Assembly (NCBI RefSeq): GCF_003254705.1 | Contig: NZ_QFYR01000003.1 | Coordinates: 62,001 to 126,000 of the forward strand | Direction: 5' to 3' | Length of the DNA: 64,000 bases | Source of the DNA: Phenylobacterium deserti | GTDB lineage: Bacteria; Pseudomonadota; Alphaproteobacteria; Caulobacterales; Caulobacteraceae | In this document: in pieces, positions 1 to 64,000 of the stretch | Layout: each line of letters opens with the position of its first letter | Numbering within the stretch: position 1 is the stretch's first letter | The notes under the pieces: model-generated | Told to the model about the DNA's origin: nothing | What the model saw: only the letters and a program-made list of their open reading frames with translations | The model's database searches: none | Translations under genes and position numbers: made by a program

Positions 1-1166
1 TCTCGGCGCGTTCGCGCTCGCGCAAGCGGCCTGTGGACATCTCGAACCTGCCCTGGTTCGACGATCCGGTGGCGCTGGCCACTTCGCCGGAAACCGACAT
101 CTTCGTCGAGCTGGTGGGCGGCTCGGACGGGCCGGCGAAGGCTGCGGTCGAGGCGGCGCTGAACGCCGGCAAGCCGGTGGTCACGGCCAACAAGGCGCTG
201 ATCGCCGAGCATGGCGCGGAGCTTGCCGCCTTGGCGGAGGCCAAGGGCGTGCCGCTGCTGTTCGAAGCCGCTGTCATGGGCGGGGTGCCGGCCGTGAAGA
301 TGGTCCGCGAGGCCCTGGTCGGCGACGACATCCGCTCCATCGCCGGGATCCTGAACGGCACCTGCAACTACATCCTGACGGAGATGGAGGCCACGGGCCG
401 GGCCTTCTCCGAGGTGCTGTCGGATGCCCAGCGGCTGGGCTACGCCGAGGCGGACCCGACCATGGATGTCGGCGGCTTCGACGCGGCGCATAAGATCACC
501 ATTCTGGCGGCCCTGGCCTTCGGTTGCGCCCCCAGCTACGCGGCGGCGGAGATCGAGGGCATCGACCAGATCGAGCTGCTGGACATCAAGCTGGCGCGCG
601 ACCTGGGCTACCGGATCAAGCTGGTGGCCTCGGCGGACCGGTCGGAAGACGGCGTGCTGGTGCGCGTGCACCCCTCGCTGGCGCCCATGAGCCACCCGCT
701 GGCGCAAGCGGGCGGGGCGCTCAACGCCCTGTTCATCGAGGGCGAGCGGATCGGCCGGATCTTCGTGCAGGGGCCGGGCGCGGGCGCAGGTCCCACCGCC
801 GCGGCCGTGGCGGCGGACATCGCAGACGTGATGACCAACACGGTGCGCCCGGTGTTCCAGAAGCCGGCCGGGGCGCTTGCGCCGTTCACGCCGGTGGACC
901 CGTCGCGCAGCATGGGTCGGGCCTATCTTCGGTTCCTGGTGAAGGACGAGCCGGGCGTGATCGCCGCGGTGTCCGAGACCCTGGCCGAAGCGGGCGTCTC
1001 TATCGAAAGCTTCCTTCAGAAGCCGGTGGAGAACGCAGACGGCGTTCCGATCGTTCTAACAACCCATGCTGTAGCGGAGTCGGTGCTGAACGCCGCTGTG
1101 GAGCGCATCGCGGGCTTGCCCGCCGTGCTCGACCGGCCGCGGCTGCTGCGCATCGCGCGCATTTAA
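1..1166 (+). CDS. hom: Homoserine dehydrogenase, 5'-truncated by the window edge
   Basis: This enzyme reduces aspartate semialdehyde to homoserine with NAD(P)H, the branch point to threonine and methionine. The open frame runs in from the edge (first full codon at base 3), so the N-terminal Rossmann part is missing and about 387 residues remain of a family length near 430. The visible part has the VTANKAL segment, the GILNGTCNY motif, and an acidic/lysine catalytic stretch (MDVGGFDAAHK). A C-terminal ACT domain covers roughly the last 75 residues (FLVKDEPGVIAAVSETL), the usual site of threonine feedback control. The GTG at 33 is an internal codon and not the start. glpX follows 49 bases downstream on the same strand. 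The family assignment is firm; the true start is not visible. Confidence 0.95.
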   Translation, partial: SARSRSRKRPVDISNLPWFDDPVALATSPETDIFVELVGGSDGPAKAAVEAALNAGKPVVTANKALIAEHGAELAALAEAKGVPLLFEAAVMGGVPAVKMVREALVGDDIRSIAGILNGTCNYILTEMEATGRAFSEVLSDAQRLGYAEADPTMDVGGFDAAHKITILAALAFGCAPSYAAAEIEGIDQIELLDIKLARDLGYRIKLVASADRSEDGVLVRVHPSLAPMSHPLAQAGGALNALFIEGERIGRIFVQGPGAGAGPTAAAVAADIADVMTNTVRPVFQKPAGALAPFTPVDPSRSMGRAYLRFLVKDEPGVIAAVSETLAEAGVSIESFLQKPVENADGVPIVLTTHAVAESVLNAAVERIAGLPAVLDRPRLLRIARI

Positions 1167-1215
1167 GAGCAAACACAACGGCGCCGCCCGGCGTCGCTAG
1201 GGGAGACGCTGAGAG

Positions 1216-2169
1216 ATGAGTTCCGAAGTTCTGGACCGCGGCCTGGTGCTCGACGCGGTCCGCGTCACCGAAGAAGCCGCTGTGGCCTCCTGGACCATGG
1301 TCGGCCGGGGCGACGAGAAGGCCGCCGACCAAGCGGCCGTGGACGCCATGCGGAACGCGCTCAACGAGCTCGAGATCGACGGCGAGATCGTGATCGGCGA
1401 GGGCGAGCGGGATGAAGCCCCGATGCTCTACATCGGCGAAAAGGTCGGCAAGGGCGGCAAGTCGGCCATCGACATCGCCCTGGACCCGCTGGAAGGCACA
1501 ACCCTGACGGCCAAGGCCATGGCCAACGCCCTGGCGGTGATGGCCTGGGCGCCCAAGGGCACGCTGCTGAACGCGCCTGACACCTACATGGACAAGATCG
1601 CCTGTGGTCCGGGCTTCCCGGCCGGCGTGATCGACCTCGACAAGAGCCCGGCCGAGAACGTTCAGGCGCTGGCCCAGGCCAAGGGCGTCGACCCGTCCGA
1701 GATCACCGTCTGCGTTCTGGACCGTCCGCGTCACGCCGACATCATCGCCAGCGTCCGCTCGGTGGGCGCGCGCATCTACCTGATCACCGACGGCGACGTG
1801 GCCGGCGTGATCAACACCGCCGATCCGGAAACCGGCGTCGACCTCTACGTCGGCCAAGGCGGCGCGCCCGAGGGCGTGCTGGCCTGCGCGGGCCTGAAGT
1901 GCGTCGGCGGCCAGTTCCAGGGTCGCCTGGTGTTCCGCAACGCCGATGAGAAGGCCCGCGCCGAGCGCGTCGGCATCACCGACTTCGACAAGAAGTACGA
2001 CCTGCACGAGATCGTCCGCGCCGACGCCATCTTCGCCGCGACCGGCGTGACCAGCGGCGCACTGCTGGACGGCGTGAAGGTGAAGGACGGCTTCGTCGAG
2101 ACCCACAGCCTGGTCATGAACTCCGCCACCCGGACGGTGCGCCAGGTGCGGATGCGCCGACCGGTCTGA
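1216..2169 (+). CDS. glpX: Class II fructose-1,6-bisphosphatase GlpX
   Basis: GlpX hydrolyses fructose-1,6-bisphosphate to fructose-6-phosphate in gluconeogenesis, using divalent metal. The 317-residue protein has the family length and the diagnostic metal/substrate motifs: IGEGERDEAP near residues 56-65 and DPLEGTT near 91-97. The ATG at 1216 is preceded by AGGGGAG about ten bases upstream. It lies between hom and recJ on the same strand, an order familiar from Caulobacter relatives, and may be co-transcribed with hom. Confidence 0.95.
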   Translation: MSSEVLDRGLVLDAVRVTEEAAVASWTMVGRGDEKAADQAAVDAMRNALNELEIDGEIVIGEGERDEAPMLYIGEKVGKGGKSAIDIALDPLEGTTLTAKAMANALAVMAWAPKGTLLNAPDTYMDKIACGPGFPAGVIDLDKSPAENVQALAQAKGVDPSEITVCVLDRPRHADIIASVRSVGARIYLITDGDVAGVINTADPETGVDLYVGQGGAPEGVLACAGLKCVGGQFQGRLVFRNADEKARAERVGITDFDKKYDLHEIVRADAIFAATGVTSGALLDGVKVKDGFVETHSLVMNSATRTVRQVRMRRPV

Positions 2170-2213
2170 CTTACGTCCGCAGCTGACGCAGGCTGCGGCT
2201 ATTCGACTCGCGA

Positions 2214-2247
2214 CGGCCCCGGGTGGCGACTCAGCGCTCCGGGGCCG
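2214..2247 (+). terminator. Hairpin between glpX and recJ
   Basis: A perfect 9-bp inverted repeat (CGGCCCCGG and CCGGGGCCG) encloses a 16-base loop. There is no T-tract, so it could end or attenuate the hom-glpX transcript but is not a canonical intrinsic terminator. Confidence 0.4.
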
Positions 2248-2293
2248 ATAGTCCAAGGTCGTAAGCTGCGACCTTGAGGAGGCGAGCCCCAGC

Positions 2294-4093
2294 ATGGCGG
2301 ACGGCGATTTCCCCATCGGCTATCTCGGTGTCACCCGCTCGTTGTCCGGGCGGCTGTGGCGCGAGCGGGCGGCCGATGCGGACCTGGTGCGCCGCCACCA
2401 ACTGAGCCTGGGCCTTTCCGAGCCTCTCGCCCGCGCCCTGGCGGCGCGCGGCGTGGCCCACGAGCACGGGCCCCACTACCTCAATCCGACCCTAAAGGCG
2501 CTGTTTCCCGACCCGTCCACCTTCACGGATATGGACCGGGCCGCGCAGGTGCTGGTGGACGCCCTAGAGCGCAAGCGGCCGATGGTCGTGTTCGCCGACT
2601 ATGACGTCGACGGCGCCTCTTCCGCGGCCCAGTTGGTGCGCTGGTTCCGGGCTATGGGCCACGAGCTGCCGATCTATGTGCCCGACCGCATCGTGGAGGG
2701 TTATGGACCATCGCCCGCCGCCTTTCGCCGCCTTCGCGAAGAGGGCGCCGAGCTCGTCATTACAGTCGACTGCGGGGCGGCGGCGCACGACGCGCTGAGC
2801 TGCGCCGCCGAAATCGGGCTGGATGTGGTCGTTGTGGACCATCACCTGATGCGCGGAGATGAGATCCCCAGGGTCGCCGCCCTGGTCAATCCTAACCGTC
2901 CGGACTGCGTGTCCGGCCAAGGGCACCTGGCGGCGGCCGGCGTCGCCTTCGTGCTGCTGGCGGCCCTGAACCGCGAAGCGCGCCGGCGGGGGCTGTTCGG
3001 CGAGTGCGCCGAGCCGGACCTGCGCCAGTGGCTGGATCTGGCCGCCATGGGCGCCATCTGCGACGTCACCCAACTGACCGGCTTCAACCGCGCCCTGGCC
3101 GCTCAGGGGCTGAAGGTGATGTCGAGCTGGAAGAATCCGGGCCTGAAGGCGCTGATGGAAATCGCCAAGGGGCAGGGGCCGGCTTCGGTCTTCCATGTGG
3201 GCTTCCTGCTGGGGCCGCGAATCAACGCCGGAGGCCGGATCGGTCGCTCGGACCTGGGCGCGCGCCTGCTCTCCACGGACGATCCTGAGGAGGCGAGGGC
3301 CCTTGCGGAGGAGCTCGACGCCCTGAACGCCTCCCGCAAGGAGGTGGAGAAGGAAGTCACGGACGCGGCCATCCTTCAGATCGAGCGGCAGAGCAACTTC
3401 GGCGACGATCCCATGCTTCTAGCGGCGGCTGACGGCTGGCACCCGGGCGTCATCGGGATCGTTGCGGGCCGACTGCGTGAACGTTACCGCAAGCCGGTGA
3501 TCGTGGTCGGGATCGACCGGGCCGCCAACGTGGGCAAAGGGTCTGGCCGCTCGCAGCCGGGCGTAAACCTTGGGCGAGCCGTGCAGGCGGCGTACGAGGA
3601 GGGCCTGCTGCTGGCCGGCGGCGGCCATGCCATGGCGGCTGGACTTTCGGTGCGGCCCGACACCCTTCCGGAACTGCGCGCCTTCCTTTGCGAGCGCCTG
3701 GCGGCCGAAGCCGAGATCGCGGCCGCAGAGGATGGGCTGGAGATCGACGCTCTGGTGACCACCCGCGGGTGCGACCGGGCCCTGTGGCAGGAGTTTCAGC
3801 GCCTGTCGCCGTTCGGTCCTGGCAATCCGGAGCCGGTGTTCGCCGCCGCCAACGTTCGGGTCGAGCGGCCCATGGCCCTGAAGGGCGGCCACGTGCGCTG
3901 CACCCTGGTGGACAGCTCGGGCGGCAAGCTGAAGGCGGTGGCCTGGCGCAGCGCAGAAACTGAGGCTGGGCGGCGGCTGCTGGCCGAGGGCTCCTCCGTG
4001 CACGTCGTCGGGCGTCTTAAGCCGGACGACTGGCAGGGCCGCGAAAGCGTGGAATTCGAGATCGAAGACGTGGCGGACCCCCGCCGCGTGTAA
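2294..4093 (+). CDS. recJ: Single-stranded-DNA-specific exonuclease RecJ
   Basis: RecJ degrades single-stranded DNA 5' to 3' in RecF-pathway recombination, mismatch repair and base excision repair. The 599-residue protein has the DHH-superfamily catalytic motifs in order: DYDVDGASSAA near residue 103, a VDCGAA segment, VVDHHLM near 183, and later the GGGHAMAAG motif of the DHHA1 domain near 440. A C-terminal OB-like RecJ domain (VRCTLVDSSGGKLKAVAW) follows. The ATG at 2294 follows GAGGAGGCGAG. Length and motif order are complete, so it should be functional. Confidence 0.96.
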   Translation: MADGDFPIGYLGVTRSLSGRLWRERAADADLVRRHQLSLGLSEPLARALAARGVAHEHGPHYLNPTLKALFPDPSTFTDMDRAAQVLVDALERKRPMVVFADYDVDGASSAAQLVRWFRAMGHELPIYVPDRIVEGYGPSPAAFRRLREEGAELVITVDCGAAAHDALSCAAEIGLDVVVVDHHLMRGDEIPRVAALVNPNRPDCVSGQGHLAAAGVAFVLLAALNREARRRGLFGECAEPDLRQWLDLAAMGAICDVTQLTGFNRALAAQGLKVMSSWKNPGLKALMEIAKGQGPASVFHVGFLLGPRINAGGRIGRSDLGARLLSTDDPEEARALAEELDALNASRKEVEKEVTDAAILQIERQSNFGDDPMLLAAADGWHPGVIGIVAGRLRERYRKPVIVVGIDRAANVGKGSGRSQPGVNLGRAVQAAYEEGLLLAGGGHAMAAGLSVRPDTLPELRAFLCERLAAEAEIAAAEDGLEIDALVTTRGCDRALWQEFQRLSPFGPGNPEPVFAAANVRVERPMALKGGHVRCTLVDSSGGKLKAVAWRSAETEAGRRLLAEGSSVHVVGRLKPDDWQGRESVEFEIEDVADPRRV

Positions 4094-4155
4094 GATTGAA
4101 AGAGGGGGCTTGCACCCCCACATCAGTCTGGCTATAGAGCCGCCCTCCGCGACGC

Positions 4156-4230
4156 GGTCCCTTCGTCTATCGGTTAGGACGTCAGGTTTTCAACCTGAAG
4201 AGAGGGGTTCGACTCCCCTAGGGACTGCCA
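4156..4230 (+). tRNA. tRNA-Glu (TTC anticodon)
   Basis: A full cloverleaf can be folded. The acceptor stem GGTCCCT pairs with AGGGACT (one G-U), the anticodon stem TCAGG/CCTGA holds a loop with TTC at positions 34-36, and the T-arm is AGGGG-TTCGACT-CCCCT. The discriminator base G and CCA are encoded, giving 75 bases in all. It sits between recJ and the cold-shock gene. Confidence 0.96.
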
Positions 4231-4301
4231 CGCGATCTCCCCCGAAATTATGGTTTCATTTCGCGCAAGCGCGCGACTGGAAACGACATTTTCCCCATTG
4301 A

Positions 4302-4970
<669 letters not shown>

Positions 4971-5026
4971 GAGTTCGGCCTCCCGGAGCAGCGTCCTTGT
5001 TTGCGAGTCTGACCGTCCGGCGTGCG

Positions 5027-5830
5027 ATGCGCGCGCCGGACCTGCGGCGCGTCCGCCAAGCCCTTGCCGCCACCTGGATGGCGGTCACCAGCCTGGCGCT
5101 GGCCGCCTGCAGCCAGCCAGCGGCGGCGCTGCCGTTCTATGGCTACGAGGTGAAGGCCAGCTATCCCCATGACAGCCGCGCCTACACCCAGGGCCTGCTT
5201 TATCTGAACGGCGACCTCTACGAGAGCACCGGGCAGGTCGGTCGATCCAGCATCCGACGCGTGCGCCTGAAGGACGGGGCCGTGTTGCAGATGCAGCCGC
5301 TGCCGCCCGGCGTGTTCGGCGAAGGGCTGGTGAACTGGGGCGACGAGCTGATCAGCTTCACCTGGCGTGACCAGGTCGGTTACCGCTGGGACCTGAAGAC
5401 CCTCAAGCAGCGGTCCACCTTCACCTACCCGGGCGAGGGCTGGGGCCTGACCCAGAACGGCAAGGAGCTCATCATGAGCGACGGCACGCCGTTCCTGCGG
5501 GTGCTGGAGCCGAAGACATTCAAGGAGCTCCGCCGCATTCCGGTGACCGCCAACGGCAAGCCGGTGTTCAATCTGAACGAGATCGAGTGGGTGAAAGGCG
5601 AGGTCTGGGCCAACGTCTGGCAGACGCCGCTGATCGTCCGGATCAATCCGGCCGACGGAAAGGTCACGGGGGTGATCGACCTGTCCGGTCTGCCCGAGGC
5701 GAAGGCGCAGGACCACGACTCGGTGCTGAACGGCATCGCCTATGACGCCAAGGGCGACCGGCTGTTCGTGACAGGCAAGAACTGGCCGCGGCTCTACGAG
5801 ATCAAGCTGACGGGCCCCGTCGCCCGATGA
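5027..5830 (+). CDS. Glutaminyl-peptide cyclotransferase, lipoprotein
   Basis: This belongs to the plant/bacterial type of glutamine cyclotransferase, which converts N-terminal glutamine to pyroglutamate. The chosen start at 5027 gives 267 residues with a positively charged N-terminus, a hydrophobic segment and a lipobox-like LAAC near residue 27, so it is probably exported and lipidated. The body shows the family's beta-propeller-like repeats and its hallmark segments SRAYTQGLLY, GEGWGLT and LNEIEWV, followed by DHDSVLNGIAYD. The frame is open upstream to 4778, but that part overlaps the cold-shock gene and is not needed. The stop overlaps the next gene (ATGA), so the two are translationally coupled. 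Confidence 0.85.
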   Translation: MRAPDLRRVRQALAATWMAVTSLALAACSQPAAALPFYGYEVKASYPHDSRAYTQGLLYLNGDLYESTGQVGRSSIRRVRLKDGAVLQMQPLPPGVFGEGLVNWGDELISFTWRDQVGYRWDLKTLKQRSTFTYPGEGWGLTQNGKELIMSDGTPFLRVLEPKTFKELRRIPVTANGKPVFNLNEIEWVKGEVWANVWQTPLIVRINPADGKVTGVIDLSGLPEAKAQDHDSVLNGIAYDAKGDRLFVTGKNWPRLYEIKLTGPVAR

Positions 5831-6258
5831 ACGAGGCCGAATCGGAGATCTCAACGCCGCCCGACGGCTTCGAGCCGCTTATCCGCAAGGGCGCGTTCTC
5901 GGTCCACAACGGGCCGTTTTTCTTTCGGCCGGGCGATGGCGAGGTGGTCGAGCAAGCCTTTTACGCCTTGCCGCGGCACGCCAACGGGCTTGGGCTGGTT
6001 CACGGCGGAATGCTGTCGGCCTTCATGGACGGTCTTCTCGCCGCCGCCGTGATCCGCCAAGCGCGCCGGCCCGCCGTCACCATTCATCTTTCGGTGGATT
6101 ATCTGCACATGGCCCGCCTTGGCGAATGGGTTATGGGCGAGGCGCGCCTGACGCGGGCCGGCAAGGATGTGGCGTTCGCTGAAGGACGCGCTCACGTGGG
6201 CGGGCGCGACGTGGTTCGGGCTTCGGCCATCTTCAAACTGATGAACCGGGAGCGCTAG
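5827..6258 (+). CDS. PaaI-family hotdog thioesterase
   Basis: A 143-residue single hotdog-fold protein with the PaaI-type signature HGGMLSAFMDGLLAAA near residues 59-74 and TIHLSVDYLHMA near 80. Members hydrolyse acyl- or aryl-CoA thioesters; the substrate cannot be read from the sequence. It overlaps the cyclotransferase gene by four bases (ATGA) and is followed 61 bases later by tRNA-Pro. Confidence 0.85.
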   Translation: MNEAESEISTPPDGFEPLIRKGAFSVHNGPFFFRPGDGEVVEQAFYALPRHANGLGLVHGGMLSAFMDGLLAAAVIRQARRPAVTIHLSVDYLHMARLGEWVMGEARLTRAGKDVAFAEGRAHVGGRDVVRASAIFKLMNRER

Positions 6259-6319
6259 CGCCGCCTTTGCGTTGCTCCGCAGCGAAAACCCTTATATCGC
6301 AGAGGCCTTCCGGCGCTTT

Positions 6320-6396
6320 CGGGGTGTAGCGCAGTCTGGTAGCGCATCTGCTTTGGGAGCAGAGGGTCGCAGGTTCGAATCCTGCCGCCCCGACCA
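6320..6396 (+). tRNA. tRNA-Pro (TGG anticodon)
   Basis: The cloverleaf has acceptor stem CGGGGTG/CGCCCCG, an anticodon loop with TGG at positions 34-36 inside CTGCT...AGCAG, a T-arm GCAGG-TTCGAAT-CCTGC, discriminator A and an encoded CCA. Length is 77 bases. The NDUFS4-like gene starts 30 bases downstream. Confidence 0.96.
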
Positions 6397-6425
6397 GGCG
6401 CCGGGTGATTATTCGAGGTTCGTCC

Positions 6426-6734
6426 ATGCTCGCGCGTATCTACCGCCCGTCCAAGACCGCCATGCAGTCCGGCAAGGCCAAGACCCGCGACTGGGTCCTG
6501 GATTTCGAACCCAAGGCGGCGCGTCGTCCGGACCCTCTGATGGGCTGGACGCATACGAGCGACACCGAATCGAGCCAGGTGCGCCTGACCTTCGACACCA
6601 AGGAAGACGCGATCCGCTACGCCGAACAGCACGGGATTGCGTTCCAGCTGATCGACGACAAGCCGCAAAAGCACATCATCAAGGCCTACGCGGACAACTT
6701 CGCCTGGGGCCGCAAGGTGCCCTGGACCCACTGA
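6426..6734 (+). CDS. NDUFS4-like NADH dehydrogenase (complex I) accessory subunit
   Basis: A 102-residue protein of the ETC complex I NDUFS4/NUYM family, an accessory subunit of respiratory complex I shared by alphaproteobacteria and mitochondria. Recognisable segments are the N-terminal RIYRPSKTAMQSG, the central DPLMGWT, and the C-terminal NFAWGRKVPWTH. The ATG at 6426 has GAGG nine bases upstream and gives the usual MLARIYRP start; a GTG at 6405 is in frame but too close to the tRNA end. It is located, as a single gene, between two tRNAs and away from any nuo operon. Confidence 0.9.
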   Translation: MLARIYRPSKTAMQSGKAKTRDWVLDFEPKAARRPDPLMGWTHTSDTESSQVRLTFDTKEDAIRYAEQHGIAFQLIDDKPQKHIIKAYADNFAWGRKVPWTH

Positions 6735-6744
6735 CCCCTGACGG

Positions 6745-6821
6745 GCGCCCTTAGCTCAGTTGGATAGAGCATCCGCCTTCTAAGCGGACGGTCGCAGGTT
6801 CGAATCCTGCAGGGCGCGCCA
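6745..6821 (+). tRNA. tRNA-Arg (TCT anticodon)
   Basis: The cloverleaf has acceptor stem GCGCCCT/AGGGCGC, D-arm TAGCTCAGTTGGATAGAGC, anticodon stem TCCGC/GCGGA with TCT at positions 34-36, T-arm GCAGG-TTCGAAT-CCTGC, discriminator G and encoded CCA. Length is 77 bases. Confidence 0.96.
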
Positions 6822-6965
6822 GGTGGGGGTTGGTGTCGTGGACCCTCGTCGCACTCCTCGAACGCGCGCGCACCATCGAGACCCGGTGAGGGGCGACGGA
6901 CACACCGCATGTCGCGTCTTCGGCATGGCTGCCCCGCGACGTCTTAGAAACGCATGCGAGATCTC

Positions 6966-6990
6966 GGAACCACCGTCAGGAGCGCCGGTT
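6966..6990 (+). promoter_or_regulatory. EcfG-type (general stress sigma factor) promoter candidate
   Basis: GGAAC at 6966-6970 is followed after 17 bases by GTT at 6988-6990 (context CCGGTTAG). This matches the GGAAC-N16/17-cGTT pattern of alphaproteobacterial EcfG/SigT promoters. The predicted start near 6997 leaves a leader of about 48 bases before the lipoprotein gene at 7045. The same pattern, with the same spacing, precedes 7449 and the lipoprotein on the minus strand at 31,756. Confidence 0.55.
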
Positions 6991-7044
6991 AGCCAGAGCG
7001 GTCCGGCGCAGACCCTCGGCGCCGGCCAGTTCGAGGAGACTTCC

Positions 7045-7290
7045 ATGACCTGCCAGATCGCGCCTTCGGGCAAGGCTGCTGCAGCCCTAGCGCTAGCCGC
7101 GGCTGCTCTGCTCGCCGCCTGTAGTCCGGGCGGCGGCGGTGTCAGCGCTGGAGCAGGCGATACGGCGGCCACCAACGCTGCAGCCAACGAAACGACGACG
7201 ACGGGCCCTGGTCCTGGCGGCGGCACCAACACACCGGCGTCGACGGCCTCCGCGAACGGATCCGGGGCGACGGGCGGCGCCGCCCACTAG
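7045..7290 (+). CDS. Small low-complexity lipoprotein
   Basis: An 81-residue protein with a charged N-terminus, a hydrophobic Ala/Leu stretch and a clear lipobox (LLAAC, Cys near residue 26), followed by a short Gly/Thr/Ala/Asn-rich tail without a fold. It should be lipidated and held in the envelope. The ATG at 7045 has GAGGAG nine bases upstream. An EcfG-like promoter precedes it. It resembles in layout the Gly/Thr-rich lipoprotein at 31,316-31,756, which has the same promoter type. No function is recognised. Confidence 0.75.
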   Translation: MTCQIAPSGKAAAALALAAAALLAACSPGGGGVSAGAGDTAATNAAANETTTTGPGPGGGTNTPASTASANGSGATGGAAH

Positions 7291-7394
7291 GCCGTCGAGC
7301 TCCCGTAGCGGCTGTCTGTCCGACACGAGCGAAAACTGTGGGGCAACAATTGTTTGCTTCGCAGCGCCTCCAGCCGGACGCTCCGGGCCCGGAG

Positions 7395-7419
7395 GGAACC
7401 CCGCAGGTTTGTTGCTGTT
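7395..7419 (+). promoter_or_regulatory. EcfG-type promoter candidate
   Basis: GGAAC at 7395-7399 is followed after 17 bases by GTT at 7417-7419. It lies 30 bases before the proposed start of the small membrane protein at 7449 and would drive the two-gene unit 7449-8269. Confidence 0.45.
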
Positions 7420-7448
7420 GATCAGCGACCTGAACCGGAGTGATCTTA

Positions 7449-7670
7449 GTGCGGATCGAAGTGGACGGCGCCACGCCGCGTCGTCGAGCGTCTCTTGGTG
7501 CGAAGGTCGGCCTCGCGCTCTTGGCGGCGGTTGTGGTGATCGTGGGCGCAGCCTTGTTCTTCAACTCACCCCGCTCAGGTCCAGAAGATAAGGCCAAGGA
7601 CGCAGCCACCAATGCGGTGGAAGCGGTCGTCGACGGGATGGACACTCGAGCGGACGTGGTCCGCAAGTGA
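7449..7670 (+). CDS. Small single-pass membrane protein
   Basis: A 73-residue protein with one membrane segment (VGLALLAAVVVIVGAALFF, about residues 20-38) and a soluble tail rich in Asp/Ala. I prefer the GTG at 7449, which has GGAG eight bases upstream; another GTG at 7440 is in frame. Its stop overlaps the start of the next gene (GTGA), so the two are probably co-translated. No family is recognised. Confidence 0.6.
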   Translation: MRIEVDGATPRRRASLGAKVGLALLAAVVVIVGAALFFNSPRSGPEDKAKDAATNAVEAVVDGMDTRADVVRK

Positions 7671-8269
7671 GCGAGTCTGCTCTGGAGCAGGAGCGCTCCG
7701 TCGGTCCGACCGAGACTGAAAAGGCGCTCGGGCCGATCCGCGTCTCCTTGCACAGCTCAACCCAGCTCTTCAGCTCGATCGACCCGTCGCCGTTTGTGGA
7801 GAGGAACCTGGACCACGCGGCAGAGCGGTTCATCGTCAATTGGGCCAGGACACTGCCCCGCCGGAGCCCTTTCGAGCTCGAGCTCCGATTGTTCGAGGCG
7901 CCGACGTCGCACGATGCCTGCGAACGCGAGATCCACGAAGCGGTGCACCTGCATTTCACGCGGCGAGCCGACTACATGACGCGCGAGTTGCACGAGCTGC
8001 TGCGGCGTGGACGGCGCAGCCTGGTGATCGGTGTCGTCTTCATCACGGCCTGCCTGCTCTCATCGAACGCCGCAACGCGCCTGTTTCCGGGCGCGGTCGG
8101 TGCGGTGATCAGCGAAGGGCTGAAGGTGGCCGGCTGGGTGGCCATGTGGCAGCCCGTGAACGTCTTCCTCTATGGATGGTGGCCGATCACGGGCGAGCGA
8201 CGCCTTTTCCGGCGGCTGAGCAAGATGAAGGTCCACGTCCGCGCACCTGGCCAGGGCGCTGCCCGCTGA
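7667..8269 (+). CDS. Hypothetical membrane protein
   Basis: A 200-residue protein starting at a GTG that overlaps the preceding stop. The first ~115 residues are soluble; two hydrophobic segments follow (SLVIGVVFITACLLSS near 119 and a second near 150-170), then a basic tail (GERRLFRRLSKMKVHV). The first part is acidic and may form a helical domain that packs on the membrane. The EcfG-like promoter at 7395 suggests a stress-induced unit with 7449-7670. I do not recognise the family. Confidence 0.7.
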   Translation: MSESALEQERSVGPTETEKALGPIRVSLHSSTQLFSSIDPSPFVERNLDHAAERFIVNWARTLPRRSPFELELRLFEAPTSHDACEREIHEAVHLHFTRRADYMTRELHELLRRGRRSLVIGVVFITACLLSSNAATRLFPGAVGAVISEGLKVAGWVAMWQPVNVFLYGWWPITGERRLFRRLSKMKVHVRAPGQGAAR

Positions 8270-8271
8270 GG

Positions 8272-9126
8272 TCAGTCGTCGGGGTGCGGGTTGCGGTCGG
8301 CGTCGAGGCGGACGGTCCAGTTGGCGCGACCGGGCATCTCGGTCAGGATCCAGCGGGTCAGGCGCTCATAATGGGCGATGAAGCGGGCGAGCTCGGCGTC
8401 GCTCATGCCGCCGCCGGTCCGTTCGCGCAGCTTGCGCTCCTGCTCGGTGCGCCAGGCCAGCACCACCTCGAAGCTCGGCGCTTCCAGGAGCACCAGCTCG
8501 TGCAGGCGCTCGAACAAGGTCTGGTAGGGACCGTCCAGCTGGGCGTTGACGTAAGCCCGCCAGCGGCCCTGCGCGTCCTCGTCGCGTTCTAGGTCGTTCA
8601 CCGGCTCGGCGAGGGCGCTGCCGCCCTGGGCGCGGGCGCCCACGCACCAGCCTTCGAAGATGACGACGTCGACGGGGGTGGCGACCGTCTCCCACTGAGC
8701 GCGCGGCTTGCGGTTGTCGGCAGCCTTGTCGAAGGCGGGCAGGGCGATGCGGCCGGCGCTGCGCAGCTGGTCTAGGCTGGCGCCGGCCAGCGCCACGTCG
8801 TGGGTGCCGGGCGGGCCACGGGTGGCGAGCAGGGGGTGAACCTTGGCGGCCAGGGTCTCGCGCGCCGCCTTGGGCAGGTAGAAGTCGTCCAGCGAAAGGG
8901 CGACCGCCGAAAGCCCGCGATCTCGCAGCAGGCGCACGGTGGCGGCCGCAATCGTCGATTTTCCCGAGCCTTGCGCGCCGCACAGGCCGATCAGCACCGT
9001 CTTGCGCTTGACCTGCCGAAGCCGGGCGGCGCGGGACGCCAGGGGCTCGCAAACCCGATCCAGCGTGGTGCGGAAGCTCTCGGGGAGGGCTTCCGCCGCC
9101 AGGAATTCGCCAAGCCAGTCCGACAC
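8272..9126 (-). CDS. P-loop kinase of the D-glycerate 3-kinase type
   Basis: A 284-residue P-loop kinase. The Walker A motif GAQGSGKST is near residues 50-58, the LSLDDFYLP segment near 79, and FEGWCVGAR near 157. This arrangement matches bacterial relatives of D-glycerate 3-kinase and yeast Tda10, distantly related to phosphoribulokinase and uridine kinase. The likely reaction is ATP-dependent phosphorylation of a small hydroxy acid, probably glycerate to 3-phosphoglycerate. The following SDR gene on the same strand starts upstream (9154-10146), only 27 bases away, so they may form one unit. Confidence 0.8.
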   Translation of the reverse strand: MSDWLGEFLAAEALPESFRTTLDRVCEPLASRAARLRQVKRKTVLIGLCGAQGSGKSTIAAATVRLLRDRGLSAVALSLDDFYLPKAARETLAAKVHPLLATRGPPGTHDVALAGASLDQLRSAGRIALPAFDKAADNRKPRAQWETVATPVDVVIFEGWCVGARAQGGSALAEPVNDLERDEDAQGRWRAYVNAQLDGPYQTLFERLHELVLLEAPSFEVVLAWRTEQERKLRERTGGGMSDAELARFIAHYERLTRWILTEMPGRANWTVRLDADRNPHPDD

Positions 9127-9153
9127 GCAACGCCTCCGTCAGGAGGCTGGACG

Positions 9154-10146
<993 letters not shown>

Positions 10147-10204
10147 GGCCGTCCTCATGGCTGTTGTCGGCCAGCCAATCCGCAGCGGCGATGCAGGTTC
10201 CCAC

Positions 10205-11377
10205 CTAGAATAGAATACCGACGTAGGCGTCGAGGCCGCGCTTGAGGTCAGCGATCAGGTCCTCCGGATCCTCCAGCCCCACGTGAAGGCGGATCAGCGG
10301 GCCCGCGTAGGTCTTGCGGAACTTGCGGTCCTTCAACTGCGGATCGCACGAGATGGCCAGGCTCTCGAACCCCCCCCAGGAGAAGCCAAGGCCGAAGAGC
10401 TTCAGGCTGTTCAGAAAGGCGTGCACGGCCCGCTCGGAGCCGGGCGGCGCCAGGGCGAAGGTGAACAGACCGCAGGCGCCGGTGAAATCGCGAGCCCAAA
10501 GCTCGTGTCCCGGGCAGCCGGGCAGGGCCGGGTGGTAGATCTGCGCCACTTCCGGCTGCGCCTGGAGCCAGCGCGCCACGCGGAGGGCGTTTTCGTCGTG
10601 GGCGGCGAGCCGGGTCGGCAGCGTCCGCAGCCCGCGCAGCATCTGGTAGGCGTCCTCGGGCGAGACGGCCCAGCCCAGGTGGAGGATGCCGTCGTTCAGG
10701 GCGCGCACAACTTTCGGGTCACGGGCCGCGACGCTGCCCATGAAGACGTCGGAGTGGCCGCCCACGTACTTGGTGAGAGCCTGGATCGAGACATCGACGC
10801 CGTGTTCCAGCGGCTTGAACAGCAGGCCTGCCCCCCAGGTGTTGTCGGCGGCGGTCAGGATGCCTCGCGCGCGGGCCAGGTGCGCCACCCGGGCCATGTC
10901 CTGCATCTCGAAGGTCAGGGAGCCAGGCGACTCCATGAGGATCAGCCGCACCTTGTCCGATGCGCCGGCCACAAGGTCCTCGGGCGAGGTCGCCGGGTCG
11001 AAGTAGGTGGTGGCGACGCCGTAGCGCGCCAGGACCTTGTCGCAGAAGCGCCGGGTCGGCTTGTAGATGGTGTCGGTGACCAGCACCTCGTCGCCCGTCT
11101 TCAGCAGGGCCAGAAGGGCCCCGGTGATGGCCGCCAGGCCGGAGGGATAAAGGGTGACGCCACCCGGCCCTTCCGCGCCCTCCATCTCGGCCAGGGCGGT
11201 GCAGAGCGCCTGATGGGCGGCCAGGCCCTGGCGGCCGTAGGTGACGTTGCGCTCGTCATAGAGCGACTCGGCGTCCGGCAGCAGGACGGTGGAGCCCTTC
11301 TGGATGGGTGGTCCCACCGTCTTGACCAGCGACTTGGGTGCGCCGCCGGCGCGGATCAGGCGGGTACGGTCGTCCAT
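10205..11377 (-). CDS. metC: Cystathionine beta-lyase
   Basis: A 390-residue Cys/Met-metabolism PLP enzyme. It has the YGRQGLAAH region at the N-terminus, YPSGLAAI, the DNTWGAGLLFKPLEHG cofactor region, and the PLP lysine in ALTKYVGGHSD near residue 200. The GHSDVFMG form favours cystathionine beta-lyase over gamma-synthase. It would cleave cystathionine to homocysteine, pyruvate and ammonia in methionine synthesis. It is near two other sulfur genes (12558-14404) but separated from them by the binding protein gene on the opposite strand. Confidence 0.88.
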   Translation of the reverse strand: MDDRTRLIRAGGAPKSLVKTVGPPIQKGSTVLLPDAESLYDERNVTYGRQGLAAHQALCTALAEMEGAEGPGGVTLYPSGLAAITGALLALLKTGDEVLVTDTIYKPTRRFCDKVLARYGVATTYFDPATSPEDLVAGASDKVRLILMESPGSLTFEMQDMARVAHLARARGILTAADNTWGAGLLFKPLEHGVDVSIQALTKYVGGHSDVFMGSVAARDPKVVRALNDGILHLGWAVSPEDAYQMLRGLRTLPTRLAAHDENALRVARWLQAQPEVAQIYHPALPGCPGHELWARDFTGACGLFTFALAPPGSERAVHAFLNSLKLFGLGFSWGGFESLAISCDPQLKDRKFRKTYAGPLIRLHVGLEDPEDLIADLKRGLDAYVGILF

Positions 11378-11460
11378 GCGGGGTTGCGGCCTCGTCCGAG
11401 GTGGGGCGAAAGTGCGGGGGCACTTAGAGCCTCACCGTTGGGCCCAATCAAGGAGCAGGG

Positions 11461-12561
11461 ATGATCTGGCGCCTCGCGGCGGCGATTGTGGTCATTGGCC
11501 TCGCAGGCTGCAGCCGGGGCGCGCCTGCCGCAAAAGCCCCCGAGCCCAGCGCCCCCGTGGCCCAGGCGCCGACCACGCCCACCGCCTACAGCCCGGCGGT
11601 CAGCCCGACCCTGAAGGCGGTGCGCCAGCGAGGCTATGTGGCCTGCGGGGTTCACCCGGGACTGCCCGGCTTCGCCTTTCCTGACGCGCGAGGCCGCTGG
11701 CGTGGGTTCGACGTGGACATCTGCCGGGCCATCGCGGCGGCGGTGCTGGGTGATGCGGAGAAGGTGCGGTTCACGACAACGGACGCCCAGGACCGGTTCA
11801 GCGCGCTTCGGGATGGTCGGATCGACGTGCTGTCGCGCAACACCTCCTGGACCTTCGCCAGAGACGCAGGCCTGGGGCTCGACTTCGCGGCGGTGACCTA
11901 TTTCGACGGCCAGGGGTTCCTGGCGCCCAAGTCATTGCAGCTGACCAGCGCCGAGGAGCTGTCGGGCGCGCGGATCTGCGTCCAGAGCGGCACCAGCAGC
12001 GAGGAGAACCTGGCCGAGTTCTTCCGGGCCCGCGGCCTGCGCTACCGTGCCGTGGTCGCGCCGACCGAGGACGAGGTTCGCCAGCTCTATGAAAGCCAGG
12101 CCTGCGACGCCTTCACCGCCGACATATCGGCCCTGGCCGCGGCGCGCTCCACCATGGGCAGCCCGAACGCGCAGGTGATCCTGCCGGACGTGATCTCCAA
12201 GGAGCCGCTCGGCCCGGTCGTGCGCCAGGGCGACCCGACCTGGACCGACATCGTGCGTTGGACGGTCTACGCCACCATCCTGGCGGAGGAGCTGGGGCTG
12301 AACGCCAAGACCGTTGAGCAGGCGAGGGAGACCGCCTCCGATCCCGAAACCCGCCGGTTCCTGGGCCTGGAGGGCGAGCTTGGGCCGTTGCTAGGGCTGT
12401 CCAACGACTGGGCGTACCAGGTCGTTCGTCAGGTGGGCGCGTATCACGAGATCTTCCAGCGCGGCGTCGGCCAGGACTCGCCGCTGAAGCTGGAGCGCGG
12501 GCTGAACGCGCTGTGGACCGCGCCCAAGCCCGGGCTGATGTACGCCCCGCCGATGCGCTAG
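11461..12561 (+). CDS. Amino-acid ABC transporter substrate-binding lipoprotein (AapJ-like), orphan
   Basis: A 366-residue periplasmic binding protein of the general L-amino-acid (AapJ/BztA) type. A signal sequence ends in the lipobox LAGC (Cys near residue 17), so it is anchored as a lipoprotein, unlike the usual soluble form. The body begins SPTLKAVRQRGYVACGV and has GFDVDICRAIAAAVLGD and QSGTSSEENL, typical of this family. No permease or ATPase gene adjoins it; the genes on both sides run the other way. It may serve a transporter elsewhere or have a sensing role. The 3' end overlaps the convergent sulfurtransferase gene by four bases. Confidence 0.85.
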   Translation: MIWRLAAAIVVIGLAGCSRGAPAAKAPEPSAPVAQAPTTPTAYSPAVSPTLKAVRQRGYVACGVHPGLPGFAFPDARGRWRGFDVDICRAIAAAVLGDAEKVRFTTTDAQDRFSALRDGRIDVLSRNTSWTFARDAGLGLDFAAVTYFDGQGFLAPKSLQLTSAEELSGARICVQSGTSSEENLAEFFRARGLRYRAVVAPTEDEVRQLYESQACDAFTADISALAAARSTMGSPNAQVILPDVISKEPLGPVVRQGDPTWTDIVRWTVYATILAEELGLNAKTVEQARETASDPETRRFLGLEGELGPLLGLSNDWAYQVVRQVGAYHEIFQRGVGQDSPLKLERGLNALWTAPKPGLMYAPPMR

Positions 12562-13403
12562 GCCGGGCCGGTGACCACGGGCGTGTCGGCGCGACCGCCC
12601 CATTCTGTCCACGAGCCGTCGTAGACCGCCACGTCGAAGCGGCCGAGCCGCGCCAGACCCAGCGCCAGCGTGCCCGCGCTGACGCCCGAGCCGCAGGTGG
12701 TGACGATCGCCGCGCCGAGATCAACGCCGGCGGTTTCGAAAGCCGTCTTGAGCGCGTCGGCCGGCAGCAGGGTGCCGTCCGCTCTCACCAGATTCGACCA
12801 CGGCACGTTGCGGGCGCCGGGCATGTGACCGCTCCGAAGGCCGGCGCGAGGTTCGGGAACCTCGCCGGTGAAGCGTCCGGCGGCCCGGGCGTCCACGAGC
12901 TGCGTGCCGCCTTCGTCGATCGCGGCGCGAACATCGTCGACGCTGCGGACCAGCGACGGCTCGAAGCGTGGCTCCAGCCGGCTGGCGGCGGGCTGAACGT
13001 CCCCGGTCTCGACCGGCCGGCCCTCTTCGCGCCACTTCTTGAGCCCGCCATCGAGGACGTAGACCTCGGGCCAGCCCATGACGCGCAGGTTCCACCACAC
13101 GCGGGGCGCGGAGAAGATGCCTCGCGCGTCGTACACGACCGTAACCTGGTCCCGCCGGAGACCCAGCGCGCCCGCGGCTTCGGCGAAGGCCTCCGCGCTG
13201 AGCAGCATGTGCGGCAGGTCGGAGCGCTGGTCGGCGATCTTGTCGATGTCGAAGAACAGCGCGCCGGGGATGTGGCCCGCCAGGTGCTCGGCGCGGCCGT
13301 CGCCGTCCTCGTTCGGCATGTACCAGGTGGCGTCGACCACCTGCACCGCACCTGCTTCGATGCGCTGGGCCAGCCAGTGCGTGGAAACCAGAGGATCGGT
13401 CAT
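12558..13403 (-). CDS. sseA: 3-mercaptopyruvate/thiosulfate sulfurtransferase (SseA type)
   Basis: A 281-residue protein with two rhodanese domains. The active-site cysteine is in TTCGSGVSAGTLAL near residue 235; the CGSGVSA loop is of the mercaptopyruvate sulfurtransferase type. I chose the ATG at 13403, which overlaps the stop of cysK (ATGA), giving MTDPLVSTHWLA. A frame open further upstream to 13493 would lie inside cysK. Coupling to cysteine synthase fits a role in moving sulfur from cysteine-derived 3-mercaptopyruvate. Confidence 0.9.
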   Translation of the reverse strand: MTDPLVSTHWLAQRIEAGAVQVVDATWYMPNEDGDGRAEHLAGHIPGALFFDIDKIADQRSDLPHMLLSAEAFAEAAGALGLRRDQVTVVYDARGIFSAPRVWWNLRVMGWPEVYVLDGGLKKWREEGRPVETGDVQPAASRLEPRFEPSLVRSVDDVRAAIDEGGTQLVDARAAGRFTGEVPEPRAGLRSGHMPGARNVPWSNLVRADGTLLPADALKTAFETAGVDLGAAIVTTCGSGVSAGTLALGLARLGRFDVAVYDGSWTEWGGRADTPVVTGPA

Positions 13404-14404
13404 GCGGCCATCCAGGGCGGGGCGGGCAGGCCCTTTTCGGCCAGGAACGCCGGATTGAAGATCTTCGACTGATAGCGCGCGCCGTGGTCGCACAGCACCG
13501 TCACGATGGTGTGGCCGGGGCCGAGCTCCTTGGCCATGCGGATGGCGCCGGCGACGTTCACGCCGGTGGAGCCGCCCATCACCAGGCCGTCGTGCTCCAG
13601 CAGGTCGTAGATGGTCAGCAGCATCTCCTCGTCGGAGATCCGATAGGCGTGGTCGACCTTGAGGCCTTCCAGGTTCGCCGTGATCCGGCCCTGGCCGATG
13701 CCTTCGCTGATCGAGCTGCCTTCGCTCTTCAGCTCGCCGTCCGTGTAGTAGGAGAACAGCGCTGCGCCGTGCGGGTCGGCCAAGCCGATGCGGACGTCGG
13801 ACTTACGTTCACGCAAAGCCTGGGCGACCCCCGCCAGCGTTCCGCCAGAGCCCACGGCGCAGATGAAGCCGTCCACCTTACCGCCGGTCTGCTCCCAGAT
13901 CTCCGGACCCGTGCCGTGCACGTGGGCTTCACGGTTGGCGACGTTGTCGAACTGGTTGGCCCAGACCACGCCTTTGGGCTCCGTCTTGGCAAGTTCCTCG
14001 GCCAAGCGCCCGGAATATCTCACATAGTTGTTGGGATTGGCGTAGGGGACCGCGTCCACTTCCACCAACTCGGCCCCGTAGAGCCGGATGGCGTCCTTCT
14101 TCTCCTGGCTCTGAGTGCGCGGGATGACGATGGTTGCGTTGTAGCCGAGCGCCTTGCCGACCATGGCGAGGCCGATGCCGGTGTTGCCGGCGGTGCCCTC
14201 GACGATGCGCCCCCCGTCCCGGAGCAGGCCCTTCTGCACCGCATCGCGGATGATGTAGAGCGCAGCCCGGTCCTTCACGGACTGACCGGGATTCATGAAC
14301 TCGGCCTTGCCGAGGATTTCGCAGCCGGTGAGCTCGCTGGCCCGGCGCAGACGAAGGAGCGGCGTATTGCCGATGGCGTCGATGACGCTGCTGGCGATGG
14401 TCAT
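13400..14404 (-). CDS. cysK: Cysteine synthase (O-acetylserine sulfhydrylase family)
   Basis: A 334-residue fold-type II PLP enzyme. The PLP lysine is in NPGQSVKDRAA near residue 44, the phosphate loop is EGTAGNTGIGLA, and GSGGTLAG occurs near 185. It makes cysteine from O-acetylserine and sulfide, though cystathionine beta-synthase-like members look similar. The C-terminus is somewhat longer than E. coli CysK. Translation of sseA starts at its stop codon, so the two form an operon. Confidence 0.88.
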   Translation of the reverse strand: MTIASSVIDAIGNTPLLRLRRASELTGCEILGKAEFMNPGQSVKDRAALYIIRDAVQKGLLRDGGRIVEGTAGNTGIGLAMVGKALGYNATIVIPRTQSQEKKDAIRLYGAELVEVDAVPYANPNNYVRYSGRLAEELAKTEPKGVVWANQFDNVANREAHVHGTGPEIWEQTGGKVDGFICAVGSGGTLAGVAQALRERKSDVRIGLADPHGAALFSYYTDGELKSEGSSISEGIGQGRITANLEGLKVDHAYRISDEEMLLTIYDLLEHDGLVMGGSTGVNVAGAIRMAKELGPGHTIVTVLCDHGARYQSKIFNPAFLAEKGLPAPPWMAA

Positions 14405-14524
14405 GACTGGCTACTTAAGCCTAGCGCGGGGCTAGGAACAGGGGCGCCCGCGCTGACTTGCCGCTTGTGAAGCGGCCCGGCGCAGGTCACTTACGCGCGC
14501 AAAGTCAGACAGCAGAGGTCCGCC

Positions 14525-15394
14525 ATGGCCGCCTTGAAGCTCGATCGCTGGAACGTCGCCATCGGCGAGGGCCAGCCGCTGGCCGTGATCGCCGGCCTAA
14601 ACGTCCTGGAGGACGCCGATCTTGCGCTGCGCGTCGGCCGCGAGCTGAAGACGATCTGCGCCGACCTGGGCCTGCCCTATGTGTTCAAGGCCAGCTTCGA
14701 CAAGGCGAACCGCTCGTCCATCAAGAGCTATCGTGGGCCCGGCCTTGAAGTCGGGCTGGAGATCCTGCGGCAGGTGAAGACCGAACTGAACGTGCCGATC
14801 TGCAGCGACATCCACGAGGTGGAGCAGGCCGCGCCGCTCGCCACCGTGGTCGACGTCCTCCAGATTCCCGCCTTCCTGTGCCGCCAGACGGACCTGGTAG
14901 TGGCCTCTGCTCGCGCGATCCACAAGGCGGGCGGCTGGCTGCACGTGAAGAAGGGCCAGTTCCTGGCGCCTTGGGACGCCAAGAACATCGTCTCCAAGAT
15001 CAAGGAAGCCACCGACGACGCCGAGTTCACCATCCTGTGCGAGCGCGGGGTGTCTTTCGGCTACAACAACCTGATCGTCGACATGCTGGGCTTCGCCGAG
15101 ATGAAGAAGCTGGGCGTGCCGGTGACGATCGACGCCACCCACGCCGTCCAGCTGCCGGGCGCCGACCCGCGCACCGGCGGCGCCTCCACGGGCGGTCGGC
15201 GCGAAGGCGTGGCTGTGATCGCCAAATCGGCCGTGGCCGCCGGGGCGGACGGCGTGTTCCTGGAGTTCCACCCCGATCCGGACAAGGCGCTGTGCGATGC
15301 ACCCAGCTGTCTGCCCCTGGACGGCGCGCGTGAGCTGCTGACCACGCTGAAAGCGCTGCATCAGGTGGTGAACGGCCAGACGGCCGCGGCTTGA
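14525..15394 (+). CDS. kdsA: 3-deoxy-8-phosphooctulonate (KDO-8-phosphate) synthase
   Basis: A 289-residue DAHP-synthase-family enzyme that condenses PEP and arabinose-5-phosphate to KDO-8-phosphate for lipid A/LPS core. Visible motifs are FKASFDKANRSS, GLEVGLEIL, IPAFLCRQTDLV, and the late DATHAVQLPGA with FLEFHPDPDKALCD. The ATG at 14525 has AGAGG seven bases upstream. It heads the LPS inner-core group kdsA-hldE-hldD. Confidence 0.95.
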   Translation: MAALKLDRWNVAIGEGQPLAVIAGLNVLEDADLALRVGRELKTICADLGLPYVFKASFDKANRSSIKSYRGPGLEVGLEILRQVKTELNVPICSDIHEVEQAAPLATVVDVLQIPAFLCRQTDLVVASARAIHKAGGWLHVKKGQFLAPWDAKNIVSKIKEATDDAEFTILCERGVSFGYNNLIVDMLGFAEMKKLGVPVTIDATHAVQLPGADPRTGGASTGGRREGVAVIAKSAVAAGADGVFLEFHPDPDKALCDAPSCLPLDGARELLTTLKALHQVVNGQTAAA

Positions 15395-15427
15395 CCTCGC
15401 ATCCAGCGCGCCGCAGAGGCTAGGGCC

Positions 15428-16897
15428 ATGGATCTGAACGCCCTCCAGCACATCCTTGGCCTGGTTCCTGGCCGACGGGTGGCCTGCGTCGGCGACCTGA
15501 TGGTCGACCGGTTCGTCTACGGCGACGTGACCCGCGTCTCGCCCGAAGCGCCCATTCCGGTGCTGGCGCGCTCGCGCGAGCTGCAGATGCTGGGCGCTGC
15601 GGGCAACGTGGCCCGCAACGTCGCGGCCCTGGGCGGCTCGGTGGCGCTGGTCGGGCTGATCGGCGGGGACGCCGAAGGCAAGGAAGCTTTGAGGCTCGTC
15701 GGCGAGGAGCCCGGCGTCGAGGGCTATCTGGTCACCGACACCCAGCGCCCGACGACGCTGAAGACGCGCTTCGTGTCCGGCGGCCAGCAACTGCTGCGCG
15801 TCGACACCGAGATGTCCCGTCCGGTCGGCGGCGACGTCGAGCAGCGCCTGGTGCGTACGATCCTGGACGCGGCCCAGGGCGCAGGCACGATCCTGTTGTC
15901 CGACTACGGCAAGGGCGTCGTGACCGAGGCGGTGATCGCCGCCTGTCGCCAGGCGGCGGAAGCGGCCGGCGCCAAGCTGGTGGTGGACTCAAAGGCCCGC
16001 TCCTTCGGCCGCTACGGCGCGGTGGACCTGATCAAGCCGAACGCCGCCGAGCTGGCCAACGCCACCGACATGCCCACGTCCACCGACCCCGAGATCGAGG
16101 CGGCGCTGGCCCGGGCCATGGAGCTTTGGCAGGCCAAGGCGATCCTGGTGACCCGCGCCGCCAAAGGCATGAGCCTGGCCGTGCGAGGGGAAGCCGTGCG
16201 GCATTTCCCGACCGCGCCCGTCGAAGTGTTCGACGTTTCCGGAGCCGGGGACACGACTCTGGCCGCCCTCGGGCTGGCGCTCGCCGCCGAGGCCGACTTC
16301 GAGAGCGCCATCGGCTTCTCCCAGCTCGCGGCGCACGTCGCGGTCGGCAAGGTGGGCACCGCCACGGTGAGCCCTGAAGAGCTGATCGAAGCGGCCATCA
16401 CCGCCCACATGGCGCCTGCCGAAGCCAAGGTGGCGACGGCCCAGCGCATGGCGGACGAAGTCGCGCGGTGGCGCGCCAAGGGCCTGCGGGTCGGCTTCAC
16501 CAACGGTTGCTTCGACATCCTGCACAAGGGCCACGTGGCCTACCTGACCCAGGCCCGCGCCTGGTGCGATCGGCTCATCGTCGGGCTGAACTCCGACGAA
16601 AGCGTCCGCGCGCTGAAAGGCGAGGGGCGGCCGGTGAACGACCTGGAAAGCCGCGCCCTGGTGCTGGCTGGGCTGGGCTGCGTCGATCTCGTGGTGCCGT
16701 TCGAAGACAGCACGCCCATCAAGCTGATTGAGGGTGCGCGACCCGACGTGCTTGTAAAGGGCGCCGACTATTCCGAGGAGCAGGTGGTCGGCGGCGATCT
16801 GGTGAAGTCCTGGGGCGGCGAGGTGAAGCTCGCCGAGCTGGTCAACGGCTACTCGACCACGGCGGCCATCGCCCGCATGCAAAAGGAACAGGCATGA
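15428..16897 (+). CDS. hldE: Bifunctional heptose-7-phosphate kinase / heptose-1-phosphate adenylyltransferase HldE
   Basis: A 489-residue two-domain enzyme. Residues 1 to about 320 are a PfkB/ribokinase-like kinase with the GAGDT anion-hole motif near 275. Residues about 345-489 are a nucleotidyltransferase with NGCFDILHKGH (the HxGH motif) near 360. Together they phosphorylate D-glycero-beta-D-manno-heptose-7-phosphate and then activate the 1-phosphate with ATP. The last four bases overlap the start of hldD (ATGA). Full length matches the fused enterobacterial form. Confidence 0.96.
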   Translation: MDLNALQHILGLVPGRRVACVGDLMVDRFVYGDVTRVSPEAPIPVLARSRELQMLGAAGNVARNVAALGGSVALVGLIGGDAEGKEALRLVGEEPGVEGYLVTDTQRPTTLKTRFVSGGQQLLRVDTEMSRPVGGDVEQRLVRTILDAAQGAGTILLSDYGKGVVTEAVIAACRQAAEAAGAKLVVDSKARSFGRYGAVDLIKPNAAELANATDMPTSTDPEIEAALARAMELWQAKAILVTRAAKGMSLAVRGEAVRHFPTAPVEVFDVSGAGDTTLAALGLALAAEADFESAIGFSQLAAHVAVGKVGTATVSPEELIEAAITAHMAPAEAKVATAQRMADEVARWRAKGLRVGFTNGCFDILHKGHVAYLTQARAWCDRLIVGLNSDESVRALKGEGRPVNDLESRALVLAGLGCVDLVVPFEDSTPIKLIEGARPDVLVKGADYSEEQVVGGDLVKSWGGEVKLAELVNGYSTTAAIARMQKEQA

Positions 16898-17895
16898 CCC
16901 GGCGTATCGCCTTCGTCACCGGCGGAGCCGGCTTCATTGGTTCCAACATCGTCGCCAAGCTGGCGGAGGACCGCAGCCTCGACGTGGTGGTCTGCGACCG
17001 GCTGCGTGAGGCCGATCGGGGCAAGTGGCGCAACATCGCCAAGCATCCGATCGGCGACTTCGTAGCGCCGGACGACATGCTCGAGTGGCTGGAGAAGCGC
17101 TGGCGTGACGTGGACGTGGTGATTCACATGGCCGCGGTCTCCTCGACCACCGAGCCCGACGCCGACAAGATCATCCACTCCAACTTTACGCTCAGCCGGG
17201 ACCTGTTCCGCTGGTGCACCGACCGGCAGCGGCGCTTCATCTACGCCTCGTCCGCCGCCACCTACGGTGCGGGCGACCACGGCTTCGTGGATGACAATGA
17301 CTACGAAGCCTTGGCGGCCCTGCGGCCTCTGAACACCTACGGCTGGTCCAAGGCGCTGTTCGACGTGTTCGCGGTGCGTCAGGCCAACCGGGGCTACGCG
17401 CCGCCGCAATGGGCGGGCCTGAAGTTCTTCAACGTCTACGGGCCGAATGAAGAGCACAAGAACTCGATGAAGTCGGTCGCCGCCCAGATCTGGCCGAAGG
17501 TGGCGGCGGGGCAGTCGGTGCAGCTGTTCAAGAGCTACCGCGACGGCGTGCCGGACGGCGGCCAACAGCGCGACTTCGTCTATGTGCGTGACGCGGCCGA
17601 CGTGGTCGAGTGGCTGACCCACACGCCCACCGTCAACGGCGTCTTCAACCTGGGGAGCGGCAAGGCCCGTTCGTTCGCCGACATGGCGCAGGCGGTGTTC
17701 CGCGCTGCTGGCCGCGAGCCGCAGATCGAGTACACGCCCATGCCGCCAGCGATCCGGGACAAGTACCAGTACTTCACCGAGGCCAAGATGGACCGGCTGT
17801 TCGACGCCGGTTACCCCAAGCCCATGACGGCGCTGGAAGACGGCATCGCCGATTACGTCGGCCGCTACCTGTCCCAGTCCGACCCCTACCGCTGA
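16894..17895 (+). CDS. hldD: ADP-glyceromanno-heptose 6-epimerase HldD
   Basis: A 333-residue extended SDR epimerase producing ADP-L-glycero-beta-D-manno-heptose, the LPS inner-core precursor. The N-terminal TGGAGFIGSN binds NADP, the catalytic Tyr-x3-Lys is in TYGWSKA near residue 150, and the NVYGPNE and DGGQQRDFVYV segments are characteristic. It overlaps hldE and is followed three bases later by the DUF3089 gene. Confidence 0.95.
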   Translation: MTRRIAFVTGGAGFIGSNIVAKLAEDRSLDVVVCDRLREADRGKWRNIAKHPIGDFVAPDDMLEWLEKRWRDVDVVIHMAAVSSTTEPDADKIIHSNFTLSRDLFRWCTDRQRRFIYASSAATYGAGDHGFVDDNDYEALAALRPLNTYGWSKALFDVFAVRQANRGYAPPQWAGLKFFNVYGPNEEHKNSMKSVAAQIWPKVAAGQSVQLFKSYRDGVPDGGQQRDFVYVRDAADVVEWLTHTPTVNGVFNLGSGKARSFADMAQAVFRAAGREPQIEYTPMPPAIRDKYQYFTEAKMDRLFDAGYPKPMTALEDGIADYVGRYLSQSDPYR

Positions 17896-17898
17896 CGT

Positions 17899-19008
17899 AT
17901 GGCCAAGGTCGCGCCGCGCTCCCGCCGTTGGCTGGCCGTGGCCGCGATCGGCGTGCTCCTGCTGCTGGGTGTCGGCACGGGGCTCTACTGGGGCGATCTG
18001 GTGCGCAATGCGCTGGATCCCAAGGAGCCGTTCCAGACCTACGAGCCGCCGCCCGCGCCGGACTATGACGCGCGGGCCGGCTGGGCGCTGCTGCCCACCG
18101 AGCCTGCGACCATTACGGAAGCGACGCCGCGCGCGGACGTCTTCTTCATCGCGCCCACCATGTACGACGGCGGCGACGAGTGGAATGCGCCGGCGGGCGA
18201 TCCCAAGACCGAGCGTCTGTTCCGCGAGGTGATGGCGCCCAACTACGCCGGGCCTTTCGTGCGCGTCGGCCGGATCTTCACGCCGCGCTATCGGCAGGCC
18301 AGCCTCTACAGCCTTCTGACCCTGCGCGAGGACGCCCGTGAAGCGCGCAAGTTCGCCTACGGGGACGTCCAGCGGTCATTCCGCGAATATGTCGGCCGCT
18401 ACAACATGGGCCGGCCTTTCATCCTGGTGGGGGTGGAGCAGGGCGGCACGCTGGGCGCCCGGCTGCTGGAAGAGATCGCCGCCGATCCCCAGCTTCGCAG
18501 CCGCCTGGTGGCCGCCTATCTGATCGAGACGGTGACGCCGGCTGACAGCCTTCCGCTGCCGCCCTGTGTGCGTAAGGGCCAGGCGGGCTGTGTGGCTGCG
18601 TGGGCCAGCGTCTTCGACGGCCAGATCGAGGGCGCAAGCGCCCTGCTCAACCGCGCCCTGGTCTGGTCGCCGGCAGGAGACCTGGTGAACCTCAACGGAC
18701 GGTCGGCCCTTTGCTTCAACCCGATCCTGGGCGCCGTCACTGACGCGCCCGCGCCGGCTCGCCTGCACATGGGCGCCGCCAACGCCACGGGCCTCGAGTG
18801 GGACGCGCGGCCGGCGTTCATGGCTCGCCAGGTCTCCGCCCGCTGCCAGCGAGGGCTTCTGCATGTGACCGCGCCCAAATCGGCCTCATTGAAGCGGACC
18901 GGCGGCTGGGCCGATCGCCGAAAAGTCCCTGGCTACAACCTGTTCTACGCCGACCTTGAGGCGGACGCCCGGGCCCGGCTGGCGAGCCTAGCGACCCCTG
19001 CGCCCTGA
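17899..19008 (+). CDS. DUF3089-family protein with an altered nucleophile motif
   Basis: A 369-residue protein with an N-terminal membrane anchor (about residues 11-30) and a DUF3089 alpha/beta-hydrolase-like body (DVFFIAPTMYDGG near 75; SLYSLLTLREDAREA; PFILVGVEQGG). In family members I know, the last motif reads like GHSQG with a serine nucleophile. Here the serine position is Glu180 (codon 18436-18438), so normal hydrolase chemistry is doubtful. It follows hldD by three bases and may be part of the LPS operon. Its role in the envelope is unknown. Confidence 0.75.
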   Translation: MAKVAPRSRRWLAVAAIGVLLLLGVGTGLYWGDLVRNALDPKEPFQTYEPPPAPDYDARAGWALLPTEPATITEATPRADVFFIAPTMYDGGDEWNAPAGDPKTERLFREVMAPNYAGPFVRVGRIFTPRYRQASLYSLLTLREDAREARKFAYGDVQRSFREYVGRYNMGRPFILVGVEQGGTLGARLLEEIAADPQLRSRLVAAYLIETVTPADSLPLPPCVRKGQAGCVAAWASVFDGQIEGASALLNRALVWSPAGDLVNLNGRSALCFNPILGAVTDAPAPARLHMGAANATGLEWDARPAFMARQVSARCQRGLLHVTAPKSASLKRTGGWADRRKVPGYNLFYADLEADARARLASLATPAP

Positions 19009-19083
19009 CAGCGCACGCGAGCGGCGCTGGATTGTGGAATAGTGGGGCCGTCGCGGGGAGTCGCGACGCCTGGAGAGATCCAC

Positions 19084-19251
19084 ATGAAGCCGCCCCCCAA
19101 GAGGCTCTCGGACCTGAAGCCCGCCGCCGAGCCTGGAGTCTACGCCCGCCCGACGCCCAAGGTGGCGCGGCGCAAGACGGCAAAGGTGCTCAGCCCCGCT
19201 GAACGCGCCGCCTTTCTGGCCTCGCGGCCCGACCTGAACGGTAAGACCTGA
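19084..19251 (+). CDS. Small basic hypothetical protein
   Basis: A 55-residue protein rich in Lys, Pro and Arg, without membrane segments. GGAGAG lies seven bases before the ATG at 19084. It has its own 75-base upstream gap after the DUF3089 gene and is followed by two hairpins. Composition and RBS support translation; no function is recognised. Confidence 0.6.
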   Translation: MKPPPKRLSDLKPAAEPGVYARPTPKVARRKTAKVLSPAERAAFLASRPDLNGKT

Positions 19252-19255
19252 ACGG

Positions 19256-19288
19256 GGCGGGCGCGAAGCCCGCCAGGAGCTAAGCTCC
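19256..19288. terminator. Two hairpins between convergent genes
   Basis: GGCGGGC-GCGAA-GCCCGCC (19256-19274) and GGAGC-TAA-GCTCC (19276-19288) lie in the 47-base gap between the small protein gene and recG. They could stop transcription from both sides, but no long T-tract follows. Confidence 0.5.
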
Positions 19289-19298
19289 ACCTCGATAG

Positions 19299-21377
19299 TC
19301 AGCCGGCGTCCTTGAGCGCCATGCCGGCTTTCCAGTCGAACAGCTCCTGAAGCACGCGCAGCGCCAGGCCGCGTTCCGAGGCGAGTTCGGGGTCCCTTCC
19401 GATGATCAGCCGCGCGTCATCGCCCGCCGCCGCGATGAGGTCCCGGTGCGCGATCGGATCGGTGAAGACGTAGTCTGGGAAGCCGGACTGGCGCAGGCCC
19501 AGGGCGTCGCCGCCGCCACGCAGTTCCAGGTCCGTCTCGGCGATCAGGAAGCCGTCGTCCGTGCGGCGGAGGATGTCGAGACGCTTCTGGGCCGTTTCCG
19601 ATAGCGGCGGATCGTAGAGAAGAACGCAGGCGCTCTCCCGGCGCCCGCGCCCAACGCGTCCGCGCAGCTGGTGCAGTTGGGCCAGCCCGAAACGCTCCGC
19701 CTGCTCGATGACCATGATGGTGGCGTTGGGGACATTGACGCCGACTTCCACGACCGTGGTGGCGACCAGCACGGACAGACGGCCTTCGGCGAACTCGGCC
19801 ATCACCGCGTCCTTCGCGGCAGGCGTCATCTTGCCGTGCACCAGCCCGACGCTGGGGCCGATGGTGCTCTTCAGCTCCCCGGCGCGCTTCTCGGCCGCCT
19901 TCAGGTCGCTGACCTCGGACTCCGAAACCAGCGGGCAGATCCAGAAGGCCTGGGCGCCGCTGGCCACCGCTTCGCGCAGACGCGTCTCCACTTCGGCGAC
20001 CCTGGGCATGGGCATGGCGCGCGTGGCGACAGGCGTGCGGCCCGGCGGCTTTTCGTCGATGCGGCTGACGTCGAGATCGCCGTAGACCGTCAGCTCCAGC
20101 GTGCGCGGGATCGGGGTGGCCGACATGGCCAGGAAGTGCACGGCCTCGCCCTTGGCCTGCAGCCGCTGGCGCTCGGCGACGCCGAAGCGATGCTGCTCGT
20201 CCACCACGGCCATCTCCAGGCGGTGGAAGGCCACGTCGTCCTGGAACAGGGCATGGGTGCCCACCGCGACCTGCACGGCGCCTGACGCCAGCGCCCGCAG
20301 CTTCTCAGCTCGCGCCGCCCCCTTGTCACGGCCGGTGAGCAGGATCACGCCGACGCCATGAGCGGCGAGTGGGGCTGCGATCGTCTCGTAGTGTTGCCGC
20401 GCCAGGATCTCCGTGGGGGCCATCAGGGCCGTTTGGCCGCCTGCCGCTGCGACGTCGGCCATGGCGCACATCGCGACCACCGTCTTGCCGGAGCCGACAT
20501 CGCCCTGCACCAGGCGGCTCATCCGCTCGCCAGCGCCTAGGTCGCGGCGGATGTCCGTCAGCGCGCGCTCCTGCGCCCCGGTGAAGGCGAAGGGCAGGTC
20601 GGCGCGAATCTTCTCGGCGAGCTCGCTTGGTCCGATACGCGCGGCCGGCTCGCGCCGACGTTCCGCCTTGCGCTGCGCCATGGCGAGCTGGTGGGCCAGC
20701 AGCTCATCGAAGGCCAGCCGCCGCGCGTGCGGCGACTGCAGCCCCAGGTCCGCCTCACCCTGCGGTCCATGAAGGCGCTCCAGGGCTTCGCGCCAACTCG
20801 GGAAGCGCTCGCGCTCCAACCAGGCGCGGTCCTGCCATTCCGGCATCTCCGGCGCGCGGGACAGGGCCTCAACGACGAACTTGCGCACGGTGCGCGGCGG
20901 CAGGCCGGCGGTCGCCGGATAGACGGGCTCCACCTCGGGGATGTCGCCGGCCTTGCCGGGCTCGACCATGTAGTCCGGGTGGACCATCTGCCAGCCGAAC
21001 GAGCCCTGGTTCTCGACCTTTCCCGAGATGATGCGCTGGCTGTTCACCGGATGGCGCTGCTCCAGCTGCGAGCCGAAGCTTCCGAAGAACACCAGGGTCA
21101 TGAAGCCGGTCTGGTCGAACACCCGCATCCGCCAGGGCTGGGTGTGGACGCGGGGCTTCTGGAAACTCTCCACGGTGACTTCGAAGGTCATCACCTCGCC
21201 GTCGAGTGCGGTGGAGATGGTGGCGGGCGTGCGCCGGATCACCGTGTGCGGCTTCAGGAACAGCACGTCGCGCACGACGGGGCCCGCCAGTTTCTCCAGC
21301 AGGGGCGCCACACGCGGTCCCACCCCCTTCAGCGAGGTCACCGGCGCGAAGAGCGGGAATAGAATCTCGGGCCGCAT
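19299..21377 (-). CDS. recG: ATP-dependent DNA helicase RecG
   Basis: A 692-residue branched-DNA helicase that remodels stalled replication forks and Holliday junctions. The N-terminal wedge/OB domain (GVGPRVAPLLEKL near residue 19) precedes the helicase core: Walker A GDVGSGKT near 292, the DEQH box in VVDEQHRFG near 392, SATPIPRT, and the QLRGRVGRG motif VI. Length is the family norm. It is divergent from sdhE-mfd across about 75 bases. Confidence 0.96.
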   Translation of the reverse strand: MRPEILFPLFAPVTSLKGVGPRVAPLLEKLAGPVVRDVLFLKPHTVIRRTPATISTALDGEVMTFEVTVESFQKPRVHTQPWRMRVFDQTGFMTLVFFGSFGSQLEQRHPVNSQRIISGKVENQGSFGWQMVHPDYMVEPGKAGDIPEVEPVYPATAGLPPRTVRKFVVEALSRAPEMPEWQDRAWLERERFPSWREALERLHGPQGEADLGLQSPHARRLAFDELLAHQLAMAQRKAERRREPAARIGPSELAEKIRADLPFAFTGAQERALTDIRRDLGAGERMSRLVQGDVGSGKTVVAMCAMADVAAAGGQTALMAPTEILARQHYETIAAPLAAHGVGVILLTGRDKGAARAEKLRALASGAVQVAVGTHALFQDDVAFHRLEMAVVDEQHRFGVAERQRLQAKGEAVHFLAMSATPIPRTLELTVYGDLDVSRIDEKPPGRTPVATRAMPMPRVAEVETRLREAVASGAQAFWICPLVSESEVSDLKAAEKRAGELKSTIGPSVGLVHGKMTPAAKDAVMAEFAEGRLSVLVATTVVEVGVNVPNATIMVIEQAERFGLAQLHQLRGRVGRGRRESACVLLYDPPLSETAQKRLDILRRTDDGFLIAETDLELRGGGDALGLRQSGFPDYVFTDPIAHRDLIAAAGDDARLIIGRDPELASERGLALRVLQELFDWKAGMALKDAG

Positions 21378-21451
21378 GGCCGGAACATAGCAAGATCGCG
21401 CGGGAGCTCACTGGCGCATCGCAGCCCCGCGCTCTATATCCGCGCCTCTCC

Positions 21452-21742
21452 ATGAGCACCAACGACGCACGGCTAAAGAAGCTGAAGTTCCGCGCCTGGC
21501 GCCGGGGCTTCCGGGAAGCGGACCTGATCCTCGGGCCGTTCGCGGATCAACATGTGGCGAGTTTCAGCGAAGAGGAGCTCGACACCTTCGAGCACCTGCT
21601 GGAGGTCCCCGACCAGGATCTCTACGCCTGGATCATCGGCCGCGAGCCGACCCCGCCCGAGCACGATCATGAGATCATGAACCGCATCAAGCAGTTCCGC
21701 TGGGATGCTCATGAAGCCCGGGGCGACAACAATGGCGGCTGA
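21452..21742 (+). CDS. sdhE: FAD assembly factor SdhE (succinate dehydrogenase assembly factor 2)
   Basis: A 96-residue protein of the YgfY/Sdh5 family that promotes covalent flavinylation of succinate dehydrogenase. The signature RAWRRGFREADLILGPF near residues 14-30 and the DLYAWIIGRE segment near 60 are clear. The ATG at 21452 gives the usual length; the frame is open further upstream but runs into recG's promoter region. The 3' end overlaps the start of mfd. sdhE next to recG and mfd is a common alphaproteobacterial order. Confidence 0.9.
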   Translation: MSTNDARLKKLKFRAWRRGFREADLILGPFADQHVASFSEEELDTFEHLLEVPDQDLYAWIIGREPTPPEHDHEIMNRIKQFRWDAHEARGDNNGG

Positions 21743-24700
21743 CGGCTCGCGTCCGGTCACGCCCGCCCAGATGCGGCGGGTGGCCGAAGATCCCGGCCGG
21801 CTGGATCTGGTTGGCGCGCCGGAGGGGTTCGACGCCCTGGTCATGGCCGACATCGTCCGCGCCCGCAAAGGCGTGTCGGTGTTTGTGGCCCGTGACGGGA
21901 CGCGCCTTTCGGCCTTCGCCGACGCCTTCCGCTTCTTCGCGAGCCAGGTCGAGGTGGTGGTGTTCCCGGCCTGGGACTGCCTGCCGTACGACCGCATCGG
22001 GCCGTCGGCGGGGGTCGCCGCTCAGCGGATGACCACCCTGTCGCGCCTGTGCCAAGGCTTCGATCCGAAAAAGCCGGTGCTGATCGTGACCTCGGTGCCG
22101 GCGATGCTCCAGCGCGTGCCGCCCAAGAGCGCCATCGCCGACGCCACCTATTCGGCGCGCGTGGGCAACGTGGTCGAGATCGCCGACCTCGAGCGCTACT
22201 TCGCGGTCAACGGCTATCAGCGGGCGTCGACCGTGTCGGAGCGCGGCGAATTCGCGATCCGCGGCGGCGTCATCGACGTCTTCCCGCCCAGCGCCGACGA
22301 GCCAGTCCGCCTGGACCTCTTCGGCGACACCTTGGAGTCCATTCGCGCCTTTGATCCCGAGACACAGCGCTCCACCAAGCAGCTGAAGGACGTGACCCTG
22401 CTGCCGGTCAGCGAGGCGCTGCTGGACAAGGACGCCATCTCGCGCTTCCGCACCGGGTATCTGGAGACCTTCGGCGCTCCGGGCGACGATCCGCTCTATG
22501 CCACGGTGTCCGAAGGCGGCCGCCGGGCGGGCATGGAGCACTGGCTGCCGCTGTTTTACCCGCAGATGGCGACCTTGTTCGACTACCTGCCGGCCGACGC
22601 CCTGGTGGCGCTCGACCACCTGGCGCCGAAAGCGCGGGAAGAGCGCCTGGCGATGATCGAAGACGCCTTCGACAGCCGCGACCAGGCGGATCGCAAGGCC
22701 CAGTACCGGCCGCTTCCCCCCGAGCGCCTCTATCTCACCCCCGCGGAGCAGGACCGCCTGCTCGCCAGTCGTCCGACCCGCTGGTTCTCAGGCTTCAAGG
22801 AGGCGGAGACCGGCGTCTCTATCGACATGGGCGCCAGCCAGGGCCGCAACTTCGCGCCGGAGCGCCAGCGCGACAGCATCAACCTGTTTGAGGCCACTGC
22901 CGACCATGCCAAGGCGCTGGCGGCGAGCGGCAAACGCGTGCTGTTCGCCTCCTGGTCGGAGGGCTCGTCCGACCGCCTGGGCTCGATGCTGGCCGATCAC
23001 GGCCTCAAGAACATCCCGTTCGCCCCCTACTGGGACGCCGCCAAGGCCGCGGACCCGAAGGTCCCGCAGCGGGTGGTCCTGCCGCTCGACAACGGGTTCG
23101 AGACCGAGAACCTGGCGGTCATTTCCGAGACCGACATCCTGGGCGATCGCCTGGCGCGCCCGAAGAAGCGCCGCCGCGCGTCCAACTTCCTGGCCGAGGC
23201 GTCCTCGCTGACCCCTGGCGACCTGGTGGTCCACATCGATCACGGCATCGGTCGCTACGACGGCCTCAAGACGCTTGAGGTCCAGGGCGCCCCGCACGAC
23301 ACGCTCGAGCTGCAGTACGGCGGCGAGGCCAAGCTCTACCTGCCGGTCGAGAACATCGACCTTTTGACCCGCTACGGCGCGGACAACGAGGGCGTTCAGC
23401 TCGACAAGCTCGGCGGGGCCGCTTGGCAGTCGCGCAAGGCCCGGGCCAAGCAGCGCCTGCGCGAGATGGCCGAAGGCCTAATCCGCATCGCGGCCGAGCG
23501 GATGATGAAGTCCACGGACTCCGTCACGCCGCCGCATGGGGTGTTCGAAGAGTTCTGCGCCCGCTTCCCGTACGAGGAGACGGACGACCAGCTCAACGCC
23601 ATCGGCGACGTGCTGGAGGACCTGGGCGCCGGCAAGCCGATGGACCGCCTGATCTGCGGCGACGTCGGCTTCGGCAAGACCGAAGTCGCCCTGCGCGCAG
23701 CCTTCGTGGTCGCCATGAGCGGTCAGCAGGTGGTGGTGGCCGCCCCGACCACCTTGCTCGCCCGTCAGCACTACAAGACCTTCAAGGAGCGCTTCGAGGG
23801 CTGGCCGGTGAAGGTCCGCCGTCTGTCGCGCCTGGTGCCCGCCAAGGAAGCCGCCGAGACCCGCGAGGGGCTCAAGAAGGGCGAGTTCGAGATCGTGGTC
23901 GGCACTCACGCGGTGCTTTCCAGCCAGGTGCAGTTCAGCAACCTTGGCCTCGTCATCGTCGACGAGGAGCAGCACTTCGGGGTCAAGCACAAGGAGAAGC
24001 TCAAGGAGCTTCGCGCCGACGTGCACATGCTGACCCTGACTGCGACGCCGATCCCGCGCACCCTGCAGATGTCGCTGTCGGGCATCCGCGAGATGTCGAT
24101 CATCGCCACCCCGCCGGTCGATCGCCTGGCGGTGCGGACCTACATCACGCCGTACGATCCGGTAGTCATCCGCGAGGCCCTGCTGCGCGAAAAGTACCGC
24201 GGCGGTCAGGCCTACTACGTGGCGCCGCGCCTCAGCGACCTGCCGGACTTGGAGCGTTTCCTTAGGGAGCAGGTGCCGGAGATCAAGTTCGTGGTCGGCC
24301 ACGGCCAGATGTCGGCGACCCAGCTCGAGGAGGTCATGACGGCCTTCTACGACGGCCAGTACGACGTGCTTCTATCGACCACGATCGTGGAGAGCGGCCT
24401 CGATATCCCAAGCGCCAACACCATGATCATCCACCGCGCCGACATGTTCGGCCTGGCCCAGCTCTATCAGCTGCGCGGGCGGGTGGGGCGCTCCAAGGCG
24501 CGCGCCTACGCCTACCTGACCACGCCGGCCGAGAAGCAGATCACCCTGTCGGCCGAAAAGCGCCTGAAGGTGCTGCAGTCCCTCGACAGCCTGGGCGCCG
24601 GCTTCCAGCTGGCCAGCCACGACCTGGACATCCGCGGCGGCGGCAACCTGCTTGGGGACGAGCAGTCCGGCCACATCAAGGAGATCGGGGTCGAGCTTTA

Positions 24701-25220
24701 CCAGCAGATGCTGGAGGACGCGGTCAACGAGCTGAAGACCCGCACCGGCGGCTCGGCCTTCGACGACCGCGGCTGGTCTCCGCAGATCAACACCGGCGCC
24801 GCCGTGCTGATCCCCGAAGAGTACGTGCCGGACCTCAACGTGCGCCTGGCGCTCTATCGCCGCCTGTCGGAAGCCGAGAAGGTGCAGGACCGCGAAGCCC
24901 TGGCCGCCGAACTGATCGACCGGTTCGGGCCGCTGCCGCCGGAGGCGGGCCAGCTGCTGAAGGTCGTCGCCATCAAGGGCCTGTGCCGCCAGGCGAACGT
25001 CGCCAAGATCGACGTGGGGCCCAAGGGCGCCGTCGTCACCTTCCGGGGCGACGAGTTCAAGAATCCGATGGGGCTCGTCCAGTTCGTGGGCAAGAACCAG
25101 GTGGCCTGGAAACTGCGGCCCGACCACAAGGTCGTGGTAAAGGGCGAGTGGGACACACCGGAACAGCGTCTCAACGCCGCCGAGAAGGTCCTGAACGAGC
25201 TGGCGAAGCTGGCGGCTTAG
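21732..25220 (+). CDS. mfd: Transcription-repair coupling factor Mfd
   Basis: A 1162-residue translocase that removes RNA polymerase stalled at DNA damage and recruits UvrA. The N-terminal UvrB-like module ([26 protein letters not shown]), the RNA-polymerase-interaction domain ([16 protein letters not shown] near 500), the helicase core ([36 protein letters not shown]) and the RecG-like TRG motif with a C-terminal regulatory domain are all present. I prefer the ATG at 21732 (MAADGSRPV), which overlaps sdhE by 11 bases; an ATG at 21705 is also in frame. Confidence 0.96.
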
Positions 25221-25741
25221 GCGGCGCTGCGGGCGGCGCGCGCTTCCTTCAGGAGACGCGTGGCCCGCAGGGCGATCTCCAGCCGATGGGTGCAGACCAC
25301 CCCCACGGCGAACAGCAGGAACCCGTCGGAGATTTCCGCGAGGCTGACGTGCAGGCTGGCGGCGTTGTCTGCCAGGGCGCCGCGAAGCAGCGCGCGGATC
25401 GCGAACACCGCGAGGATCAGCAGCAATCCGAGCGGCGAGGTTCGGCTCGTCAGGGCGTGCGTTTCGGCGTCGACGGTGATGTGCGTAAAGCGTCCGCGCC
25501 ACCAGCCGAGCGCCGAGCCTGCGATGAACGCCAGGCTCCAGGCGGTGAAGGTGACGAACCCGGGCGAAGGCGTGTGGGTGATCGCCAGCGCGGCGGCCAG
25601 CAGGATCAGCACCGGACCGACCCACAGCCGCTCTACCCGCAGGCGCCGGGACCGGGCGTTCCGCAGGAGGGCCAGGGCGATGATGACCAGTGGGATCAGG
25701 TAGGGCCAAGGCCCCGCGGCCGAACCGTAGGTCTGGTCCAT
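25217..25741 (-). CDS. CcdC-like (DUF1453) integral membrane protein
   Basis: A 174-residue protein with four to five hydrophobic segments (about residues 13-24, 40-55, 63-78, 100-113 and 134-150). The pattern and the RNARSRRLRVERLWVGP loop after the first segment suggest the CcdC/DUF1453 family, whose role is not established. Its start shares a base with the stop of the PopA-like gene upstream (TGATG), so the two are translationally coupled. Its stop overlaps the end of mfd. Confidence 0.65.
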   Translation of the reverse strand: MDQTYGSAAGPWPYLIPLVIIALALLRNARSRRLRVERLWVGPVLILLAAALAITHTPSPGFVTFTAWSLAFIAGSALGWWRGRFTHITVDAETHALTSRTSPLGLLLILAVFAIRALLRGALADNAASLHVSLAEISDGFLLFAVGVVCTHRLEIALRATRLLKEARAARSAA

Positions 25742-27078
25742 CAGCTGGCCTTCTTCCTCTGCGCCTCCGAAGCGGCGGCTTCCAGCGCGCGGCCCGCCGC
25801 CTCCGCGGAAGGCACTTCCGCCACGCCGATGTCGAACTCCACAACGAAGGGTGTCTTGCCTTCGCCGGCGTCGAACGCCGTGCAGCCGATCACCGCCGCG
25901 ATCCGCTCGCCGGCCGCGCGGGCGGCGCCCACGGGCGTGGCAGGCAGGGCGAGGGCGAACACTTCCGGACCCAAGCGTGCGGCGGTGTCTTCCACTCGCA
26001 CCAGACGCCCGATCATCGATCCGATCTGCGGGATCGCTCGGTCGAGCCATCCGCCGGCCCGCGCCGCCGTCACCGCCGGACGTTCCGAGACCTTGAGGAC
26101 GCACACGGACAGCGGCCGATTGCGGACGCGGGAAGCCTGGGCCAGCCGCGCCAGATGCAACGCGAAGAGATCCCGTGTGAAGAGGCCGGTGGCCGCGTCC
26201 ATCAGGCCCGAACTGCGCGCCTTCTCCAGCGCCTGGCGCACGGCGCTCTGGCGGCGGAAGTTGCGGGCCAGCTCCAGAACCCGGCCGGCCGTCTCGGTCT
26301 CCGGCACGTCCAGCGACGCCACGTCCGACACGCCCCGGTTATAGGCTTCCGCCGTCGTCACGTAGGAGCCCTGCGCCATGTAGAGCAGCGCAGGCGTATG
26401 GTAGAGGCGCGTGTTGCGCCGCAGGCCGGATGCGATCGACAGCGCTTCCTGCGGGTTCTCGCCAGCCCACAGCACAACGGCGTCGAACGTCCGCTCGTGC
26501 AGGTAGTCGAAAGCGGTGTAGGCGGTGAAGGCGCCCACCACCTCGGCGCCATTCCGCGCCAGAGCGTTGGAGAAGGCCAGGAACTGGGGCGCGGGCTCGC
26601 CGATCGCCAGAACGCGCAGCGGGCTGGTGTCCGCCTCCGGCAGATCGAGTCGGCGACCGCGATCCGCGAAGGTCTCAAGCCGAAGTTCGAACTCTTCCTC
26701 GGAGACGGCGAGACGAACCAGGCTTTCCAGCCGCATCACCGCCTGGGACGGATGCAGCGGCGGCGCCATCGTCAGATCGAAGTCCTGCGCACCGGCGGAG
26801 GCGTCGGGCTGGCCGATCGCGACCACAGGCAGACGACGCGGCGCGCAGGCTTCCTTCAGCCGGCGCGCTAGAGCGGCCATCTCCTCGCCGCCCGACAGGT
26901 CGACGATAGCCGCTTCGATCCCAAGGTCCGCAAGAGCCGCCATAGCGGCGTAGGGGCCGCGCGCCGTCACGGTGCGCCAGCCGAGCCGGTCGAGCCCTTC
27001 GGCGAGCGGACCCGCGAGGACGTCGTCGCGCGCAACGATCAAGACCCGCGCCTGGACGCCTGCCGCCATCAACCCCAT
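25741..27078 (-). CDS. popA: PopA-like REC-REC-degenerate GGDEF protein (c-di-GMP receptor)
   Basis: A 445-residue protein built like Caulobacter PleD and PopA: REC1 (about residues 8-130), REC2 (about 150-270) and a C-terminal GGDEF domain (about 290-440). REC1 keeps ARDD and an aspartate in IVDLSG, while REC2 has lost the phospho-acceptor (VVLWAGEN). The cyclase signature is degenerate: GPEVF at residues 370-374 instead of GGDEF/GGEEF. The inhibitory I-site RxxD is intact as RVED at 361-364, exactly five residues upstream. An inactive cyclase with a working I-site is what defines PopA, which in Caulobacter recruits CtrA for ClpXP degradation. The assignment to PopA is inferred from architecture and motifs. 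Confidence 0.78.
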   Translation of the reverse strand: MGLMAAGVQARVLIVARDDVLAGPLAEGLDRLGWRTVTARGPYAAMAALADLGIEAAIVDLSGGEEMAALARRLKEACAPRRLPVVAIGQPDASAGAQDFDLTMAPPLHPSQAVMRLESLVRLAVSEEEFELRLETFADRGRRLDLPEADTSPLRVLAIGEPAPQFLAFSNALARNGAEVVGAFTAYTAFDYLHERTFDAVVLWAGENPQEALSIASGLRRNTRLYHTPALLYMAQGSYVTTAEAYNRGVSDVASLDVPETETAGRVLELARNFRRQSAVRQALEKARSSGLMDAATGLFTRDLFALHLARLAQASRVRNRPLSVCVLKVSERPAVTAARAGGWLDRAIPQIGSMIGRLVRVEDTAARLGPEVFALALPATPVGAARAAGERIAAVIGCTAFDAGEGKTPFVVEFDIGVAEVPSAEAAGRALEAAASEAQRKKAS

Positions 27079-27193
27079 CCCAAAAGCCCCGAAGTCCTAA
27101 GCACGGAATCACGCGCGGGCGAAGGGTGAGATTAGCTGGGCCGCCTTGTGGTTGCGACAGAGACGCAGCGCCGCGGCAGAGTTTGCCCAGCTG

Positions 27194-28363
27194 TCAGCGA
27201 TCCTGTTCGAAGAGCGGGAAGGCGGATGCGGGGATCTCCACCGTATGCAGGCCATTGGTGATCCACGCGGACTGCATGCCGGTGTCCTCCGCAAAGCGGC
27301 TGTTGAATTGGGCGTCAGGCAGACTGGGCGCCAGCGGGCCGTTCAAGGCCGGGCGGCCCGGATGGAACGCATGGTTATGTAACCCGGCCAACACCTCCCA
27401 ACCTTCTTTGCGGGCGGCAATCACTGGGTCGGTCAGCGGGTCCATCCGGCCGATGCCGTCCTGGTTCACCGTATAGGCGTAGATCCGCAGCTGGCCCTTG
27501 TCCGGCGAGCGGAGGATGAACGCCGCGAATTCCGTCGGGGCGGTGAAGGTGTCGATGCGCTCGTGCTGAGAGAGCTGCAGCAGCTTCTGAAGGCAGCGGG
27601 CGGGGCGGATCCACTCGACCGCCGAGGCCGCGACCCTGGCGTTGTTCGCCCTGTGCTGCGCATCACCGCCCGCTTCCGCCAGGCGGCGCAGAGGGTCAGG
27701 GTCATCCACGTGGCGCGCCACGGCCGCCCGGAACGCCTGGTATCCGTCAGGATCGGCTTGCGACCAGAGCACTGGCGTGTCGGGGACCTCCCAAACCTGA
27801 AGCCATCGGCTGCCCGGCTGGTGTGGATCTCCCTCCTCGAGCAGGACCATAGGCGGGCGGCTGAAGGCGCAACGCTCCGAAGGTCTCGCCAGGAGTTCCG
27901 CCGACAGCTGCGCAACCGCAGGCCCAGCTTCGTAGCCAGCCGGCTGCTTCACGATGCGAGCGAAAATGGGATCGGCGGCGGCGGCGCTGCAAAGCTCGCC
28001 CTGGCTGGCGAGCAGCGCCGCGAGCGCGGCAGAAGACTCGGCCTGCGCCTGCGCCAACCGGCGGGGCAGGGCGTCTGCATGCCGCTGGACGGCTTTGTCG
28101 AACCCCCGCTCGGCCGTGGCGAAGTACATGCCGCTGCGGACGGCTTCGCGCTTGAAGCCGCTGTCGAACAGCGGCTCTGGATGAGGCTCGACCTGGAAAC
28201 CCAAGCGCGCGCAGAATGGGGTCTCGACCGCGTAGCGAGCCAGTTGATCCAACCGCGCAGCTTGGGCCGCGGTCTGCGCCTGAGCGGCTCCGGACACGGC
28301 TGCCGCCAAGGCTGCAAGGCCGCTCAGGACAGCCATGACTTTCCTGAAAGCCTTGTTCAGCAT
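27194..28363 (-). CDS. Exported protein with a JAMM-like metalloprotease motif
   Basis: A 389-residue protein. The start at 28363 gives a signal peptide (MLNKAFRK then a hydrophobic run ending SGAAQA near residue 30); a longer frame upstream is Arg-rich and unlikely. Residues 30-250 match no family known to me. The C-terminal 120 residues contain HNH at 329-331 and S-L-P-D at 347-350, i.e. H-x-H...S-x-x-D, with Glu278 about 50 residues upstream. That is the metal-binding pattern of JAB/JAMM (MPN+) isopeptidases, although the His-to-Ser spacing (15) is longer than usual. It might be a periplasmic peptidase. The function is inferred only from this motif. Confidence 0.6.
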   Translation of the reverse strand: MLNKAFRKVMAVLSGLAALAAAVSGAAQAQTAAQAARLDQLARYAVETPFCARLGFQVEPHPEPLFDSGFKREAVRSGMYFATAERGFDKAVQRHADALPRRLAQAQAESSAALAALLASQGELCSAAAADPIFARIVKQPAGYEAGPAVAQLSAELLARPSERCAFSRPPMVLLEEGDPHQPGSRWLQVWEVPDTPVLWSQADPDGYQAFRAAVARHVDDPDPLRRLAEAGGDAQHRANNARVAASAVEWIRPARCLQKLLQLSQHERIDTFTAPTEFAAFILRSPDKGQLRIYAYTVNQDGIGRMDPLTDPVIAARKEGWEVLAGLHNHAFHPGRPALNGPLAPSLPDAQFNSRFAEDTGMQSAWITNGLHTVEIPASAFPLFEQDR

Positions 28364-28556
28364 CGGTTCAGCCGCAGAATCCCAAATTGCATCGAGGTTG
28401 GACGTCGCGCTCTCCCGTCCCTCGAAGCGGCGGCCAATCTGATGGAACGACACGCCCATCGGCGGCGCGCCACCCTCCCAGGTGGCGCGCCGTTTCCATT
28501 TGGGCCTGCGCCATTGGCCCTTGCAAGGGCGGTTCGCCTTCCGCACCTTCCGCCCG

Positions 28557-29528
28557 ATGAGATTCCGGCCACGCACGGAGCGGCTGCGCGAGGTGGATTG
28601 GGATCCCCTCCACTGGCTGCGCATCGGTCTGCAGATCCTCGGGCGCTCGCTGACGCGCCTGTGGGGACGGGACGTGATGCTCTACACCGGCGGGGCGTCC
28701 TTCTTCGTGATGCTCGCCATCTTCCCCGCGCTGGCGATCCTGATCGCCGTCTACAGCCTGGTGGCTGATCCCGCTCGCGCGACCCTGGAAGGCGAGGCGC
28801 TCGCCCGCCTGATGCCGGTGGGTGCGCGTGAGATCTTCCGCAACGAACTGCTGCGGCTGGCCGAGACGCCTTACCGGGCCCTGTCGACCCAGAGTGGCCT
28901 TGCCGCCGTGATTGGGATGTACGCCGCCCATCGCGGGTTCAAGGCGCTGCTCGCGGGCCTGTCCTTCATCCACGACGAGGACGAGCCCCGAGGCTTCCTC
29001 GGCTTCAACCTGATGGCGCTGGGCGTGCTGATCGCCACCTTCGCAGGACTGGCCCTGGTTTCGACAGCCTTCTTCAGCCTGCGGGTCATGGGCGAAGCGT
29101 TCAACCTGCGCCCGCTGCGGGGCGCATCCTGGCTCTACAGTGAATGGACCTGGGCCAGCGCGAGCATGGTCCTGGGCTTGGCCTGCATCTACCGCTTCGC
29201 CATGTCGAGCCGGCCGGTGATCTGGCGCGCTTCGTTGATTGGCGGCATGGCCGGGGCGCTCCTGTGCCTGTCAGCCTCCTGGGCGATCGCCTTCTACGTC
29301 CAGCAGATCGCGCACTTGGGCGCCACCTACGGCTCCATCGCCACGGTCGTGATCTTTTTGATCTGGCTGTCTTGGAACGTGAACGCCATCTTCTTCGGCG
29401 GCGCCCTGGCGACGGAAGTCGAGCTCGCACTGGGCTATCTGCCGGTCCGCAGCAGCTTCCGCCGGACCTCGCGCGCCGGGCCCAGGTCCGCCGGTCGGCG
29501 GCCTAGGGTTTCCTCACCACGAAGGTGA
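28557..29528 (+). CDS. YihY/BrkB-family inner-membrane protein
   Basis: About 323 residues from the ATG at 28557; the frame is open to a GTG at 28482, and the start is uncertain as no clear ribosome site is seen. Six membrane segments can be drawn, with the family features MLYTGGASFFVMLAIFPALAI near the start, the amphipathic region, and YGSIATVVIFLIWLSWN near the end. Family members are transport-like membrane proteins of unknown substrate (once misnamed ribonuclease BN). The basic C-terminus overlaps the convergent tusA-like gene by 26 bases. Confidence 0.82.
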   Translation: MRFRPRTERLREVDWDPLHWLRIGLQILGRSLTRLWGRDVMLYTGGASFFVMLAIFPALAILIAVYSLVADPARATLEGEALARLMPVGAREIFRNELLRLAETPYRALSTQSGLAAVIGMYAAHRGFKALLAGLSFIHDEDEPRGFLGFNLMALGVLIATFAGLALVSTAFFSLRVMGEAFNLRPLRGASWLYSEWTWASASMVLGLACIYRFAMSSRPVIWRASLIGGMAGALLCLSASWAIAFYVQQIAHLGATYGSIATVVIFLIWLSWNVNAIFFGGALATEVELALGYLPVRSSFRRTSRAGPRSAGRRPRVSSPRR

Positions 29529-29733
29529 GCGCGCCGTCCGCTTCATGCCGCTCGACGATCTCCGCCCCGACGCTGGCGGCGAAGTGGGGCACGTCGATCC
29601 GAGCCAGCGGATCGTCCGCCATCAGCCGCACGCACGCGCCGGCCGGAGCGTCCTCCAGCGCACGGCGCAGGCGCAGGGTTGGGACGGGGCAGCGGTGCCC
29701 GCGGGCGTCGACCAGGATCTCTTCAGCGGCCAT
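29503..29733 (-). CDS. TusA-family sulfur carrier protein
   Basis: A 76-residue TusA/SirA-like protein with the sulfur-accepting CPxP motif (CPVP, residues 15-18) in VDARGHRCPVPTLRLR. Such proteins carry persulfide sulfur for tRNA 2-thiouridine, molybdopterin or sulfur metabolism. It stands alone, convergent with the YihY gene, and its 3' end overlaps that gene. Confidence 0.88.
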   Translation of the reverse strand: MAAEEILVDARGHRCPVPTLRLRRALEDAPAGACVRLMADDPLARIDVPHFAASVGAEIVERHEADGALTFVVRKP

Positions 29734-29812
29734 GCGGCGCCATACGACAGGCAGGCTGGGAACCCAAGCTTGGCATTGCAGGTTCTGGCCCAGCTAGGGA
29801 AGGGAAGGGTGC

Positions 29813-31252
29813 ATGGCTCAGCCGGGGGAGGCTTTCACGACCGATGTTCCGGCCAGGCTCGATCGCCTGCCGTTCAGCCGCTTCCACTGGCTCGTCGTCG
29901 CCGCCCTCGGCGTGACCTGGATCCTCGACGGACTGGAAGTCACCCTTGTCGGCAGCCTCGCGCCGGCGATCTCCGGCACGGCGGGCTTGCGGCTCACTGA
30001 GGCGCAGATCGGCCTTGCCGGCAGCGCCTATGTGCTGGGCGCCGTGGTGGGCGCGCTGCTGTTCGGGCGGCTGACAGACCGGTTCGGTCGGCGCAAGCTC
30101 TTCACCATCACCGTGCTGGTCTATGGCGCCGCCACGGTGGCGTCCGGCTTCTCCTGGGATCTTTGGTCCTTTCTGCTGTTCCGCTTCCTGACGGGCGCCG
30201 GAATCGGCGGCGAGTACGGGGCGATCAACTCGGCGATCCAGGAGCTCGTGCCGGCGCGCCGGCGCGGCTACACGGACCTGGCGGTCAACGGCACCTTCTG
30301 GGTGGGCGCGGCGCTCGGCGCTCTGGGCTCCGTGGTGGTGCTCGATCCTAACATCATTCCACAGGCCTGGGGCTGGCGGCTGGCTTTCGTAGTCGGCGGC
30401 CTGCTGGCCATCATCGTGGTGTTCCTGCGCCGCTTCGTTCCGGAGAGCCCCCGCTGGCTGATGACCCACGGGCGGCCGGAGGAAGCCGAGCGCGTGGTGC
30501 GCGAAATCGAACGCGGCATCGAACGTCACTGCGCCTTGCCTGCCCTGTTCGAACCCTTGCCGAAGGTGAAGCTGATCAGCCGCCGCGGCGCGTCGTGGTC
30601 GGAGGTGTTCGTCAGCCTGGCCCTGACGCATCCAAAGCGGACGACGCTGGGACTGGTCCTGATGGCGGCGCAGGCTTTCTGCTACAACGCCATCTTCTTC
30701 ACCTACGCCCTGATGCTGACGCGCTTCTACGGGATCGCGCCGCAGAACGTCGGCTGGTTCATCCTGCCGTTCGCCCTTGGCAACTTCGCCGGCCCGCTCG
30801 TGCTTGGCCGCTTCTTCGACAGCATCGGCCGCAAGCGGATGATCGCCGCCACCTATGCGGCCTCCGGCATTCTGCTCTGCCTGACGGGCTGGCTGTTCGC
30901 CCAGAACCTGCTGACCGCCCAGACCCAGACGCTGGCCTGGACCGTGATCTTCTTCTTCGCCTCGGCGGCGGCCAGCGCGGCCTACCTGACCGTCGGGGAG
31001 CTCTTCCCGCTGGAGACGCGGGCGGTGACCATCTCGCTGTTCTACGCCATCGGTACCCTGCTGGGCGGGGTGGCCGGTCCGGCGCTTTTCGGAGCCCTGG
31101 TGCAATCGGGAGAGCGGAGCCAGATCTTCGCCGGCTACCTGCTGGGGGGCGGCCTGATGCTGGCCGCTGCGGGGGTGGCGCTTGTGTTTGGCGTCAAGGC
31201 CGAGCGGCGCCCGCTGGAGATGGTGGCCCGGCCGCTGTCCATGGCTGACTAG
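29813..31252 (+). CDS. MFS transporter, sugar/metabolite:proton symporter type
   Basis: A 479-residue major facilitator with 12 predicted membrane segments. Signature loops are GRLTDRFGRRK (motif A, after TM2), the PESPRWLMTHGRPEEAE segment after TM6, and a second motif-A-like GRFFDSIGRKRMIAA in the C-half. The SPRWL loop places it in the sugar porter/metabolite:H+ symporter group; the substrate is not readable. The ATG at 29813 follows GGGAAGGGAAGGG. A GC-rich hairpin with a flanking A-run follows its stop. Confidence 0.85.
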   Translation: MAQPGEAFTTDVPARLDRLPFSRFHWLVVAALGVTWILDGLEVTLVGSLAPAISGTAGLRLTEAQIGLAGSAYVLGAVVGALLFGRLTDRFGRRKLFTITVLVYGAATVASGFSWDLWSFLLFRFLTGAGIGGEYGAINSAIQELVPARRRGYTDLAVNGTFWVGAALGALGSVVVLDPNIIPQAWGWRLAFVVGGLLAIIVVFLRRFVPESPRWLMTHGRPEEAERVVREIERGIERHCALPALFEPLPKVKLISRRGASWSEVFVSLALTHPKRTTLGLVLMAAQAFCYNAIFFTYALMLTRFYGIAPQNVGWFILPFALGNFAGPLVLGRFFDSIGRKRMIAATYAASGILLCLTGWLFAQNLLTAQTQTLAWTVIFFFASAAASAAYLTVGELFPLETRAVTISLFYAIGTLLGGVAGPALFGALVQSGERSQIFAGYLLGGGLMLAAAGVALVFGVKAERRPLEMVARPLSMAD

Positions 31253-31266
31253 CCAGAAACGAAAAC

Positions 31267-31288
31267 GGGCCGGTCTTGCGACCGGCCC
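31267..31288. terminator. Intrinsic-type hairpin between convergent genes
   Basis: GGGCCGGTC and GACCGGCCC form a perfect 9-bp stem with loop TTGC. An A-run (GAAACGAAAAC) on its left would read as a U-tract for the minus-strand lipoprotein transcript, so it mainly looks like that gene's terminator. Confidence 0.65.
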
Positions 31289-31315
31289 GCCATTCCTGTC
31301 AGCGTCTGAGACGGC

Positions 31316-31756
31316 TTAGCCGCCCGCGCCACCGCCCGCGCCGCCAGCTCCGCCCGAGGTGCCTGCGCCGCCGGTCGTGCCGGTCGCGCCCGTAGAGCCG
31401 GTGGTGCCAGTCGTGCCGGTGGTCCCCGTCGAGCCCGTGGTTCCGGTCGTACCGCCCGTGCCCATGGTGCCGGTGGAGCCGCCGGTGCCGGCCGCGCCGG
31501 TGCCGGACATGTCGCCGGTGGTGCCGGTCGCGCCCGTGGAGCCCATGGTGCCGGCCGCGCCGGTGCCCGTGGCGTCAGCGCCGGTGCCGGTCATGGCGCC
31601 GCCCGCGGTGCCCGTGGTGTCGGTCGCCGCGCCCGTGGTGGCCGCGGTGTCGGTGGCGGTCGTGTCAGCGCCGCGGTTGCAGGCGACGAGCAGGCTGGAT
31701 GCAGCCAGGGCGGATGCGCTGACGAGCAGCGCAGAGCGCCAGGTCTTGGTGATCAT
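31316..31756 (-). CDS. Gly/Thr-repeat lipoprotein
   Basis: A 146-residue lipoprotein. The signal sequence ends in LLVAC (Cys near residue 25), and the rest is almost only Gly, Thr, Ala, Ser and Met, built of imperfect repeats such as [11 protein letters not shown], ending in a Gly-rich tail. It should be an extended, disordered envelope protein. The start at 31756 has GGGAGA upstream. An EcfG-like promoter (31814-31838) precedes it, with the same spacing as at 6966. The opposite strand has an open frame of Val-Pro repeats, which is only a mirror of the repeats. Confidence 0.8.
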
Positions 31757-31813
31757 GAAGGTCTCCCTCGAGGTCTGTCTTCGCGCCTGCGTTGCGTCAG
31801 GCGTCGGATCGCT

Positions 31814-31838
31814 AACCGGTGCGGGAGATCGCGGTTCC
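31814..31838 (-). promoter_or_regulatory. EcfG-type promoter candidate
   Basis: On the minus strand GGAAC (31838-31834) is followed after 17 bases by GTT (31816-31814), in the context CCGGTTAG. It shares both the spacing and the eight bases CCGGTTAG with the site at 6966-6990. The predicted start near 31808 gives a leader of about 50 bases. Confidence 0.6.
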
Positions 31839-31901
31839 GAAAATGTGATCGGCTGAAACAGAGCAGCCGCCAGACCGATCAAAGGATCGGATTTCGGCCG
31901 C

Positions 31902-32159
31902 TTAGCCGGCGCGCCGGACCGGCGCGTGCCGCCGCTCGGCCTTCAGGTACGCCCAACCTTCGCGGGTCAGCACGAAGGCGTGCGGCGAACCATGCCAGCC
32001 ATTGGCCTGCGCGGCCATGCCGGCCCGCTGCAGAAGCCTTCGTCCGCAGAGCCGCAGGCACAGGGCGACAGTTGTGGGATCGCGATCCACGAGCGGGGCT
32101 TCCAGCGCCGCCTGCAGGATGCTGCGTTCTTCGGGGCCGATGTCGTGTGGATCGTACAT
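31902..32159 (-). CDS. Hypothetical protein, winged-helix-like
   Basis: An 85-residue protein starting [15 protein letters not shown]. The helices and the C-terminal [14 protein letters not shown] look like the last part of a small winged-helix or ArsR-like domain (LTREG is common there), but no family is certain. A GCAAC-N17-GTT sequence lies just upstream, one base from an EcfG promoter. Confidence 0.6.
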
Positions 32160-32265
32160 GTCATCTCAACGCCGGACCCGGCCGCCCGTTGCGGATGTCA
32201 AGCCCTTTCTTTCAGGCCGCGCATGGGGAATGGTCCGCGACTCGTAAATCCCCAAGGAGCGTCCC

Positions 32266-33375
32266 ATGAAGACCCGCGCCGCCGTCGCCTTCGAGGCCAA
32301 GAAGCCGCTGGAGATTGTCGAGGTGGACCTTGAGGGACCCCGCGCCGGCGAGGTGCTCGTGGAGATCAAGGCGACGGGGATCTGCCACACCGACGCCTAC
32401 ACCCTGGAAGGCTTCGACAGCGAAGGGATCTTCCCTTCGATCCTCGGGCACGAAGGCGCGGGCGTGGTGGTGGAAGTGGGGCCGGGCGTGACCAGCGTCG
32501 CCGTGGGCGATCACGTCATCCCGCTCTACACGCCCGAGTGCCGGCAGTGCAAAAGCTGCCTTTCGCGCAAGACCAACCTCTGCACGGCGATCCGGGCCAC
32601 CCAGGGCAAGGGCCTGATGCCGGACGGCACCAGCCGCTTCAGCTACAAGGGCCAGCCCATCTACCACTACATGGGCTGCTCGACCTTTTCGAACTACACG
32701 GTTCTGCCCGAGATTGCGGTGGCCAAGATCCGAAAGGACGCGCCCTTCGACACCGCCTGCTACGTGGGTTGCGGCGTCACCACGGGCGTCGGCGCCGTGG
32801 TCAACACGGCGCATGTGGAGCCGGGCGCCAACTGCATTGTCTTCGGCCTGGGCGGGATCGGCCTGAACGTCATCCAAGGCCTGAAGCTTGTGGGCGCGAA
32901 CATGATCGTCGGCGTCGACATTAACCCGGACCGCGAAGAGTGGGGCCGCCGCTTCGGCATGACTCACTTCGTCAACCCCAAGGCCATCGATGGCGACATC
33001 GTCCAGCACCTGGTCGCCCTGACGGACGGCGGCGCGGACTACACCTTCGACGCCACCGGCAACACGACGGTGATGCGCCAAGCGCTGGAGGCCTGCCATC
33101 GGGGCTGGGGCGAAAGCGTCATCATTGGGGTGGCCGAGGCGGGCAAGGAGATCGCCACGCGGCCCTTCCAGCTGGTCACCGGTCGAGTGTGGCGCGGCAC
33201 GGCTTTCGGCGGCGCCCGCGGACGCACCGACACGCCCAAGATCGTCGACTGGTACATGGACGGGAAGATCGAGATCGACCCGATGATCACCCACCGCCTG
33301 CCTCTGGAGCGCATCAACGAAGCGTTCGACCTGATGCACAAGGGCGAGAGCATCCGCTCAGTGGTCATCTACTGA
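32266..33375 (+). CDS. frmA: S-(hydroxymethyl)glutathione dehydrogenase (class III alcohol dehydrogenase)
   Basis: A 369-residue zinc alcohol dehydrogenase that oxidises the formaldehyde-glutathione adduct to S-formylglutathione. Catalytic zinc ligands are in TGICHTD (Cys) and GHEGAG (His), and the structural zinc cysteines are in [28 protein letters not shown] binds NAD. Its stop shares a base with the start of the hydrolase (TGATG), so the detoxification pair is translationally coupled. It could also reduce S-nitrosoglutathione. Confidence 0.95.
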
Positions 33376-34211
33376 TGGAGACCCTCTCCACCACCAAGGC
33401 CTTCGGCGGGACGCAAGGCGTCTATCGCCACGCCAGCCGCGAGACCGGCACGGACATGGTCTTCAGCGTGTTCGTGCCGCCGCAGGCGGAGCAGGGGCCT
33501 CGTCCCGTGATCTGGTACCTGTCCGGGCTGACCTGCACCCATGCCAATGTCACGGAAAAAGGACAGTTCCAGCGCGTCTGCGCAGAGCTCGGCCTGATCT
33601 TTGTCGCCCCCGACACCAGCCCGCGTGGCCCTGGCGTGCCGGACGATCCCGAGGGCGCCTATGACTTTGGCCTGGGCGCTGGCTTCTACTTGGACGCCAC
33701 CCAGCCCCCCTTCGCCGCCAACTACCGGATGGAGAGCTATGTCACCGAGGAGCTGCCGGCGCTGGTTGCCGAGCAATTTCCCGCCGACATGACGCGCCAG
33801 GCGATCACCGGGCACTCCATGGGCGGACATGGCGCTCTTACTCTGGCGCTCAAGAACCCTGGCCGCTGGAGCAGCGTGTCGGCCTTTGCGCCTATCGCCT
33901 CCGCCACCCGTTGCGTGTGGGGGGAGAAGGCGCTGTCGGGCTATCTAGGCGCCGACTATCAGGCGTGGCGCCGCCACGACGCCACCACCCTCCTGGAAGA
34001 CGGGGCGCGGGTGGATGAGATCTTGGTGGACCAGGGCGACGCCGACCAGTTCATGGCGGGCCAGCTGAAGCCGGAGCTGCTCCGAGAGGCGTGCGAGAAG
34101 GCGGGCGTGCCGCTCACCTTGCGCCTGCAGCCGGGCTACGATCACAGCTACTACTTCGTCTCGACCTTCATGGAAGATCACCTGCGCTGGCACGCCGAGC
34201 GTCTGGGCTAA
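33375..34211 (+). CDS. fghA: S-formylglutathione hydrolase
   Basis: A 278-residue esterase-D-type hydrolase that releases formate and glutathione. The nucleophile serine is in GHSMGGHGA near residue 151, the acid in DQGDADQF and the histidine in GYDHSYYF near the C-terminus. The ATG at 33375 overlaps the stop of frmA. The 3' end overlaps the convergent haemoglobin gene by four bases. Confidence 0.94.
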   Translation: METLSTTKAFGGTQGVYRHASRETGTDMVFSVFVPPQAEQGPRPVIWYLSGLTCTHANVTEKGQFQRVCAELGLIFVAPDTSPRGPGVPDDPEGAYDFGLGAGFYLDATQPPFAANYRMESYVTEELPALVAEQFPADMTRQAITGHSMGGHGALTLALKNPGRWSSVSAFAPIASATRCVWGEKALSGYLGADYQAWRRHDATTLLEDGARVDEILVDQGDADQFMAGQLKPELLREACEKAGVPLTLRLQPGYDHSYYFVSTFMEDHLRWHAERLG

Positions 34212-34615
34212 GGCTGGGGCGCCTCGTCCTCCGGGCGGAAGAACAGGCCGAGCTTGAAGCTCTCGGCGATCCGTTCCGCCCGGCGGATGAACTCGTCGGC
34301 GACGGCGGGCGCGAACACCTCGCGCGCGCTCTGCCGCCAAAGGCCCAGCCAGGTGTCGAACATCTCCGGCCGGATCGGCTGGCGCGCGTGGGCGGCCATG
34401 GGACTGCCGCGAAAGCGGCCGTCACGCAGCACCACCATGCTCCAGAAGTCGGTCAGATGTTCGAGGTGGTGCTCCCAGTCGTCCACCGCCGCCTCGAACA
34501 CCGGGCCGATGTGCGGATCCAACCGCGCCTTCCCGTAGAAGGTGCGGACCAGCTGCCCGATGCTTTCACGGCTTAAGCCTTCGGCGGGCTGGGCGATCAG
34601 GTTCGCGGAGCGCAT
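34208..34615 (-). CDS. Group III truncated haemoglobin
   Basis: A 135-residue globin of the short 2-on-2 type. The HLEHLTDFWSMVVL helix, GSPMAAHARQPI (containing the likely haem-ligand histidine) and MFDTWLGLW are typical of group III truncated haemoglobins, which bind oxygen or nitric oxide and may protect from nitrosative stress. The chosen ATG at 34615 gives family length; the frame upstream overlaps the next gene. Its position beside the FrmA/FghA pair, which also handles nitrosoglutathione, is suggestive. Confidence 0.85.
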   Translation of the reverse strand: MRSANLIAQPAEGLSRESIGQLVRTFYGKARLDPHIGPVFEAAVDDWEHHLEHLTDFWSMVVLRDGRFRGSPMAAHARQPIRPEMFDTWLGLWRQSAREVFAPAVADEFIRRAERIAESFKLGLFFRPEDEAPQP

Positions 34616-34632
34616 GACCGCAATATAGGCGA

Positions 34633-36120
34633 TCAGAGCCGGCGCTTTAGAGCGATCCGCACCGCGCGCGCTTCGTCCTTGCGCCGGTTCACGCCCGTGG
34701 GCGCGCCGTCCGCCCGAGAGCCGGCGAACTGCACCTCGGTGACCGTGCGAGCGCCGCCCAACATGTTGTCCAGCTCCAGGCTCACCCGCACGGGGCCTGC
34801 GCCATAGGTGAGGGCGCCGCCCAGGCCCGCCGTCGAGGACAAGGTGGTCACCTGAGCCATCTGGAAGATGCTCTGCGGGCCGCTCGCCTGGGCAGTCAGC
34901 CGCCAGCTGAGATCCCGCCCATAGACGTCTCCCGCCAGCTTCAGCTGCGCCTGGTAGGGCGACTCGCCAGAAACTGACCGCTGAAGGCCAGTGAAGGGAT
35001 CGGCCACCTCGCTCCATTGCCAGACGAACTGGCCCGACAGGCTCGCGCCTTGCAGGCCCATCGGCTCCAGGGGCGTGGAAAGATTGATGTCGAGCTTGCG
35101 CTTCTCGGCTTCGCCAGCGCTCACCGGCGCCTCGCCGCCGCCGACCGGCCCGAGCTCGGTGATGCTGTTCAGGCGCCAGTTCAGGAGCCCAGCCGCCACG
35201 CTCATGCCTAGAGGCAGCTTCTGCTCGTAGCGCACCGCGTACCGCCAGCCTTGATCTGGCTCAAGCGTCGGCCCGGCGGCCGAGCCGCCCAACTGCGCAT
35301 AGCTGGCGAACTGGGACGGGTTCAGCGGCGAGACGGCTTCCTCGGCGGCCAGCCGCCACTTGCCGTTGGTCCAGGGCGTGATGGTGACCGCCACCTGCGG
35401 CGTCACATAGGCGTTCTCCGCCTCGGCCTCGCCGGCGCCCCGCCACGCCACCCCCAGGCTCTGAACCGATTGGCCGGCTTCCACCGTCACTTTCGGTGCG
35501 GGCTTCCAGGTGAAGCCGGCGAACAGCCGGCGAACCTCGGTCCAGAGCGCCGTCGCCGGGGCGTCCGAAGCGTCGACGCTCTGGCTTTCCAGCAAGGTCT
35601 TGGTCGCTTCGCCGCCGACGCGAACTTCCAAGTTCTGGGCCGGCTTGGTCGCCGCATTCAAACGGACGAACTGAGCCTGGTCGGTGACCATCCGGTCGTC
35701 GGCGCCGTTAGCCAGCGGGCTTCCATAATGCAGGGTCTGGCGGGCACGATCGCCCGCATCCAGAGTGACCTTCGCGTCCGGCCTGGGCGCCCAGACCGCG
35801 CCCAGCTCAACCTCGTCGCCAGTCCACTCCGCCGGGCGGTTCACCGCCGACCACGCTTCAGCGGCCGGGACCAGTCCGCCGCCGCCGCGCTCCATGGCCG
35901 CCTTGAGCGAGGCATCCACGGGGCCGAGCTTCAGGCCTACCTGAGCCCGACCACCCAGGGTCGCCGGCGCCGTGTAGGCGTCCACGGCCACCTGGGCGAG
36001 CTCGTTGTGCATGAGAACCTGCTGGGCGTCGGCAGCGCTCGACGCGAGCGCCAGCGCCCCGCCCCAGCCTAAAGCCGCGGCGGTCAGTCCAGATCGCGAT
36101 GATCCGCGGCTGATCCCCAT
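34633..36120 (-). CDS. Outer-membrane beta-barrel protein without a plug domain
   Basis: A 495-residue exported protein. The start at 36120 has GGGGA five bases upstream and gives an N-terminal signal (AAALGWGGALALASSAADAQ). The rest is made of alternating amphipathic strands with frequent aromatic/charged turns (e.g. RLFAGFTWKPAPKVTVEAGQ) and ends with strand-like ARAVRIALKRRL. This looks like the barrel of a TonB-dependent receptor, but the N-terminal plug and TonB box are missing. It might be a TonB-like barrel of unknown function or a structural outer-membrane protein. Confidence 0.65.
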   Translation of the reverse strand: MGISRGSSRSGLTAAALGWGGALALASSAADAQQVLMHNELAQVAVDAYTAPATLGGRAQVGLKLGPVDASLKAAMERGGGGLVPAAEAWSAVNRPAEWTGDEVELGAVWAPRPDAKVTLDAGDRARQTLHYGSPLANGADDRMVTDQAQFVRLNAATKPAQNLEVRVGGEATKTLLESQSVDASDAPATALWTEVRRLFAGFTWKPAPKVTVEAGQSVQSLGVAWRGAGEAEAENAYVTPQVAVTITPWTNGKWRLAAEEAVSPLNPSQFASYAQLGGSAAGPTLEPDQGWRYAVRYEQKLPLGMSVAAGLLNWRLNSITELGPVGGGEAPVSAGEAEKRKLDINLSTPLEPMGLQGASLSGQFVWQWSEVADPFTGLQRSVSGESPYQAQLKLAGDVYGRDLSWRLTAQASGPQSIFQMAQVTTLSSTAGLGGALTYGAGPVRVSLELDNMLGGARTVTEVQFAGSRADGAPTGVNRRKDEARAVRIALKRRL

Positions 36121-36281
36121 CGTCCCCAACTGTCGCCGGCTCGAAAGCCCGCTTTGTCCTAGCACAGTTCACCCGGAGGGCGAGGGCATTGGCCCGTCGA
36201 GGGTTACCGAAAGATGAAGTTGCCACATGGGGGAGCAATCCGGACGGCGGCGCACTACATGGTGGGGCAGGGAGTGACTCG

Positions 36282-37292
36282 ATGAACCAACCTTTCAAGA
36301 AAGCCGCCTTGCTGACCGCCGCCATGGCGGTGTTTTCCTTTGGCGCTCTGGACGCGGCCGATGCGCGTCCGCGCGGCGGTTTCGGCAGCCGCGGCGCGCG
36401 CACCTGGCAGGCTCCGCCGGCGACCCGAACGGCGCCGACGCAAGCTGCGCCGATCGAACGGTCCATGGCCGCGCGGCCTCCCGGCGCGCAGCAGCCTGGC
36501 GCGCAACAGCCCGGCGCACGGGCGCAGACCGCCGGCCAGCCCGGCGCGGTTCAGCCTCAGCGCCGCGGCGGCATGATGGGCGGCATCCTGGGCGGCCTGC
36601 TTGTGGGCGGCCTCCTGGGCGCGATGCTCGGGAACGGTTTCGGCGCAGGCGCAGGCGCCTTGTTCGCCACCCTGATCCAGATCGGCGTCGTGGTGCTGGG
36701 CGTGATGTTGCTGATGCGGCTGTTCCGTCGCCGCCAGCAGCAGCAGCCCGCCATGGCCGGTCAGGGCGCGTCTCCCTTCGCCAATCGCTTTGAGGCTCCC
36801 GACAGCCACTCGGGTGCGCGCCCCGCCAGCACCGGCGGCTTCGGCGGATTTGGCGGCGCGAGCACGGCCGTGCCCCCCAGCCCGGTGGAGATCGCCGTCA
36901 CCAACACCGACCGCGACGCCTTCGAGCGCCTGTTGAACGAGGTGCAGACCGCCTACGGCCGGGCCGACTTCGGCGCCCTGCGCGAACGGACCACGCCTGA
37001 AGTCATGGGCTACTTGGCCGAACAGCTGAGCGAGAACGCCACCAAAGGGCGTCGCAACGAGCTCTCCGGCATCCGTCTGGTGCAGGCCGACGTGGCCGAA
37101 GCCTGGCGCGAAGGCGAGGTGGAGTACGCCAGCGCGGCCCTTCAGTATGAGATTATCGACGTGACCCGCGACATCCAGACGGGCACGGTGGTCGAAGGCG
37201 ACGCCTATAACCCGCAGCTGGTCACCGAGATCTGGACCTTCACCCGTCGCCCGGGCGAGGACTGGAAGCTCTCGGCGCTGCAGGACGCTTGA
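36282..37292 (+). CDS. Tim44-like domain membrane protein
   Basis: A 336-residue protein with an N-terminal signal or membrane segment (residues 5-27), an Ala/Pro/Gln/Arg-rich low-complexity stretch, a Gly-rich hydrophobic region (GGMMGGILGGLLVGGLLGAM near 95), and a second membrane segment (IQIGVVVLGVMLLMRLF). The C-terminal 130 residues form a Tim44-like domain (FERLLNEVQTAYGRADFGAL...EIWTFTRR). Bacterial members are inner-membrane anchored with unknown roles. The ATG at 36282 has GGGAG nine bases upstream. A strong terminator follows at 37322. Confidence 0.82.
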   Translation: MNQPFKKAALLTAAMAVFSFGALDAADARPRGGFGSRGARTWQAPPATRTAPTQAAPIERSMAARPPGAQQPGAQQPGARAQTAGQPGAVQPQRRGGMMGGILGGLLVGGLLGAMLGNGFGAGAGALFATLIQIGVVVLGVMLLMRLFRRRQQQQPAMAGQGASPFANRFEAPDSHSGARPASTGGFGGFGGASTAVPPSPVEIAVTNTDRDAFERLLNEVQTAYGRADFGALRERTTPEVMGYLAEQLSENATKGRRNELSGIRLVQADVAEAWREGEVEYASAALQYEIIDVTRDIQTGTVVEGDAYNPQLVTEIWTFTRRPGEDWKLSALQDA

Positions 37293-37321
37293 GGCTTTTT
37301 CTGTTAGGATCAGTGATCGAT

Positions 37322-37351
37322 GAGCCCGGCCGCGAGGCCGGGCTCGCTTTT
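37322..37351 (+). terminator. Rho-independent terminator
   Basis: GAGCCCGGCC-GCGA-GGCCGGGCTC forms a perfect 10-bp stem, followed by GCTTTTAT. It ends the Tim44-domain transcript, 30 bases after its stop codon. Confidence 0.9.
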
Positions 37352-37410
37352 ATGGGGCGGCCTTAGATCCAAGGCGCCCCGCCCGCGTTTCGGGCGAACA
37401 AGGACCTTTG

Positions 37411-39138
37411 ATGCCGTTTCCGACGACCCACCCCGCGCTGGCCCGCGCTCTCGAGACCCAGGGCTATCGCGAACCTACCCCCGTTCAGGCCGCCGTTCTC
37501 GAGGCGGGCGACGGGCACGACCTGCTTGTTTCCGCCCAGACTGGGTCGGGCAAGACTGTTGCCTTCGGCCTAGCTGCGGCCGGCGCCTTGCTGGGCGAGG
37601 CCGAACGGTTCGGCCACGCTGAAACTCCGCTGGCCTTGGTGATCGCGCCGACACGCGAACTGGCCCTGCAGGTCGCCCGCGAGTTCGGCTGGCTCTATGC
37701 CGACTCCGGCGCACGTATCGTCACCTGCGTGGGCGGCATGGACGCCCGCCGCGAGCAGCGGGCTCTGGCCTCCGGCGCCCACATCGTGGTCGGCACCCCC
37801 GGCCGCCTGCGTGACCACCTGGAGCGCGGCAACCTCGATCTGTCCGCCCTGCGCGTTGTCGTTCTGGACGAGGCGGACGAGATGCTCGACCTCGGCTTCC
37901 GTGAGGACCTCGAGGGGATCCTCGACACCACGCCTGACAGCCGCCGCACCTTCCTGTTCTCGGCCACTATCGCCAAGGACATCGCGACCCTGGCGAAGCG
38001 CTACCAGCGTGACGCCGTGCGCATCGACACCATCCGGCGCGACACCCCGCACGGCGACATCGAATATCGCGCCGTTCGGGTCGCCCCGAACGAGATCGAG
38101 AACGCCGTCGTCAACATCCTGCGCTACTTCGAAGCGCCGGGCGCCCTGATCTTCTGCTCGACCCGTGAAAGCGTGCGCCACCTTTACGGCGCGCTGCGTG
38201 AGCGCGGCTTCTCGGCCGTCCAGCTCTCAGGCGAGTTGTCCCAGAAGGAACGCTCGGACGCCCTTCAGGCCCTGCGCGATGGTCATGCCCGCGCCTGCGT
38301 GGCCACGGACGTCGCCGCCCGCGGCATCGACCTGCCTGACCTGGGCCTCGTCATCCACGCCGAGCTGCCCGTGAACAAGGCGACCTTGCTTCACCGATCC
38401 GGCCGGACCGGCCGTGCGGGCAAGAAGGGGGTCTCCTGCCTGCTGGTGCCGTACACGCGTCGCCGTAAGGCTGAGCAGCTGCTGGCTTCAGCCGGCGTGC
38501 AGGCCGAATGGTCGGGTCCGCCCACCGCCGACGAGATCCGGCAGCAGGACCAGCAGCGCATGCTCGCCGACCCGCTGTTCGCCGAAACGCCGACGCCCGA
38601 GGATCTCGTGCTGGCTGAGCGGCTACTGGAAGGCCGCACGCCCGAGCAGGTCGCCGCCGCCCTGGTCCGCCTCTACCGCGCCCGGCTGCCCGAGCCGGAA
38701 GAGCTGCTGGACGACGGTCGCGGCGCGCGTCCCGAACGGCCGGAACGTCGCGAGCGCACGCGTGAGGCGTACCAGCGTCCCGAAGGTGAAGCTGAAGGCA
38801 TCTGGTTCCGGCTGCCCGTCGGCCGCGGCCAGAACGCCGATCCCAAGTGGCTGGTCCCGCTTATTTGCCGCCTGGGCCACGTGACCAAGAAGGACATCGG
38901 CGAAATCCGAATCTTCGACCGCGAGACCAAGTTCGAGATCCATCCGGACGTCGAGCCGCGCTTCCGCAAGGCGATCGCCTCCGCGAGCGAAGGCGATGTG
39001 CGGATCGAAGCGGCCGGCGCGCCCGGTCCTCGTCCCGCGGCCGCCCCGCGTGGGCGTCCGGGCGGGCGTCCTAGCGGTCCGCCGCGTCGTGGTCCGCCGA
39101 AGGGCGCCAAGCCGCGAGGGCCGCGCGCTCCACGTTAA
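37411..39138 (+). CDS. DEAD-box RNA helicase with DbpA-like RNA-binding domain
   Basis: A 575-residue RNA helicase. Motifs in order are the Q motif (GYREPTPVQ), AQTGSGKT, PTRELA, TPGRL, DEAD (near 153), SAT, and HRSGRTGRAG (near 333). After about residue 450 a DbpA-type RNA-binding domain (WFRLPVGRGQNADPKWLVPLI) and a basic Arg/Pro/Gly tail follow. DbpA-like proteins act in 50S ribosome assembly. The ATG at 37411 has AAGGA six bases upstream; the adjoining TTG at 37408 is not needed. Confidence 0.92.
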   Translation: MPFPTTHPALARALETQGYREPTPVQAAVLEAGDGHDLLVSAQTGSGKTVAFGLAAAGALLGEAERFGHAETPLALVIAPTRELALQVAREFGWLYADSGARIVTCVGGMDARREQRALASGAHIVVGTPGRLRDHLERGNLDLSALRVVVLDEADEMLDLGFREDLEGILDTTPDSRRTFLFSATIAKDIATLAKRYQRDAVRIDTIRRDTPHGDIEYRAVRVAPNEIENAVVNILRYFEAPGALIFCSTRESVRHLYGALRERGFSAVQLSGELSQKERSDALQALRDGHARACVATDVAARGIDLPDLGLVIHAELPVNKATLLHRSGRTGRAGKKGVSCLLVPYTRRRKAEQLLASAGVQAEWSGPPTADEIRQQDQQRMLADPLFAETPTPEDLVLAERLLEGRTPEQVAAALVRLYRARLPEPEELLDDGRGARPERPERRERTREAYQRPEGEAEGIWFRLPVGRGQNADPKWLVPLICRLGHVTKKDIGEIRIFDRETKFEIHPDVEPRFRKAIASASEGDVRIEAAGAPGPRPAAAPRGRPGGRPSGPPRRGPPKGAKPRGPRAPR

Positions 39139-39251
39139 GGTGAGGGGCTCGTTGTGAGCCGCGCCAGGGTTGCGGCCGGCTCATCTCGCCTATAAGCCGC
39201 GGTTCTCGTGCCGAGTGCAACCGGCGCGAGAGTCGATGAGTAGGCGTACCC

Positions 39252-40181
39252 GTGTCCCCGAACCAGCCATCAGCCACGCCGGAGGCGCGCGGCCCACATC
39301 CGTCCGGCGACCTGCGCCTGGACGGCCTCGTGCCCCCAGAGACCCGCGGCATCGGGCGCCGTCAGCCGTCCGGCCATGGCGCCGCCTCGCGGCGGGCGCT
39401 TCCGGCTGCGCGCGAGCGCACGGTCTGGGTGCTGAGCTACAGCAATGTCGGCAATTTCGGCGATCGGCTGGGCATGCACGTGCTCAGCCACGTCCTGCCG
39501 CCCAATGCCCGCATCACCCGCATCTACCATCGCCCCTGGACTTTGCCTGAGGGCGAGCCCGACCTGCTGGTCCTCGGTATCGGCAACAGCCTGTTTCGGC
39601 CGCTGCTGACCGACGACCTGCTGTCCCTGCTGGACCGCGTTCCGGCCGCCGTCGGGATCTTCGGCACTCAGTATCGCGAGACCATCGACTCCGACCGCTT
39701 CGGTGCGGTGTTGGATCGCCTCGACACCTGGTGGGCGCGCTACGAGACCGACCAGCAGCTCTATGGCCAGGGACGCGCCAACGTCCGCCATCTCGGCGAC
39801 TGGCTTATCGACGCCTTTCCGTTGGCGACCCCGCACAAGGACAAGCGGCTTGTTGTGGGCGCCGAGGTCCAGAAGGAGCTGCCGTTGGACCGCGTGATCG
39901 AGCGCATCCAATCCTACACCACGGTTCTGTCGAGCCGCCTGCATCCGCTGCTGTGCGCGCTCACCTCCGCCCGTCAGGTCGCCTATCGCGAGCAGCGCGA
40001 GATGCCGAACCTGGACATCGCGTCCGGCAAGTTCGGCTCCATGCTGCGCGACGTGTTCGGCCGCACCTATCCGGAGAACACCCTGTTCGACGTCGATCCG
40101 GACGCTGTCGCGGCCTACAAGGCTCGCGTGCGAGGCAACGTCGCAGCCCTTCGCGAGGACTTGCGTCGCCTGCTGGCCTGA
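39252..40181 (+). CDS. Polysaccharide pyruvyl transferase-like protein
   Basis: A 309-residue protein starting with GTG. The first 55 residues are Pro/Arg-rich and may be partly untranslated. The core has SYSNVGNFGDRLG near residue 61, a GIGNSLFR segment, and SSRLHPLLCALTSA near 225, which match the GDxL and SxRLH patterns of the pyruvyl transferase family. These enzymes add pyruvate ketals to polysaccharides. Substrate and partner genes are not in view. The start is uncertain; no strong ribosome site precedes 39252. Confidence 0.7.
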   Translation: MSPNQPSATPEARGPHPSGDLRLDGLVPPETRGIGRRQPSGHGAASRRALPAARERTVWVLSYSNVGNFGDRLGMHVLSHVLPPNARITRIYHRPWTLPEGEPDLLVLGIGNSLFRPLLTDDLLSLLDRVPAAVGIFGTQYRETIDSDRFGAVLDRLDTWWARYETDQQLYGQGRANVRHLGDWLIDAFPLATPHKDKRLVVGAEVQKELPLDRVIERIQSYTTVLSSRLHPLLCALTSARQVAYREQREMPNLDIASGKFGSMLRDVFGRTYPENTLFDVDPDAVAAYKARVRGNVAALREDLRRLLA

Positions 40182-40185
40182 GCCC

Positions 40186-41997
40186 TCAGGGCAAGGTGGC
40201 CTTCAACGCCGCTTCCACCTCGGCGCGCGCCATATCCATGTCGCGCCGGAACGTCTCCGAGAGATGCTCCGCCGCGTAGATCACCGCCCCGGCCTGCAAT
40301 CCACCCTCAGCCGCGCTGAGACTGTGCGAGCCGCAGATCCAGCGGCTGTCGGCGTACTCGCGGCCTCGCTCGTACAGCGCCGTGGCGCGGCTGGGAGCCA
40401 GCTCGGCCAGGATCATCGCCACATGCTCACCATGCGCCGCATGGCCTGAGGGATAGTCGCCATTGCCCGCCAGATGGTCCGTCTTGGCCTCGCAGATGGG
40501 CGCATCCTTGCCCAGGTACGGCCGGCGGCTCTGCCAATGACGCTTCGCGTCGCTCACCACGCTGCGATCCTCGCCGGCGCGCTCCAGCAGCGCGTTCAGC
40601 ACCGGCGCACTCTGCGGCGTGAGGCGGACACCCAGCGCCCCGCCGAAGTGATCGAACATGTGACCGCGAACGTCGCTGGTCGCCAGGCTCCAGCGCGGGG
40701 AGCCTTGCAGATGGCGTGAGCCGTCGAACACACCCGCGTCCGCCACGGACCGCGGCGAGCCAGGGGCGGGCGGCCCGGGGAGGATCTTGGTCAGGTCCGG
40801 CCGCGCCTCGGGCGTCAGGTAGCCGCGGGCAGGAGCTCCGGCCACCGCGTCGATCGACATCCCGCTGCAGCGCTCAGGTGAACGCAGAGGGTTGCAGGCG
40901 GCCGCTTCGCCACCCGTCAGCCGCACCGTGTATCCACCCCCGAACCGCGCGTCCGGCCACAGGTAGTCGGTGGAGATGTACTGCGCGCCGCTGCTGAGGG
41001 CGGCTGTGCGGGCTGTGACGTCGTTGCGGCGCGCCGGCCAGGTTTCCGCGTCGGCCCGCGTGCGGACGATGAAGCCGGCCTTCACGGCCGCGGCGATCCG
41101 ATCACGCTGGCGGATCGGATCGTTCAGCGTCAGGTAGGCGGCCGCGGGCGACGCCTCGTCGGTGTTCACGAACATCGCACGCCCCTCCAGCGAGCGGCGC
41201 GCCCCCCGATAGACCGCCACCTTCTGCGGCCCTTCGTCGAGCGCGAAGAACACCTTGCCTCGCGCAGCGCCCAGGGTCGGCCAACCGCCCGCCAGCACAG
41301 CTTCGCGCAAGGTCGCCCGCCGGCCCTGAACCTTATCAGGCGTGATCAGCTGGTCGTCGCCGAACACCGAGCGGATCTCCGCGTCGAGGGCGTCGAAGGC
41401 CGCGGCGTCGTAGGGCAGGGGCGTGACCCCGCCCGGCACGTTGGCGGAGCCCTCCTTGGCGTTGATCAGGATGAGGATCGGCGCGTGGTCGGGGTGAGCC
41501 TTGGACCAGGCTTTCACCTGCTCCAGGCAGGCTAGGAAGGTCGTGCAGGACGAGCGGAAGTCCACGTCCGACATGTGGATCACCTTGAAGCCGGGCTTGC
41601 TCAGCGCTTCGGCCGTTTCCGGCGAAAGGACAGCCCCGCGGCCAAGCGCGGTCAGCGGCTTGGCGTAGAGCCCGCCCTGCGGATCGTAGTGGACGTCAAT
41701 CTCCAGCTGGCGCGCCCCGGCGTCCAACTGCTCGGCCAAAGGGCGATGGGCATAGTCGACGCCCAGAGCAGCTTCGCCACGGGCGGCGACCATCGCGGCC
41801 AGCTCGTCCGCTGGGATGGCCAGCTTGTAGCTGTTGTGCGTCCCGACCGCGGTCAGGTCGTTCATCCGCAGCCGGCTGTCCATCCAAGCCTGCGCGCAGC
41901 CGCCCGGTCCCGCCGCGCCGGCGTCAGGCGCCCTCAGGTCGCACGCGCCCGTCGCCGCGGCGGCCGACAACATCAGTGACAGCAGGATACTGGCCAT
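40186..41997 (-). CDS. Secreted fusion: Ca2+-dependent phospholipase C domain plus class A acid phosphatase-like domain
   Basis: A 603-residue exported protein (signal MASILLSLMLSAAAATG). I chose 41997 because GGGGAG lies five bases upstream; an ATG at 42009 is in frame. Residues ~40-350 resemble the Ca2+-dependent phosphoinositide-type phospholipase C family (GTHNSYK, QLEIDVHYDP, FKVIHMSDVDF). Residues ~390-600 resemble class A nonspecific acid phosphatase/PAP2: KRHWQSRRP, GDYPSGHAAHGE and SRWICGSHSLSA. The third motif normally ends H-x3-D; here the Asp is Ala (codon 40312-40314), so phosphatase activity is uncertain. It is divergent from the TonB-dependent receptor, hinting at phosphate or inositol-phosphate scavenging (inference). 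Confidence 0.8.
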   Translation of the reverse strand: MASILLSLMLSAAAATGACDLRAPDAGAAGPGGCAQAWMDSRLRMNDLTAVGTHNSYKLAIPADELAAMVAARGEAALGVDYAHRPLAEQLDAGARQLEIDVHYDPQGGLYAKPLTALGRGAVLSPETAEALSKPGFKVIHMSDVDFRSSCTTFLACLEQVKAWSKAHPDHAPILILINAKEGSANVPGGVTPLPYDAAAFDALDAEIRSVFGDDQLITPDKVQGRRATLREAVLAGGWPTLGAARGKVFFALDEGPQKVAVYRGARRSLEGRAMFVNTDEASPAAAYLTLNDPIRQRDRIAAAVKAGFIVRTRADAETWPARRNDVTARTAALSSGAQYISTDYLWPDARFGGGYTVRLTGGEAAACNPLRSPERCSGMSIDAVAGAPARGYLTPEARPDLTKILPGPPAPGSPRSVADAGVFDGSRHLQGSPRWSLATSDVRGHMFDHFGGALGVRLTPQSAPVLNALLERAGEDRSVVSDAKRHWQSRRPYLGKDAPICEAKTDHLAGNGDYPSGHAAHGEHVAMILAELAPSRATALYERGREYADSRWICGSHSLSAAEGGLQAGAVIYAAEHLSETFRRDMDMARAEVEAALKATLP

Positions 41998-42077
41998 AGC
42001 GCTCCCCATCGCGAAGCGGCGCTACTAGCTGCGTCGCATGACGGTTCCGCGTCGGCCATGCGCAGCCACCCGCCAAC

Positions 42078-42105
42078 AAGCTTCACAAAGCCGTCGTTGA
42101 AGCTT
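42078..42105. promoter_or_regulatory. Inverted repeat in a divergent promoter region, possible operator
   Basis: AAGCTTCA and TGAAGCTT are perfect inverted copies separated by 12 bases, centred 20 bases apart. The repeat lies between the divergent phospholipase-phosphatase gene and the TonB-dependent receptor. It could bind a dimeric repressor controlling both. No regulator gene is nearby. Confidence 0.4.
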
Positions 42106-42195
42106 CAAGCACGGGTCACCGAGCCGCCCTAACGCCGCGCCGCATGCGCCGGGACGCCCAATCTGGGGCGGCATCCGGGGCAGGGGATAAGAAAC

Positions 42196-44883
42196 ATGTC
42201 GTCATCGAGAACTCGGCTCGTCGCCAGCGCGGCGGGCGGCATCATCGCTTTTGCACTGCTCACCGGCGCCGCCCGCGCAGAAGAGGCCATCGTCACCGCC
42301 GACGCGCCCGCGGAAGTCGACGAGGTCGTCGTCCAGGGCTTCCGTCAGTCGCTCGCCGCCGCGCGCGAGCAGAAGAAGACCGCCAACATCACCTCGGACG
42401 TCATCGTCGCCGAGGACATGGCGAAGTTCCCCGACCTGAACCTGGCTGAATCGCTCCAGCGCCTCCCCGGGCTGGCGATCAACCGGGAAGGCGGCGAAGG
42501 GCGCCGGGTCAGCCTGCGCGGCCTGGGCCCCGACTTCACCCGCGTTCAGCTGAACGGAATGGAAGTGCTGGGCAACGTCGACTCGCCGATGGACAGCCGC
42601 GGCCAGACCTCGCGCGACCGGGCTTTCGACTTCAACATCTTCGCCTCGGAGCTCTTCAACAAGGTCGAGGTCCGCAAGTCCTTCTCCGCCGAGCAGGACG
42701 AAGGCGGCATGGCCGGCACAGTCGGCCTCTATACCGCCAAGCCCTTCGCCTACGACGGCCGCCGGGCGGCCCTGTCGCTGCAGGCCGGCACCAATTCGGC
42801 CACGGACGACTTCCAGCCTCGCCTGGCCGGCATGTTCAGCCAGAACTGGAACGACACCTTCGGCGTCCTGGTCTCAGCCGCCTACTCCAAGCGCAAGACG
42901 CAGGAGCAGGGCTACAACACCTACGCGCCCAGCCGCGTGGTCTCCGGCGGCACGAACATCTCAAAGCTCTCGCCGACCGACCAGGCGTTGATCAACGCCG
43001 GTACCCTGGTGTTCCAGCGCGGCAACCGCTTGTCGGTGTGGAACTCGGACCAGGAGCGTCTCGGCCTTACCGCCGCCGTCCAGTGGCGGCCGATGGAGAA
43101 CCTGACCTTCACCCTCGATGCGCTGCACGGGGAGTTCACCAACGATCGCAGCGAGCTCCACCTCGCCACCCGCGCCTCGCAGGCGTCGACCGTCCTGGGC
43201 GGCACTGTGCGCCACTCGGGCATCACCCAGGCGGCGCCGACGCTGAACGCCATCCAGTATGACCGCTTCAACTCGGTCATCTACGCCGACGTCGACAACA
43301 CGGTGTTCGCCACCGAGACCCGTCGTCAGAACACCGAGAACAAGTTTGACCAGCTCGTCCTCACCGGCGAATGGCAGCTCACCGACCGCCTGAAGATCGA
43401 CGGGCACATCGGCAAGGAGACCTCGGACTACGACATCCCGATCTCCGACAAGTTCTACACCGAGGCGTTCGGCGGCCTGATCACCGACTACACCATGGGC
43501 GGAAACAGCGCCCGCAACACCTACAAGTGGGACACCACGGACCCGAACAACTACCGCGCCCACGAGATCGACTTCTCGGCCACCTACCAGTCGACGGAAC
43601 TGGAGAACGCCGAGCTGAACGGCGCCTTCACTTTCAGCGACGCCCTGACATTCAAGGCCGGCGTGTCGTTCCGCGGCTTCAAGAACTCCGGGTACCAACA
43701 AGCCACCGACGACCTGCTGCGCACGCAGTGGGAAAACGGCACGGTCGACGACCGGGTGAACAACTATGCCAAGGTGTTCGACGAGCACGACGATCAGTCC
43801 TGGATCATCGTCGACTGGGACAAGGCCCTGGCCAACTACGGCGTGACCCGCACCCTGGGCGCCCCGCGCTCGATCTACGAGGTGCAGGAAGACACCACGG
43901 CGGGCTACGTCCAGCTCGACTGGAACACCGGCTTCCTGGGGCGCACACTGCGCGGCAACGTCGGCCTTCGCGCCTATGAGACGGAGCTCACCTCCAACGG
44001 GGTGGCCAATGTGGGGCCCATCTCGGTAAGCAACACCTACTCGGGCGTCCTGCCGGCGTTCAACGCAGTGCTCGAACTGACGCCGAGCCTGCAGATCCGC
44101 GCTGCCGCGGCTCAGAACATCAACCGCCCGGCCCTGGCCTCCTACGCCATGAACGGCACGGTCAGCTTCGACAACGCCACCGGCTTCGTCACCGTGAACG
44201 TCGGCAATCCGAACCTCGAGCCCTACACCTCGGACGAGTTCGACCTGGCCGCCGAATGGTACTTCGGCGAGGTCGGCATGCTGGCCGCCGGCGTCTTCCA
44301 CAAGAAGATCGACGGCTTCGTGGTCAGCCAGCGGGTCACCAACGTGCCCTATTCGACAACCGGCCTGCCGGACAATCTGATCGCCGGCGTCGGCGGCTCG
44401 CGCAATGTCAACGAGTTCACCCGCCCCGTGAACCTCAACGACGCCGAGTTGACCGGCCTGGAGCTCAGCGCCCAGACCGACTTCTTCTTCCTGCCGGGCC
44501 TGCTGAAGAACGCCGGCGTGGTCGCCAACGCCACCTTCATCGACTCCAAGACGACCTACCCCAACGGGCAGACCGGCGAAATCTGGGGGATGAGCGACCT
44601 CAACTACAACGTGACGGTCTACTACGAGACCGCCCGCTACGGCGCGCGGGTATCGGCGAACTACCGCTCCGACTATCCGATCGACCTCGGCGGCTTCAAC
44701 GAGACGACCTACGTCGACGCGGCGGCCTTCTATCAGCTGACGCCGGCCATCCGTCTGACGCTGGATGCGGTGAACCTCACCGACGAGCGTGAAGAGCAGT
44801 ACAACGATCCGCAGGCTCGCCGCCTGTGGAACACCACGCAGAGCGGCCGCACGATCTTCGTCGGCGCAAACCTGCAATTCTAG
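42196..44883 (+). CDS. TonB-dependent receptor
   Basis: An 895-residue outer-membrane receptor. The signal peptide (residues 1-~31) is followed by a TonB-box-like EVDEVVVQGF, a plug domain (DMAKFPDLNLAESLQRLPG; RRVSLRGLGPDFTRVQLNG) and a 22-strand-type barrel ending with a C-terminal Phe (FVGANLQF). The sequence style matches Caulobacterales and Xanthomonas receptors for carbohydrate or other organic nutrients rather than siderophore receptors. Its partner may be the divergent phospholipase-phosphatase. A hairpin follows the stop. Confidence 0.93.
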   Translation: MSSSRTRLVASAAGGIIAFALLTGAARAEEAIVTADAPAEVDEVVVQGFRQSLAAAREQKKTANITSDVIVAEDMAKFPDLNLAESLQRLPGLAINREGGEGRRVSLRGLGPDFTRVQLNGMEVLGNVDSPMDSRGQTSRDRAFDFNIFASELFNKVEVRKSFSAEQDEGGMAGTVGLYTAKPFAYDGRRAALSLQAGTNSATDDFQPRLAGMFSQNWNDTFGVLVSAAYSKRKTQEQGYNTYAPSRVVSGGTNISKLSPTDQALINAGTLVFQRGNRLSVWNSDQERLGLTAAVQWRPMENLTFTLDALHGEFTNDRSELHLATRASQASTVLGGTVRHSGITQAAPTLNAIQYDRFNSVIYADVDNTVFATETRRQNTENKFDQLVLTGEWQLTDRLKIDGHIGKETSDYDIPISDKFYTEAFGGLITDYTMGGNSARNTYKWDTTDPNNYRAHEIDFSATYQSTELENAELNGAFTFSDALTFKAGVSFRGFKNSGYQQATDDLLRTQWENGTVDDRVNNYAKVFDEHDDQSWIIVDWDKALANYGVTRTLGAPRSIYEVQEDTTAGYVQLDWNTGFLGRTLRGNVGLRAYETELTSNGVANVGPISVSNTYSGVLPAFNAVLELTPSLQIRAAAAQNINRPALASYAMNGTVSFDNATGFVTVNVGNPNLEPYTSDEFDLAAEWYFGEVGMLAAGVFHKKIDGFVVSQRVTNVPYSTTGLPDNLIAGVGGSRNVNEFTRPVNLNDAELTGLELSAQTDFFFLPGLLKNAGVVANATFIDSKTTYPNGQTGEIWGMSDLNYNVTVYYETARYGARVSANYRSDYPIDLGGFNETTYVDAAAFYQLTPAIRLTLDAVNLTDEREEQYNDPQARRLWNTTQSGRTIFVGANLQF

Positions 44884-44890
44884 ACGGAAA

Positions 44891-44914
44891 GCGGGGTCGC
44901 CCCGGCGGCCCCGC
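44891..44914. terminator. GC-rich hairpin after the TonB receptor gene
   Basis: GCGGGGTCGC and GCGGCCCCGC pair over about ten positions with one G-T pair and a short loop. No T-tract follows, so termination may be Rho-assisted. Confidence 0.5.
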
Positions 44915-44947
44915 ACACCGGCCGGTTTGAGCTTTCAGGACACAGGC

Positions 44948-45187
44948 TCAGTTACGAAGGGCCGCGCTTACGCCAACCCAGATCAGCGCCCAGAACCCCG
45001 CCGCGCTTCCGAGGATGATCAGAATACGCAGCAGCGCCGGGAAGCGTTTGACGCTGGAGAGGACCTCATCGGTGTTGGCCGGGGCGGTCTCGACAAGACC
45101 GCCTGCAAGCCGGGACTCCTTCTTACGCCAAGCTCGTGATCGACGAGGCGCATCCAATACTCTGGTGCCCATCGGGGTTGTTCCCAT
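44948..45187 (-). CDS. Small single-pass membrane protein
   Basis: A 79-residue protein with a basic N-terminus and one membrane helix near the C-terminus (LLRILIILGSAAGFWALIWVGV). It probably has cytoplasmic N and membrane C parts. An ATG at 45172 (MGTRVLD) is an alternative start. Convergent with the receptor gene. No family recognised. Confidence 0.55.
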   Translation of the reverse strand: MGTTPMGTRVLDAPRRSRAWRKKESRLAGGLVETAPANTDEVLSSVKRFPALLRILIILGSAAGFWALIWVGVSAALRN

Positions 45188-45322
45188 CCACTACACAACT
45201 CAACAAAAGCGTGTACCTGTAGGCGAGTTCCCCTCTTAACGGCTCAGTCTGGGTGGGGGGATTTCGCCCGTGAGATGAGTTTAGCCGCCAGACGGGGCGG
45301 TTTGTTGCGCGAGGTGCAACTC

Positions 45323-45655
45323 ATGGCTGAAGCGTCGATCGCCGTTATTGGCGTCCTTCTGCTGACGCTCGCCTCCTTCTGGGCGGACCGGCGCTTCCGT
45401 GGCTACGACCGTCTTCCAATGCAATGGTCGATGACCGGCGCGGTGAACTGGACCGCGCCCCGCAGGCTCGCCCTTGCCTTCACGCCAGCCCTGGGAGCTC
45501 TTGTTCTGGGAGCAACGGCGGGGGCTGCCCTGCTCGGCGTACCGCCGCGTCCGGGTCAGGAGGCGCTGGTGGTGCCGGTCTTGATCATGATGGCTGCCGG
45601 GCTGCTCGCTGCCCACGGCCTGCACCTGTGGCTCATCCAGCGGAGCCTGCGCTAG
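45323..45655 (+). CDS. DUF1648-like small membrane protein
   Basis: A 110-residue protein with three membrane segments (about residues 5-19, 46-66 and 80-98). The segment RLPMQWSMTGAVNWTAPRR between the first two resembles the DUF1648 pattern, in which a small motif of this kind follows TM1. The ATG at 45323 has GAGG ten bases upstream. It is the last chromosomal gene before the prophage integrase. Confidence 0.65.
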   Translation: MAEASIAVIGVLLLTLASFWADRRFRGYDRLPMQWSMTGAVNWTAPRRLALAFTPALGALVLGATAGAALLGVPPRPGQEALVVPVLIMMAAGLLAAHGLHLWLIQRSLR

Positions 45656-45824
45656 GCGCGTCGAGGGCTTTTGGCGGATGGGGTGTCTATCGAACTCCCT
45701 TCCGCTTGCGACCGCTCGCGACCGTTTTTCCCCTTGAGAAGCCTACCCATTTCGACGCAGTGTTTCCGTGCGTGGCCGCTCGTTTCCGCCCGCTACCGTG
45801 TCGAAATGTGGGGTAACTTTTAGG

Positions 45825-47021
45825 ATGGCGCGCCGGCCGATCAACCGACTGACCGACCGGATGGTCCGATCCATCAAGCAGCCCGGCCGGCACGCGGACG
45901 GAAACGGCCTCTACCTTCAGGTCGATGACAGCCTCGCCAAGCGCTGGGTCTTCGTCTTCCAGTGGGAGGGCAAGCGCAAGGAGATGGGCCTAGGGCCGAT
46001 CGACTTGGTGGGCTTGGGCGAAGCCCGCGAGGCGAGGGACCGGGCGCGCAAGCTGGTCTTCAAGGGCGTGAACCCCATCGAAGAGCGCAAGCGGACCAAG
46101 GGCGTTGCACCGACCTTCGGCGAGCTGGCGGACGAAGTCGTGGCCGCGCTCACCTCCAAGAACCCCAAGCACAAAGACCAGTGGAAGATGACCCTCACCG
46201 AGTACGCGGGGAGTCTTCGCCCGCTGCCGGTGGACGCGATCACCACGGACCACATCCTCGAGGCGCTTAAGCCGATCTGGAACACCAAGCACGAGACGGC
46301 CTCCAGAACCCGGGGGCGCATTGAGCGGGTGCTGGACGCGGCCAAGGCGCGGGGCTTCCGCGAGGGCGAGAACCCGGCCCGCTGGAAGGGACACCTTGCC
46401 CTGCTGCTCACCCGCCCGCGGCAGGCGGTGAAGCACCACGCCGCTCTGCCTTACCGGGATCTGCCGGCCTTCATGGTGCAGCTGCGGGAGCGGGTCGGCA
46501 TCAGCGCGCGGGCGCTGGAGTTCACGATCCTGACCGCGGCGCGGACCGGGGAGACAATCGGCTCCACCGCGCAGGAGTTCGACCGCGAGCGGCGCCTATG
46601 GATCGTGCCGGCCGATCGGATGAAGGGAGGTCGGGAGCACCGCGTGCCGCTGACCGACGCCGCGATGGCGGTTCTGGAGGCGATGAACGTCTGGGACCTG
46701 AAGCCCGGCGCGTTTCTCTTCCCAGGAGCCAAGGCCGGAAAGCCCATATCCAACATGAGCATGGACAAGGTTCTTCGCACGATGGAGCTGGACGTGACGG
46801 TCCATGGCTTCCGGTCGGCGTTCAAGGACTGGGCGGAGGATACGACCAACTTCCCGAGCGGGATCATCGAAGCGGCTCTCGCTCACCTGGTCGGGGATGA
46901 AACGGAGCGGGCCTACCGGCGGGGCGATGCCTTGGAGAAGCGGCGGGCCCTGATGGAGGCGTGGGCCGGCTACTGCGCCAAGCCCACCGCCCAGGTGGTT
47001 TCTCTAAGCCGCCCGGTTTGA
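45825..47021 (+). CDS. int: Tyrosine recombinase, P4-type integrase
   Basis: A 398-residue integrase. The N-terminal ~85 residues are the arm-binding DUF4102-type domain (RSIKQPGRHADGNGLYLQVD; RKEMGLGPIDLVGLGEAR). The SAM-like core domain follows, then the catalytic domain with Arg in ARTGETIG near residue 246, H-x-x-R in HGFRSAFKDW near 326, and the tyrosine in AYRRGDALEKRR near 365. It inserts the prophage by site-specific recombination. It starts at 45825 after TTTTAGG; the frame upstream has no function. Its 3' end overlaps the convergent excisionase-like gene by 18 bases. Confidence 0.94.
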   Translation: MARRPINRLTDRMVRSIKQPGRHADGNGLYLQVDDSLAKRWVFVFQWEGKRKEMGLGPIDLVGLGEAREARDRARKLVFKGVNPIEERKRTKGVAPTFGELADEVVAALTSKNPKHKDQWKMTLTEYAGSLRPLPVDAITTDHILEALKPIWNTKHETASRTRGRIERVLDAAKARGFREGENPARWKGHLALLLTRPRQAVKHHAALPYRDLPAFMVQLRERVGISARALEFTILTAARTGETIGSTAQEFDRERRLWIVPADRMKGGREHRVPLTDAAMAVLEAMNVWDLKPGAFLFPGAKAGKPISNMSMDKVLRTMELDVTVHGFRSAFKDWAEDTTNFPSGIIEAALAHLVGDETERAYRRGDALEKRRALMEAWAGYCAKPTAQVVSLSRPV

Positions 47022-47201
47022 CTCCACGCCGACAGGGGCGCGGAGGAGGGCGGCCATCAGGTCGTCATGCATCACGTAGCGGTGGCCGTGCTGCGAGCGC
47101 CAGGGCAGCTCGCCAGAGGCCATCATCTCGTAGATCTTGGTCTTCTTCCAAGGTGTGCGGGCGACCACTTCGGCGACCGTGTACGCTAGCTTGTCACTCA
47201 T
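47004..47201 (-). CDS. AlpA/excisionase-like helix-turn-helix protein
   Basis: A 65-residue protein with an excisionase-type HTH (YTVAEVVARTPWKKTKIYEMM then a DDLMAALL segment). Small proteins like this next to the integrase control direction of recombination. A strong AGGAGG site lies seven bases before the ATG, inside the tiny reading frame 47194-47247. It is the last gene of the leftward operon, the position of xis in lambda. Confidence 0.8.
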   Translation of the reverse strand: MSDKLAYTVAEVVARTPWKKTKIYEMMASGELPWRSQHGHRYVMHDDLMAALLRAPVGVESNRAA

Positions 47202-47247
47202 CCACGGTCCTCCTCATCTGAGCCTTGGTGACGGCGGGCTTGTTCAT
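47194..47247 (-). CDS. 17-codon reading frame, possible remnant or leader
   Basis: ATG at 47247 with GGAGA upstream, encoding MNKPAVTKAQMRRTVDE and then TGA. The sequence looks like the beginning of a phage protein family whose members start with a similar KPAVTxAx segment and are longer (my recollection, unverified), so it may be a truncated relic. It overlaps the stop of the gene upstream (ATGA) and the start of the excisionase-like gene, so it could also serve translational coupling. Confidence 0.4.
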   Translation of the reverse strand: MNKPAVTKAQMRRTVDE

Positions 47248-47594
47248 TTTGGTCTCCCGCACGAGTCGTGCGCGGACGTGGGGCCCTGCCCACGCTCGCT
47301 CGTCTCGCTCTGCCCTGTGGCCCGGAGCGCGCGCAGCATCGCCCTGGCGTGAAGGTGGGCGCTGTCTATGGATGCGATACCGTTGAAGTGGGCATTGTCA
47401 TGCCAGTCGCCAAACGGCTCAGCCAGTGCGTAGAGCGCTACGGTGCTGTCATGAAAAAGCCAGTGGGTGAGCTGGCGCGCGTAGGCAGGGTCTCCATCAG
47501 CTCGTTCAAGCATACGCCCGAACAGCACTCGACCGCGCGTACCTAGCGTCTGGTAGAAGGCCGCTTCTGCCGACCTGCTTCGCTTGGTGGTCAC
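47244..47594 (-). CDS. Hypothetical phage protein
   Basis: A 116-residue protein, mostly helical by composition, with a conserved-looking core WLFHDSTVALYALAEPFGDWHDNAHF. Its start overlaps the stop of the methyltransferase (ATGA) and its stop overlaps the mini-frame below. No family is recognised. It is in the leftward early operon. Confidence 0.65.
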   Translation of the reverse strand: MTTKRSRSAEAAFYQTLGTRGRVLFGRMLERADGDPAYARQLTHWLFHDSTVALYALAEPFGDWHDNAHFNGIASIDSAHLHARAMLRALRATGQSETSERGQGPTSAHDSCGRPK

Positions 47595-48577
47595 GCGGCC
47601 TCTCCATCGAAGATGGACGCTTGAACCGGCTTAGGTGGGGGATCCTCGAAGAGCCGGGGCTGGCGGTGCGCCTCTTCGAGCCACCGGCAGGCCATCTCGA
47701 AGTAGGTCGGGTTGCGCTCGATGCCGATGTAACGGCGCCCTGACTGGATGCAGGCGACGCCGGTCGTTCCGGATCCATTGAACGGATCAAGGATCATGTT
47801 GCCGCGCTCACTTACGACGTCCAAAAGGGCAGCCATCAGTGAGACAGGTTTTTCGGTTGGGTGCCGCCCAGGGCCGCCCGCTGTGGGCGCAACCGGGAAC
47901 ACGTCAAGGCGTCGTGCCGCGTTCCGTGACGCTTGTTCGCGCGCCAAGCTGACCGTCTGGTCTTTGGCCTTAACAGCCGCGGCGTAGCTCGCCAGAAACT
48001 CCTGATCTGGCTGGAGCACTACCTGCAGAACAGCCATCTGCTCGGGCGTGGGCAGGCAAGCAGCCTCCTCCCAGCGGTAGCAGAGGCCGGTTTTCTTACC
48101 GCGCACGGCGATATCCACGGCTCCCTTAGACAGGCCAGCGGCCTCACGCAGGGATCGCAGCCGCGCGGCGAACGCCAGCGCCTTAGGCTCGCATACGCTC
48201 CAGATCTTCGTGGGGTGGCAGTAGTAAATTGGCTCGTACGAGTAGAACATGCCGTCTTCGGACACGCGCCCGCCGAGCTTGTTCCACACCAACTGCCGGA
48301 CCTCATCGAAGAGCGCGCCGAGCAACGGGTCCAAGACCTGCCGTTTCTCTTGGGCGAAGAACGTGAGCAGAGTGTCCGATTTCTCTGCGACCAGAGGCAG
48401 CCAGGACATCGTGAACCGCGCAAGTTCCCGCGTAGTCATGTCGTCCCATTCCTCGCCGAGAACACCGTAGGGTGGGTCCGTCACGACGGCGTCGACCTTG
48501 CCGATCGTCGGCAGGATCTCCCGGCAGTCGCCCAGGTACAGCGTGGCGTCGCCGATCTTCTCAACGCGAGGGCTCAT
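47591..48577 (-). CDS. Site-specific DNA methyltransferase with an internal HTH segment
   Basis: A 328-residue amino-methyltransferase of the beta arrangement: catalytic motif IV DPPY at residues 34-37, and the SAM-binding motif I DPFNGSGTTG near 276-285 followed by GIERNPTYFEMA. DPPY indicates N6-adenine (or N4-cytosine) methylation. Residues about 139-188, where a target-recognition domain is expected, read like an XRE-type helix-turn-helix (LRSLREAAGLSKGAV...RWEEAACLPTPEQM). It overlaps neighbours on both sides by four bases. It may shield phage DNA from host restriction or alter regulatory sites. Confidence 0.88.
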   Translation of the reverse strand: MSPRVEKIGDATLYLGDCREILPTIGKVDAVVTDPPYGVLGEEWDDMTTRELARFTMSWLPLVAEKSDTLLTFFAQEKRQVLDPLLGALFDEVRQLVWNKLGGRVSEDGMFYSYEPIYYCHPTKIWSVCEPKALAFAARLRSLREAAGLSKGAVDIAVRGKKTGLCYRWEEAACLPTPEQMAVLQVVLQPDQEFLASYAAAVKAKDQTVSLAREQASRNAARRLDVFPVAPTAGGPGRHPTEKPVSLMAALLDVVSERGNMILDPFNGSGTTGVACIQSGRRYIGIERNPTYFEMACRWLEEAHRQPRLFEDPPPKPVQASIFDGEAA

Positions 48578-49227
48578 CGTCCGCCCTCCGCGTTGGAAGA
48601 GGTGGGGGCTCTTCCCTCTGCTGCCGATCCATTGACCGGTTGAGGTGGAAGAGCGGCGAGGGCGCAGTCCGCGAGTTGGTCGGCCTCCAGGCTGCTGAGA
48701 AAATACCCCATGTGTTCGAGCTGGTGGTAAAGCTCGTAAGCGAGCCCGTTCCTCAGCGCTTCCCTGGCTTGCGCCAGAACCGGGTCACTCGACGGGCGTG
48801 TGGGCGAGCGCTCTTGGGCGTCCGCGCACGGCTCGCTCCGGGAGGAACCCCCTCTTCCTTCCTCTCCCGATCCAGTGACGGGTTGGGGTAGAGAGGAGAG
48901 GTGTTTGTCGAGCGTCGTGCTGTTGGCCCACGCCTCGTTCGGATAGACGGGGTCGCACTTCGCCCAGACGTCTTCCTCTGGCCTCTGTCCCTGCGGATCT
49001 AGCGCGTCCACGAAGCCGCAGCGGTAGCCCTCGTGGAAAGATGCCTTCAGCGCTTCCCTGGCTTGCTCTACCCCAGCGTTCGTAGGGGCGGGGGAATGGA
49101 GGGCGGCGAGGACTTCGCGCAGAGCCGATTGCACAGCTGCTTGCCCTTGAGCGTCGAACCGCCACGGACGTTGCTGGAGCAGGTTCTGCTCAACGATGGC
49201 GACCGACAGGCTGAGGTTGCCCAGCAT
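48574..49227 (-). CDS. Hypothetical phage protein
   Basis: A 217-residue protein. The start at 49227 has GGGAGGG seven bases upstream; a longer frame upstream is Arg-rich and out of place. It has helical ends and a central Ser/Pro/Glu-rich linker. Two segments look related: VEQAREALKASFHEGYRCGF (near 48-67) and LAQAREALRNGLAYELYHQL (near 145-164), which suggests an internal duplication. No family recognised. Confidence 0.65.
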   Translation of the reverse strand: MLGNLSLSVAIVEQNLLQQRPWRFDAQGQAAVQSALREVLAALHSPAPTNAGVEQAREALKASFHEGYRCGFVDALDPQGQRPEEDVWAKCDPVYPNEAWANSTTLDKHLSSLPQPVTGSGEEGRGGSSRSEPCADAQERSPTRPSSDPVLAQAREALRNGLAYELYHQLEHMGYFLSSLEADQLADCALAALPPQPVNGSAAEGRAPTSSNAEGGR

Positions 49228-49229
49228 GC

Positions 49230-49871
49230 TCAACCCTCCCAGTAGTTGATGTCCGCGAGCGCGCAGGCCTCCGGGCCTTCCTCGCGTTGCCAGGGCTCTT
49301 CCCAGTAGGTCGGAGCGGCCTGGGCGGCGTACTCGCAGACGCTCTCGCCATCGGCGAACGTCTCGCCAGCGACCGCCACCATCTTCTCGATGAAGCGGCG
49401 CTCGAACTCTTCCCGCCCTACCGCTTCTCTCAGGGGTTGTGAGGGGGGAGGATTGTCTCTCCCAGGGTCGCATCCAGCGCCCTGCGGCGCGCGGGAGCCC
49501 ATATCCCGCGCTGCCTCCAACGGCGTGACGACCTGTTGGGCTTGGCTTTCGACGGTCTGCGGCTGGTCGCCCCAGAAGAACTCACCGCTGCTTGCGATGT
49601 ACGCCTCGATGGCTCCGCCCGCCGTTCGGTACTCGGTCTTCAAGCAGACCTCACCGCTGGCCGACATGAATAGGCCAACCGGGCACTCCGCCAGCGAGAC
49701 ACGGCGACGATAGCCAGGCGCAACCCTCAAGGCCGCAACCGGGTCAGGTGACGGGCCTTCGGGCGAGCGCGGGATATGGGTTCCCGCGTCCGCGCACGGC
49801 ACGCTCTGGGCGCGCTCATTCTCTTCTCCCAAGCGCTCGCTGGAGGGGTTGGGGGTCATTGACTCAGCCAT
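49230..49871 (-). CDS. Hypothetical phage protein
   Basis: A 213-residue protein. The first ~45 residues are Pro/Ser/Glu-rich, followed by a compact part (RRVSLAECPVGLF...EYRTAGGAIEAYIASSGEFFWG) typical of small phage proteins of unknown function, a second linker, and a helical C-terminus (REEFERRFIEKMVAVAGETF). It starts eight bases inside the gene upstream. No function is recognised. Confidence 0.65.
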   Translation of the reverse strand: MAESMTPNPSSERLGEENERAQSVPCADAGTHIPRSPEGPSPDPVAALRVAPGYRRRVSLAECPVGLFMSASGEVCLKTEYRTAGGAIEAYIASSGEFFWGDQPQTVESQAQQVVTPLEAARDMGSRAPQGAGCDPGRDNPPPSQPLREAVGREEFERRFIEKMVAVAGETFADGESVCEYAAQAAPTYWEEPWQREEGPEACALADINYWEG

Positions 49872-50058
49872 GCTCGGCTTCCTGTTGAGCTTCGCGGAAC
49901 TGGCGTGCCGCTTCATGGGTGATCAGCAGATCGAGGCCTGAGCGGAGACGGATGCAGAGACCGTCAGGCGCAATCTGGACCTCATGGGGCGGGAGGCGCT
50001 TACGGACGGAGCTGTAGGCGCTCAGGAAGTCCGTGGCGGCTTGGGCGAGGGGGTTCAT
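49864..50058 (-). CDS. Small hypothetical phage protein
   Basis: A 64-residue soluble protein (helical ends around a VQIAPDGLCIRL strand pair). Start overlaps the stop of the HNH nuclease gene (ATGA). Part of the leftward operon; no function recognised. Confidence 0.6.
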   Translation of the reverse strand: MNPLAQAATDFLSAYSSVRKRLPPHEVQIAPDGLCIRLRSGLDLLITHEAARQFREAQQEAEHG

Positions 50059-50453
50059 GCGCCCTCCTTGCGGACGACCTGCCCGCTCAGCTTCTTGCGG
50101 AGGTCGGTCGGGAATGGGCGACCCACCAGGCGGCTGTTGCTCTTGATCGGGCGCTTGGAAGCCACTGGCTCCTCGATGAGCTTCCGCTGCCGCTTCGCCT
50201 TGGAGATCTGCCAGATGTCCTGGCGGGTCTTATCCTTGTGGTGCGCGTAGCAAAGCACGATCAGATTGCCGTCTTCCTCCGAGCCACCGAGGGCCAGAGG
50301 GATGTCGTGGTCGATCTCTAGCCGCATGGTCTCAGTGCAGCCTTCGCGGGCGCACTGGTGGTCGTGTGCGTCTAGGATGCGCTTGCGACGGGCCGGGGTC
50401 ATGGCCTTGCGGGGCGTGCCGTCCAGCAGCTCGCGGGCGATGAAGAGCTTCAT
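50055..50453 (-). CDS. HNH endonuclease
   Basis: A 132-residue HNH nuclease. Zinc-binding cysteines are in HQCAREGC, the catalytic histidine in LEIDHDIPLALGG, and NLIVLCYAHH completes the HNH motif, followed by a basic tail. The ATG at 50453 overlaps the NinB stop. Phage HNH proteins nick or cut DNA during packaging or recombination; here the neighbours point to recombination. Confidence 0.85.
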   Translation of the reverse strand: MKLFIARELLDGTPRKAMTPARRKRILDAHDHQCAREGCTETMRLEIDHDIPLALGGSEEDGNLIVLCYAHHKDKTRQDIWQISKAKRQRKLIEEPVASKRPIKSNSRLVGRPFPTDLRKKLSGQVVRKEGA

Positions 50454-50878
50454 CAGGCGGCCTCCGAGGAGACGTTGTTGGCGTCTCCCCGGCCCTGGTC
50501 GCTGTCGTGAAACTGTACGCCGTGCTGCGCGCCGAAAGCGGCGATCAGCTCCAGCAGGTCGGAAAGCTCCTCCTTGGTCATGTCGGAGGTGCGCATGCCG
50601 AGGGGCACGTAGGTGCCAGCGTCGAGGCCAGGGACCACGCGCGCCTTCCGCAGGCTCGCCGTGAACACGTCCTTCCAGTCCTCGGGCGTCAGCTTCGCTC
50701 CGTACCACTCGACCTGTTGAGCCACGTCCGTCAGGCGGGCCCAGAGCGCGGAGTTCTGCTCGGTCGTGCGCCGATCGCGCTTGAACTCCACCAGTGCGCC
50801 GTCAGGGGCGTGCGTCAGGAAGTGCATCGCCCTCTGACGCTCCCGCCGATTGATCAGCCTGAAGAGGACGCGGCTCAT
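50453..50878 (-). CDS. ninB: NinB-family recombination protein
   Basis: A 141-residue protein of the NinB/Orf family, which binds single-stranded DNA and helps RecA-type recombination in lambdoid phages. The diagnostic stretch is DRRTTEQNSALWARLTDVAQ then QVEWYGAKLTPEDWKDVF. It lies between the HNH gene and a putative recombinase, with two bases separating it from the latter. Confidence 0.88.
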   Translation of the reverse strand: MSRVLFRLINRRERQRAMHFLTHAPDGALVEFKRDRRTTEQNSALWARLTDVAQQVEWYGAKLTPEDWKDVFTASLRKARVVPGLDAGTYVPLGMRTSDMTKEELSDLLELIAAFGAQHGVQFHDSDQGRGDANNVSSEAA

Positions 50879-50880
50879 GG

Positions 50881-51783
50881 TCAGGCGGCCTTCGACGCTT
50901 GACGATCCGCAAGCTCGCGCCCGGAAATAAGCGAAGCGCCTGCCTCACCCAGGGAAGCGCGAAAGGCCTCGTCCAGGCCGGCTTCCTCCTCGGCTACAGC
51001 GGCAGCGCCAAGCAGCTCCTCGCGGCGCGAGTGGATCATGTCGCGAATGGCGTCGAGCCAGCTCAGCGGCAGGTGCGCCGTGCGCTGGTCGAACTCCGCC
51101 TCCCACTCAGTCAGGCGCGTGATGTCGAGGCTGTTCAGCTCCTTGCGGATCTGCTCGTCGTCGCCGTCGCGCTTGGCTTGGGCGGCCTTCTTGCGCTCCA
51201 CGATGGGCGCGAACTCCAGGGCCGGGGCTTCGCTGAACTCGGCATCCTGCGCGGGCTCCTGCTGTTGCGGGGCGGCGCGCTGGGGCTGCTCCTGAACGAT
51301 GTCGTGAACTTCCTCGGGCACGTACATGCCGGAGGTGGCGCCGGGGCACACCGTGCGGACGCCCTCGCTCACCGTGCGGGCGCGGAGCATCTGCCGCGGG
51401 TACTTGGTGTACATCGCGTTGTTGGAGAGACCGGCCTTTTTGGCGCGATCCAGCGTCCAGTCGATGCGGGCAGAGCCGCCGGCCGGGTGACTGAAGGTGG
51501 CGTCCGCCTTGGCGTCGCTCAGCTCGTGCCACTCGACCTTGCCGCCGCTGGCCAGGAAGTCGCGCAGCATGGCGTCGGCCTTCTTGGAGGGGCGGTTCTG
51601 GATGATCGAATAGTCCTGCGCCGCGGTCGCCGGGTGGCGGCCTTCAGCCTGGGCCACGAGGCACAGGGCCAGCGCCTGGTCGGCGTTCTTGACCCCGAAG
51701 AGCTGGGAGGCGGCGAAGGCCTTGGCCATGCGCTCAAGGTCGGAGACGGCGTAGGTCGCCGTGGTGGTGGTCAGAGCGTTCAT
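50881..51783 (-). CDS. Putative phage recombination (single-strand annealing-like) protein
   Basis: A 300-residue protein. Residues 1-~150 form a compact domain (QAEGRHPATAAQDYSIIQ; RPSKKADAMLRDFLASGG; ARIDWTLDRAKKAGL; YPRQMLRARTVSEGVR) that I associate with phage RecT-like or related recombination proteins. The rest is a Gln/Pro/Glu-rich linker and a helical tail. Neighbours NinB and HNH support a recombination role. The family name is uncertain, as there is no simple catalytic motif. Confidence 0.6.
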   Translation of the reverse strand: MNALTTTTATYAVSDLERMAKAFAASQLFGVKNADQALALCLVAQAEGRHPATAAQDYSIIQNRPSKKADAMLRDFLASGGKVEWHELSDAKADATFSHPAGGSARIDWTLDRAKKAGLSNNAMYTKYPRQMLRARTVSEGVRTVCPGATSGMYVPEEVHDIVQEQPQRAAPQQQEPAQDAEFSEAPALEFAPIVERKKAAQAKRDGDDEQIRKELNSLDITRLTEWEAEFDQRTAHLPLSWLDAIRDMIHSRREELLGAAAVAEEEAGLDEAFRASLGEAGASLISGRELADRQASKAA

Positions 51784-52028
51784 TGCGGGTGCGCCTCGAT
51801 GCAGGTGGGGCAGACGACCAGGCTCACGGCCTCGCAGAAGTCGTCTGCAGTCGCGGGCTGGCCGCACAGGTCGCAGAAGGGGGAACTGGACGGCTCGACA
51901 CTACAAAGCTCGAACACCGCCGCTTCTGCGGGCGTGAAGGGAGGGGTGAGGGCCAGAGCGTGCTCGGGGAGCCGCTGACCTGACTGGTAGGCGGTCCACC
52001 AGTCGCCGGCCTTCGTGAGCGCGCTCAT
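51780..52028 (-). CDS. Small putative zinc-binding phage protein
   Basis: An 82-residue protein with two cysteine pairs, CDLCGQP and CPTC, about 22 residues apart, likely to hold one zinc. The N-terminal half is helical (WWTAYQSGQRLPEHAL). It overlaps both neighbouring genes by four bases. Role unknown. Confidence 0.6.
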   Translation of the reverse strand: MSALTKAGDWWTAYQSGQRLPEHALALTPPFTPAEAAVFELCSVEPSSSPFCDLCGQPATADDFCEAVSLVVCPTCIEAHPQ

Positions 52029-52204
52029 GACAGCACCGCCCGTTCGATGCCGATCAGCAGAGCCGCCGCAAGGACGCCCACAGCAGCCGCGATCATGTGA
52101 GGGATCACCACAGCCTTGCGCCGGGTCAGGGTCTGGACGCAGCGAGCGCCGAGCTTTTCAGCGGGGGAGAGGAAGGCCTCGCTGGTGAGGATGACGGTTT
52201 TCAC
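52025..52204 (-). CDS. 59-residue phage membrane protein
   Basis: A GTG at 52204 overlaps the stop upstream (GTGA), and the stop overlaps the start of the next gene (ATGA). The product starts with an AEKLGARCVQTLTRRK basic segment and has one membrane helix (VIPHMIAAAVGVLAALLIG in outline). The perfect four-base overlaps on both sides make translation likely, though the gene is short. Function unknown. Confidence 0.65.
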   Translation of the reverse strand: MKTVILTSEAFLSPAEKLGARCVQTLTRRKAVVIPHMIAAAVGVLAAALLIGIERAVLS

Positions 52205-52398
52205 GTGTCCCTCCCTTGGGTGCGGAGTTCGTTGGCGTGAAGGAAGGCCAGCACGGCGCTAGCGGCGCGGGTGGCGACCTCGACCTTCGTTTCCAGGGTC
52301 AGCGGGCTATCGGGGTGGCTGAGGCTGCCGATCAGCTCGATGGCCGATCGCATCGCCTTGTGCTCGCCAAGCAGCTCACTCAGCGTGAGTTCGCTCAT
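52201..52398 (-). CDS. Small hypothetical phage protein
   Basis: A 65-residue helical protein (LSELLGEHKAMRSAIELI; VATRAASAVLAFLHANEL). ATGA overlaps on both sides place it firmly in the leftward operon. No function recognised. Confidence 0.6.
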   Translation of the reverse strand: MSELTLSELLGEHKAMRSAIELIGSLSHPDSPLTLETKVEVATRAASAVLAFLHANELRTQGRDT

Positions 52399-52559
52399 TG
52401 CGCCCTCGTGTTCTGTTCAAGGATGGCTTCGATGTCGGCCGTAGAGAGGGAGGCGATCTCTTGCGCGAGGGCGAAGAAGCCTCCGTCTGGGCGGGCATCC
52501 GGCCAGGGTTCGCGGTTGTCGTTCGTCGCGCAGGGCGGCTGGGTGGTCACGGCGTCCAT
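52395..52559 (-). CDS. 54-residue phage protein
   Basis: ATG at 52559 overlaps the stop upstream (TGATG); its TGA overlaps the start downstream (ATGA). The product is soluble, with a Pro-rich start and a short helix (STADIEAILEQNTRAQ). Only the tight overlaps and the lack of any other frame support it. Confidence 0.55.
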   Translation of the reverse strand: MDAVTTQPPCATNDNREPWPDARPDGGFFALAQEIASLSTADIEAILEQNTRAQ

Positions 52560-52888
52560 CACTCGCCCTCGGCTTGCTGACCGACCTCGGCCATCTCCAG
52601 CCGCGCCCGCTCCGTCAGCACGGCGATCTGAGCCCGCTGTTGCGCCACGTGCGCCTCAATGATCGGGATCGCGAGCGACCACGGCACGTCAAACAGCCGT
52701 TGTGAGTTGTGACCGCTCGGAACGCCGAGTTGCAGGCCAGCTTGCCGCCGCCCGAAGGCGTCCCGAACGTCGGGGGCTTCGCGCCGATCCTTCGCCTCGC
52801 GCAGCTCCTTCAGGAGCCCCTCGGCGGTCTCGACCTCGCGGTAAGCGAGAGCGATGTCCATTGCGGTCTGTTTGGTGATCGCAGCCAT
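52559..52888 (-). CDS. Hypothetical coiled-coil phage protein
   Basis: A 109-residue protein with long helices at both ends (YREVETAEGLLKELREAKDRRE; VAQQRAQIAVLTERARLEMAEV split by a short domain). I use the ATG at 52888, which overlaps the upstream stop; a GTG at 52891 is adjacent. The helices may form a coiled coil. Function unknown. Confidence 0.6.
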   Translation of the reverse strand: MAAITKQTAMDIALAYREVETAEGLLKELREAKDRREAPDVRDAFGRRQAGLQLGVPSGHNSQRLFDVPWSLAIPIIEAHVAQQRAQIAVLTERARLEMAEVGQQAEGE

Positions 52889-53175
52889 CACGCCGCCCTC
52901 GCTTGCTCAGCCGCCCGAGCCCAGGCCTCAGCCTTCAGGCAGGCGTTGGAGAGGGCGCGGATAGCGTCAGCCCCGGTGAACGAGACTTCGCCGTCAGAGC
53001 CGGTGATGGTGAGGACGGGCCAGGGGCCGCGGTCGTCGTAGGTGACCTGCAGGCCTTCGCTGTCCTCGCGGTAGTCGCGCGGACCCGGCAGGCCCAGGTC
53101 GTAGGCGTCGCCCTTGCAGGTGCTGTCGATCAGCGTGCGGGTGCGGGGGGCGATGTATCCGGTGCAGTCGGGCAT
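52888..53175 (-). CDS. First gene of the leftward early operon, hypothetical
   Basis: A 95-residue protein (LQVTYDDRGPWPVLTITG beta part; ALSNACLKAEAWARAAEQA helix). The ATG at 53175 has GGAG seven bases upstream. It is the first gene after the predicted pL promoter (53203-53230) and is the position where lambda places N. It has no N-like arginine-rich motif, so an antitermination role is not supported. Confidence 0.65.
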   Translation of the reverse strand: MPDCTGYIAPRTRTLIDSTCKGDAYDLGLPGPRDYREDSEGLQVTYDDRGPWPVLTITGSDGEVSFTGADAIRALSNACLKAEAWARAAEQARAA

Positions 53176-53202
53176 GGATCAGCTCCGTCGTTCGATGGAG
53201 CT

Positions 53203-53230
53203 AGAATATCGGGCGGTCCGATAATGTCAA
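53203..53230 (-). promoter_or_regulatory. Predicted early leftward promoter (pL)
   Basis: On the minus strand a perfect -35 TTGACA (53230-53225) is followed after 16 bases by TATTCT (53208-53203). The start would be near 53196, about 21 bases before the first leftward ATG. The operator AATATCGG-N5-CCGATAAT fills the spacer, so repressor binding would block polymerase. Confidence 0.75.
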
Positions 53231-53311
53231 TCGGGAAAGGCGATATTTTCCGATACGCCGATGCGCACGCCACCCTCAGGAGGGGCGCGTTCGATAAGGC
53301 TGAGCGATATT
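53205..53311. promoter_or_regulatory. Left operator cluster (OL-like)
   Basis: Copies of CGATA and its complement: an inverted pair AATATCGG/CCGATAAT at 53205-53225, GCGATATT at 53240-53247, CCGATACG at 53250-53257, TCGATAAG at 53290-53297 and GCGATATT at 53304-53311. The same core occurs in the right cluster, so both are probably bound by the CI-like and Cro-like proteins. Confidence 0.7.
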
Positions 53312-53318
53312 TTGGCGG

Positions 53319-54062
53319 TTAGCGGCGAGCGCGGGGCAGGCGTATCGGCGGCGCCGGCCGGTCAACGGGCTTGTACGCTCCGATCACCACGTAGGCGATC
53401 TCCGGAGCGTCTTGGTCGTCATCGTTCAGATAGATGGGCGCCTGGTGTTGTGGGTCAGTAGACCGGGGCCACAGCGCGATGCGGCCTTCTGCCTCAACCA
53501 TGATCTGCTTGATGGTGGCCTCGCGCAGCTCGCCTTGTCGGGCGTAGACCACCACGAAGTCGCCGGAGCGCACGTCTGTGTCCGCCGCCGAAACGACGCA
53601 CACATAGGTTCCGTCAGGAAACTCAAGGTTCACGGAGTCGCCGATCACCTTCAGGTAGCGGCGCGGCACTCGGTCGTATCCAGGCGTGGCGATAGCGGGC
53701 AGCACGTATCGGTCCTCCGGAGAGTACTCAACCGCCAGACGGAAGGTCCCGCCCTGAACCTCGCCGACGACCTCAAGCTCCTGCGCAAGTAAGGGGCCAC
53801 GTTGAGCGCTTGTCCCTGCGGCAAAGTAACCGTGGGTCACGCTTAGCACCCTAGACAACTGGTCCGTGTAATCGCGCCAGCTCTCTAGCGCTCCGCGTTC
53901 CCAGTCTGAGACGACCGACTGCACCACGCCAAGGCGGTCAGCCAGTTCTTTCTGGGTGAGCCCCGCGCGCTTCCGCGCCTCGCGTATGCGCTGTCCGGTT
54001 TCCACGTGGGCGCTCTGAGTCGCTGCGTTCGCCATAGGGCGCGCAGTAAGCACAGCGCTCAT
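53319..54062 (-). CDS. cI: CI-like prophage repressor (XRE HTH plus S24 peptidase)
   Basis: A 247-residue LexA/CI-type repressor. The helix-turn-helix is at about residues 22-75 (GQRIREARKRAGLTQKELADRL...VVSDWERG). The C-terminal S24 domain has the serine in VIGDSVNLEF near 142 and a candidate lysine in ATIKQI near 182, so RecA-stimulated self-cleavage is likely. It lies between the two operator clusters and divergent from cro, as in lambda. The usual Ala-Gly cleavage site is not obvious (VQGG is a possible alternative). ATG 54062 is the furthest start; an ATG at 54035 is also possible. Confidence 0.92.
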   Translation of the reverse strand: MSAVLTARPMANAATQSAHVETGQRIREARKRAGLTQKELADRLGVVQSVVSDWERGALESWRDYTDQLSRVLSVTHGYFAAGTSAQRGPLLAQELEVVGEVQGGTFRLAVEYSPEDRYVLPAIATPGYDRVPRRYLKVIGDSVNLEFPDGTYVCVVSAADTDVRSGDFVVVYARQGELREATIKQIMVEAEGRIALWPRSTDPQHQAPIYLNDDDQDAPEIAYVVIGAYKPVDRPAPPIRLPRARR

Positions 54063-54072
54063 CGACGCTCGC

Positions 54073-54132
54073 CCGATATTTCGGGGCTTGCGATAATCGA
54101 TAGACGCGATATTATCGGATCATGTCCGATAC
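54073..54132. promoter_or_regulatory. Right operator cluster (OR-like)
   Basis: Copies of CGATA: CCGATATT at 54073-54080, GCGATAAT at 54090-54097, TCGATAGA at 54098-54105, a perfect palindrome CGATATTATCG at 54107-54117, and CCGATAC at 54126-54132 inside cro. They cover the whole gap between cI and cro and overlap the predicted pR. Confidence 0.7.
54088..54115 (+). promoter_or_regulatory. Predicted early rightward promoter (pR)
   Basis: TTGCGA (54088-54093), 16 bases, then TATTAT (54110-54115). A start about seven bases downstream falls at 54121-54123, on the ATG of cro. The palindromic operator overlaps the -10 element. Confidence 0.6.
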
Positions 54133-54364
54133 AAACGTGGTCCTCCACCTGAAAGCGCGGTTCGGCACGCAAACGCGTGTGGCGGAGGCCGCTGGCATCA
54201 GACCGCACACCCTTTCGGAGCGCAAGGAGCGCAACACGCTCACTCATGAGCAGATGCGGCGCATCCTGCGCGCGGCTCCTGAGATGGGCGTGGAGATCTC
54301 GCCTGCGGACTTCTTCCCTGAGTTTGCGCAGGAACCGGCCAAGCCGAAGCGTTCGCGGGGCTGA
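54122..54364 (+). CDS. cro: Cro-like DNA-binding protein
   Basis: An 80-residue protein with a helix-turn-helix (ARFGTQTRVAEAAGIRPHTL then ERKERNTLTHEQM) of the Cro/YdaS type and a Pro/Lys-rich tail. It is the first rightward gene, divergent from cI. No ribosome-binding site precedes the ATG and the predicted transcript starts at or next to it, so it may be read from a leaderless mRNA. Confidence 0.85.
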   Translation: MSDTNVVLHLKARFGTQTRVAEAAGIRPHTLSERKERNTLTHEQMRRILRAAPEMGVEISPADFFPEFAQEPAKPKRSRG

Positions 54365-54366
54365 TC

Positions 54367-54855
54367 GTGGCCCGCGAGATCCCGCTCACCAAGGGCAAGG
54401 TCGCCATCGTTGATGATGCGGACTTCGACTGGCTCAGTCAGTGGAAGTGGATGTGCAGCAACGGCGGTCGCGCTGTTCGCGGCCCGCGCGGCGAAGAGCG
54501 ATACCCCAAGCGGCATCGCCTGATCATGATGCACCGGCAGCTGCTGCAGGCGCCGGACGGTCTTGAGGTCGATCACATCGACGGCGACCCGCTCAACAAT
54601 CAACGCAGCAATCTGCGCCTGTGTACGCACCAGCAGAACATGAAGAACCGGTCCGGCTATCGGTCCGATAAGCTCAAGGGCGCGTTCTTCAATCGGTCGA
54701 TCGGCCGCTGGCAGGCTGTGATCGTCTGTGACGGGCGGCGCCATTACCTGGGAACCTTCGGCGCGGAGTTGGATGCCGCCCTGGCTTACGACAAGGCTGC
54801 TCGTGAGCTTCACGGCGCATTTGCCCGTTTGAACTTCCCGGACGAGGCCGCCTGA
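54367..54855 (+). CDS. HNH endonuclease with AP2 DNA-binding domain
   Basis: A 162-residue protein. Residues about 50-105 hold an HNH motif (MMHRQLL...LEVDHIDGDPLNNQRSNLRLCT), and residues about 108-160 an AP2-like DNA-binding domain (GRWQAVIVCDGRRHYLGTF...AALAYDKAARELHG). This combination is typical of free-standing homing endonucleases in phages. It sits directly behind cro, an unusual place, and could be a selfish insertion. Confidence 0.9.
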   Translation: MAREIPLTKGKVAIVDDADFDWLSQWKWMCSNGGRAVRGPRGEERYPKRHRLIMMHRQLLQAPDGLEVDHIDGDPLNNQRSNLRLCTHQQNMKNRSGYRSDKLKGAFFNRSIGRWQAVIVCDGRRHYLGTFGAELDAALAYDKAARELHGAFARLNFPDEAA

Positions 54856-54941
54856 TGCGCCTGGGTCCGCTCTTCATCTTCAGCTTCTGCACCAGCTTCT
54901 GGTCTGCAGTCGCTTTGGGGGTGCGCCATGTCCTTGGCTAG
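54855..54941 (+). CDS. 28-codon hydrophobic reading frame
   Basis: The ATG shares a base with the preceding stop (TGATG). The product is short and hydrophobic (LGPLFIFSFCTSFWSAVALG) and could be a single membrane helix. Only coupling to the HNH-AP2 stop supports it. Confidence 0.35.
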   Translation: MRLGPLFIFSFCTSFWSAVALGVRHVLG

Positions 54942-55233
54942 CACCTCACTCAGCATTCCCGGTCGCACGAGCCCAACCAGTCTGGCCGGGGCCGGCGAGA
55001 GCCTGCGCGTTTCCTCCCGCGTGCAGGCTCTCCCGGTGCTTTCGATTGAACCGCGCTGCCGCTCGCCAAAGCGACACGCGTTCAAAGACATCTTCGCTCT
55101 GGGACATCGCCGTCAGAAGCCGGTCCCGAGCAATCAACGCATCACACTGAGTTCCCACCTCCATCGCTGCCAACCCGTCCCTGTGACTCGTCGTCCTGCG
55201 GCCCTGCGCCGCAAGCGAGGCATTCATGGCTGA
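54928..55233 (+). CDS. Uncertain 101-codon reading frame
   Basis: A frame rich in Arg, Ser, Pro and Leu, with GGGGG seven bases before the ATG. The C-terminus overlaps the next gene by eight bases, as in the rest of the operon. The composition is not typical of a folded protein. The opposite strand has a 93-codon frame (54946-55227) of more protein-like composition but no ribosome site. Coding status of 54942-55225 is unresolved; I give the operon-consistent choice. Confidence 0.35.
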   Translation: MSLASTSLSIPGRTSPTSLAGAGESLRVSSRVQALPVLSIEPRCRSPKRHAFKDIFALGHRRQKPVPSNQRITLSSHLHRCQPVPVTRRPAALRRKRGIHG

Positions 55234-55681
55234 CGGGATGGCGGATTTCATGGGGTACGACCCGCAACCTTTGCGGTTGACTGCAAGCCTAGGTGAAGCA
55301 GTCAGCCAGTGGCTGAAGCAGGAGCATCCGACGAACACGGCAAAGACCGTGGCGCGGATGATCGACTGCGACACCCGCACGGCCGAGAACATCGTGGCTG
55401 GGCACCTCTCATCGGTGACCCTGACCAAGCTCCTCAAGGCCTACGGGTGGTCTCTCCTTTCTGCGGCGGGGGCTGCAGTCATTGGCGAGACTTACGAAAC
55501 AAGCATCGCCCGAGAAATTGAGGACATCGCCAATGAGAGGCGAAAACTGGATGCGCTCGAAACGCATCTTAGGGGCCGTTACGCGCGCCTGCGCGCTCGT
55601 CCCACTGTGGGCTCTGGTGGCCTTCGCGTGGCTTCTTCGGAAGACCCTGACGCCGGCCGCTCGGATCGCCGGTACGGTTGA
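55226..55681 (+). CDS. Hypothetical phage protein with HTH-like N-terminal half
   Basis: A 151-residue protein. Residues about 25-85 (AVSQWLKQEHPTNTAKTVARMI...AENIVAGHLSSVTLTKLL) resemble a helix-turn-helix DNA-binding domain; a helix (IEDIANERRKLDALETHLRGR) follows, then a loose tail. The last ~130-150 bases are also read in another frame as a membrane protein (55533-55727). An early regulatory role is possible. Confidence 0.65.
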   Translation: MADGMADFMGYDPQPLRLTASLGEAVSQWLKQEHPTNTAKTVARMIDCDTRTAENIVAGHLSSVTLTKLLKAYGWSLLSAAGAAVIGETYETSIAREIEDIANERRKLDALETHLRGRYARLRARPTVGSGGLRVASSEDPDAGRSDRRYG

Positions 55682-55727
55682 GGACTTCGCCCTCACCCTG
55701 ATCGAGCGGCTGCGGGGGGAGGGTTAA
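55533..55727 (+). CDS. Small membrane protein overlapping the previous gene
   Basis: A 64-residue protein (or 58 residues from the ATG at 55551, which has GAGAGG ten bases upstream) with one membrane helix (ACALVPLWALVAFAWLL) and an amphipathic tail (VEDFALTLIERLRGEG). It overlaps the 55226-55681 gene by about 130-150 bases in a different frame, much more than the usual four bases. It could be a phage inner-membrane protein. Confidence 0.5.
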   Translation: MRGENWMRSKRILGAVTRACALVPLWALVAFAWLLRKTLTPAARIAGTVEDFALTLIERLRGEG

Positions 55728-55729
55728 CC

Positions 55730-55921
55730 ATGTTGACCCGCTTTCCCAAGCTGCACGCCTTGCTGACCGGCGAGCCCAAGCCCCTGACGCTGGAAGATGA
55801 TCCGATCGTCAAGCGCCTGCGCAAGCGCATGGCTGAAGCCCGCGCGGCTCACCGCTCCTGCAAGCCCTTCCAGGAAGAGCTGAGCGCCTACGTCCACTCC
55901 CTGCTGCGGCGGGGTGGCTGA
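55730..55921 (+). CDS. Small hypothetical phage protein
   Basis: A 63-residue basic, helical protein (DPIVKRLRKRMAEARAAHRS). Its TGA shares a base with the rusA ATG (TGATG). No function recognised. Confidence 0.6.
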   Translation: MLTRFPKLHALLTGEPKPLTLEDDPIVKRLRKRMAEARAAHRSCKPFQEELSAYVHSLLRRGG

Positions 55922-56271
55922 TGACGCTCACGCTTCCCTGGCCGCCTGCGGTCAACAACCTTTTCCTCAACGTGCGCGGCAAGGGCCGGGTGCAGTCGCC
56001 TCGCTATCGCGGCTGGCTCGCCGAAGCGCTTGCAGCTGTGCGAGCACAACAACCGACGCGCATCGTTGGTTCCTTCCACGTGCGCGTTTTGCTGGATCGC
56101 CCCGACCGTCGCCGCCGGGATCTGGATGGGCTTCTCAAAGCCCCGCTGGACTGCTTGGTGAAGGCCGGCGTGGTGGAAGACGATAGCCTCGCCCAGTCCA
56201 TCGCCATCGCCTGGTCTGACGCTGAGCCCAAGAAGCCGGGCGCCGTCCGCATCTGCGTGGAGGGCGTCTGA
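55921..56271 (+). CDS. rusA: RusA-family Holliday junction resolvase
   Basis: A 116-residue endonuclease that cuts Holliday junctions. It starts with LPWPPAVNNLFLNV, has RRRRDLDGLLKAPLDCLVKAG with the metal-binding aspartates, and ends with the VVEDDSLAQSI acidic pair. The length equals RusA. ATGA/TGATG overlaps connect it to both neighbours. In phages it processes recombination or replication intermediates before packaging. Confidence 0.92.
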   Translation: MTLTLPWPPAVNNLFLNVRGKGRVQSPRYRGWLAEALAAVRAQQPTRIVGSFHVRVLLDRPDRRRRDLDGLLKAPLDCLVKAGVVEDDSLAQSIAIAWSDAEPKKPGAVRICVEGV

Positions 56272-56666
56272 TGGCGAAGCCTTTCCGCAAGCCCGATCGC
56301 AACACGGTCGTCCAGATCATCAAGGAAGAGGCGCGGGCGCATCACGTCTCGCCGGCCGCGGTGACCAACGCCAGCACGCGCCGCAAGGCCGTCGCCGCTC
56401 GTCAGAGCGCTATCGCCCGCATCATCCAGGAGACCGGCTGCTCAGAGCGCGGCCTGTCCATGGTGTGGGGTCTCGATAAGTCGGTGATCCGGCGCGTGAT
56501 GGAGGAGGTCGGGCGCACGACCCCGGCGTGCGACCAAGACACACTCTCCCGGCTGGCCTGGCAGTACGGCTGGGCTCGCGCCCGCCTGATCGCCGCCGGC
56601 CAAGATCCCAAAACCCAAACAGACCTGAGCGCCTGGGCGCGGCTCGGTCAGAGGAGCGCAGCATGA
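56271..56666 (+). CDS. Phage protein with DnaA domain IV-like helix-turn-helix
   Basis: A 131-residue protein. Residues about 35-80 (RRKAVAARQSAIARIIQE...SERGLSMVWGLDKSVIRRVMEE) follow the pattern of DnaA domain IV, the dsDNA-binding part that reads DnaA boxes (ARQ-A...S-...G...V). The AAA+ ATPase part of DnaA is absent. It may bind the phage origin, or host DnaA boxes, as a competitor. It precedes the gcrA-like gene with a four-base overlap. Confidence 0.65.
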   Translation: MAKPFRKPDRNTVVQIIKEEARAHHVSPAAVTNASTRRKAVAARQSAIARIIQETGCSERGLSMVWGLDKSVIRRVMEEVGRTTPACDQDTLSRLAWQYGWARARLIAAGQDPKTQTDLSAWARLGQRSAA

Positions 56667-57163
56667 GCTGGACGCCTGAACGTTTTGACGAGATGGCCCG
56701 CCTGTGGGCGAACGGCTGGTCTGCCTCTCGGATCGCTAATGAGTTGGGCGGCGTCACCCGCAACGCGGTGATCGGCAAGCTTCATCGCGCGGGCATGAAG
56801 CGAGCGGCGCCATCCAAGCCTGCGAAGCCGAAGGCTCCGCGCCCGTCGCGTGCTGTGGCCCCGAGGCTGGTGATTGCTGGGCGTGGCGCCGTCGTGGTTG
56901 TCCCGCCGGCTGGTCCGCCGCGCAAAGAGCTTCTGGCCCACGCCTGGCAGCCGCTGAAGGTCTCCACGCCCAAGGTCTGGACCGAGCGCCAATTCGGCGA
57001 GTGCTGCTGGCCGGTCGGCGGGGAGGGCGCGGAGACGCTGTCCTGCTGCGCGCCGGTCCACAAGCAAGGCTGGTGCGCAGATCACTTCCGCCTGGGGACC
57101 AATCCCCAGCCGAAGAAGAAGGCCCGTTCCCTGGAGCGCATGGCTCTGCGAGCTGCGGCATGA
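56663..57163 (+). CDS. gcrA: Phage-encoded GcrA cell-cycle regulator homologue
   Basis: A 166-residue protein with the full GcrA layout. The N-terminal DNA-binding HTH is at residues 1-45 (MSWTPERFDEMARLW; SRIANELGGVTRNAVIGKLH), followed by a Pro/Lys/Ala linker and a C-terminal Cys/His motif (ECCWPVGGEG...CCAPVHKQGWCADH). In Caulobacter, GcrA binds sigma-70 and stimulates promoters with CcrM-methylated GANTC sites. The HTH motif ELGGVTRNAVIGKLHR is nearly that of host GcrA proteins. The phage copy may take over this control or act at phage promoters. It overlaps neighbours by four bases. Confidence 0.9.
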   Translation: MSWTPERFDEMARLWANGWSASRIANELGGVTRNAVIGKLHRAGMKRAAPSKPAKPKAPRPSRAVAPRLVIAGRGAVVVVPPAGPPRKELLAHAWQPLKVSTPKVWTERQFGECCWPVGGEGAETLSCCAPVHKQGWCADHFRLGTNPQPKKKARSLERMALRAAA

Positions 57164-57423
57164 AGCGGCCCACAAGATCGCAGATTGTTGTGGACGGTGA
57201 GGGCGTTAGCGACAAGTTAACGCTTCGTAAAACGAGCGAAGCAGTAAACAATGTTCGCATGATCTTCCCTCGCTTCATCTCCATTGCTTTGCGCAAATAC
57301 AGCGCTCAGCCGGAGTCGCGAGACGCCGCTTGCCGCATGTTGCTGATGAACGCCGTGCGGCTGTGTGTGGCGCATCTCGGTCGCAAGAAAGCGGCTGAGC
57401 TTGTGCTGGAGGCGCTGAAGTGA
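57160..57423 (+). CDS. Hypothetical phage protein
   Basis: An 87-residue protein starting MKRPTRSQIV with helical second half (AACRMLLMNAVRLCVAHLGRK). ATGA overlap with gcrA and GTGA overlap with the helicase gene. No function recognised. Confidence 0.6.
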   Translation: MKRPTRSQIVVDGEGVSDKLTLRKTSEAVNNVRMIFPRFISIALRKYSAQPESRDAACRMLLMNAVRLCVAHLGRKKAAELVLEALK

Positions 57424-58808
57424 CTGTCGCCACCTTGCCGATGAGCGCGCCGACGCCGCTCGCCAACATTGACGCCGAACTGTCGCTCGTTGGCTCGCTG
57501 CTGTACGAGAACAAGCTTGGCGAGCAGCTGGCCTATGTTTCGGCTGAATACTTCTATGACGGCTTCCTGTCTCGCGTCTGGGAAGCCTCCATGGACCTCA
57601 TCAGCCGCGGAGACGTGGCTGACCCGGTCTCCGTGGTGGAGGCTCTGGGCGAGGGCGGCGAGGAGCGGGGCATTCTGGCTCGCCTGGTGGCCGACGCTAC
57701 GCCGGGCTCTGCCAAGACGCACGCCGACATCGTGGTCAACGCCGCGCGTCTGCGTCAGGTGGCCGGCATTGCCGACGATCTGCGCCAGGCGGCCCGCAGC
57801 GGGGCTGACGCCTTTAACCTGATCGCCAACGCTGAGCGCGACTTCGCCCGGCTCGTGCAAGAGGCCGCGCCGGCTTCCACCAACCTGATCGACGCCCGCT
57901 CGTCCGTCCACATGACGCTGGACGAGATCGACCGGGAAGCCGTCCAGGGGCGCGCTCGTGGCGCCATGACCGGTCTCCGGTGCTTTGACCGCCGCCTGCG
58001 TGGTCTGCGCCCCGGCTGGCTCGTGGTGGTCGCTGGTCGCCCTTCGATGGGGAAGACGGCCCTGGCCCGTGCAGCGGCCTTCGGCTGCGCCCAGCGGACC
58101 AAGCATCAGGTCGTGTTCTTCGCCCTGGAAATGGCTCGCCGGGAGCTGGACGAGCGGACGTTGTCCCAGATGAGCCACATGGCCGGGGACGGCATCGCCT
58201 ACAAGGATATGAACGGCGACACGCTGGACGCGTCCGATCGGGCTCGCCTCCGGGATCTGGCCCACAAGGTCCCGACCAACTTCATCATCGACGACAGCCC
58301 GATCCTGTCGGTGGACTATGTCCGTCGCCGGGTGCTGGCCCTGAAGCAGCGCGGGCCGGTCGCCGCGGTCTTCATCGACTACCTGCAGATCATGGACCGG
58401 CCGGACGCCAAGGGCCGCAACGAGGCCTCCGTCATCGGTGAGATGACCAAGGGCCTCAAGCAGCTCGCCCGCGAGGCTGAGACCTGCGTGGTTCTGCTGA
58501 GCCAGATCAATCGGGGCGTCGAGAGCCGGGACGACAAGCGCCCGCAGCTGTCAGACCTGCGGGAGAGCGGCGCCATCGAGCAGGACGCCAACGCGGTGCT
58601 CTTCCCCTACCGCGAGGTCTACTACCTCGAACGTTCCGAGCCCACCGAGCGCGGCAAGCGTGCGGCTTGGGAGGAGCAATGCGCCCTCATGCATCGCCGC
58701 ATGGACGTGCTCGCCGCCAAGGTCCGCCAGGGCTCGGTCGGCAAGGACGAGCAGGTCTACTACGCCGAGTACGACCACATCGAGGATGCGCCGGAGGACG
58801 GTCAATGA
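57420..58808 (+). CDS. dnaB: DnaB-type replicative helicase
   Basis: A 462-residue helicase starting with a GTG that overlaps the previous stop. The N-terminal domain (NIDAELSLVGSLLYE) is followed by a RecA-like core with Walker A GRPSMGKTALARA near residue 203, Walker B in AVFIDYLQIM near 320, VVLLSQINRG, and LRESGAIEQDAN near the end. This is the phage's own replicative helicase, so replication depends less on host DnaB loading. The next gene probably encodes its loader or initiator. Confidence 0.93.
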   Translation: MTVATLPMSAPTPLANIDAELSLVGSLLYENKLGEQLAYVSAEYFYDGFLSRVWEASMDLISRGDVADPVSVVEALGEGGEERGILARLVADATPGSAKTHADIVVNAARLRQVAGIADDLRQAARSGADAFNLIANAERDFARLVQEAAPASTNLIDARSSVHMTLDEIDREAVQGRARGAMTGLRCFDRRLRGLRPGWLVVVAGRPSMGKTALARAAAFGCAQRTKHQVVFFALEMARRELDERTLSQMSHMAGDGIAYKDMNGDTLDASDRARLRDLAHKVPTNFIIDDSPILSVDYVRRRVLALKQRGPVAAVFIDYLQIMDRPDAKGRNEASVIGEMTKGLKQLAREAETCVVLLSQINRGVESRDDKRPQLSDLRESGAIEQDANAVLFPYREVYYLERSEPTERGKRAAWEEQCALMHRRMDVLAAKVRQGSVGKDEQVYYAEYDHIEDAPEDGQ

Positions 58809-59572
58809 CTCCGGTCGCCTTCCTGAAGCAGATGCTGGCGGCCGGCGTGGATCTGGATACGGCCATGGCTGCGGCCGAAGCGTTCGAGCGGAACGCCCAG
58901 GCTGAGCACGACAAGCTCGTGGCGAGCCTTCTGGACCGCCTGTCTGTGGACGTTCGGGCTGAGCAGCGCCGAGCCAAAGACCGTGCTCGGAAGGCGGCTG
59001 GAAAGTCTGGAATTCCGCGGAATTCCGCAGAAACCGTGGAAGCGGCGGAGCCCAAAGAAAGGTCCCCCGAACCCCCTAAAGAAAATACCCCCATCCCCCC
59101 CCTAAAGGGGGGTACTTCCCCCGCTGAAGCTGGGGATTTGGCCGGAGAGGTTGGTTCTAACCGACACCCCGAAAAGCAAATCACTGACTGGGCCTCGGAG
59201 ATTTGGGACTTCTGTCCCTCAATCGCGCGCCGCCGCAGCAGCAAGGCCGACCTCGAGCGCGCCCTGCGATCGGCCCTGAAGCGGGGGCAAGACCTCGCTG
59301 CGGTCACCGAGGGGCTTCGGGCCTACTACGCCTCGCCGGACGCCCGGAAGGACAACTGCCAGTTCGCCAAGGGGCCGCACGTCATGGTCCGCAACGAGCG
59401 GTGGGAGGCCTACGAGGCTGAGCCCGACCCGGTGTCCCAGCTGGTCGAGGAAGATCCTTGGCCGCGCCGTCTGCTGCAGTGGGAGCGCGCCGCCTACTGG
59501 AACTCCGAGTGGGGCCCGAAGCCCGGCAAGCCCGGGTACCGCGGCCCGCCGCTTGCGGAGCTGGCCGCATGA
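58805..59572 (+). CDS. Phage replication protein (initiator/helicase-loader-like)
   Basis: A 255-residue protein. The N-terminal part is helical (FLKQMLAAGVDLDTAMAAAEAF; ERN), with a Pro/Glu-rich linker (residues ~80-120) and a C-terminal domain (WASEIWDFCPSIARRRSSKADL... and CQFAKGPHVMVRNERWE) seen in phage proteins that accompany DnaB-type helicases. The gene also contains direct repeats and a strong hairpin at 59009-59112, which may be the origin. Catalytic motifs are not visible. Confidence 0.65.
   Translation: MTPVAFLKQMLAAGVDLDTAMAAAEAFERNAQAEHDKLVASLLDRLSVDVRAEQRRAKDRARKAAGKSGIPRNSAETVEAAEPKERSPEPPKENTPIPPLKGGTSPAEAGDLAGEVGSNRHPEKQITDWASEIWDFCPSIARRRSSKADLERALRSALKRGQDLAAVTEGLRAYYASPDARKDNCQFAKGPHVMVRNERWEAYEAEPDPVSQLVEEDPWPRRLLQWERAAYWNSEWGPKPGKPGYRGPPLAELAA
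59009..59112. other. Candidate replication origin inside the replication gene
   Basis: Two adjacent copies of GGAATTCCGC (59009-59028), two copies of CCCCCTAAAG (59072-59081 and 59098-59107) and a strong CCCCCC-TAAA-GGGGGG hairpin (59097-59112) lie in the linker-coding part of the gene. Lambda also keeps its origin inside its initiator gene. This is inferred from position and repeats only. Confidence 0.4.
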
Positions 59573-59850
59573 GCCTCGCCCACGCCAACGACGCGGTGGG
59601 CGAAGCCGCCAGCAAAGCCGCCCTCTGGGCCATGTTCCTGCGGGACAACCTGTTGGTTGCCTCGGCGAGCAGCGCCAGCCGCGAAGCCCGGTTGGAGGCC
59701 ATGGTCAAGGTCGCCACGGACTGGAACCGGATGGTTCGGGCAATGACCGATCTGCTGGATGCCGCGCCCAACTCGGCGCAAGCCGGCAACGAGTACGACG
59801 CCAAGCTTAGGGACTTCATCGAGACCAGACTGGGGGCTGAGCATGAGTGA
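59569..59850 (+). CDS. Hypothetical phage protein
   Basis: A 93-residue, fully helical protein (NDAVGEAASKAALWAMFL; LEAMVKVATDWNRMVRAM). ATGA overlap with the replication gene and an eight-base overlap with the NusG-like gene. No function recognised. Confidence 0.6.
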   Translation: MSLAHANDAVGEAASKAALWAMFLRDNLLVASASSASREARLEAMVKVATDWNRMVRAMTDLLDAAPNSAQAGNEYDAKLRDFIETRLGAEHE

Positions 59851-60364
59851 AAGTGCCTGGTACGCCGTGAGGACTGCGACGCGGAGGGAGCGCAAGGCTC
59901 TCCAGTCGCTGAACGAGTTCGGCTTCACCGCCTTCCTGCCGTGCGAGACGCGCTGGACCCATGACCGGAACGGCAAGGACGTGGCCTATAGCCCGCTCTT
60001 CCCCGGCTATCTCTTCGTGCTGATCCGCCCCAGCGAGATCCACGACGTGCTGGAGATCGACGGCGTCCACGACTTCGTCCGCTGCATCGACGGAAGCGGG
60101 GAGGCGGCGCCCATGCCGATCCCGGCCAAAGCCATCCTCACCATCCAGGCGGAGGAACGGGCAGGGGCCTACGACCGCACGAAGAGCAAGCGCCGCGTCT
60201 ACCGCCCCCGCAAGGGCGACCGCGTCATGGTTGAGGCGGGCACGTGGCTGGGCTTTATCGGCAAGGTGCTGGCGACGCCTAGGGGCGAGCGCGCGCATGT
60301 GATGCTTGAGGGGCCGTTCGGCCGGGGCGTGACACTCAACTCCGACCAGCTGAGGGCGGCGTGA
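59843..60364 (+). CDS. NusG/RfaH-like transcription antitermination protein
   Basis: A 173-residue protein of the NusG family. The NGN domain covers residues 1-~90 (WYAVRTATRRERKALQSL; LPCETRW; SPLFPGYLFVLI). The KOW domain is near residues 120-173 (KGDRVMVEAGTWLGFIGKVL then VMLEGPFGRG). Its specialised paralogues act on chosen operons to prevent termination. It is placed at the end of the early block, right before a promoter and hairpin-rich leader and the packaging genes, the position of lambda Q. A late antiterminator role is inferred. Confidence 0.88.
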   Translation: MSESAWYAVRTATRRERKALQSLNEFGFTAFLPCETRWTHDRNGKDVAYSPLFPGYLFVLIRPSEIHDVLEIDGVHDFVRCIDGSGEAAPMPIPAKAILTIQAEERAGAYDRTKSKRRVYRPRKGDRVMVEAGTWLGFIGKVLATPRGERAHVMLEGPFGRGVTLNSDQLRAA

Positions 60365-60537
60365 GCCCGACGCTTCAGGAGGAGTACATTCGCGCAGCCA
60401 TTGCGCTTCGTTTCGGCCGGAGCGGAACGTACCTGTGCATGATCCCGACTGGATCTGGAAGGGATGCCTGGTCCTTCATCCGCAAGGTGGCGCAGCTAGC
60501 CGAGCGACACACCACATCTAGCGCCGCGACAACCTGA
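60361..60537 (+). CDS. 58-residue phage protein
   Basis: A GTG at 60361 overlaps the stop of the NusG-like gene (GTGA), followed by an open frame to TGA at 60537. The product is basic (EEYIRAAIALRFGRSGTYLC; FIRKVAQLAERH). It is the last gene of the early rightward block. It is short, but the overlap pattern is the same as for its neighbours. Confidence 0.55.
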   Translation: MSPTLQEEYIRAAIALRFGRSGTYLCMIPTGSGRDAWSFIRKVAQLAERHTTSSAATT

Positions 60538-60553
60538 CTCACCCAATTAGTTG

Positions 60554-60582
60554 TTGCAAAGCTTGCGCGCGCGAGGCATAGT
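60554..60582 (+). promoter_or_regulatory. Predicted late promoter
   Basis: TTGCAA (60554-60559), 17 bases, CATAGT (60577-60582). Transcription would start near 60589, at the first hairpin of the structured leader. A GACTC (GANTC, the CcrM site class recognised by GcrA) is at 60536-60540, 13 bases before the -35 element. Confidence 0.5.
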
Positions 60583-60589
60583 CCAGGCT

Positions 60590-60832
60590 AACTACCGAAG
60601 CAGGTAGCGGGACGCCGGCTGGACCGCAACGCGCGGAACGAAACACTCCCTCAGCGAGGGTGGCCGATCCCCGAGGTACCGGGCACGACGCCGGGCCTCA
60701 TCTGCGAAGCGGTGACCAGACTCCAACCGCGAGTGGGATAGCTAGCGCTCCCTAGCCCAACAGGCCGCGGTTGGCCCAAGACGCCCGCCCGACACACACG
60801 CTTCAGCGCTTTGACCAAAGAGGTCGGAAGCG
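60590..60832 (+). ncRNA. Hairpin-rich RNA or structured leader before the late genes
   Basis: The 317 bases between 60537 and 60855 hold no convincing gene but at least six stem-loops in a row: CTACC/GGTAG (60592-60607), CCGC/GCGG (60624-60636), CCCTC/GAGGG (60648-60660), GAGG-CCGG/CCGG-CCTC (60673-60699), a 9-bp perfect stem CCAACCGCG/CGCGGTTGG (60723-60774) enclosing TGGG/CCCA and CTAG/CTAG pairs, and a ten-pair stem CGCTTTGACC/GGTC-G-GAAGCG (60807-60832). No T-tract ends it. It may be a site where the NusG-like protein loads, or an independent phage RNA. Confidence 0.6.
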
Positions 60833-60854
60833 GGCTCCCTACAGTGAGGACGCA

Positions 60855-61049
60855 GTGAGCTTCCTGACCGATAACCCGGACATCATGATTGCAGCGCTCG
60901 CCATTCTCGTGCGCCGCGCGGGTGGGTCGGTGACCATCACGGAAAGCGAAGTCCCCGGCGAGTTCAACCTGATGAGCAAGTGGGGCGAGGGCGTCCTGCA
61001 CCTGGCGCTCGATGAAGGCGCTGAACTCAATCAGATCGGCACCGCCTAG
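60855..61049 (+). CDS. Small hypothetical phage protein
   Basis: A 64-residue protein starting with GTG (VSFLTDNPDIMIAALAIL), with GAGGA four to eight bases upstream. A helix and a beta part follow (GGSVTITESEVPGEFNL). It is the first gene behind the structured leader. No function recognised. Confidence 0.6.
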   Translation: MSFLTDNPDIMIAALAILVRRAGGSVTITESEVPGEFNLMSKWGEGVLHLALDEGAELNQIGTA

Positions 61050-61076
61050 CGGGCGAACCCATACCGAGAGGCCAGC

Positions 61077-61352
61077 ATGAGCCTAGAAGCCCACCTTCGC
61101 CGGATGAAGGTTGGCCCAGCGGTGGCTGAGCGAGTGCTAAGGCTCAACCCGGACCCGCAGGAAGGCGAGCGCCTCCGGGGGCTGCACTACAAGCGAGCAG
61201 ACGACCCGCGCTTCTGGTTCTTCATGATCTCAAAGGGGCAGTTCATCCGAGAGCGCGGAAGGGCGGCCTACGCGGCGTTACCACGGCAAGCGATTTACAA
61301 GCAGGGCCGGCGCGAGTTCGTCCGCAGCGTCTACGCCTACCAGCCAGCTTAG
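61077..61352 (+). CDS. Hypothetical phage protein
   Basis: A 91-residue basic protein (YKRADDPRFWFFMISKGQFI; RQAIYKQGRREFVRSVYAY). The ATG at 61077 has GAGAGG six bases upstream. No family recognised. Confidence 0.6.
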   Translation: MSLEAHLRRMKVGPAVAERVLRLNPDPQEGERLRGLHYKRADDPRFWFFMISKGQFIRERGRAAYAALPRQAIYKQGRREFVRSVYAYQPA

Positions 61353-61392
61353 CGCCTAACCCGGAGCGTCCCATGACAGACGCCCAAGCCTG

Positions 61393-61605
61393 ATGGCTCT
61401 CCGCGACTTTCACGGATTGATCCAGAAGGCCTTCCTAGACGCCTCATCCATTCCCTGGCGCACCTACGAACGAGACTGCTTCTGGATTGTAGAGAAGTGG
61501 GTCCGCCAACCCCACAAGCGCGGTGAATGGCTCCACGTCTGCAAGTGCGAGAGCCAGGACGAAGCCGAAGACTTCCTGGTGGGGAAGCTGACGCAGGAAG
61601 ACTGA
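61393..61605 (+). CDS. Small hypothetical phage protein
   Basis: A 70-residue protein with aromatic-rich core (RDCFWIVEKWVRQPHKRGEW and LHVCKCESQDEAEDFLVG). Its ATG overlaps the stop of a six-codon leader (MTDAQA, 61373-61393) that has CGGAG upstream, so translation probably starts by re-initiation. Function unknown. Confidence 0.6.
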   Translation: MALRDFHGLIQKAFLDASSIPWRTYERDCFWIVEKWVRQPHKRGEWLHVCKCESQDEAEDFLVGKLTQED

Positions 61606-61659
61606 GCGCTGTAGCCCCATAAGTGGGGTTCAATCCACACGGCCCGGTACGGCTCCATC

Positions 61660-61821
61660 ATGAGCCACATGACCGGTAAGCCGCAGCCCACTGAGACGCG
61701 TTCCGCCCGCCGCACAATCGGGCGCATGAACGACGACCTGAAGAGCTTCCTCCTCCAGCTGGCATCGACTGTCGTTGGAGGCCTAATCGTTTGGCTCGTC
61801 ACCGTGATGGCGAGCGGATGA
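61660..61821 (+). CDS. 53-residue single-pass membrane protein
   Basis: The frame runs from ATG 61660 to TGA 61821 and has one membrane helix at the C-terminus (LASTVVGGLIVWLVTVMASG) after a basic N-terminus. A shorter start at 61726 (MNDDLKSFLL) is possible. The stop overlaps an ATG of the next gene (61818). Its location just before the terminase genes is one where holins or other small membrane proteins occur, but nothing proves that. A hairpin CCCCA/TGGGG lies upstream at 61615-61628. Confidence 0.5.
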   Translation: MSHMTGKPQPTETRSARRTIGRMNDDLKSFLLQLASTVVGGLIVWLVTVMASG

Positions 61822-61835
61822 CAAAGAGAGGCCGG

Positions 61836-62186
61836 ATGGCCGACCAACCTGAAAATACAGGGCGCAAACAGGCAACCCAGTTCAAGCCCGGCCAGAGCGG
61901 CAACCCCAACGGTCGCCCCAAAGGCTCGCGCAACAAGCTCAACGAGGACTTCGTCCGGGCGCTGTCCGATGACTTCGCTGAGCACGGGGATGCGGTCATC
62001 GCGGCCGTCCGCTCCGAGAAGCCTGACGTGTACCTGAAGGTCGTCGCCTCCCTCTCACCGAAGCACGTCGAGGTGAAGGACGAGAGGCTCGATGATCTCG
62101 AACGAGATGAACTTGCTGCTTTCCTCGATGCCGTCCGAGAAGCTCGACGCGCTCGAGAGGCAGATAGCGAAGGCGCTGTCCACTAA
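61836..62186 (+). CDS. DUF5681-domain protein, possible small terminase subunit
   Basis: A 116-residue protein with the motif KPGQSGNPNGRPKGSRNKL near residues 16-34, characteristic of DUF5681 proteins encoded before phage large terminases. It then has an acidic, helical C-terminus. I use the ATG at 61836 with GAGAGG upstream; an ATG at 61818 overlapping the previous stop is in frame. It likely recognises the packaging start. It overlaps the large terminase gene by 95 bases in another frame. Confidence 0.75.
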   Translation: MADQPENTGRKQATQFKPGQSGNPNGRPKGSRNKLNEDFVRALSDDFAEHGDAVIAAVRSEKPDVYLKVVASLSPKHVEVKDERLDDLERDELAAFLDAVREARRAREADSEGAVH

Positions 62187-62835
62187 GGATGAGGGCCGCA
62201 AGCTATGGACCTACTACCCGGCGACGGGGCCGCTTCGGCGCGACCTCTACGCCAAGCACATGGCATTCTTCGCCGCGGGTAAGGTCCACCGGGAGCGCGC
62301 CGCGATGGCTGCGAACCGGGTAGGGAAGACCGAAGGCATCGGAGCCTATGAGGTGACCCTTCACCTCACGGGTCTCTACCACACCGACGACTTCGCGTGG
62401 TGGCCTGGCCGGACCTGGGATCGCCCGATCAACTGCCTCTGTGGCGGAGATACTGGGACGACGACCCGGGACATCGTGGTCGCCAAGCTGCTCGGACCGG
62501 CGAGCGCGCGTGGCACGGGGATGATCCCCCGGGACATGATCAAGCGCATCAAGCCGGCGGCTGGCATCCCGGACGGGGTGGACTACGCGGAGATCGAGCA
62601 CGTCAACGGCGGGCTCAGCATCATTCAGTTCCGCTCCTACGATCAGGGGCGGGAAGCCTGGCAAGGCACCGAACGGGATCTCGGCTGGTGTGACGAGGAG
62701 CCGCCAGAGAGCGTCTACACCGAGCTTCTGCTGCGGACGATGACCACCAAGGGCTCGGTAATCTCGACGTTCACGCCGCTGAACGGCCTCACCAACGTGG
62801 CGCTGAGCTTCATGCCGGAGCTGGCGCCGCAATGA
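62092..62835 (+). CDS. terL: Large terminase, N-terminal ATPase part
   Basis: A 247-residue ATPase half of a phage large terminase. It has a Walker A-like AANRVGKTEG near residue 79, a GRTWDRPINCLCGGD segment, Walker B and catalytic Glu in LGWCDEEPPES near 207, and STFTPLNGLT, the coupling motif. The ATG at 62092 has GAGAGG five bases upstream. The frame stops at 62835, and the nuclease half continues at once in the frame one base back. Full-length homologues have both parts in one chain. Confidence 0.85.
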   Translation: MISNEMNLLLSSMPSEKLDALERQIAKALSTKDEGRKLWTYYPATGPLRRDLYAKHMAFFAAGKVHRERAAMAANRVGKTEGIGAYEVTLHLTGLYHTDDFAWWPGRTWDRPINCLCGGDTGTTTRDIVVAKLLGPASARGTGMIPRDMIKRIKPAAGIPDGVDYAEIEHVNGGLSIIQFRSYDQGREAWQGTERDLGWCDEEPPESVYTELLLRTMTTKGSVISTFTPLNGLTNVALSFMPELAPQ

Positions 62836-63557
62836 GCAAGTGGGCGATCGGCATCACGTGGGACGACGTCCCGCACCTGGACGACGCGACCAAGAAGGAG
62901 CTGTGGGAGTCGATCCCGCCGCACCAACGGGACGCGCGGGCCAAGGGCATTCCGGCGCTGGGCTCTGGCGTCATCTACCCGGTGAGCGAGGAGCTTTGGA
63001 CGGTCGATCCGTTCCAGATCCCTGCGCACTGGCCGCGAGCCTTCGCCCTAGACGTGGGCTGGAACCGCACGGCTGCTGTCTGGGGCGCTTGGAACCGGGA
63101 TAGCGACACGGTCTACGTCTACGACGAGTACTACGTCAGCGAGGCGCCGCCGCAGGTTCACGCCGACGCCATCCGGGCGCGGGGCGACTGGATACCTGGG
63201 GTGATCGACCCGGCGGCTCGTGGGCGACAGCAGCGCGACGGCACGGCGCTCATGACCGAGTACGTGTCGCTGGGCCTGGATCTGCTGCCGGCGAACAACG
63301 AGGTCGAGGCGGGCCTGTTCACGGTCTACCGGCGGCTCGTGTCGGGTCGGCTGAAGGTCTTCAAGACCTGCACGAACCTGATTGGCGAACGCCGCCTCTA
63401 CCGCCGCGACGACAAGGGCAAGGTCGTCAAGGAACGCGACCACCTGATGGACGCCGAACGCTACCTGATCATGTCGGGCATGGCGCGCGGCTGCACCCAG
63501 CCCGAACGGCACTGGGAAGAAGACCGGCGCGGCTACTCGCCAACGACGGGCTACTGA
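62832..63557 (+). CDS. terL: Large terminase, C-terminal nuclease part
   Basis: A 241-residue nuclease half. It begins with MSKWAIGITWDDVPHLDD, a segment that in intact terminases is internal, and has the RNase H-like aspartates in FALDVGWNRTAA near 71, GVIDPAARGR near 118, and DHLMDAERYLIM near 205. The ATG overlaps the TGA of the N-terminal part (ATGA). It is either a naturally split terminase with translational coupling or a -1 frameshift of a single gene. Confidence 0.85.
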   Translation: MSKWAIGITWDDVPHLDDATKKELWESIPPHQRDARAKGIPALGSGVIYPVSEELWTVDPFQIPAHWPRAFALDVGWNRTAAVWGAWNRDSDTVYVYDEYYVSEAPPQVHADAIRARGDWIPGVIDPAARGRQQRDGTALMTEYVSLGLDLLPANNEVEAGLFTVYRRLVSGRLKVFKTCTNLIGERRLYRRDDKGKVVKERDHLMDAERYLIMSGMARGCTQPERHWEEDRRGYSPTTGY

Positions 63558-63570
63558 CTGAGGAGCTTCG

Positions 63571-64000
63571 ATGGAAGACGACGAACTCCTCGACGCCCAG
63601 CCGATGGAAGGCGAGGGCGAGGACAACCTGTTCGCGGAGGAGCCCGCGACGGCTGACCCGCTCGCCAAGCTCTACGAGATCGCCAAGACCCAAGGCGACA
63701 TCTCGCATCTGCTGGACTCGACCCAACTCGCCAACCTCGGCGCGCGTGTGGTCGAGGACTACGAGCTGGACGACCGCTCCCGGGCTTCCTGGAAAACCAA
63801 GGCGCAGCGCGCCCTTGATCGCGCCGCTCAGGAAGAAGAGCAGATCAAGAACTACCCGTGGGACAACGCGTCCAACGTGAGCTACCCGCTGCTCACGGTC
63901 GCGGCCCTGCAGTTCGCCGCACGCGCCTATCCGGCCATCATCAAGAACGATGAGGCGGTGAAGGTGAAGGTGTTCGGCACCCCGCCCGAGAGCGCCCCGC
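63571..64000 (+). CDS. Phage portal protein, cut by the window edge
   Basis: About 143 residues of the N-terminus are visible. GAGGAG lies six bases before the ATG at 63571. After an acidic start, the protein has LDDRSRASWKTKAQRALDRA, then NYPWDNASNVSYPLLTVAALQ and ARAYPAII, which are characteristic of portal proteins of tailed phages with this type of terminase. The portal is the dodecameric DNA gate of the capsid. The gene follows terL directly, as expected. Confidence 0.8.
   Translation, partial: MEDDELLDAQPMEGEGEDNLFAEEPATADPLAKLYEIAKTQGDISHLLDSTQLANLGARVVEDYELDDRSRASWKTKAQRALDRAAQEEEQIKNYPWDNASNVSYPLLTVAALQFAARAYPAIIKNDEAVKVKVFGTPPESAP

What the first reader, a model, noticed from the sequence alone, without database searches (positions are those of the whole stretch)
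27194..28363. Exported protein with a JAMM-like metal site
His329-x-His331 and Ser347-x-x-Asp350, with Glu278 about 50 residues before, copy the order of the JAB/JAMM zinc-protease signature at the end of an otherwise unknown exported protein. JAMM proteases are mostly cytoplasmic (deubiquitinase-like); an exported one would be unusual. The spacing between the His pair and Ser is longer than the classic motif.
Basis: partly seen in the sequence, partly recalled or inferred. Interest (0 to 1): 0.52.

Follow-up and report, generated by a model that had tools for sequence, protein, structure and literature searches.

The report
Exported JAMM-like zinc enzyme family
A rare bacterial protein that is sent out of the cytoplasm carries what looks like the zinc-binding active site of enzymes normally found inside cells, where they cut off ubiquitin-like tags, so it may be a tag-free cell-envelope version of that enzyme class.

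Summary
The 389-aa gene (27194-28363, minus) has Glu278, His329-x-His331 and Ser347-x-x-Asp350 behind a Sec signal. Six homologues (50-60% identical) from two genera of one order keep E, H, H, S and D in 7 of 7. Glu278 is the only invariant Glu of 12, and all seven N-termini look exported. Each domain has exactly two cysteines, both conserved. The His-to-Ser gap is always 15 residues, against 7 in 45 of 45 Prok-JAB and RadC domains.

Fold evidence is suggestive, not decisive. Two low-confidence AlphaFold models (pLDDT 53.5, 51.7) both rank the JAMM protein RadC first in Foldseek, with E-values of only 0.06-0.1. Profile alignment puts HxH...SxxD on the JAMM motif, modestly above shuffles. No Pfam, NCBIfam or PDB sequence model recognises it.

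Best reading: a divergent exported JAMM-type zinc hydrolase of the cell envelope, fused here to a second exported domain. No gene neighbourhood recurs beyond one pair, and no ubiquitin-like partner was seen nearby; the substrate is unknown. Secreted JAB toxin domains are a published precedent, so this is a new variant of a known kind.

The parts
27194..28363 (-). 389-aa CDS, exported two-domain protein
28277..28363 (-). Sec signal peptide, residues 1-29, cleavage predicted after AQA
   Evidence: sequence and hydrophobicity scan; no dedicated signal-peptide program was run
27872..28276 (-). N-terminal, probably helical domain, residues 30-164; related to separate exported proteins in the same bacterial family; Cys51 and Cys125 conserved
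   Evidence: helical nature judged by eye
27197..27871 (-). JAMM-like domain, residues 165-389
27530..27532 (-). Glu278, proposed general acid-base
   Evidence: only invariant Glu of 12, 7 of 7 homologues
27371..27379 (-). His329-Asn-His331, proposed metal ligands
   Evidence: invariant H-x-H, middle residue N in 5 and T in 2 of 7
27362..27364 (-). His334, extra invariant His in the longer loop
27314..27325 (-). Ser347-Leu-Pro-Asp350, proposed oxyanion Ser and third metal ligand
   Evidence: invariant S and D in 7 of 7
27869..27871 (-). Cys165, probable disulfide with Cys257
   Evidence: the only two Cys of the domain, both invariant in 7 of 7
27593..27595 (-). Cys257, probable disulfide with Cys165

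Best explanation
The protein is exported by Sec and probably stays in the periplasm; Hyphomonadaceae relatives are lipoproteins held at a membrane. Its C-terminal domain is a divergent JAMM-type zinc hydrolase. His329, His331 and Asp350 would hold one zinc, Glu278 on the second core strand would activate the water, and Ser347 would steady the transition state. A fixed 15-residue loop with an extra invariant His334 shapes the pocket, and a Cys165-Cys257 disulfide steadies the domain. The most likely reaction is cleavage of an amide (peptide or isopeptide) bond in an envelope protein or in peptidoglycan, without a ubiquitin-like partner. Shown: sequence, conservation, export-like N-termini, cysteine pairs, lack of a shared gene neighbourhood beyond one pair. 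Supported but not shown: JAMM fold. Inferred: zinc, catalysis, substrate.
For: E, H, H, S, D invariant 7/7, E278 the only invariant Glu. Spacings E-51-H and H-15-S fixed in 7/7. Model 1 has the AfJAMM order: strand 22-30, long helix 71-103, strand 114-121 starting at the Glu, strand 127-135, strand 159-166 ending at HxH, helix 187-197 just after SxxD, two more strands (AfJAMM from PMC300881, part 1 of section 5 read). RadC 2qlc heads Foldseek for both models. VIA-align rows for model 1 include RadC (Z 6.3, rmsd 3.6, 112 aligned), PfJAMM1 (Z 5.5, 3.9, 106) and AMSH (Z 5.2, 4.2, 117). hhalign puts HNH...PSxPD on the JAMM motif; 5 of 300 (Prok-JAB) and 10 of 300 (RadC) column shuffles reach the score, against 181 of 300 for cytidine deaminase. 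Asn in place of Ser between the ligands is described for distant JAMMs (PMC300881, passages) and seen in 30 of 30 RadC here. Export: 3 lipoboxes and 4 Sec-like signals.
Against: No sequence-profile hit: Pfam, NCBIfam, PDB. Spacing is 15, not the canonical 7. Models are poor (mean pLDDT 53.5 and 51.7), no Foldseek E-value is below 0.05, every VIA Z is under 8, and for model 2 RadC is only row 38 (Z 4.6) while unrelated chains lead. Cytidine deaminases tie with JAMMs for model 1 (same general fold). Model 2 does not form the last two strands. No activity or metal data exist, and no neighbour suggests a substrate.
Confidence: 0.62

Rival explanations
1. A JAMM-fold enzyme that is not an amidase: an exported nuclease or other hydrolase, as was suggested for RadC-clade and toxin JABs.
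For: RadC is the nearest structure in Foldseek for both models and shares the HNH triplet. Zhang et al. 2012 argue that divergent JABs without the ubiquitin-tail tunnel may be nucleases (PMC3482391, section 26 read).
Against: No DNA-linked domain or recurring neighbour; a periplasmic nuclease role is unsupported. That proposal was itself a prediction from sequence.
Confidence: 0.15
2. A toxin or effector tip domain of the Tox-JAB kind used against other bacteria.
For: Exported JAB domains with E, H[ST]H, S, D are known in polymorphic toxins (PMC3482391, passages); distribution is patchy.
Against: No repeats or delivery domain, and no recurring small partner gene noticed in the loci read; all seven carry their own N-terminal signal and three are lipoproteins; no PF14220 hit in the 7 members.
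Confidence: 0.06
3. A deaminase-like or other alpha/beta fold in which the invariant residues are structural or bind metal without hydrolysis (inactive MPN-like scaffold).
For: Cytidine deaminases tie with JAMMs in VIA-align for model 1; models are poor.
Against: No zinc-binding Cys set; the deaminase profile scores no better than shuffles (181 of 300). Inactive MPN domains usually lose the motif (recalled), whereas it is invariant here.
Confidence: 0.1
4. Chance resemblance within an unrelated conserved exported domain.
For: Motif alone arises in 168 of 20,000 shuffles; profile statistics are modest.
Against: Invariance of all five residues and the topology match.
Confidence: 0.07

Closest known systems
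RadC family (PF04002), structure 2qlc
   Same: Top Foldseek match of both models; HNH triplet and S-x-x-D; core topology
   Different: No signal peptide described (recalled as cytoplasmic); 7-residue spacing in 30 of 30; no exported N-terminal part
Prok-JAB (PF14464) / JAMM peptidases such as AfJAMM, PfJAMM1 (MEROPS M67, recalled)
   Same: E, HxH, S, D order; E on second strand, HxH at the end of a strand, SxxD at helix start
   Different: 7-residue spacing and HSH in 15 of 15; no Pfam hit; AfJAMM disulfide (C74-C95) lies elsewhere
Tox-JAB-1 and Tox-JAB-2 (DUF4329, PF14220)
   Same: Exported JAB domains with E, HxH, S, D (PMC3482391)
   Different: Described as toxin domains of large modular proteins; no PF14220 match to the 7 members; direct profile comparison not made

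Membership tests
JAB/JAMM superfamily | Glu, H-x-H, Ser and Asp in order and invariant | tested here: met
   7 of 7 homologues
JAB/JAMM superfamily | Canonical spacing EXnHS/THX7SXXD (PMC300881) | tested here: not met
   X15 in 7 of 7; middle residue N in 5, T in 2
JAB/JAMM superfamily | JAMM fold | tested here: inconclusive
   RadC first in Foldseek for both low-confidence models, best E 0.056 and 0.11; VIA Z 6.3 and 4.6
JAB/JAMM superfamily | Match to a curated Pfam profile (PF01398, PF14464, PF04002, PF14220 or any other) | tested here: not met
   0 families for 7 members at E up to 10
JAB/JAMM superfamily | Bound zinc and metal-dependent hydrolysis | not testable with these tools
   needs protein
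Prok-JAB (PF14464) | Profile score over cut-off and X7 spacing | tested here: not met
RadC (PF04002) | Profile score over cut-off and X7 spacing | tested here: not met
Tox-JAB-2 / DUF4329 (PF14220) | Profile match | tested here: not met
   no match in 7 members at E up to 10
Tox-JAB-2 / DUF4329 (PF14220) | Toxin architecture with immunity partner | tested here: inconclusive
   no such context noticed in the loci of the window and 6 relatives; neighbours called by a GC3 rule and only a few of them scanned
Exported protein | Signal peptide or lipobox in all members | tested here: met
   3 lipoboxes (LAGC) and 4 hydrophobic Sec-like N-termini by a simple scan; start of L014 uncertain

The most novel reading that the evidence does not exclude
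This is a separate exported branch of the JAMM metallopeptidases that works in the bacterial envelope with no ubiquitin-like protein, cutting isopeptide links such as peptidoglycan cross-bridges or protein-to-wall bonds, with His334 as a further catalytic or second-metal residue.
Probability: 0.15. Interest if true: 0.75.

Novelty: new variant of a known kind. Interest (0 to 1): 0.45.

Why it matters
JAMM enzymes are known for cutting ubiquitin-like tags inside cells. A small, exported branch with the catalytic residues intact and a likely disulfide would show what the fold does where no such tags are expected, and would give a compact test case for substrate searches in the bacterial envelope.

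Tried and rejected
Pfam, NCBIfam, PHROGs and PADLOC scans gave nothing usable. Stray weak rows: NNH6 E 0.096 for the full protein; and, each in 1 of 7 members, phrog_3537 E 0.044, phrog_28032 E 0.25 and phrog_1386 E 0.26, VapC E 0.16 and PADLOC C3a222 E 0.0047, function unknown. PDB sequence searches gave no match.

The first genome-contig scan with the full protein found nothing. The second, with a two-row alignment, found only the Hyphomonadaceae MAG JAUYPV01 (L008), the same protein as that of G331. Two viral-contig scans, two plasmid scans and one phage scan were empty.

The class-level hit G752 was dropped: it lies opposite to ribosomal-protein genes and contains two stops (genes named by eye).

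The first hhalign run was in the wrong mode and is not used. The rerun and shuffle test are used. In building the profiles, 1 of 16 Prok-JAB loci (of the 26 PF14464 loci held) and 2 of 30 deaminase loci did not match my extraction pattern and were left out; the weaker PF14464 loci L037-L050, some of which are RadC genes, were not used. The spacing count therefore covers 15 and 30 sequences chosen by a motif pattern that allowed other spacings.

DUF4329 was sought in 25 genomes plus 14 controls with no hit anywhere, which says nothing. The viral fold library gave no clear JAMM match in the top 50 rows. Paper searches for a periplasmic, secreted or lipoprotein JAMM in bacteria listed no description of this family that I could see from titles and abstract starts. 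PMC10550928 was opened because it holds 'jamm', but the word there is 'jammed/jamming'. PMC1779556 was read in passages only.

Full report
What is there. The minus-strand gene 27194-28363 encodes 389 aa. A hydrophobic Sec-like signal ends in AQA before residue 30. Residues 30-164 form a first domain whose relatives occur as separate exported proteins in three other genomes of the same family (E 4.5e-6, 1.8e-5 and 6.5e-5; 4 of 149 genomes including its own). They share Cys51 and Cys125, and Pfam does not know them. The whole protein has four cysteines, two in each domain (read).

Homologues. Searching with the second domain gave 2 of 299 genomes at order level, one of them its own. The two-row profile gave 3 of 105 genomes in the family of the Hyphomonadaceae relative, all in one genus. 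The full protein gave 4 of 101 genomes in the window's genus, its own included. The 7-row profile gave 4 of 398 at order level and 1 of 398, its own, at phylum level. The class-level search gave 2 of 385, of which one is its own genome and the other, G752, was dropped as spurious. These samples overlap. The family is therefore rare and patchy and was seen in only two genera.

Conservation. In the seven-row alignment Glu278, His329, His331, Ser347 and Asp350 are invariant, and so are His334, Cys165 and Cys257. The alignment has 64 invariant columns among 216 ungapped ones. Of the window row's residues, 1 of 12 Glu, 4 of 8 His and 2 of 2 Cys are invariant. Pairwise identity runs from 47 to 64%. 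The distance from Glu to the first His is 51 in all seven and the His-to-Ser gap is 15 in all seven, while 15 of 15 Prok-JAB and 30 of 30 RadC domains extracted here have 7. The residue inside HxH is Asn in five and Thr in two; Ambroggio et al. state that Ser is replaced by Thr or Asn in distant JAMM relatives (PMC300881, passages; part 1 of section 5).

Export. Three members end their leader in LAGC, a lipobox; four have a Sec-type hydrophobic leader. The start codon of L014 is unclear. In six of the seven the mature protein is essentially the JAMM-like domain alone; only the window's copy has the extra N-terminal domain.

Fold. With only two sequences allowed in the alignment, AlphaFold gave mean pLDDT 53.5 (pTM 0.55) for the window domain and 51.7 (pTM 0.53) with L008 as query. 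The second model agrees up to the helix after SxxD but does not form the last two strands. AfJAMM is described with a long helix between strands 1 and 2, Glu on strand 2, both His on strand 4 and Asp on the helix between strands 4 and 5. Foldseek against the PDB puts RadC 2qlc chains at ranks 1-4 (best E 0.056, probability 0.80) for model 1 and at ranks 1-5 (best E 0.11) for model 2. VIA-align gives RadC Z 6.3 for model 1, with cytidine deaminases, EMC subunits and PfJAMM1 within 1, and AMSH at 5.2. For model 2 RadC is row 38 at Z 4.6 and DcrB leads at Z 5.9. All these Z values are below 8, so the fold is suggested, not proved.

Profile comparison. hhalign aligned HNH...APSxPD of the family with HSHP...PSxxD of Prok-JAB and HNHP...PSxxD of RadC, opening an 8-residue gap. 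Column-shuffled templates reached the score in 5 of 300 and 10 of 300 cases, and in 181 of 300 for cytidine deaminase.

Context. In the window the gene lies between a GGDEF-domain gene downstream on the same strand and a divergent BrkB-family gene. Elsewhere the neighbours are RNase HII and MutL (L008), SMC and a thioredoxin-fold protein (L019), Mrp-type ATPase and isochorismatase (L020), a cytidylyltransferase (L016, with valyl-tRNA synthetase a little further on), and SfsA and an M24 peptidase (L017; L018 has the same arrangement) (RNase HII, MutL and the L018 genes named by eye). Only L017 and L018 share a setting. I saw no ubiquitin-like, E1-like or immunity gene in the neighbours scanned; most neighbours were not scanned.

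Mechanism. By analogy to AfJAMM (H67, H69, D80 as ligands, E22 as acid-base, S77 for the intermediate), H329, H331 and D350 would bind zinc, E278 would activate water, and S347 would stabilise the intermediate. Substrate and reaction are inference; an amide bond in the envelope is the default because characterised JAMMs cut such bonds. The nuclease alternative proposed for divergent JABs (PMC3482391, section 26) remains open.

Known or new. Zhang et al. 2012 wrote that previously identified prokaryotic JABs were intracellular, then reported exported toxin JABs and secreted viral versions. The present family differs in its fixed 15-residue loop with an extra His, its stand-alone or lipoprotein form, and lack of an evident toxin context. 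It fails the canonical spacing and all curated profiles, so I call it JAMM-like, probably a divergent branch of the superfamily, and file it in no named family.

Noticed in passing
25741-27078 (-): GGDEF-domain gene (PF00990, 42.6 bits) just downstream on the same strand; the signature site appears to read LGPEVF, so the domain may be catalytically dead (signature recalled).
   Followed up: partly
L002, L003, L004: Separate exported proteins of the same bacterial family share the window protein's N-terminal domain and its Cys pair; no Pfam family.
   Followed up: partly
L017:4413-6980: Two SfsA-like starts and a separate SfsA C-terminal piece lie in a row with small genes between, as if one sfsA had been split by an insertion carrying another (only 6504-6977 tested by Pfam).
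   Followed up: no
L010:2083-3569 (-): Two thioredoxin/DsbA-like lipoproteins in a row beside the JAMM-like gene, in one genome only (only the first tested by Pfam).
   Followed up: no
31316-31882 (-): Lipoprotein-like ORF with a long Gly/Thr/Ala low-complexity tail.
   Followed up: no

Follow-up and report, generated by a model that had tools for sequence, protein, structure and literature searches.

In the window, which is the whole stretch of 64,000 nucleotides of DNA analysed here, a gene-poor gap at 60538-60854 has the ORF of a NusG-like protein on its upstream side and the first late ORFs on its downstream side. A small ORF ending at 60537 sits behind the NusG-like ORF, and the gap is followed by small ORFs, then by a DUF5681 protein (E 2.1e-11) and then by the large terminase (Terminase_6N, E 5.6e-14; both Pfam). 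This order, read from the ORFs, confirmed the initial annotation, in which a gene-free stretch had been placed between the early and late prophage genes. Because a 41-kb viral contig of IMG/VR carries an identical NusG-like protein and the same leader, the element belongs to a prophage. Positions of the features are listed in Table 1. The large terminase of the window is apparently split into ORFs 62092-62835 and 62832-63557, which overlap by four bases and represent a frameshift or a real split. Elsewhere in the window, the Caulobacter sRNA CC1840 (RF01521, 74.2 bits) was matched at 28393-28491.

Table 1. Features in and around the gene-poor gap, in window coordinates
Feature	Position	Strand	Sequence or content	Basis or remark
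Phage NusG paralog, proposed leader partner	59843-60364	+	NGN and KOW domains	Pfam, PHROG
Promoter	60554-60582	+	TTGCAA (60554-60559), 17-nt spacer, CATAGT (60577-60582)	Read from sequence
5' hairpin	60592-60607	+	CTACC-GAAGCA-GGTAG	RNA fold
Three-way-junction core	60609-60671	+		Fold, descriptor, covariation, held-out leader
P1 helix of core			GGGA/TCCC and CGGC/GCCG	
P2	60624-60636	+	CCGC/GCGG	
Linker	60637-60647	+	AACGAAACACT	
P3	60648-60660	+	CCCTC-AGC-GAGGG	
P4 hairpin	60673-60699	+	GAGG.CCGG / CCGG.CCTC	Fold; spacing in relatives
Ops-like element	60702-60715	+	CTGC-GAA-GCGGTGA	Pattern comparison with other leaders
Mini-hairpin sequence	60703-60710		TGC-GAA-GC	
Perfect 9-bp stem	60723-60774	+	CCAACCGCG/CGCGGTTGG, arms 60723-60731 and 60766-60774	No T-run after it
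Long hairpin	60783-60835	+	GCCCGC ... GCGGGC	Block similar in G011 and G079, by eye
First small late-operon ORF	60855-61049	+	GTG start	Without known family
DUF5681 protein (probable small terminase) and N-terminal part of large terminase	61815-62835	+		Pfam

A plausible promoter had been said to end just before the first hairpin, and TTGCAA-N17-CATAGT was indeed found there, within a block (TTAGTTGTTGCAAAGC) common to the window and the G011 prophage; this promoter obtained no score in a mechanical consensus scan. By eye, several relatives have hairpins of a different sequence at the position of the 5' hairpin. The P4 hairpin ends 4 nt before the GC of the ops-like site and is possibly a pause hairpin. 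The 9-bp stem occupies the place of the intrinsic terminator in rhizobial leaders, and the test for an intrinsic attenuator (GC-rich hairpin plus T-run) gave none on the + strand within the stretch.

The NGN domain of the window paralog scores above the Pfam NusG gathering score (64.3 vs 22.2 bits; E 1.5e-17), the protein matches phrog_6386 "transcription antiterminator" (E 4.3e-19), and a profile of the paralog family aligns to the full NusG and RfaH chains. Its scores lie under the cut-offs of the RfaH family (TIGR01955, 56.2 vs 144.5 bits), the UpxY family (NF033644, 77.5 vs 100 bits, which is the top-scoring NCBIfam model), the LoaP family (NF033641, 24.8 vs 125 bits) and NCBIfam NusG. At the positions of His20, Arg23 and Gln24, with which RfaH reads ops, the window paralog has Ser, Glu and Phe.

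Conserved parts of the leader in related phages

The initial annotation regarded the stretch as rich in hairpins and as structured well beyond the needs of an ordinary leader. The named hairpins, among them the perfect 9-bp inverted repeat, are present, and their density is at the chance level for GC-rich DNA: the fold of the whole stretch has z -0.60 against dinucleotide shuffles (29 of 100 shuffles are equally good), that of the opposite strand has z +0.89, stems with at least six Watson-Crick pairs number three against 2.99 in shuffles, and the 9-bp stem itself is present in 13 of 200 shuffles. Excess structure detected by global folding was therefore rejected for both strands, and the second half of the claim did not hold.

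A DNA search of 149 related genomes matched positions 60608-60710 twice in genome G083 (88 and 82% identity), once before terS and once before scaffold/capsid genes, while the NusG paralog of G083 is encoded on the opposite strand, at a distance of about 3.5 kb from the terS copy. Since these copies precede late operons away from the nusG-like gene, the element is a late-operon leader and not merely the 3' end of nusG. The core copies differ by indels whose length is not divisible by three. Further prophages and sequenced phages were obtained when the NusG-like protein and a ten-protein profile served as queries; in many of them the paralog gene immediately precedes packaging or other late genes, at a distance of some 130 to 550 nt. 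About 30 leaders adjoining phage NusG paralogs were compared in sets of 14, 9 and 7, and the core is kept among relatives though the first late genes differ.

Two other properties of G083 were recorded. Its late promoters (L040 13768 and 18464, contig C2, minus strand) overlap GTTC-N7-GTTC, the form of the alphaproteobacterial LexA box, and therefore both the terS and the scaffold/capsid operons may be under direct SOS control. In addition, at L008 10847-14449, host-like genes including an alcohol dehydrogenase are situated between the repressor/NusG-paralog module and the late genes, a separation of modules resembling a decayed or domesticated phage.

When leaders were folded one by one, the three-way junction was obtained also in most relatives, with a stability of single leader folds no greater than that of shuffles. 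A descriptor composed of an enclosing helix, two hairpins and a linker with GATAAG, GAACAG or GAAACA, which was derived partly from the same leaders it was tested on, matched 8 of 23 leaders on the coding strand and none on the reverse strand (shuffle mean 0.02); without the linker words, 14 of 23 leaders were matched vs 5.35 in shuffles. In a MAFFT alignment of six leaders, four of the six pairs of P3 were changed on both sides, and the covariation score was reached by 0 of 500 shuffles. The leader of G913, kept out of the model, was matched at the expected place, and after its addition two-sided changes were found in P1, P2 and P3. A nine-row hand-made alignment was built to fit the structure and was excluded from the evidence. 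No match to Rfam covariance models was found at the gathering score or up to E 5.

Several searches for additional copies were abandoned. A first covariance model (R1), built from three near-identical copies, gave other matches that were weak, chance-like and mostly in coding DNA; exact-pattern scans with the P3 motif in viral and genome collections gave chance matches and zero new relatives; and the weak matches of a second model (R2) in a genome search, none of which had a NusG paralog at its locus, were put down to chance. In G248a, G874 and G894 (L029, L116 and L113), the P2-P3 linker can form a small hairpin, the loop of which (GAUAA or GAACA) is reminiscent of boxB pentaloops.

It is comparison with relatives, instead of folding, which shows at the level of sequence that the stretch is functional; what makes it special, as judged from these relatives, is its conserved and covarying parts, not the number of its hairpins.

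Ops-like sites and the type of NusG paralog

The window sequence TGCGAAGC was noticed by eye before testing. The strict form of ops (GGCGGTAGCGTG, with a GGTA loop closed by C-G) is absent from the window; compared with ops, its CTGCGAAGCGGTGA retains the GC...GC stem and has a GAA loop, and its context is that of ops, i.e. the leader of a long operon apparently served by a NusG paralog. The pattern [CG]TGCG(G)NAGC, near the canonical ops of RfaH, was found on the coding strand downstream of 15 of 25 RfaH-like genes elsewhere in the class and in none on the reverse strand. Near-canonical ops (CTGCGGTAGC) occurs at most about 150 nt behind RfaH-like genes at many alphaproteobacterial loci (L077-L105). 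Phage variants are CTGC-GAA-GC in the window, CTGC-GAA-GCTATGG in G083, GTGC-GAA-GC in G248a, GTGC-GCA-GC in G248b, GTGC-GTA-GC in G266, GTGC-GGA-GC in G894, and GTGC-GAAA-GCTATG in phi3LM21 and JY10.

Because inspection of the first set by eye had suggested the pattern, which was widened later, the sets of leaders were counted apart. In the first 14 leaders, TGCGNAGC was present in five on the forward strand and one on the reverse strand (shuffles 0.68), and in the next nine, TGCGN(N)AGC was present in five, one of them probably within a promoter, and in none on the reverse strand (shuffles 0.89). The last seven, rhizobial phages and plasmid-borne prophages fetched once the pattern was fixed, gave four forward and no reverse sites, a level reached by 1 of 1000 shuffles. 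About half of the first 23 leaders thus counted have the site on the coding strand, and with the patterns used no site was found in about half of the Caulobacteraceae-type leaders. For nine rhizobial-type leaders (the last seven, phi3LM21 and JY10), a wider pattern set after seeing them, GTGC-N4-GC..TG, was present in eight and in none on the reverse strand.

Eight of these nine leaders also have an intrinsic terminator (vs two on the reverse strand; shuffles 0.54), and in all seven leaders having both, the terminator closely follows the ops-like site. In rhizobial phages, covariation was seen in the hairpin that immediately precedes this site, and P4 of the window is at the same distance. An intrinsic terminator was rejected as a feature common to the first 23 leaders (four forward, three reverse, shuffles 1.07).

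Gln24 is one residue by which RfaH reads ops (PMC5995543). A GG[TC]A loop was found in 17 of 18 sites of paralogs keeping Gln24 and in 0 of 10 counted sites of paralogs without it, the G036 leader, whose site is probably in the promoter, being left out; the Fisher value of 8e-7 overstates the case, since the two groups belong to different lineages and G036 is omitted. From this comparison we showed that NusG paralog and site change together, the loop type following the paralog type.

Proposed function and relation to known systems

We consider the stretch to be the promoter and untranslated leader of the late operon for packaging and morphogenesis of the prophage, which contains a putative loading site for the NusG paralog encoded upstream, with a probability of about 0.74. 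Position, conservation, covarying helices and the pairing of loop and paralog have been shown by the sequence comparisons above; the steps that follow are our model. Transcription is expected to start near 60589, and RNA polymerase starting there would make the 5' hairpin, the three-way junction and the hairpin at 60673-60699. The polymerase would then slow down with CTGCGAAGCGGTGA in the bubble, where GC-GAA-GC on the exposed non-template strand could fold into a mini-hairpin that is a variant of ops, the recruitment site of RfaH. Once bound there, the NusG paralog would remain with the polymerase and enable it to pass terminators or overcome Rho-dependent polarity and so to transcribe the long late operon. 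The three-way junction may be a second contact for the paralog or an aid to pausing.

Of the three functions suggested by the initial annotation, loading of the NusG-like protein is best supported, by gene order, the G083 copies, covariation and the match between loop and residue. A late-gene attenuator is partly supported by the terminator after the ops-like site in most rhizobial leaders, but the window hairpin is without a T-run. There is no sign of a separate, processed phage RNA, and the transcript seems to continue into the late genes.

Other mechanisms of action were also weighed. The paralog might recognise structured RNA (the three-way junction or the 5' hairpin) instead of DNA, with the ops-like sequence serving at most as a pause site; LoaP binds a leader hairpin with the help of a downstream pause (PMC12691694), nothing in the leader is more constant among the nearest relatives than the RNA core, and the ops-reading residues of RfaH are absent from phage paralogs. 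We consider this unlikely, as the loop type goes with the paralog type and as the ops-like site and its preceding hairpin are retained in rhizobial phage leaders, where the three-way junction was not found. An ordinary 5' leader, with attenuation or translational control of the first late gene and chance hairpins, would agree with the chance level of fold energy and hairpin number and with the rhizobial terminators after the ops-like site, but it is improbable given helices that covary and a core that stays constant while the first late genes differ. We regard as highly improbable that the leader RNA itself antiterminates on RNA polymerase in the manner of put RNA and the neighbouring paralog serves elsewhere: a compact structured RNA near the start of the late transcript, in two copies in one prophage, would fit this, but the core stays with NusG paralogs, and ops-like sites with matching paralog types would be unexpected.

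NusG paralogs are known from capsule, lipopolysaccharide, antibiotic and plasmid operons. In the papers that we consulted, no comparable phage leader is described; a NusG-like regulator is named in Helicobacter prophages without a site (PMC11321410), and a transcription antiterminator is listed in phiLM21-like prophages without a leader (PMC12429752). At about even odds, phages of Caulobacteraceae and Rhizobiaceae share a phage-specific late antitermination that relies on a NusG paralog in the role of a Q-type protein. The loading site of this paralog would be composite, made up of a new three-way-junction RNA or another leader RNA, a pause hairpin and a variant of ops, with co-evolution between the loop of this variant and the DNA-reading face of the paralog. 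If this is true, late genes of many phages are controlled by NusG paralogs, an RNA element absent from Rfam becomes defined, and the paired changes of paralog residue and loop base provide a natural experiment on target choice by NusG paralogs.

Lambda Q and the put RNA of HK022 act in the leader of late or early phage transcripts so that the polymerase ignores terminators. The action proposed here is similar in place and outcome, but the partner in the window is a NusG paralog, not Q, and the RNA matched no known family in the Rfam search. RfaH is recruited at ops, where the polymerase is slowed (PMC7819879), and shares with the present case a NusG paralog loaded in the leader of a long operon and a GC-loop-GC mini-hairpin of the non-template strand (PMC5995543, PMC7819879). 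The differences are the phage loop GAA (GNA or GNNA) against GGTA of ops, the lack of equivalents of His20/Arg23/Gln24 in the window paralog, and, in the window, a structured RNA core upstream and a phage late operon as the target. LoaP, which needs a leader hairpin and is assisted by a pause, has in common with the system proposed here a NusG paralog, a structured leader RNA, and a downstream pause and terminator in its dfn system (PMC12691694), but it uses a UNCG-type hairpin in leaders of antibiotic operons and the window paralog is far under the LoaP cut-off. Because the element and protein of the window do not pass as ops, RfaH, UpxY or LoaP when judged strictly, we infer that they are a variant that would work like these systems, not a member of any of them.
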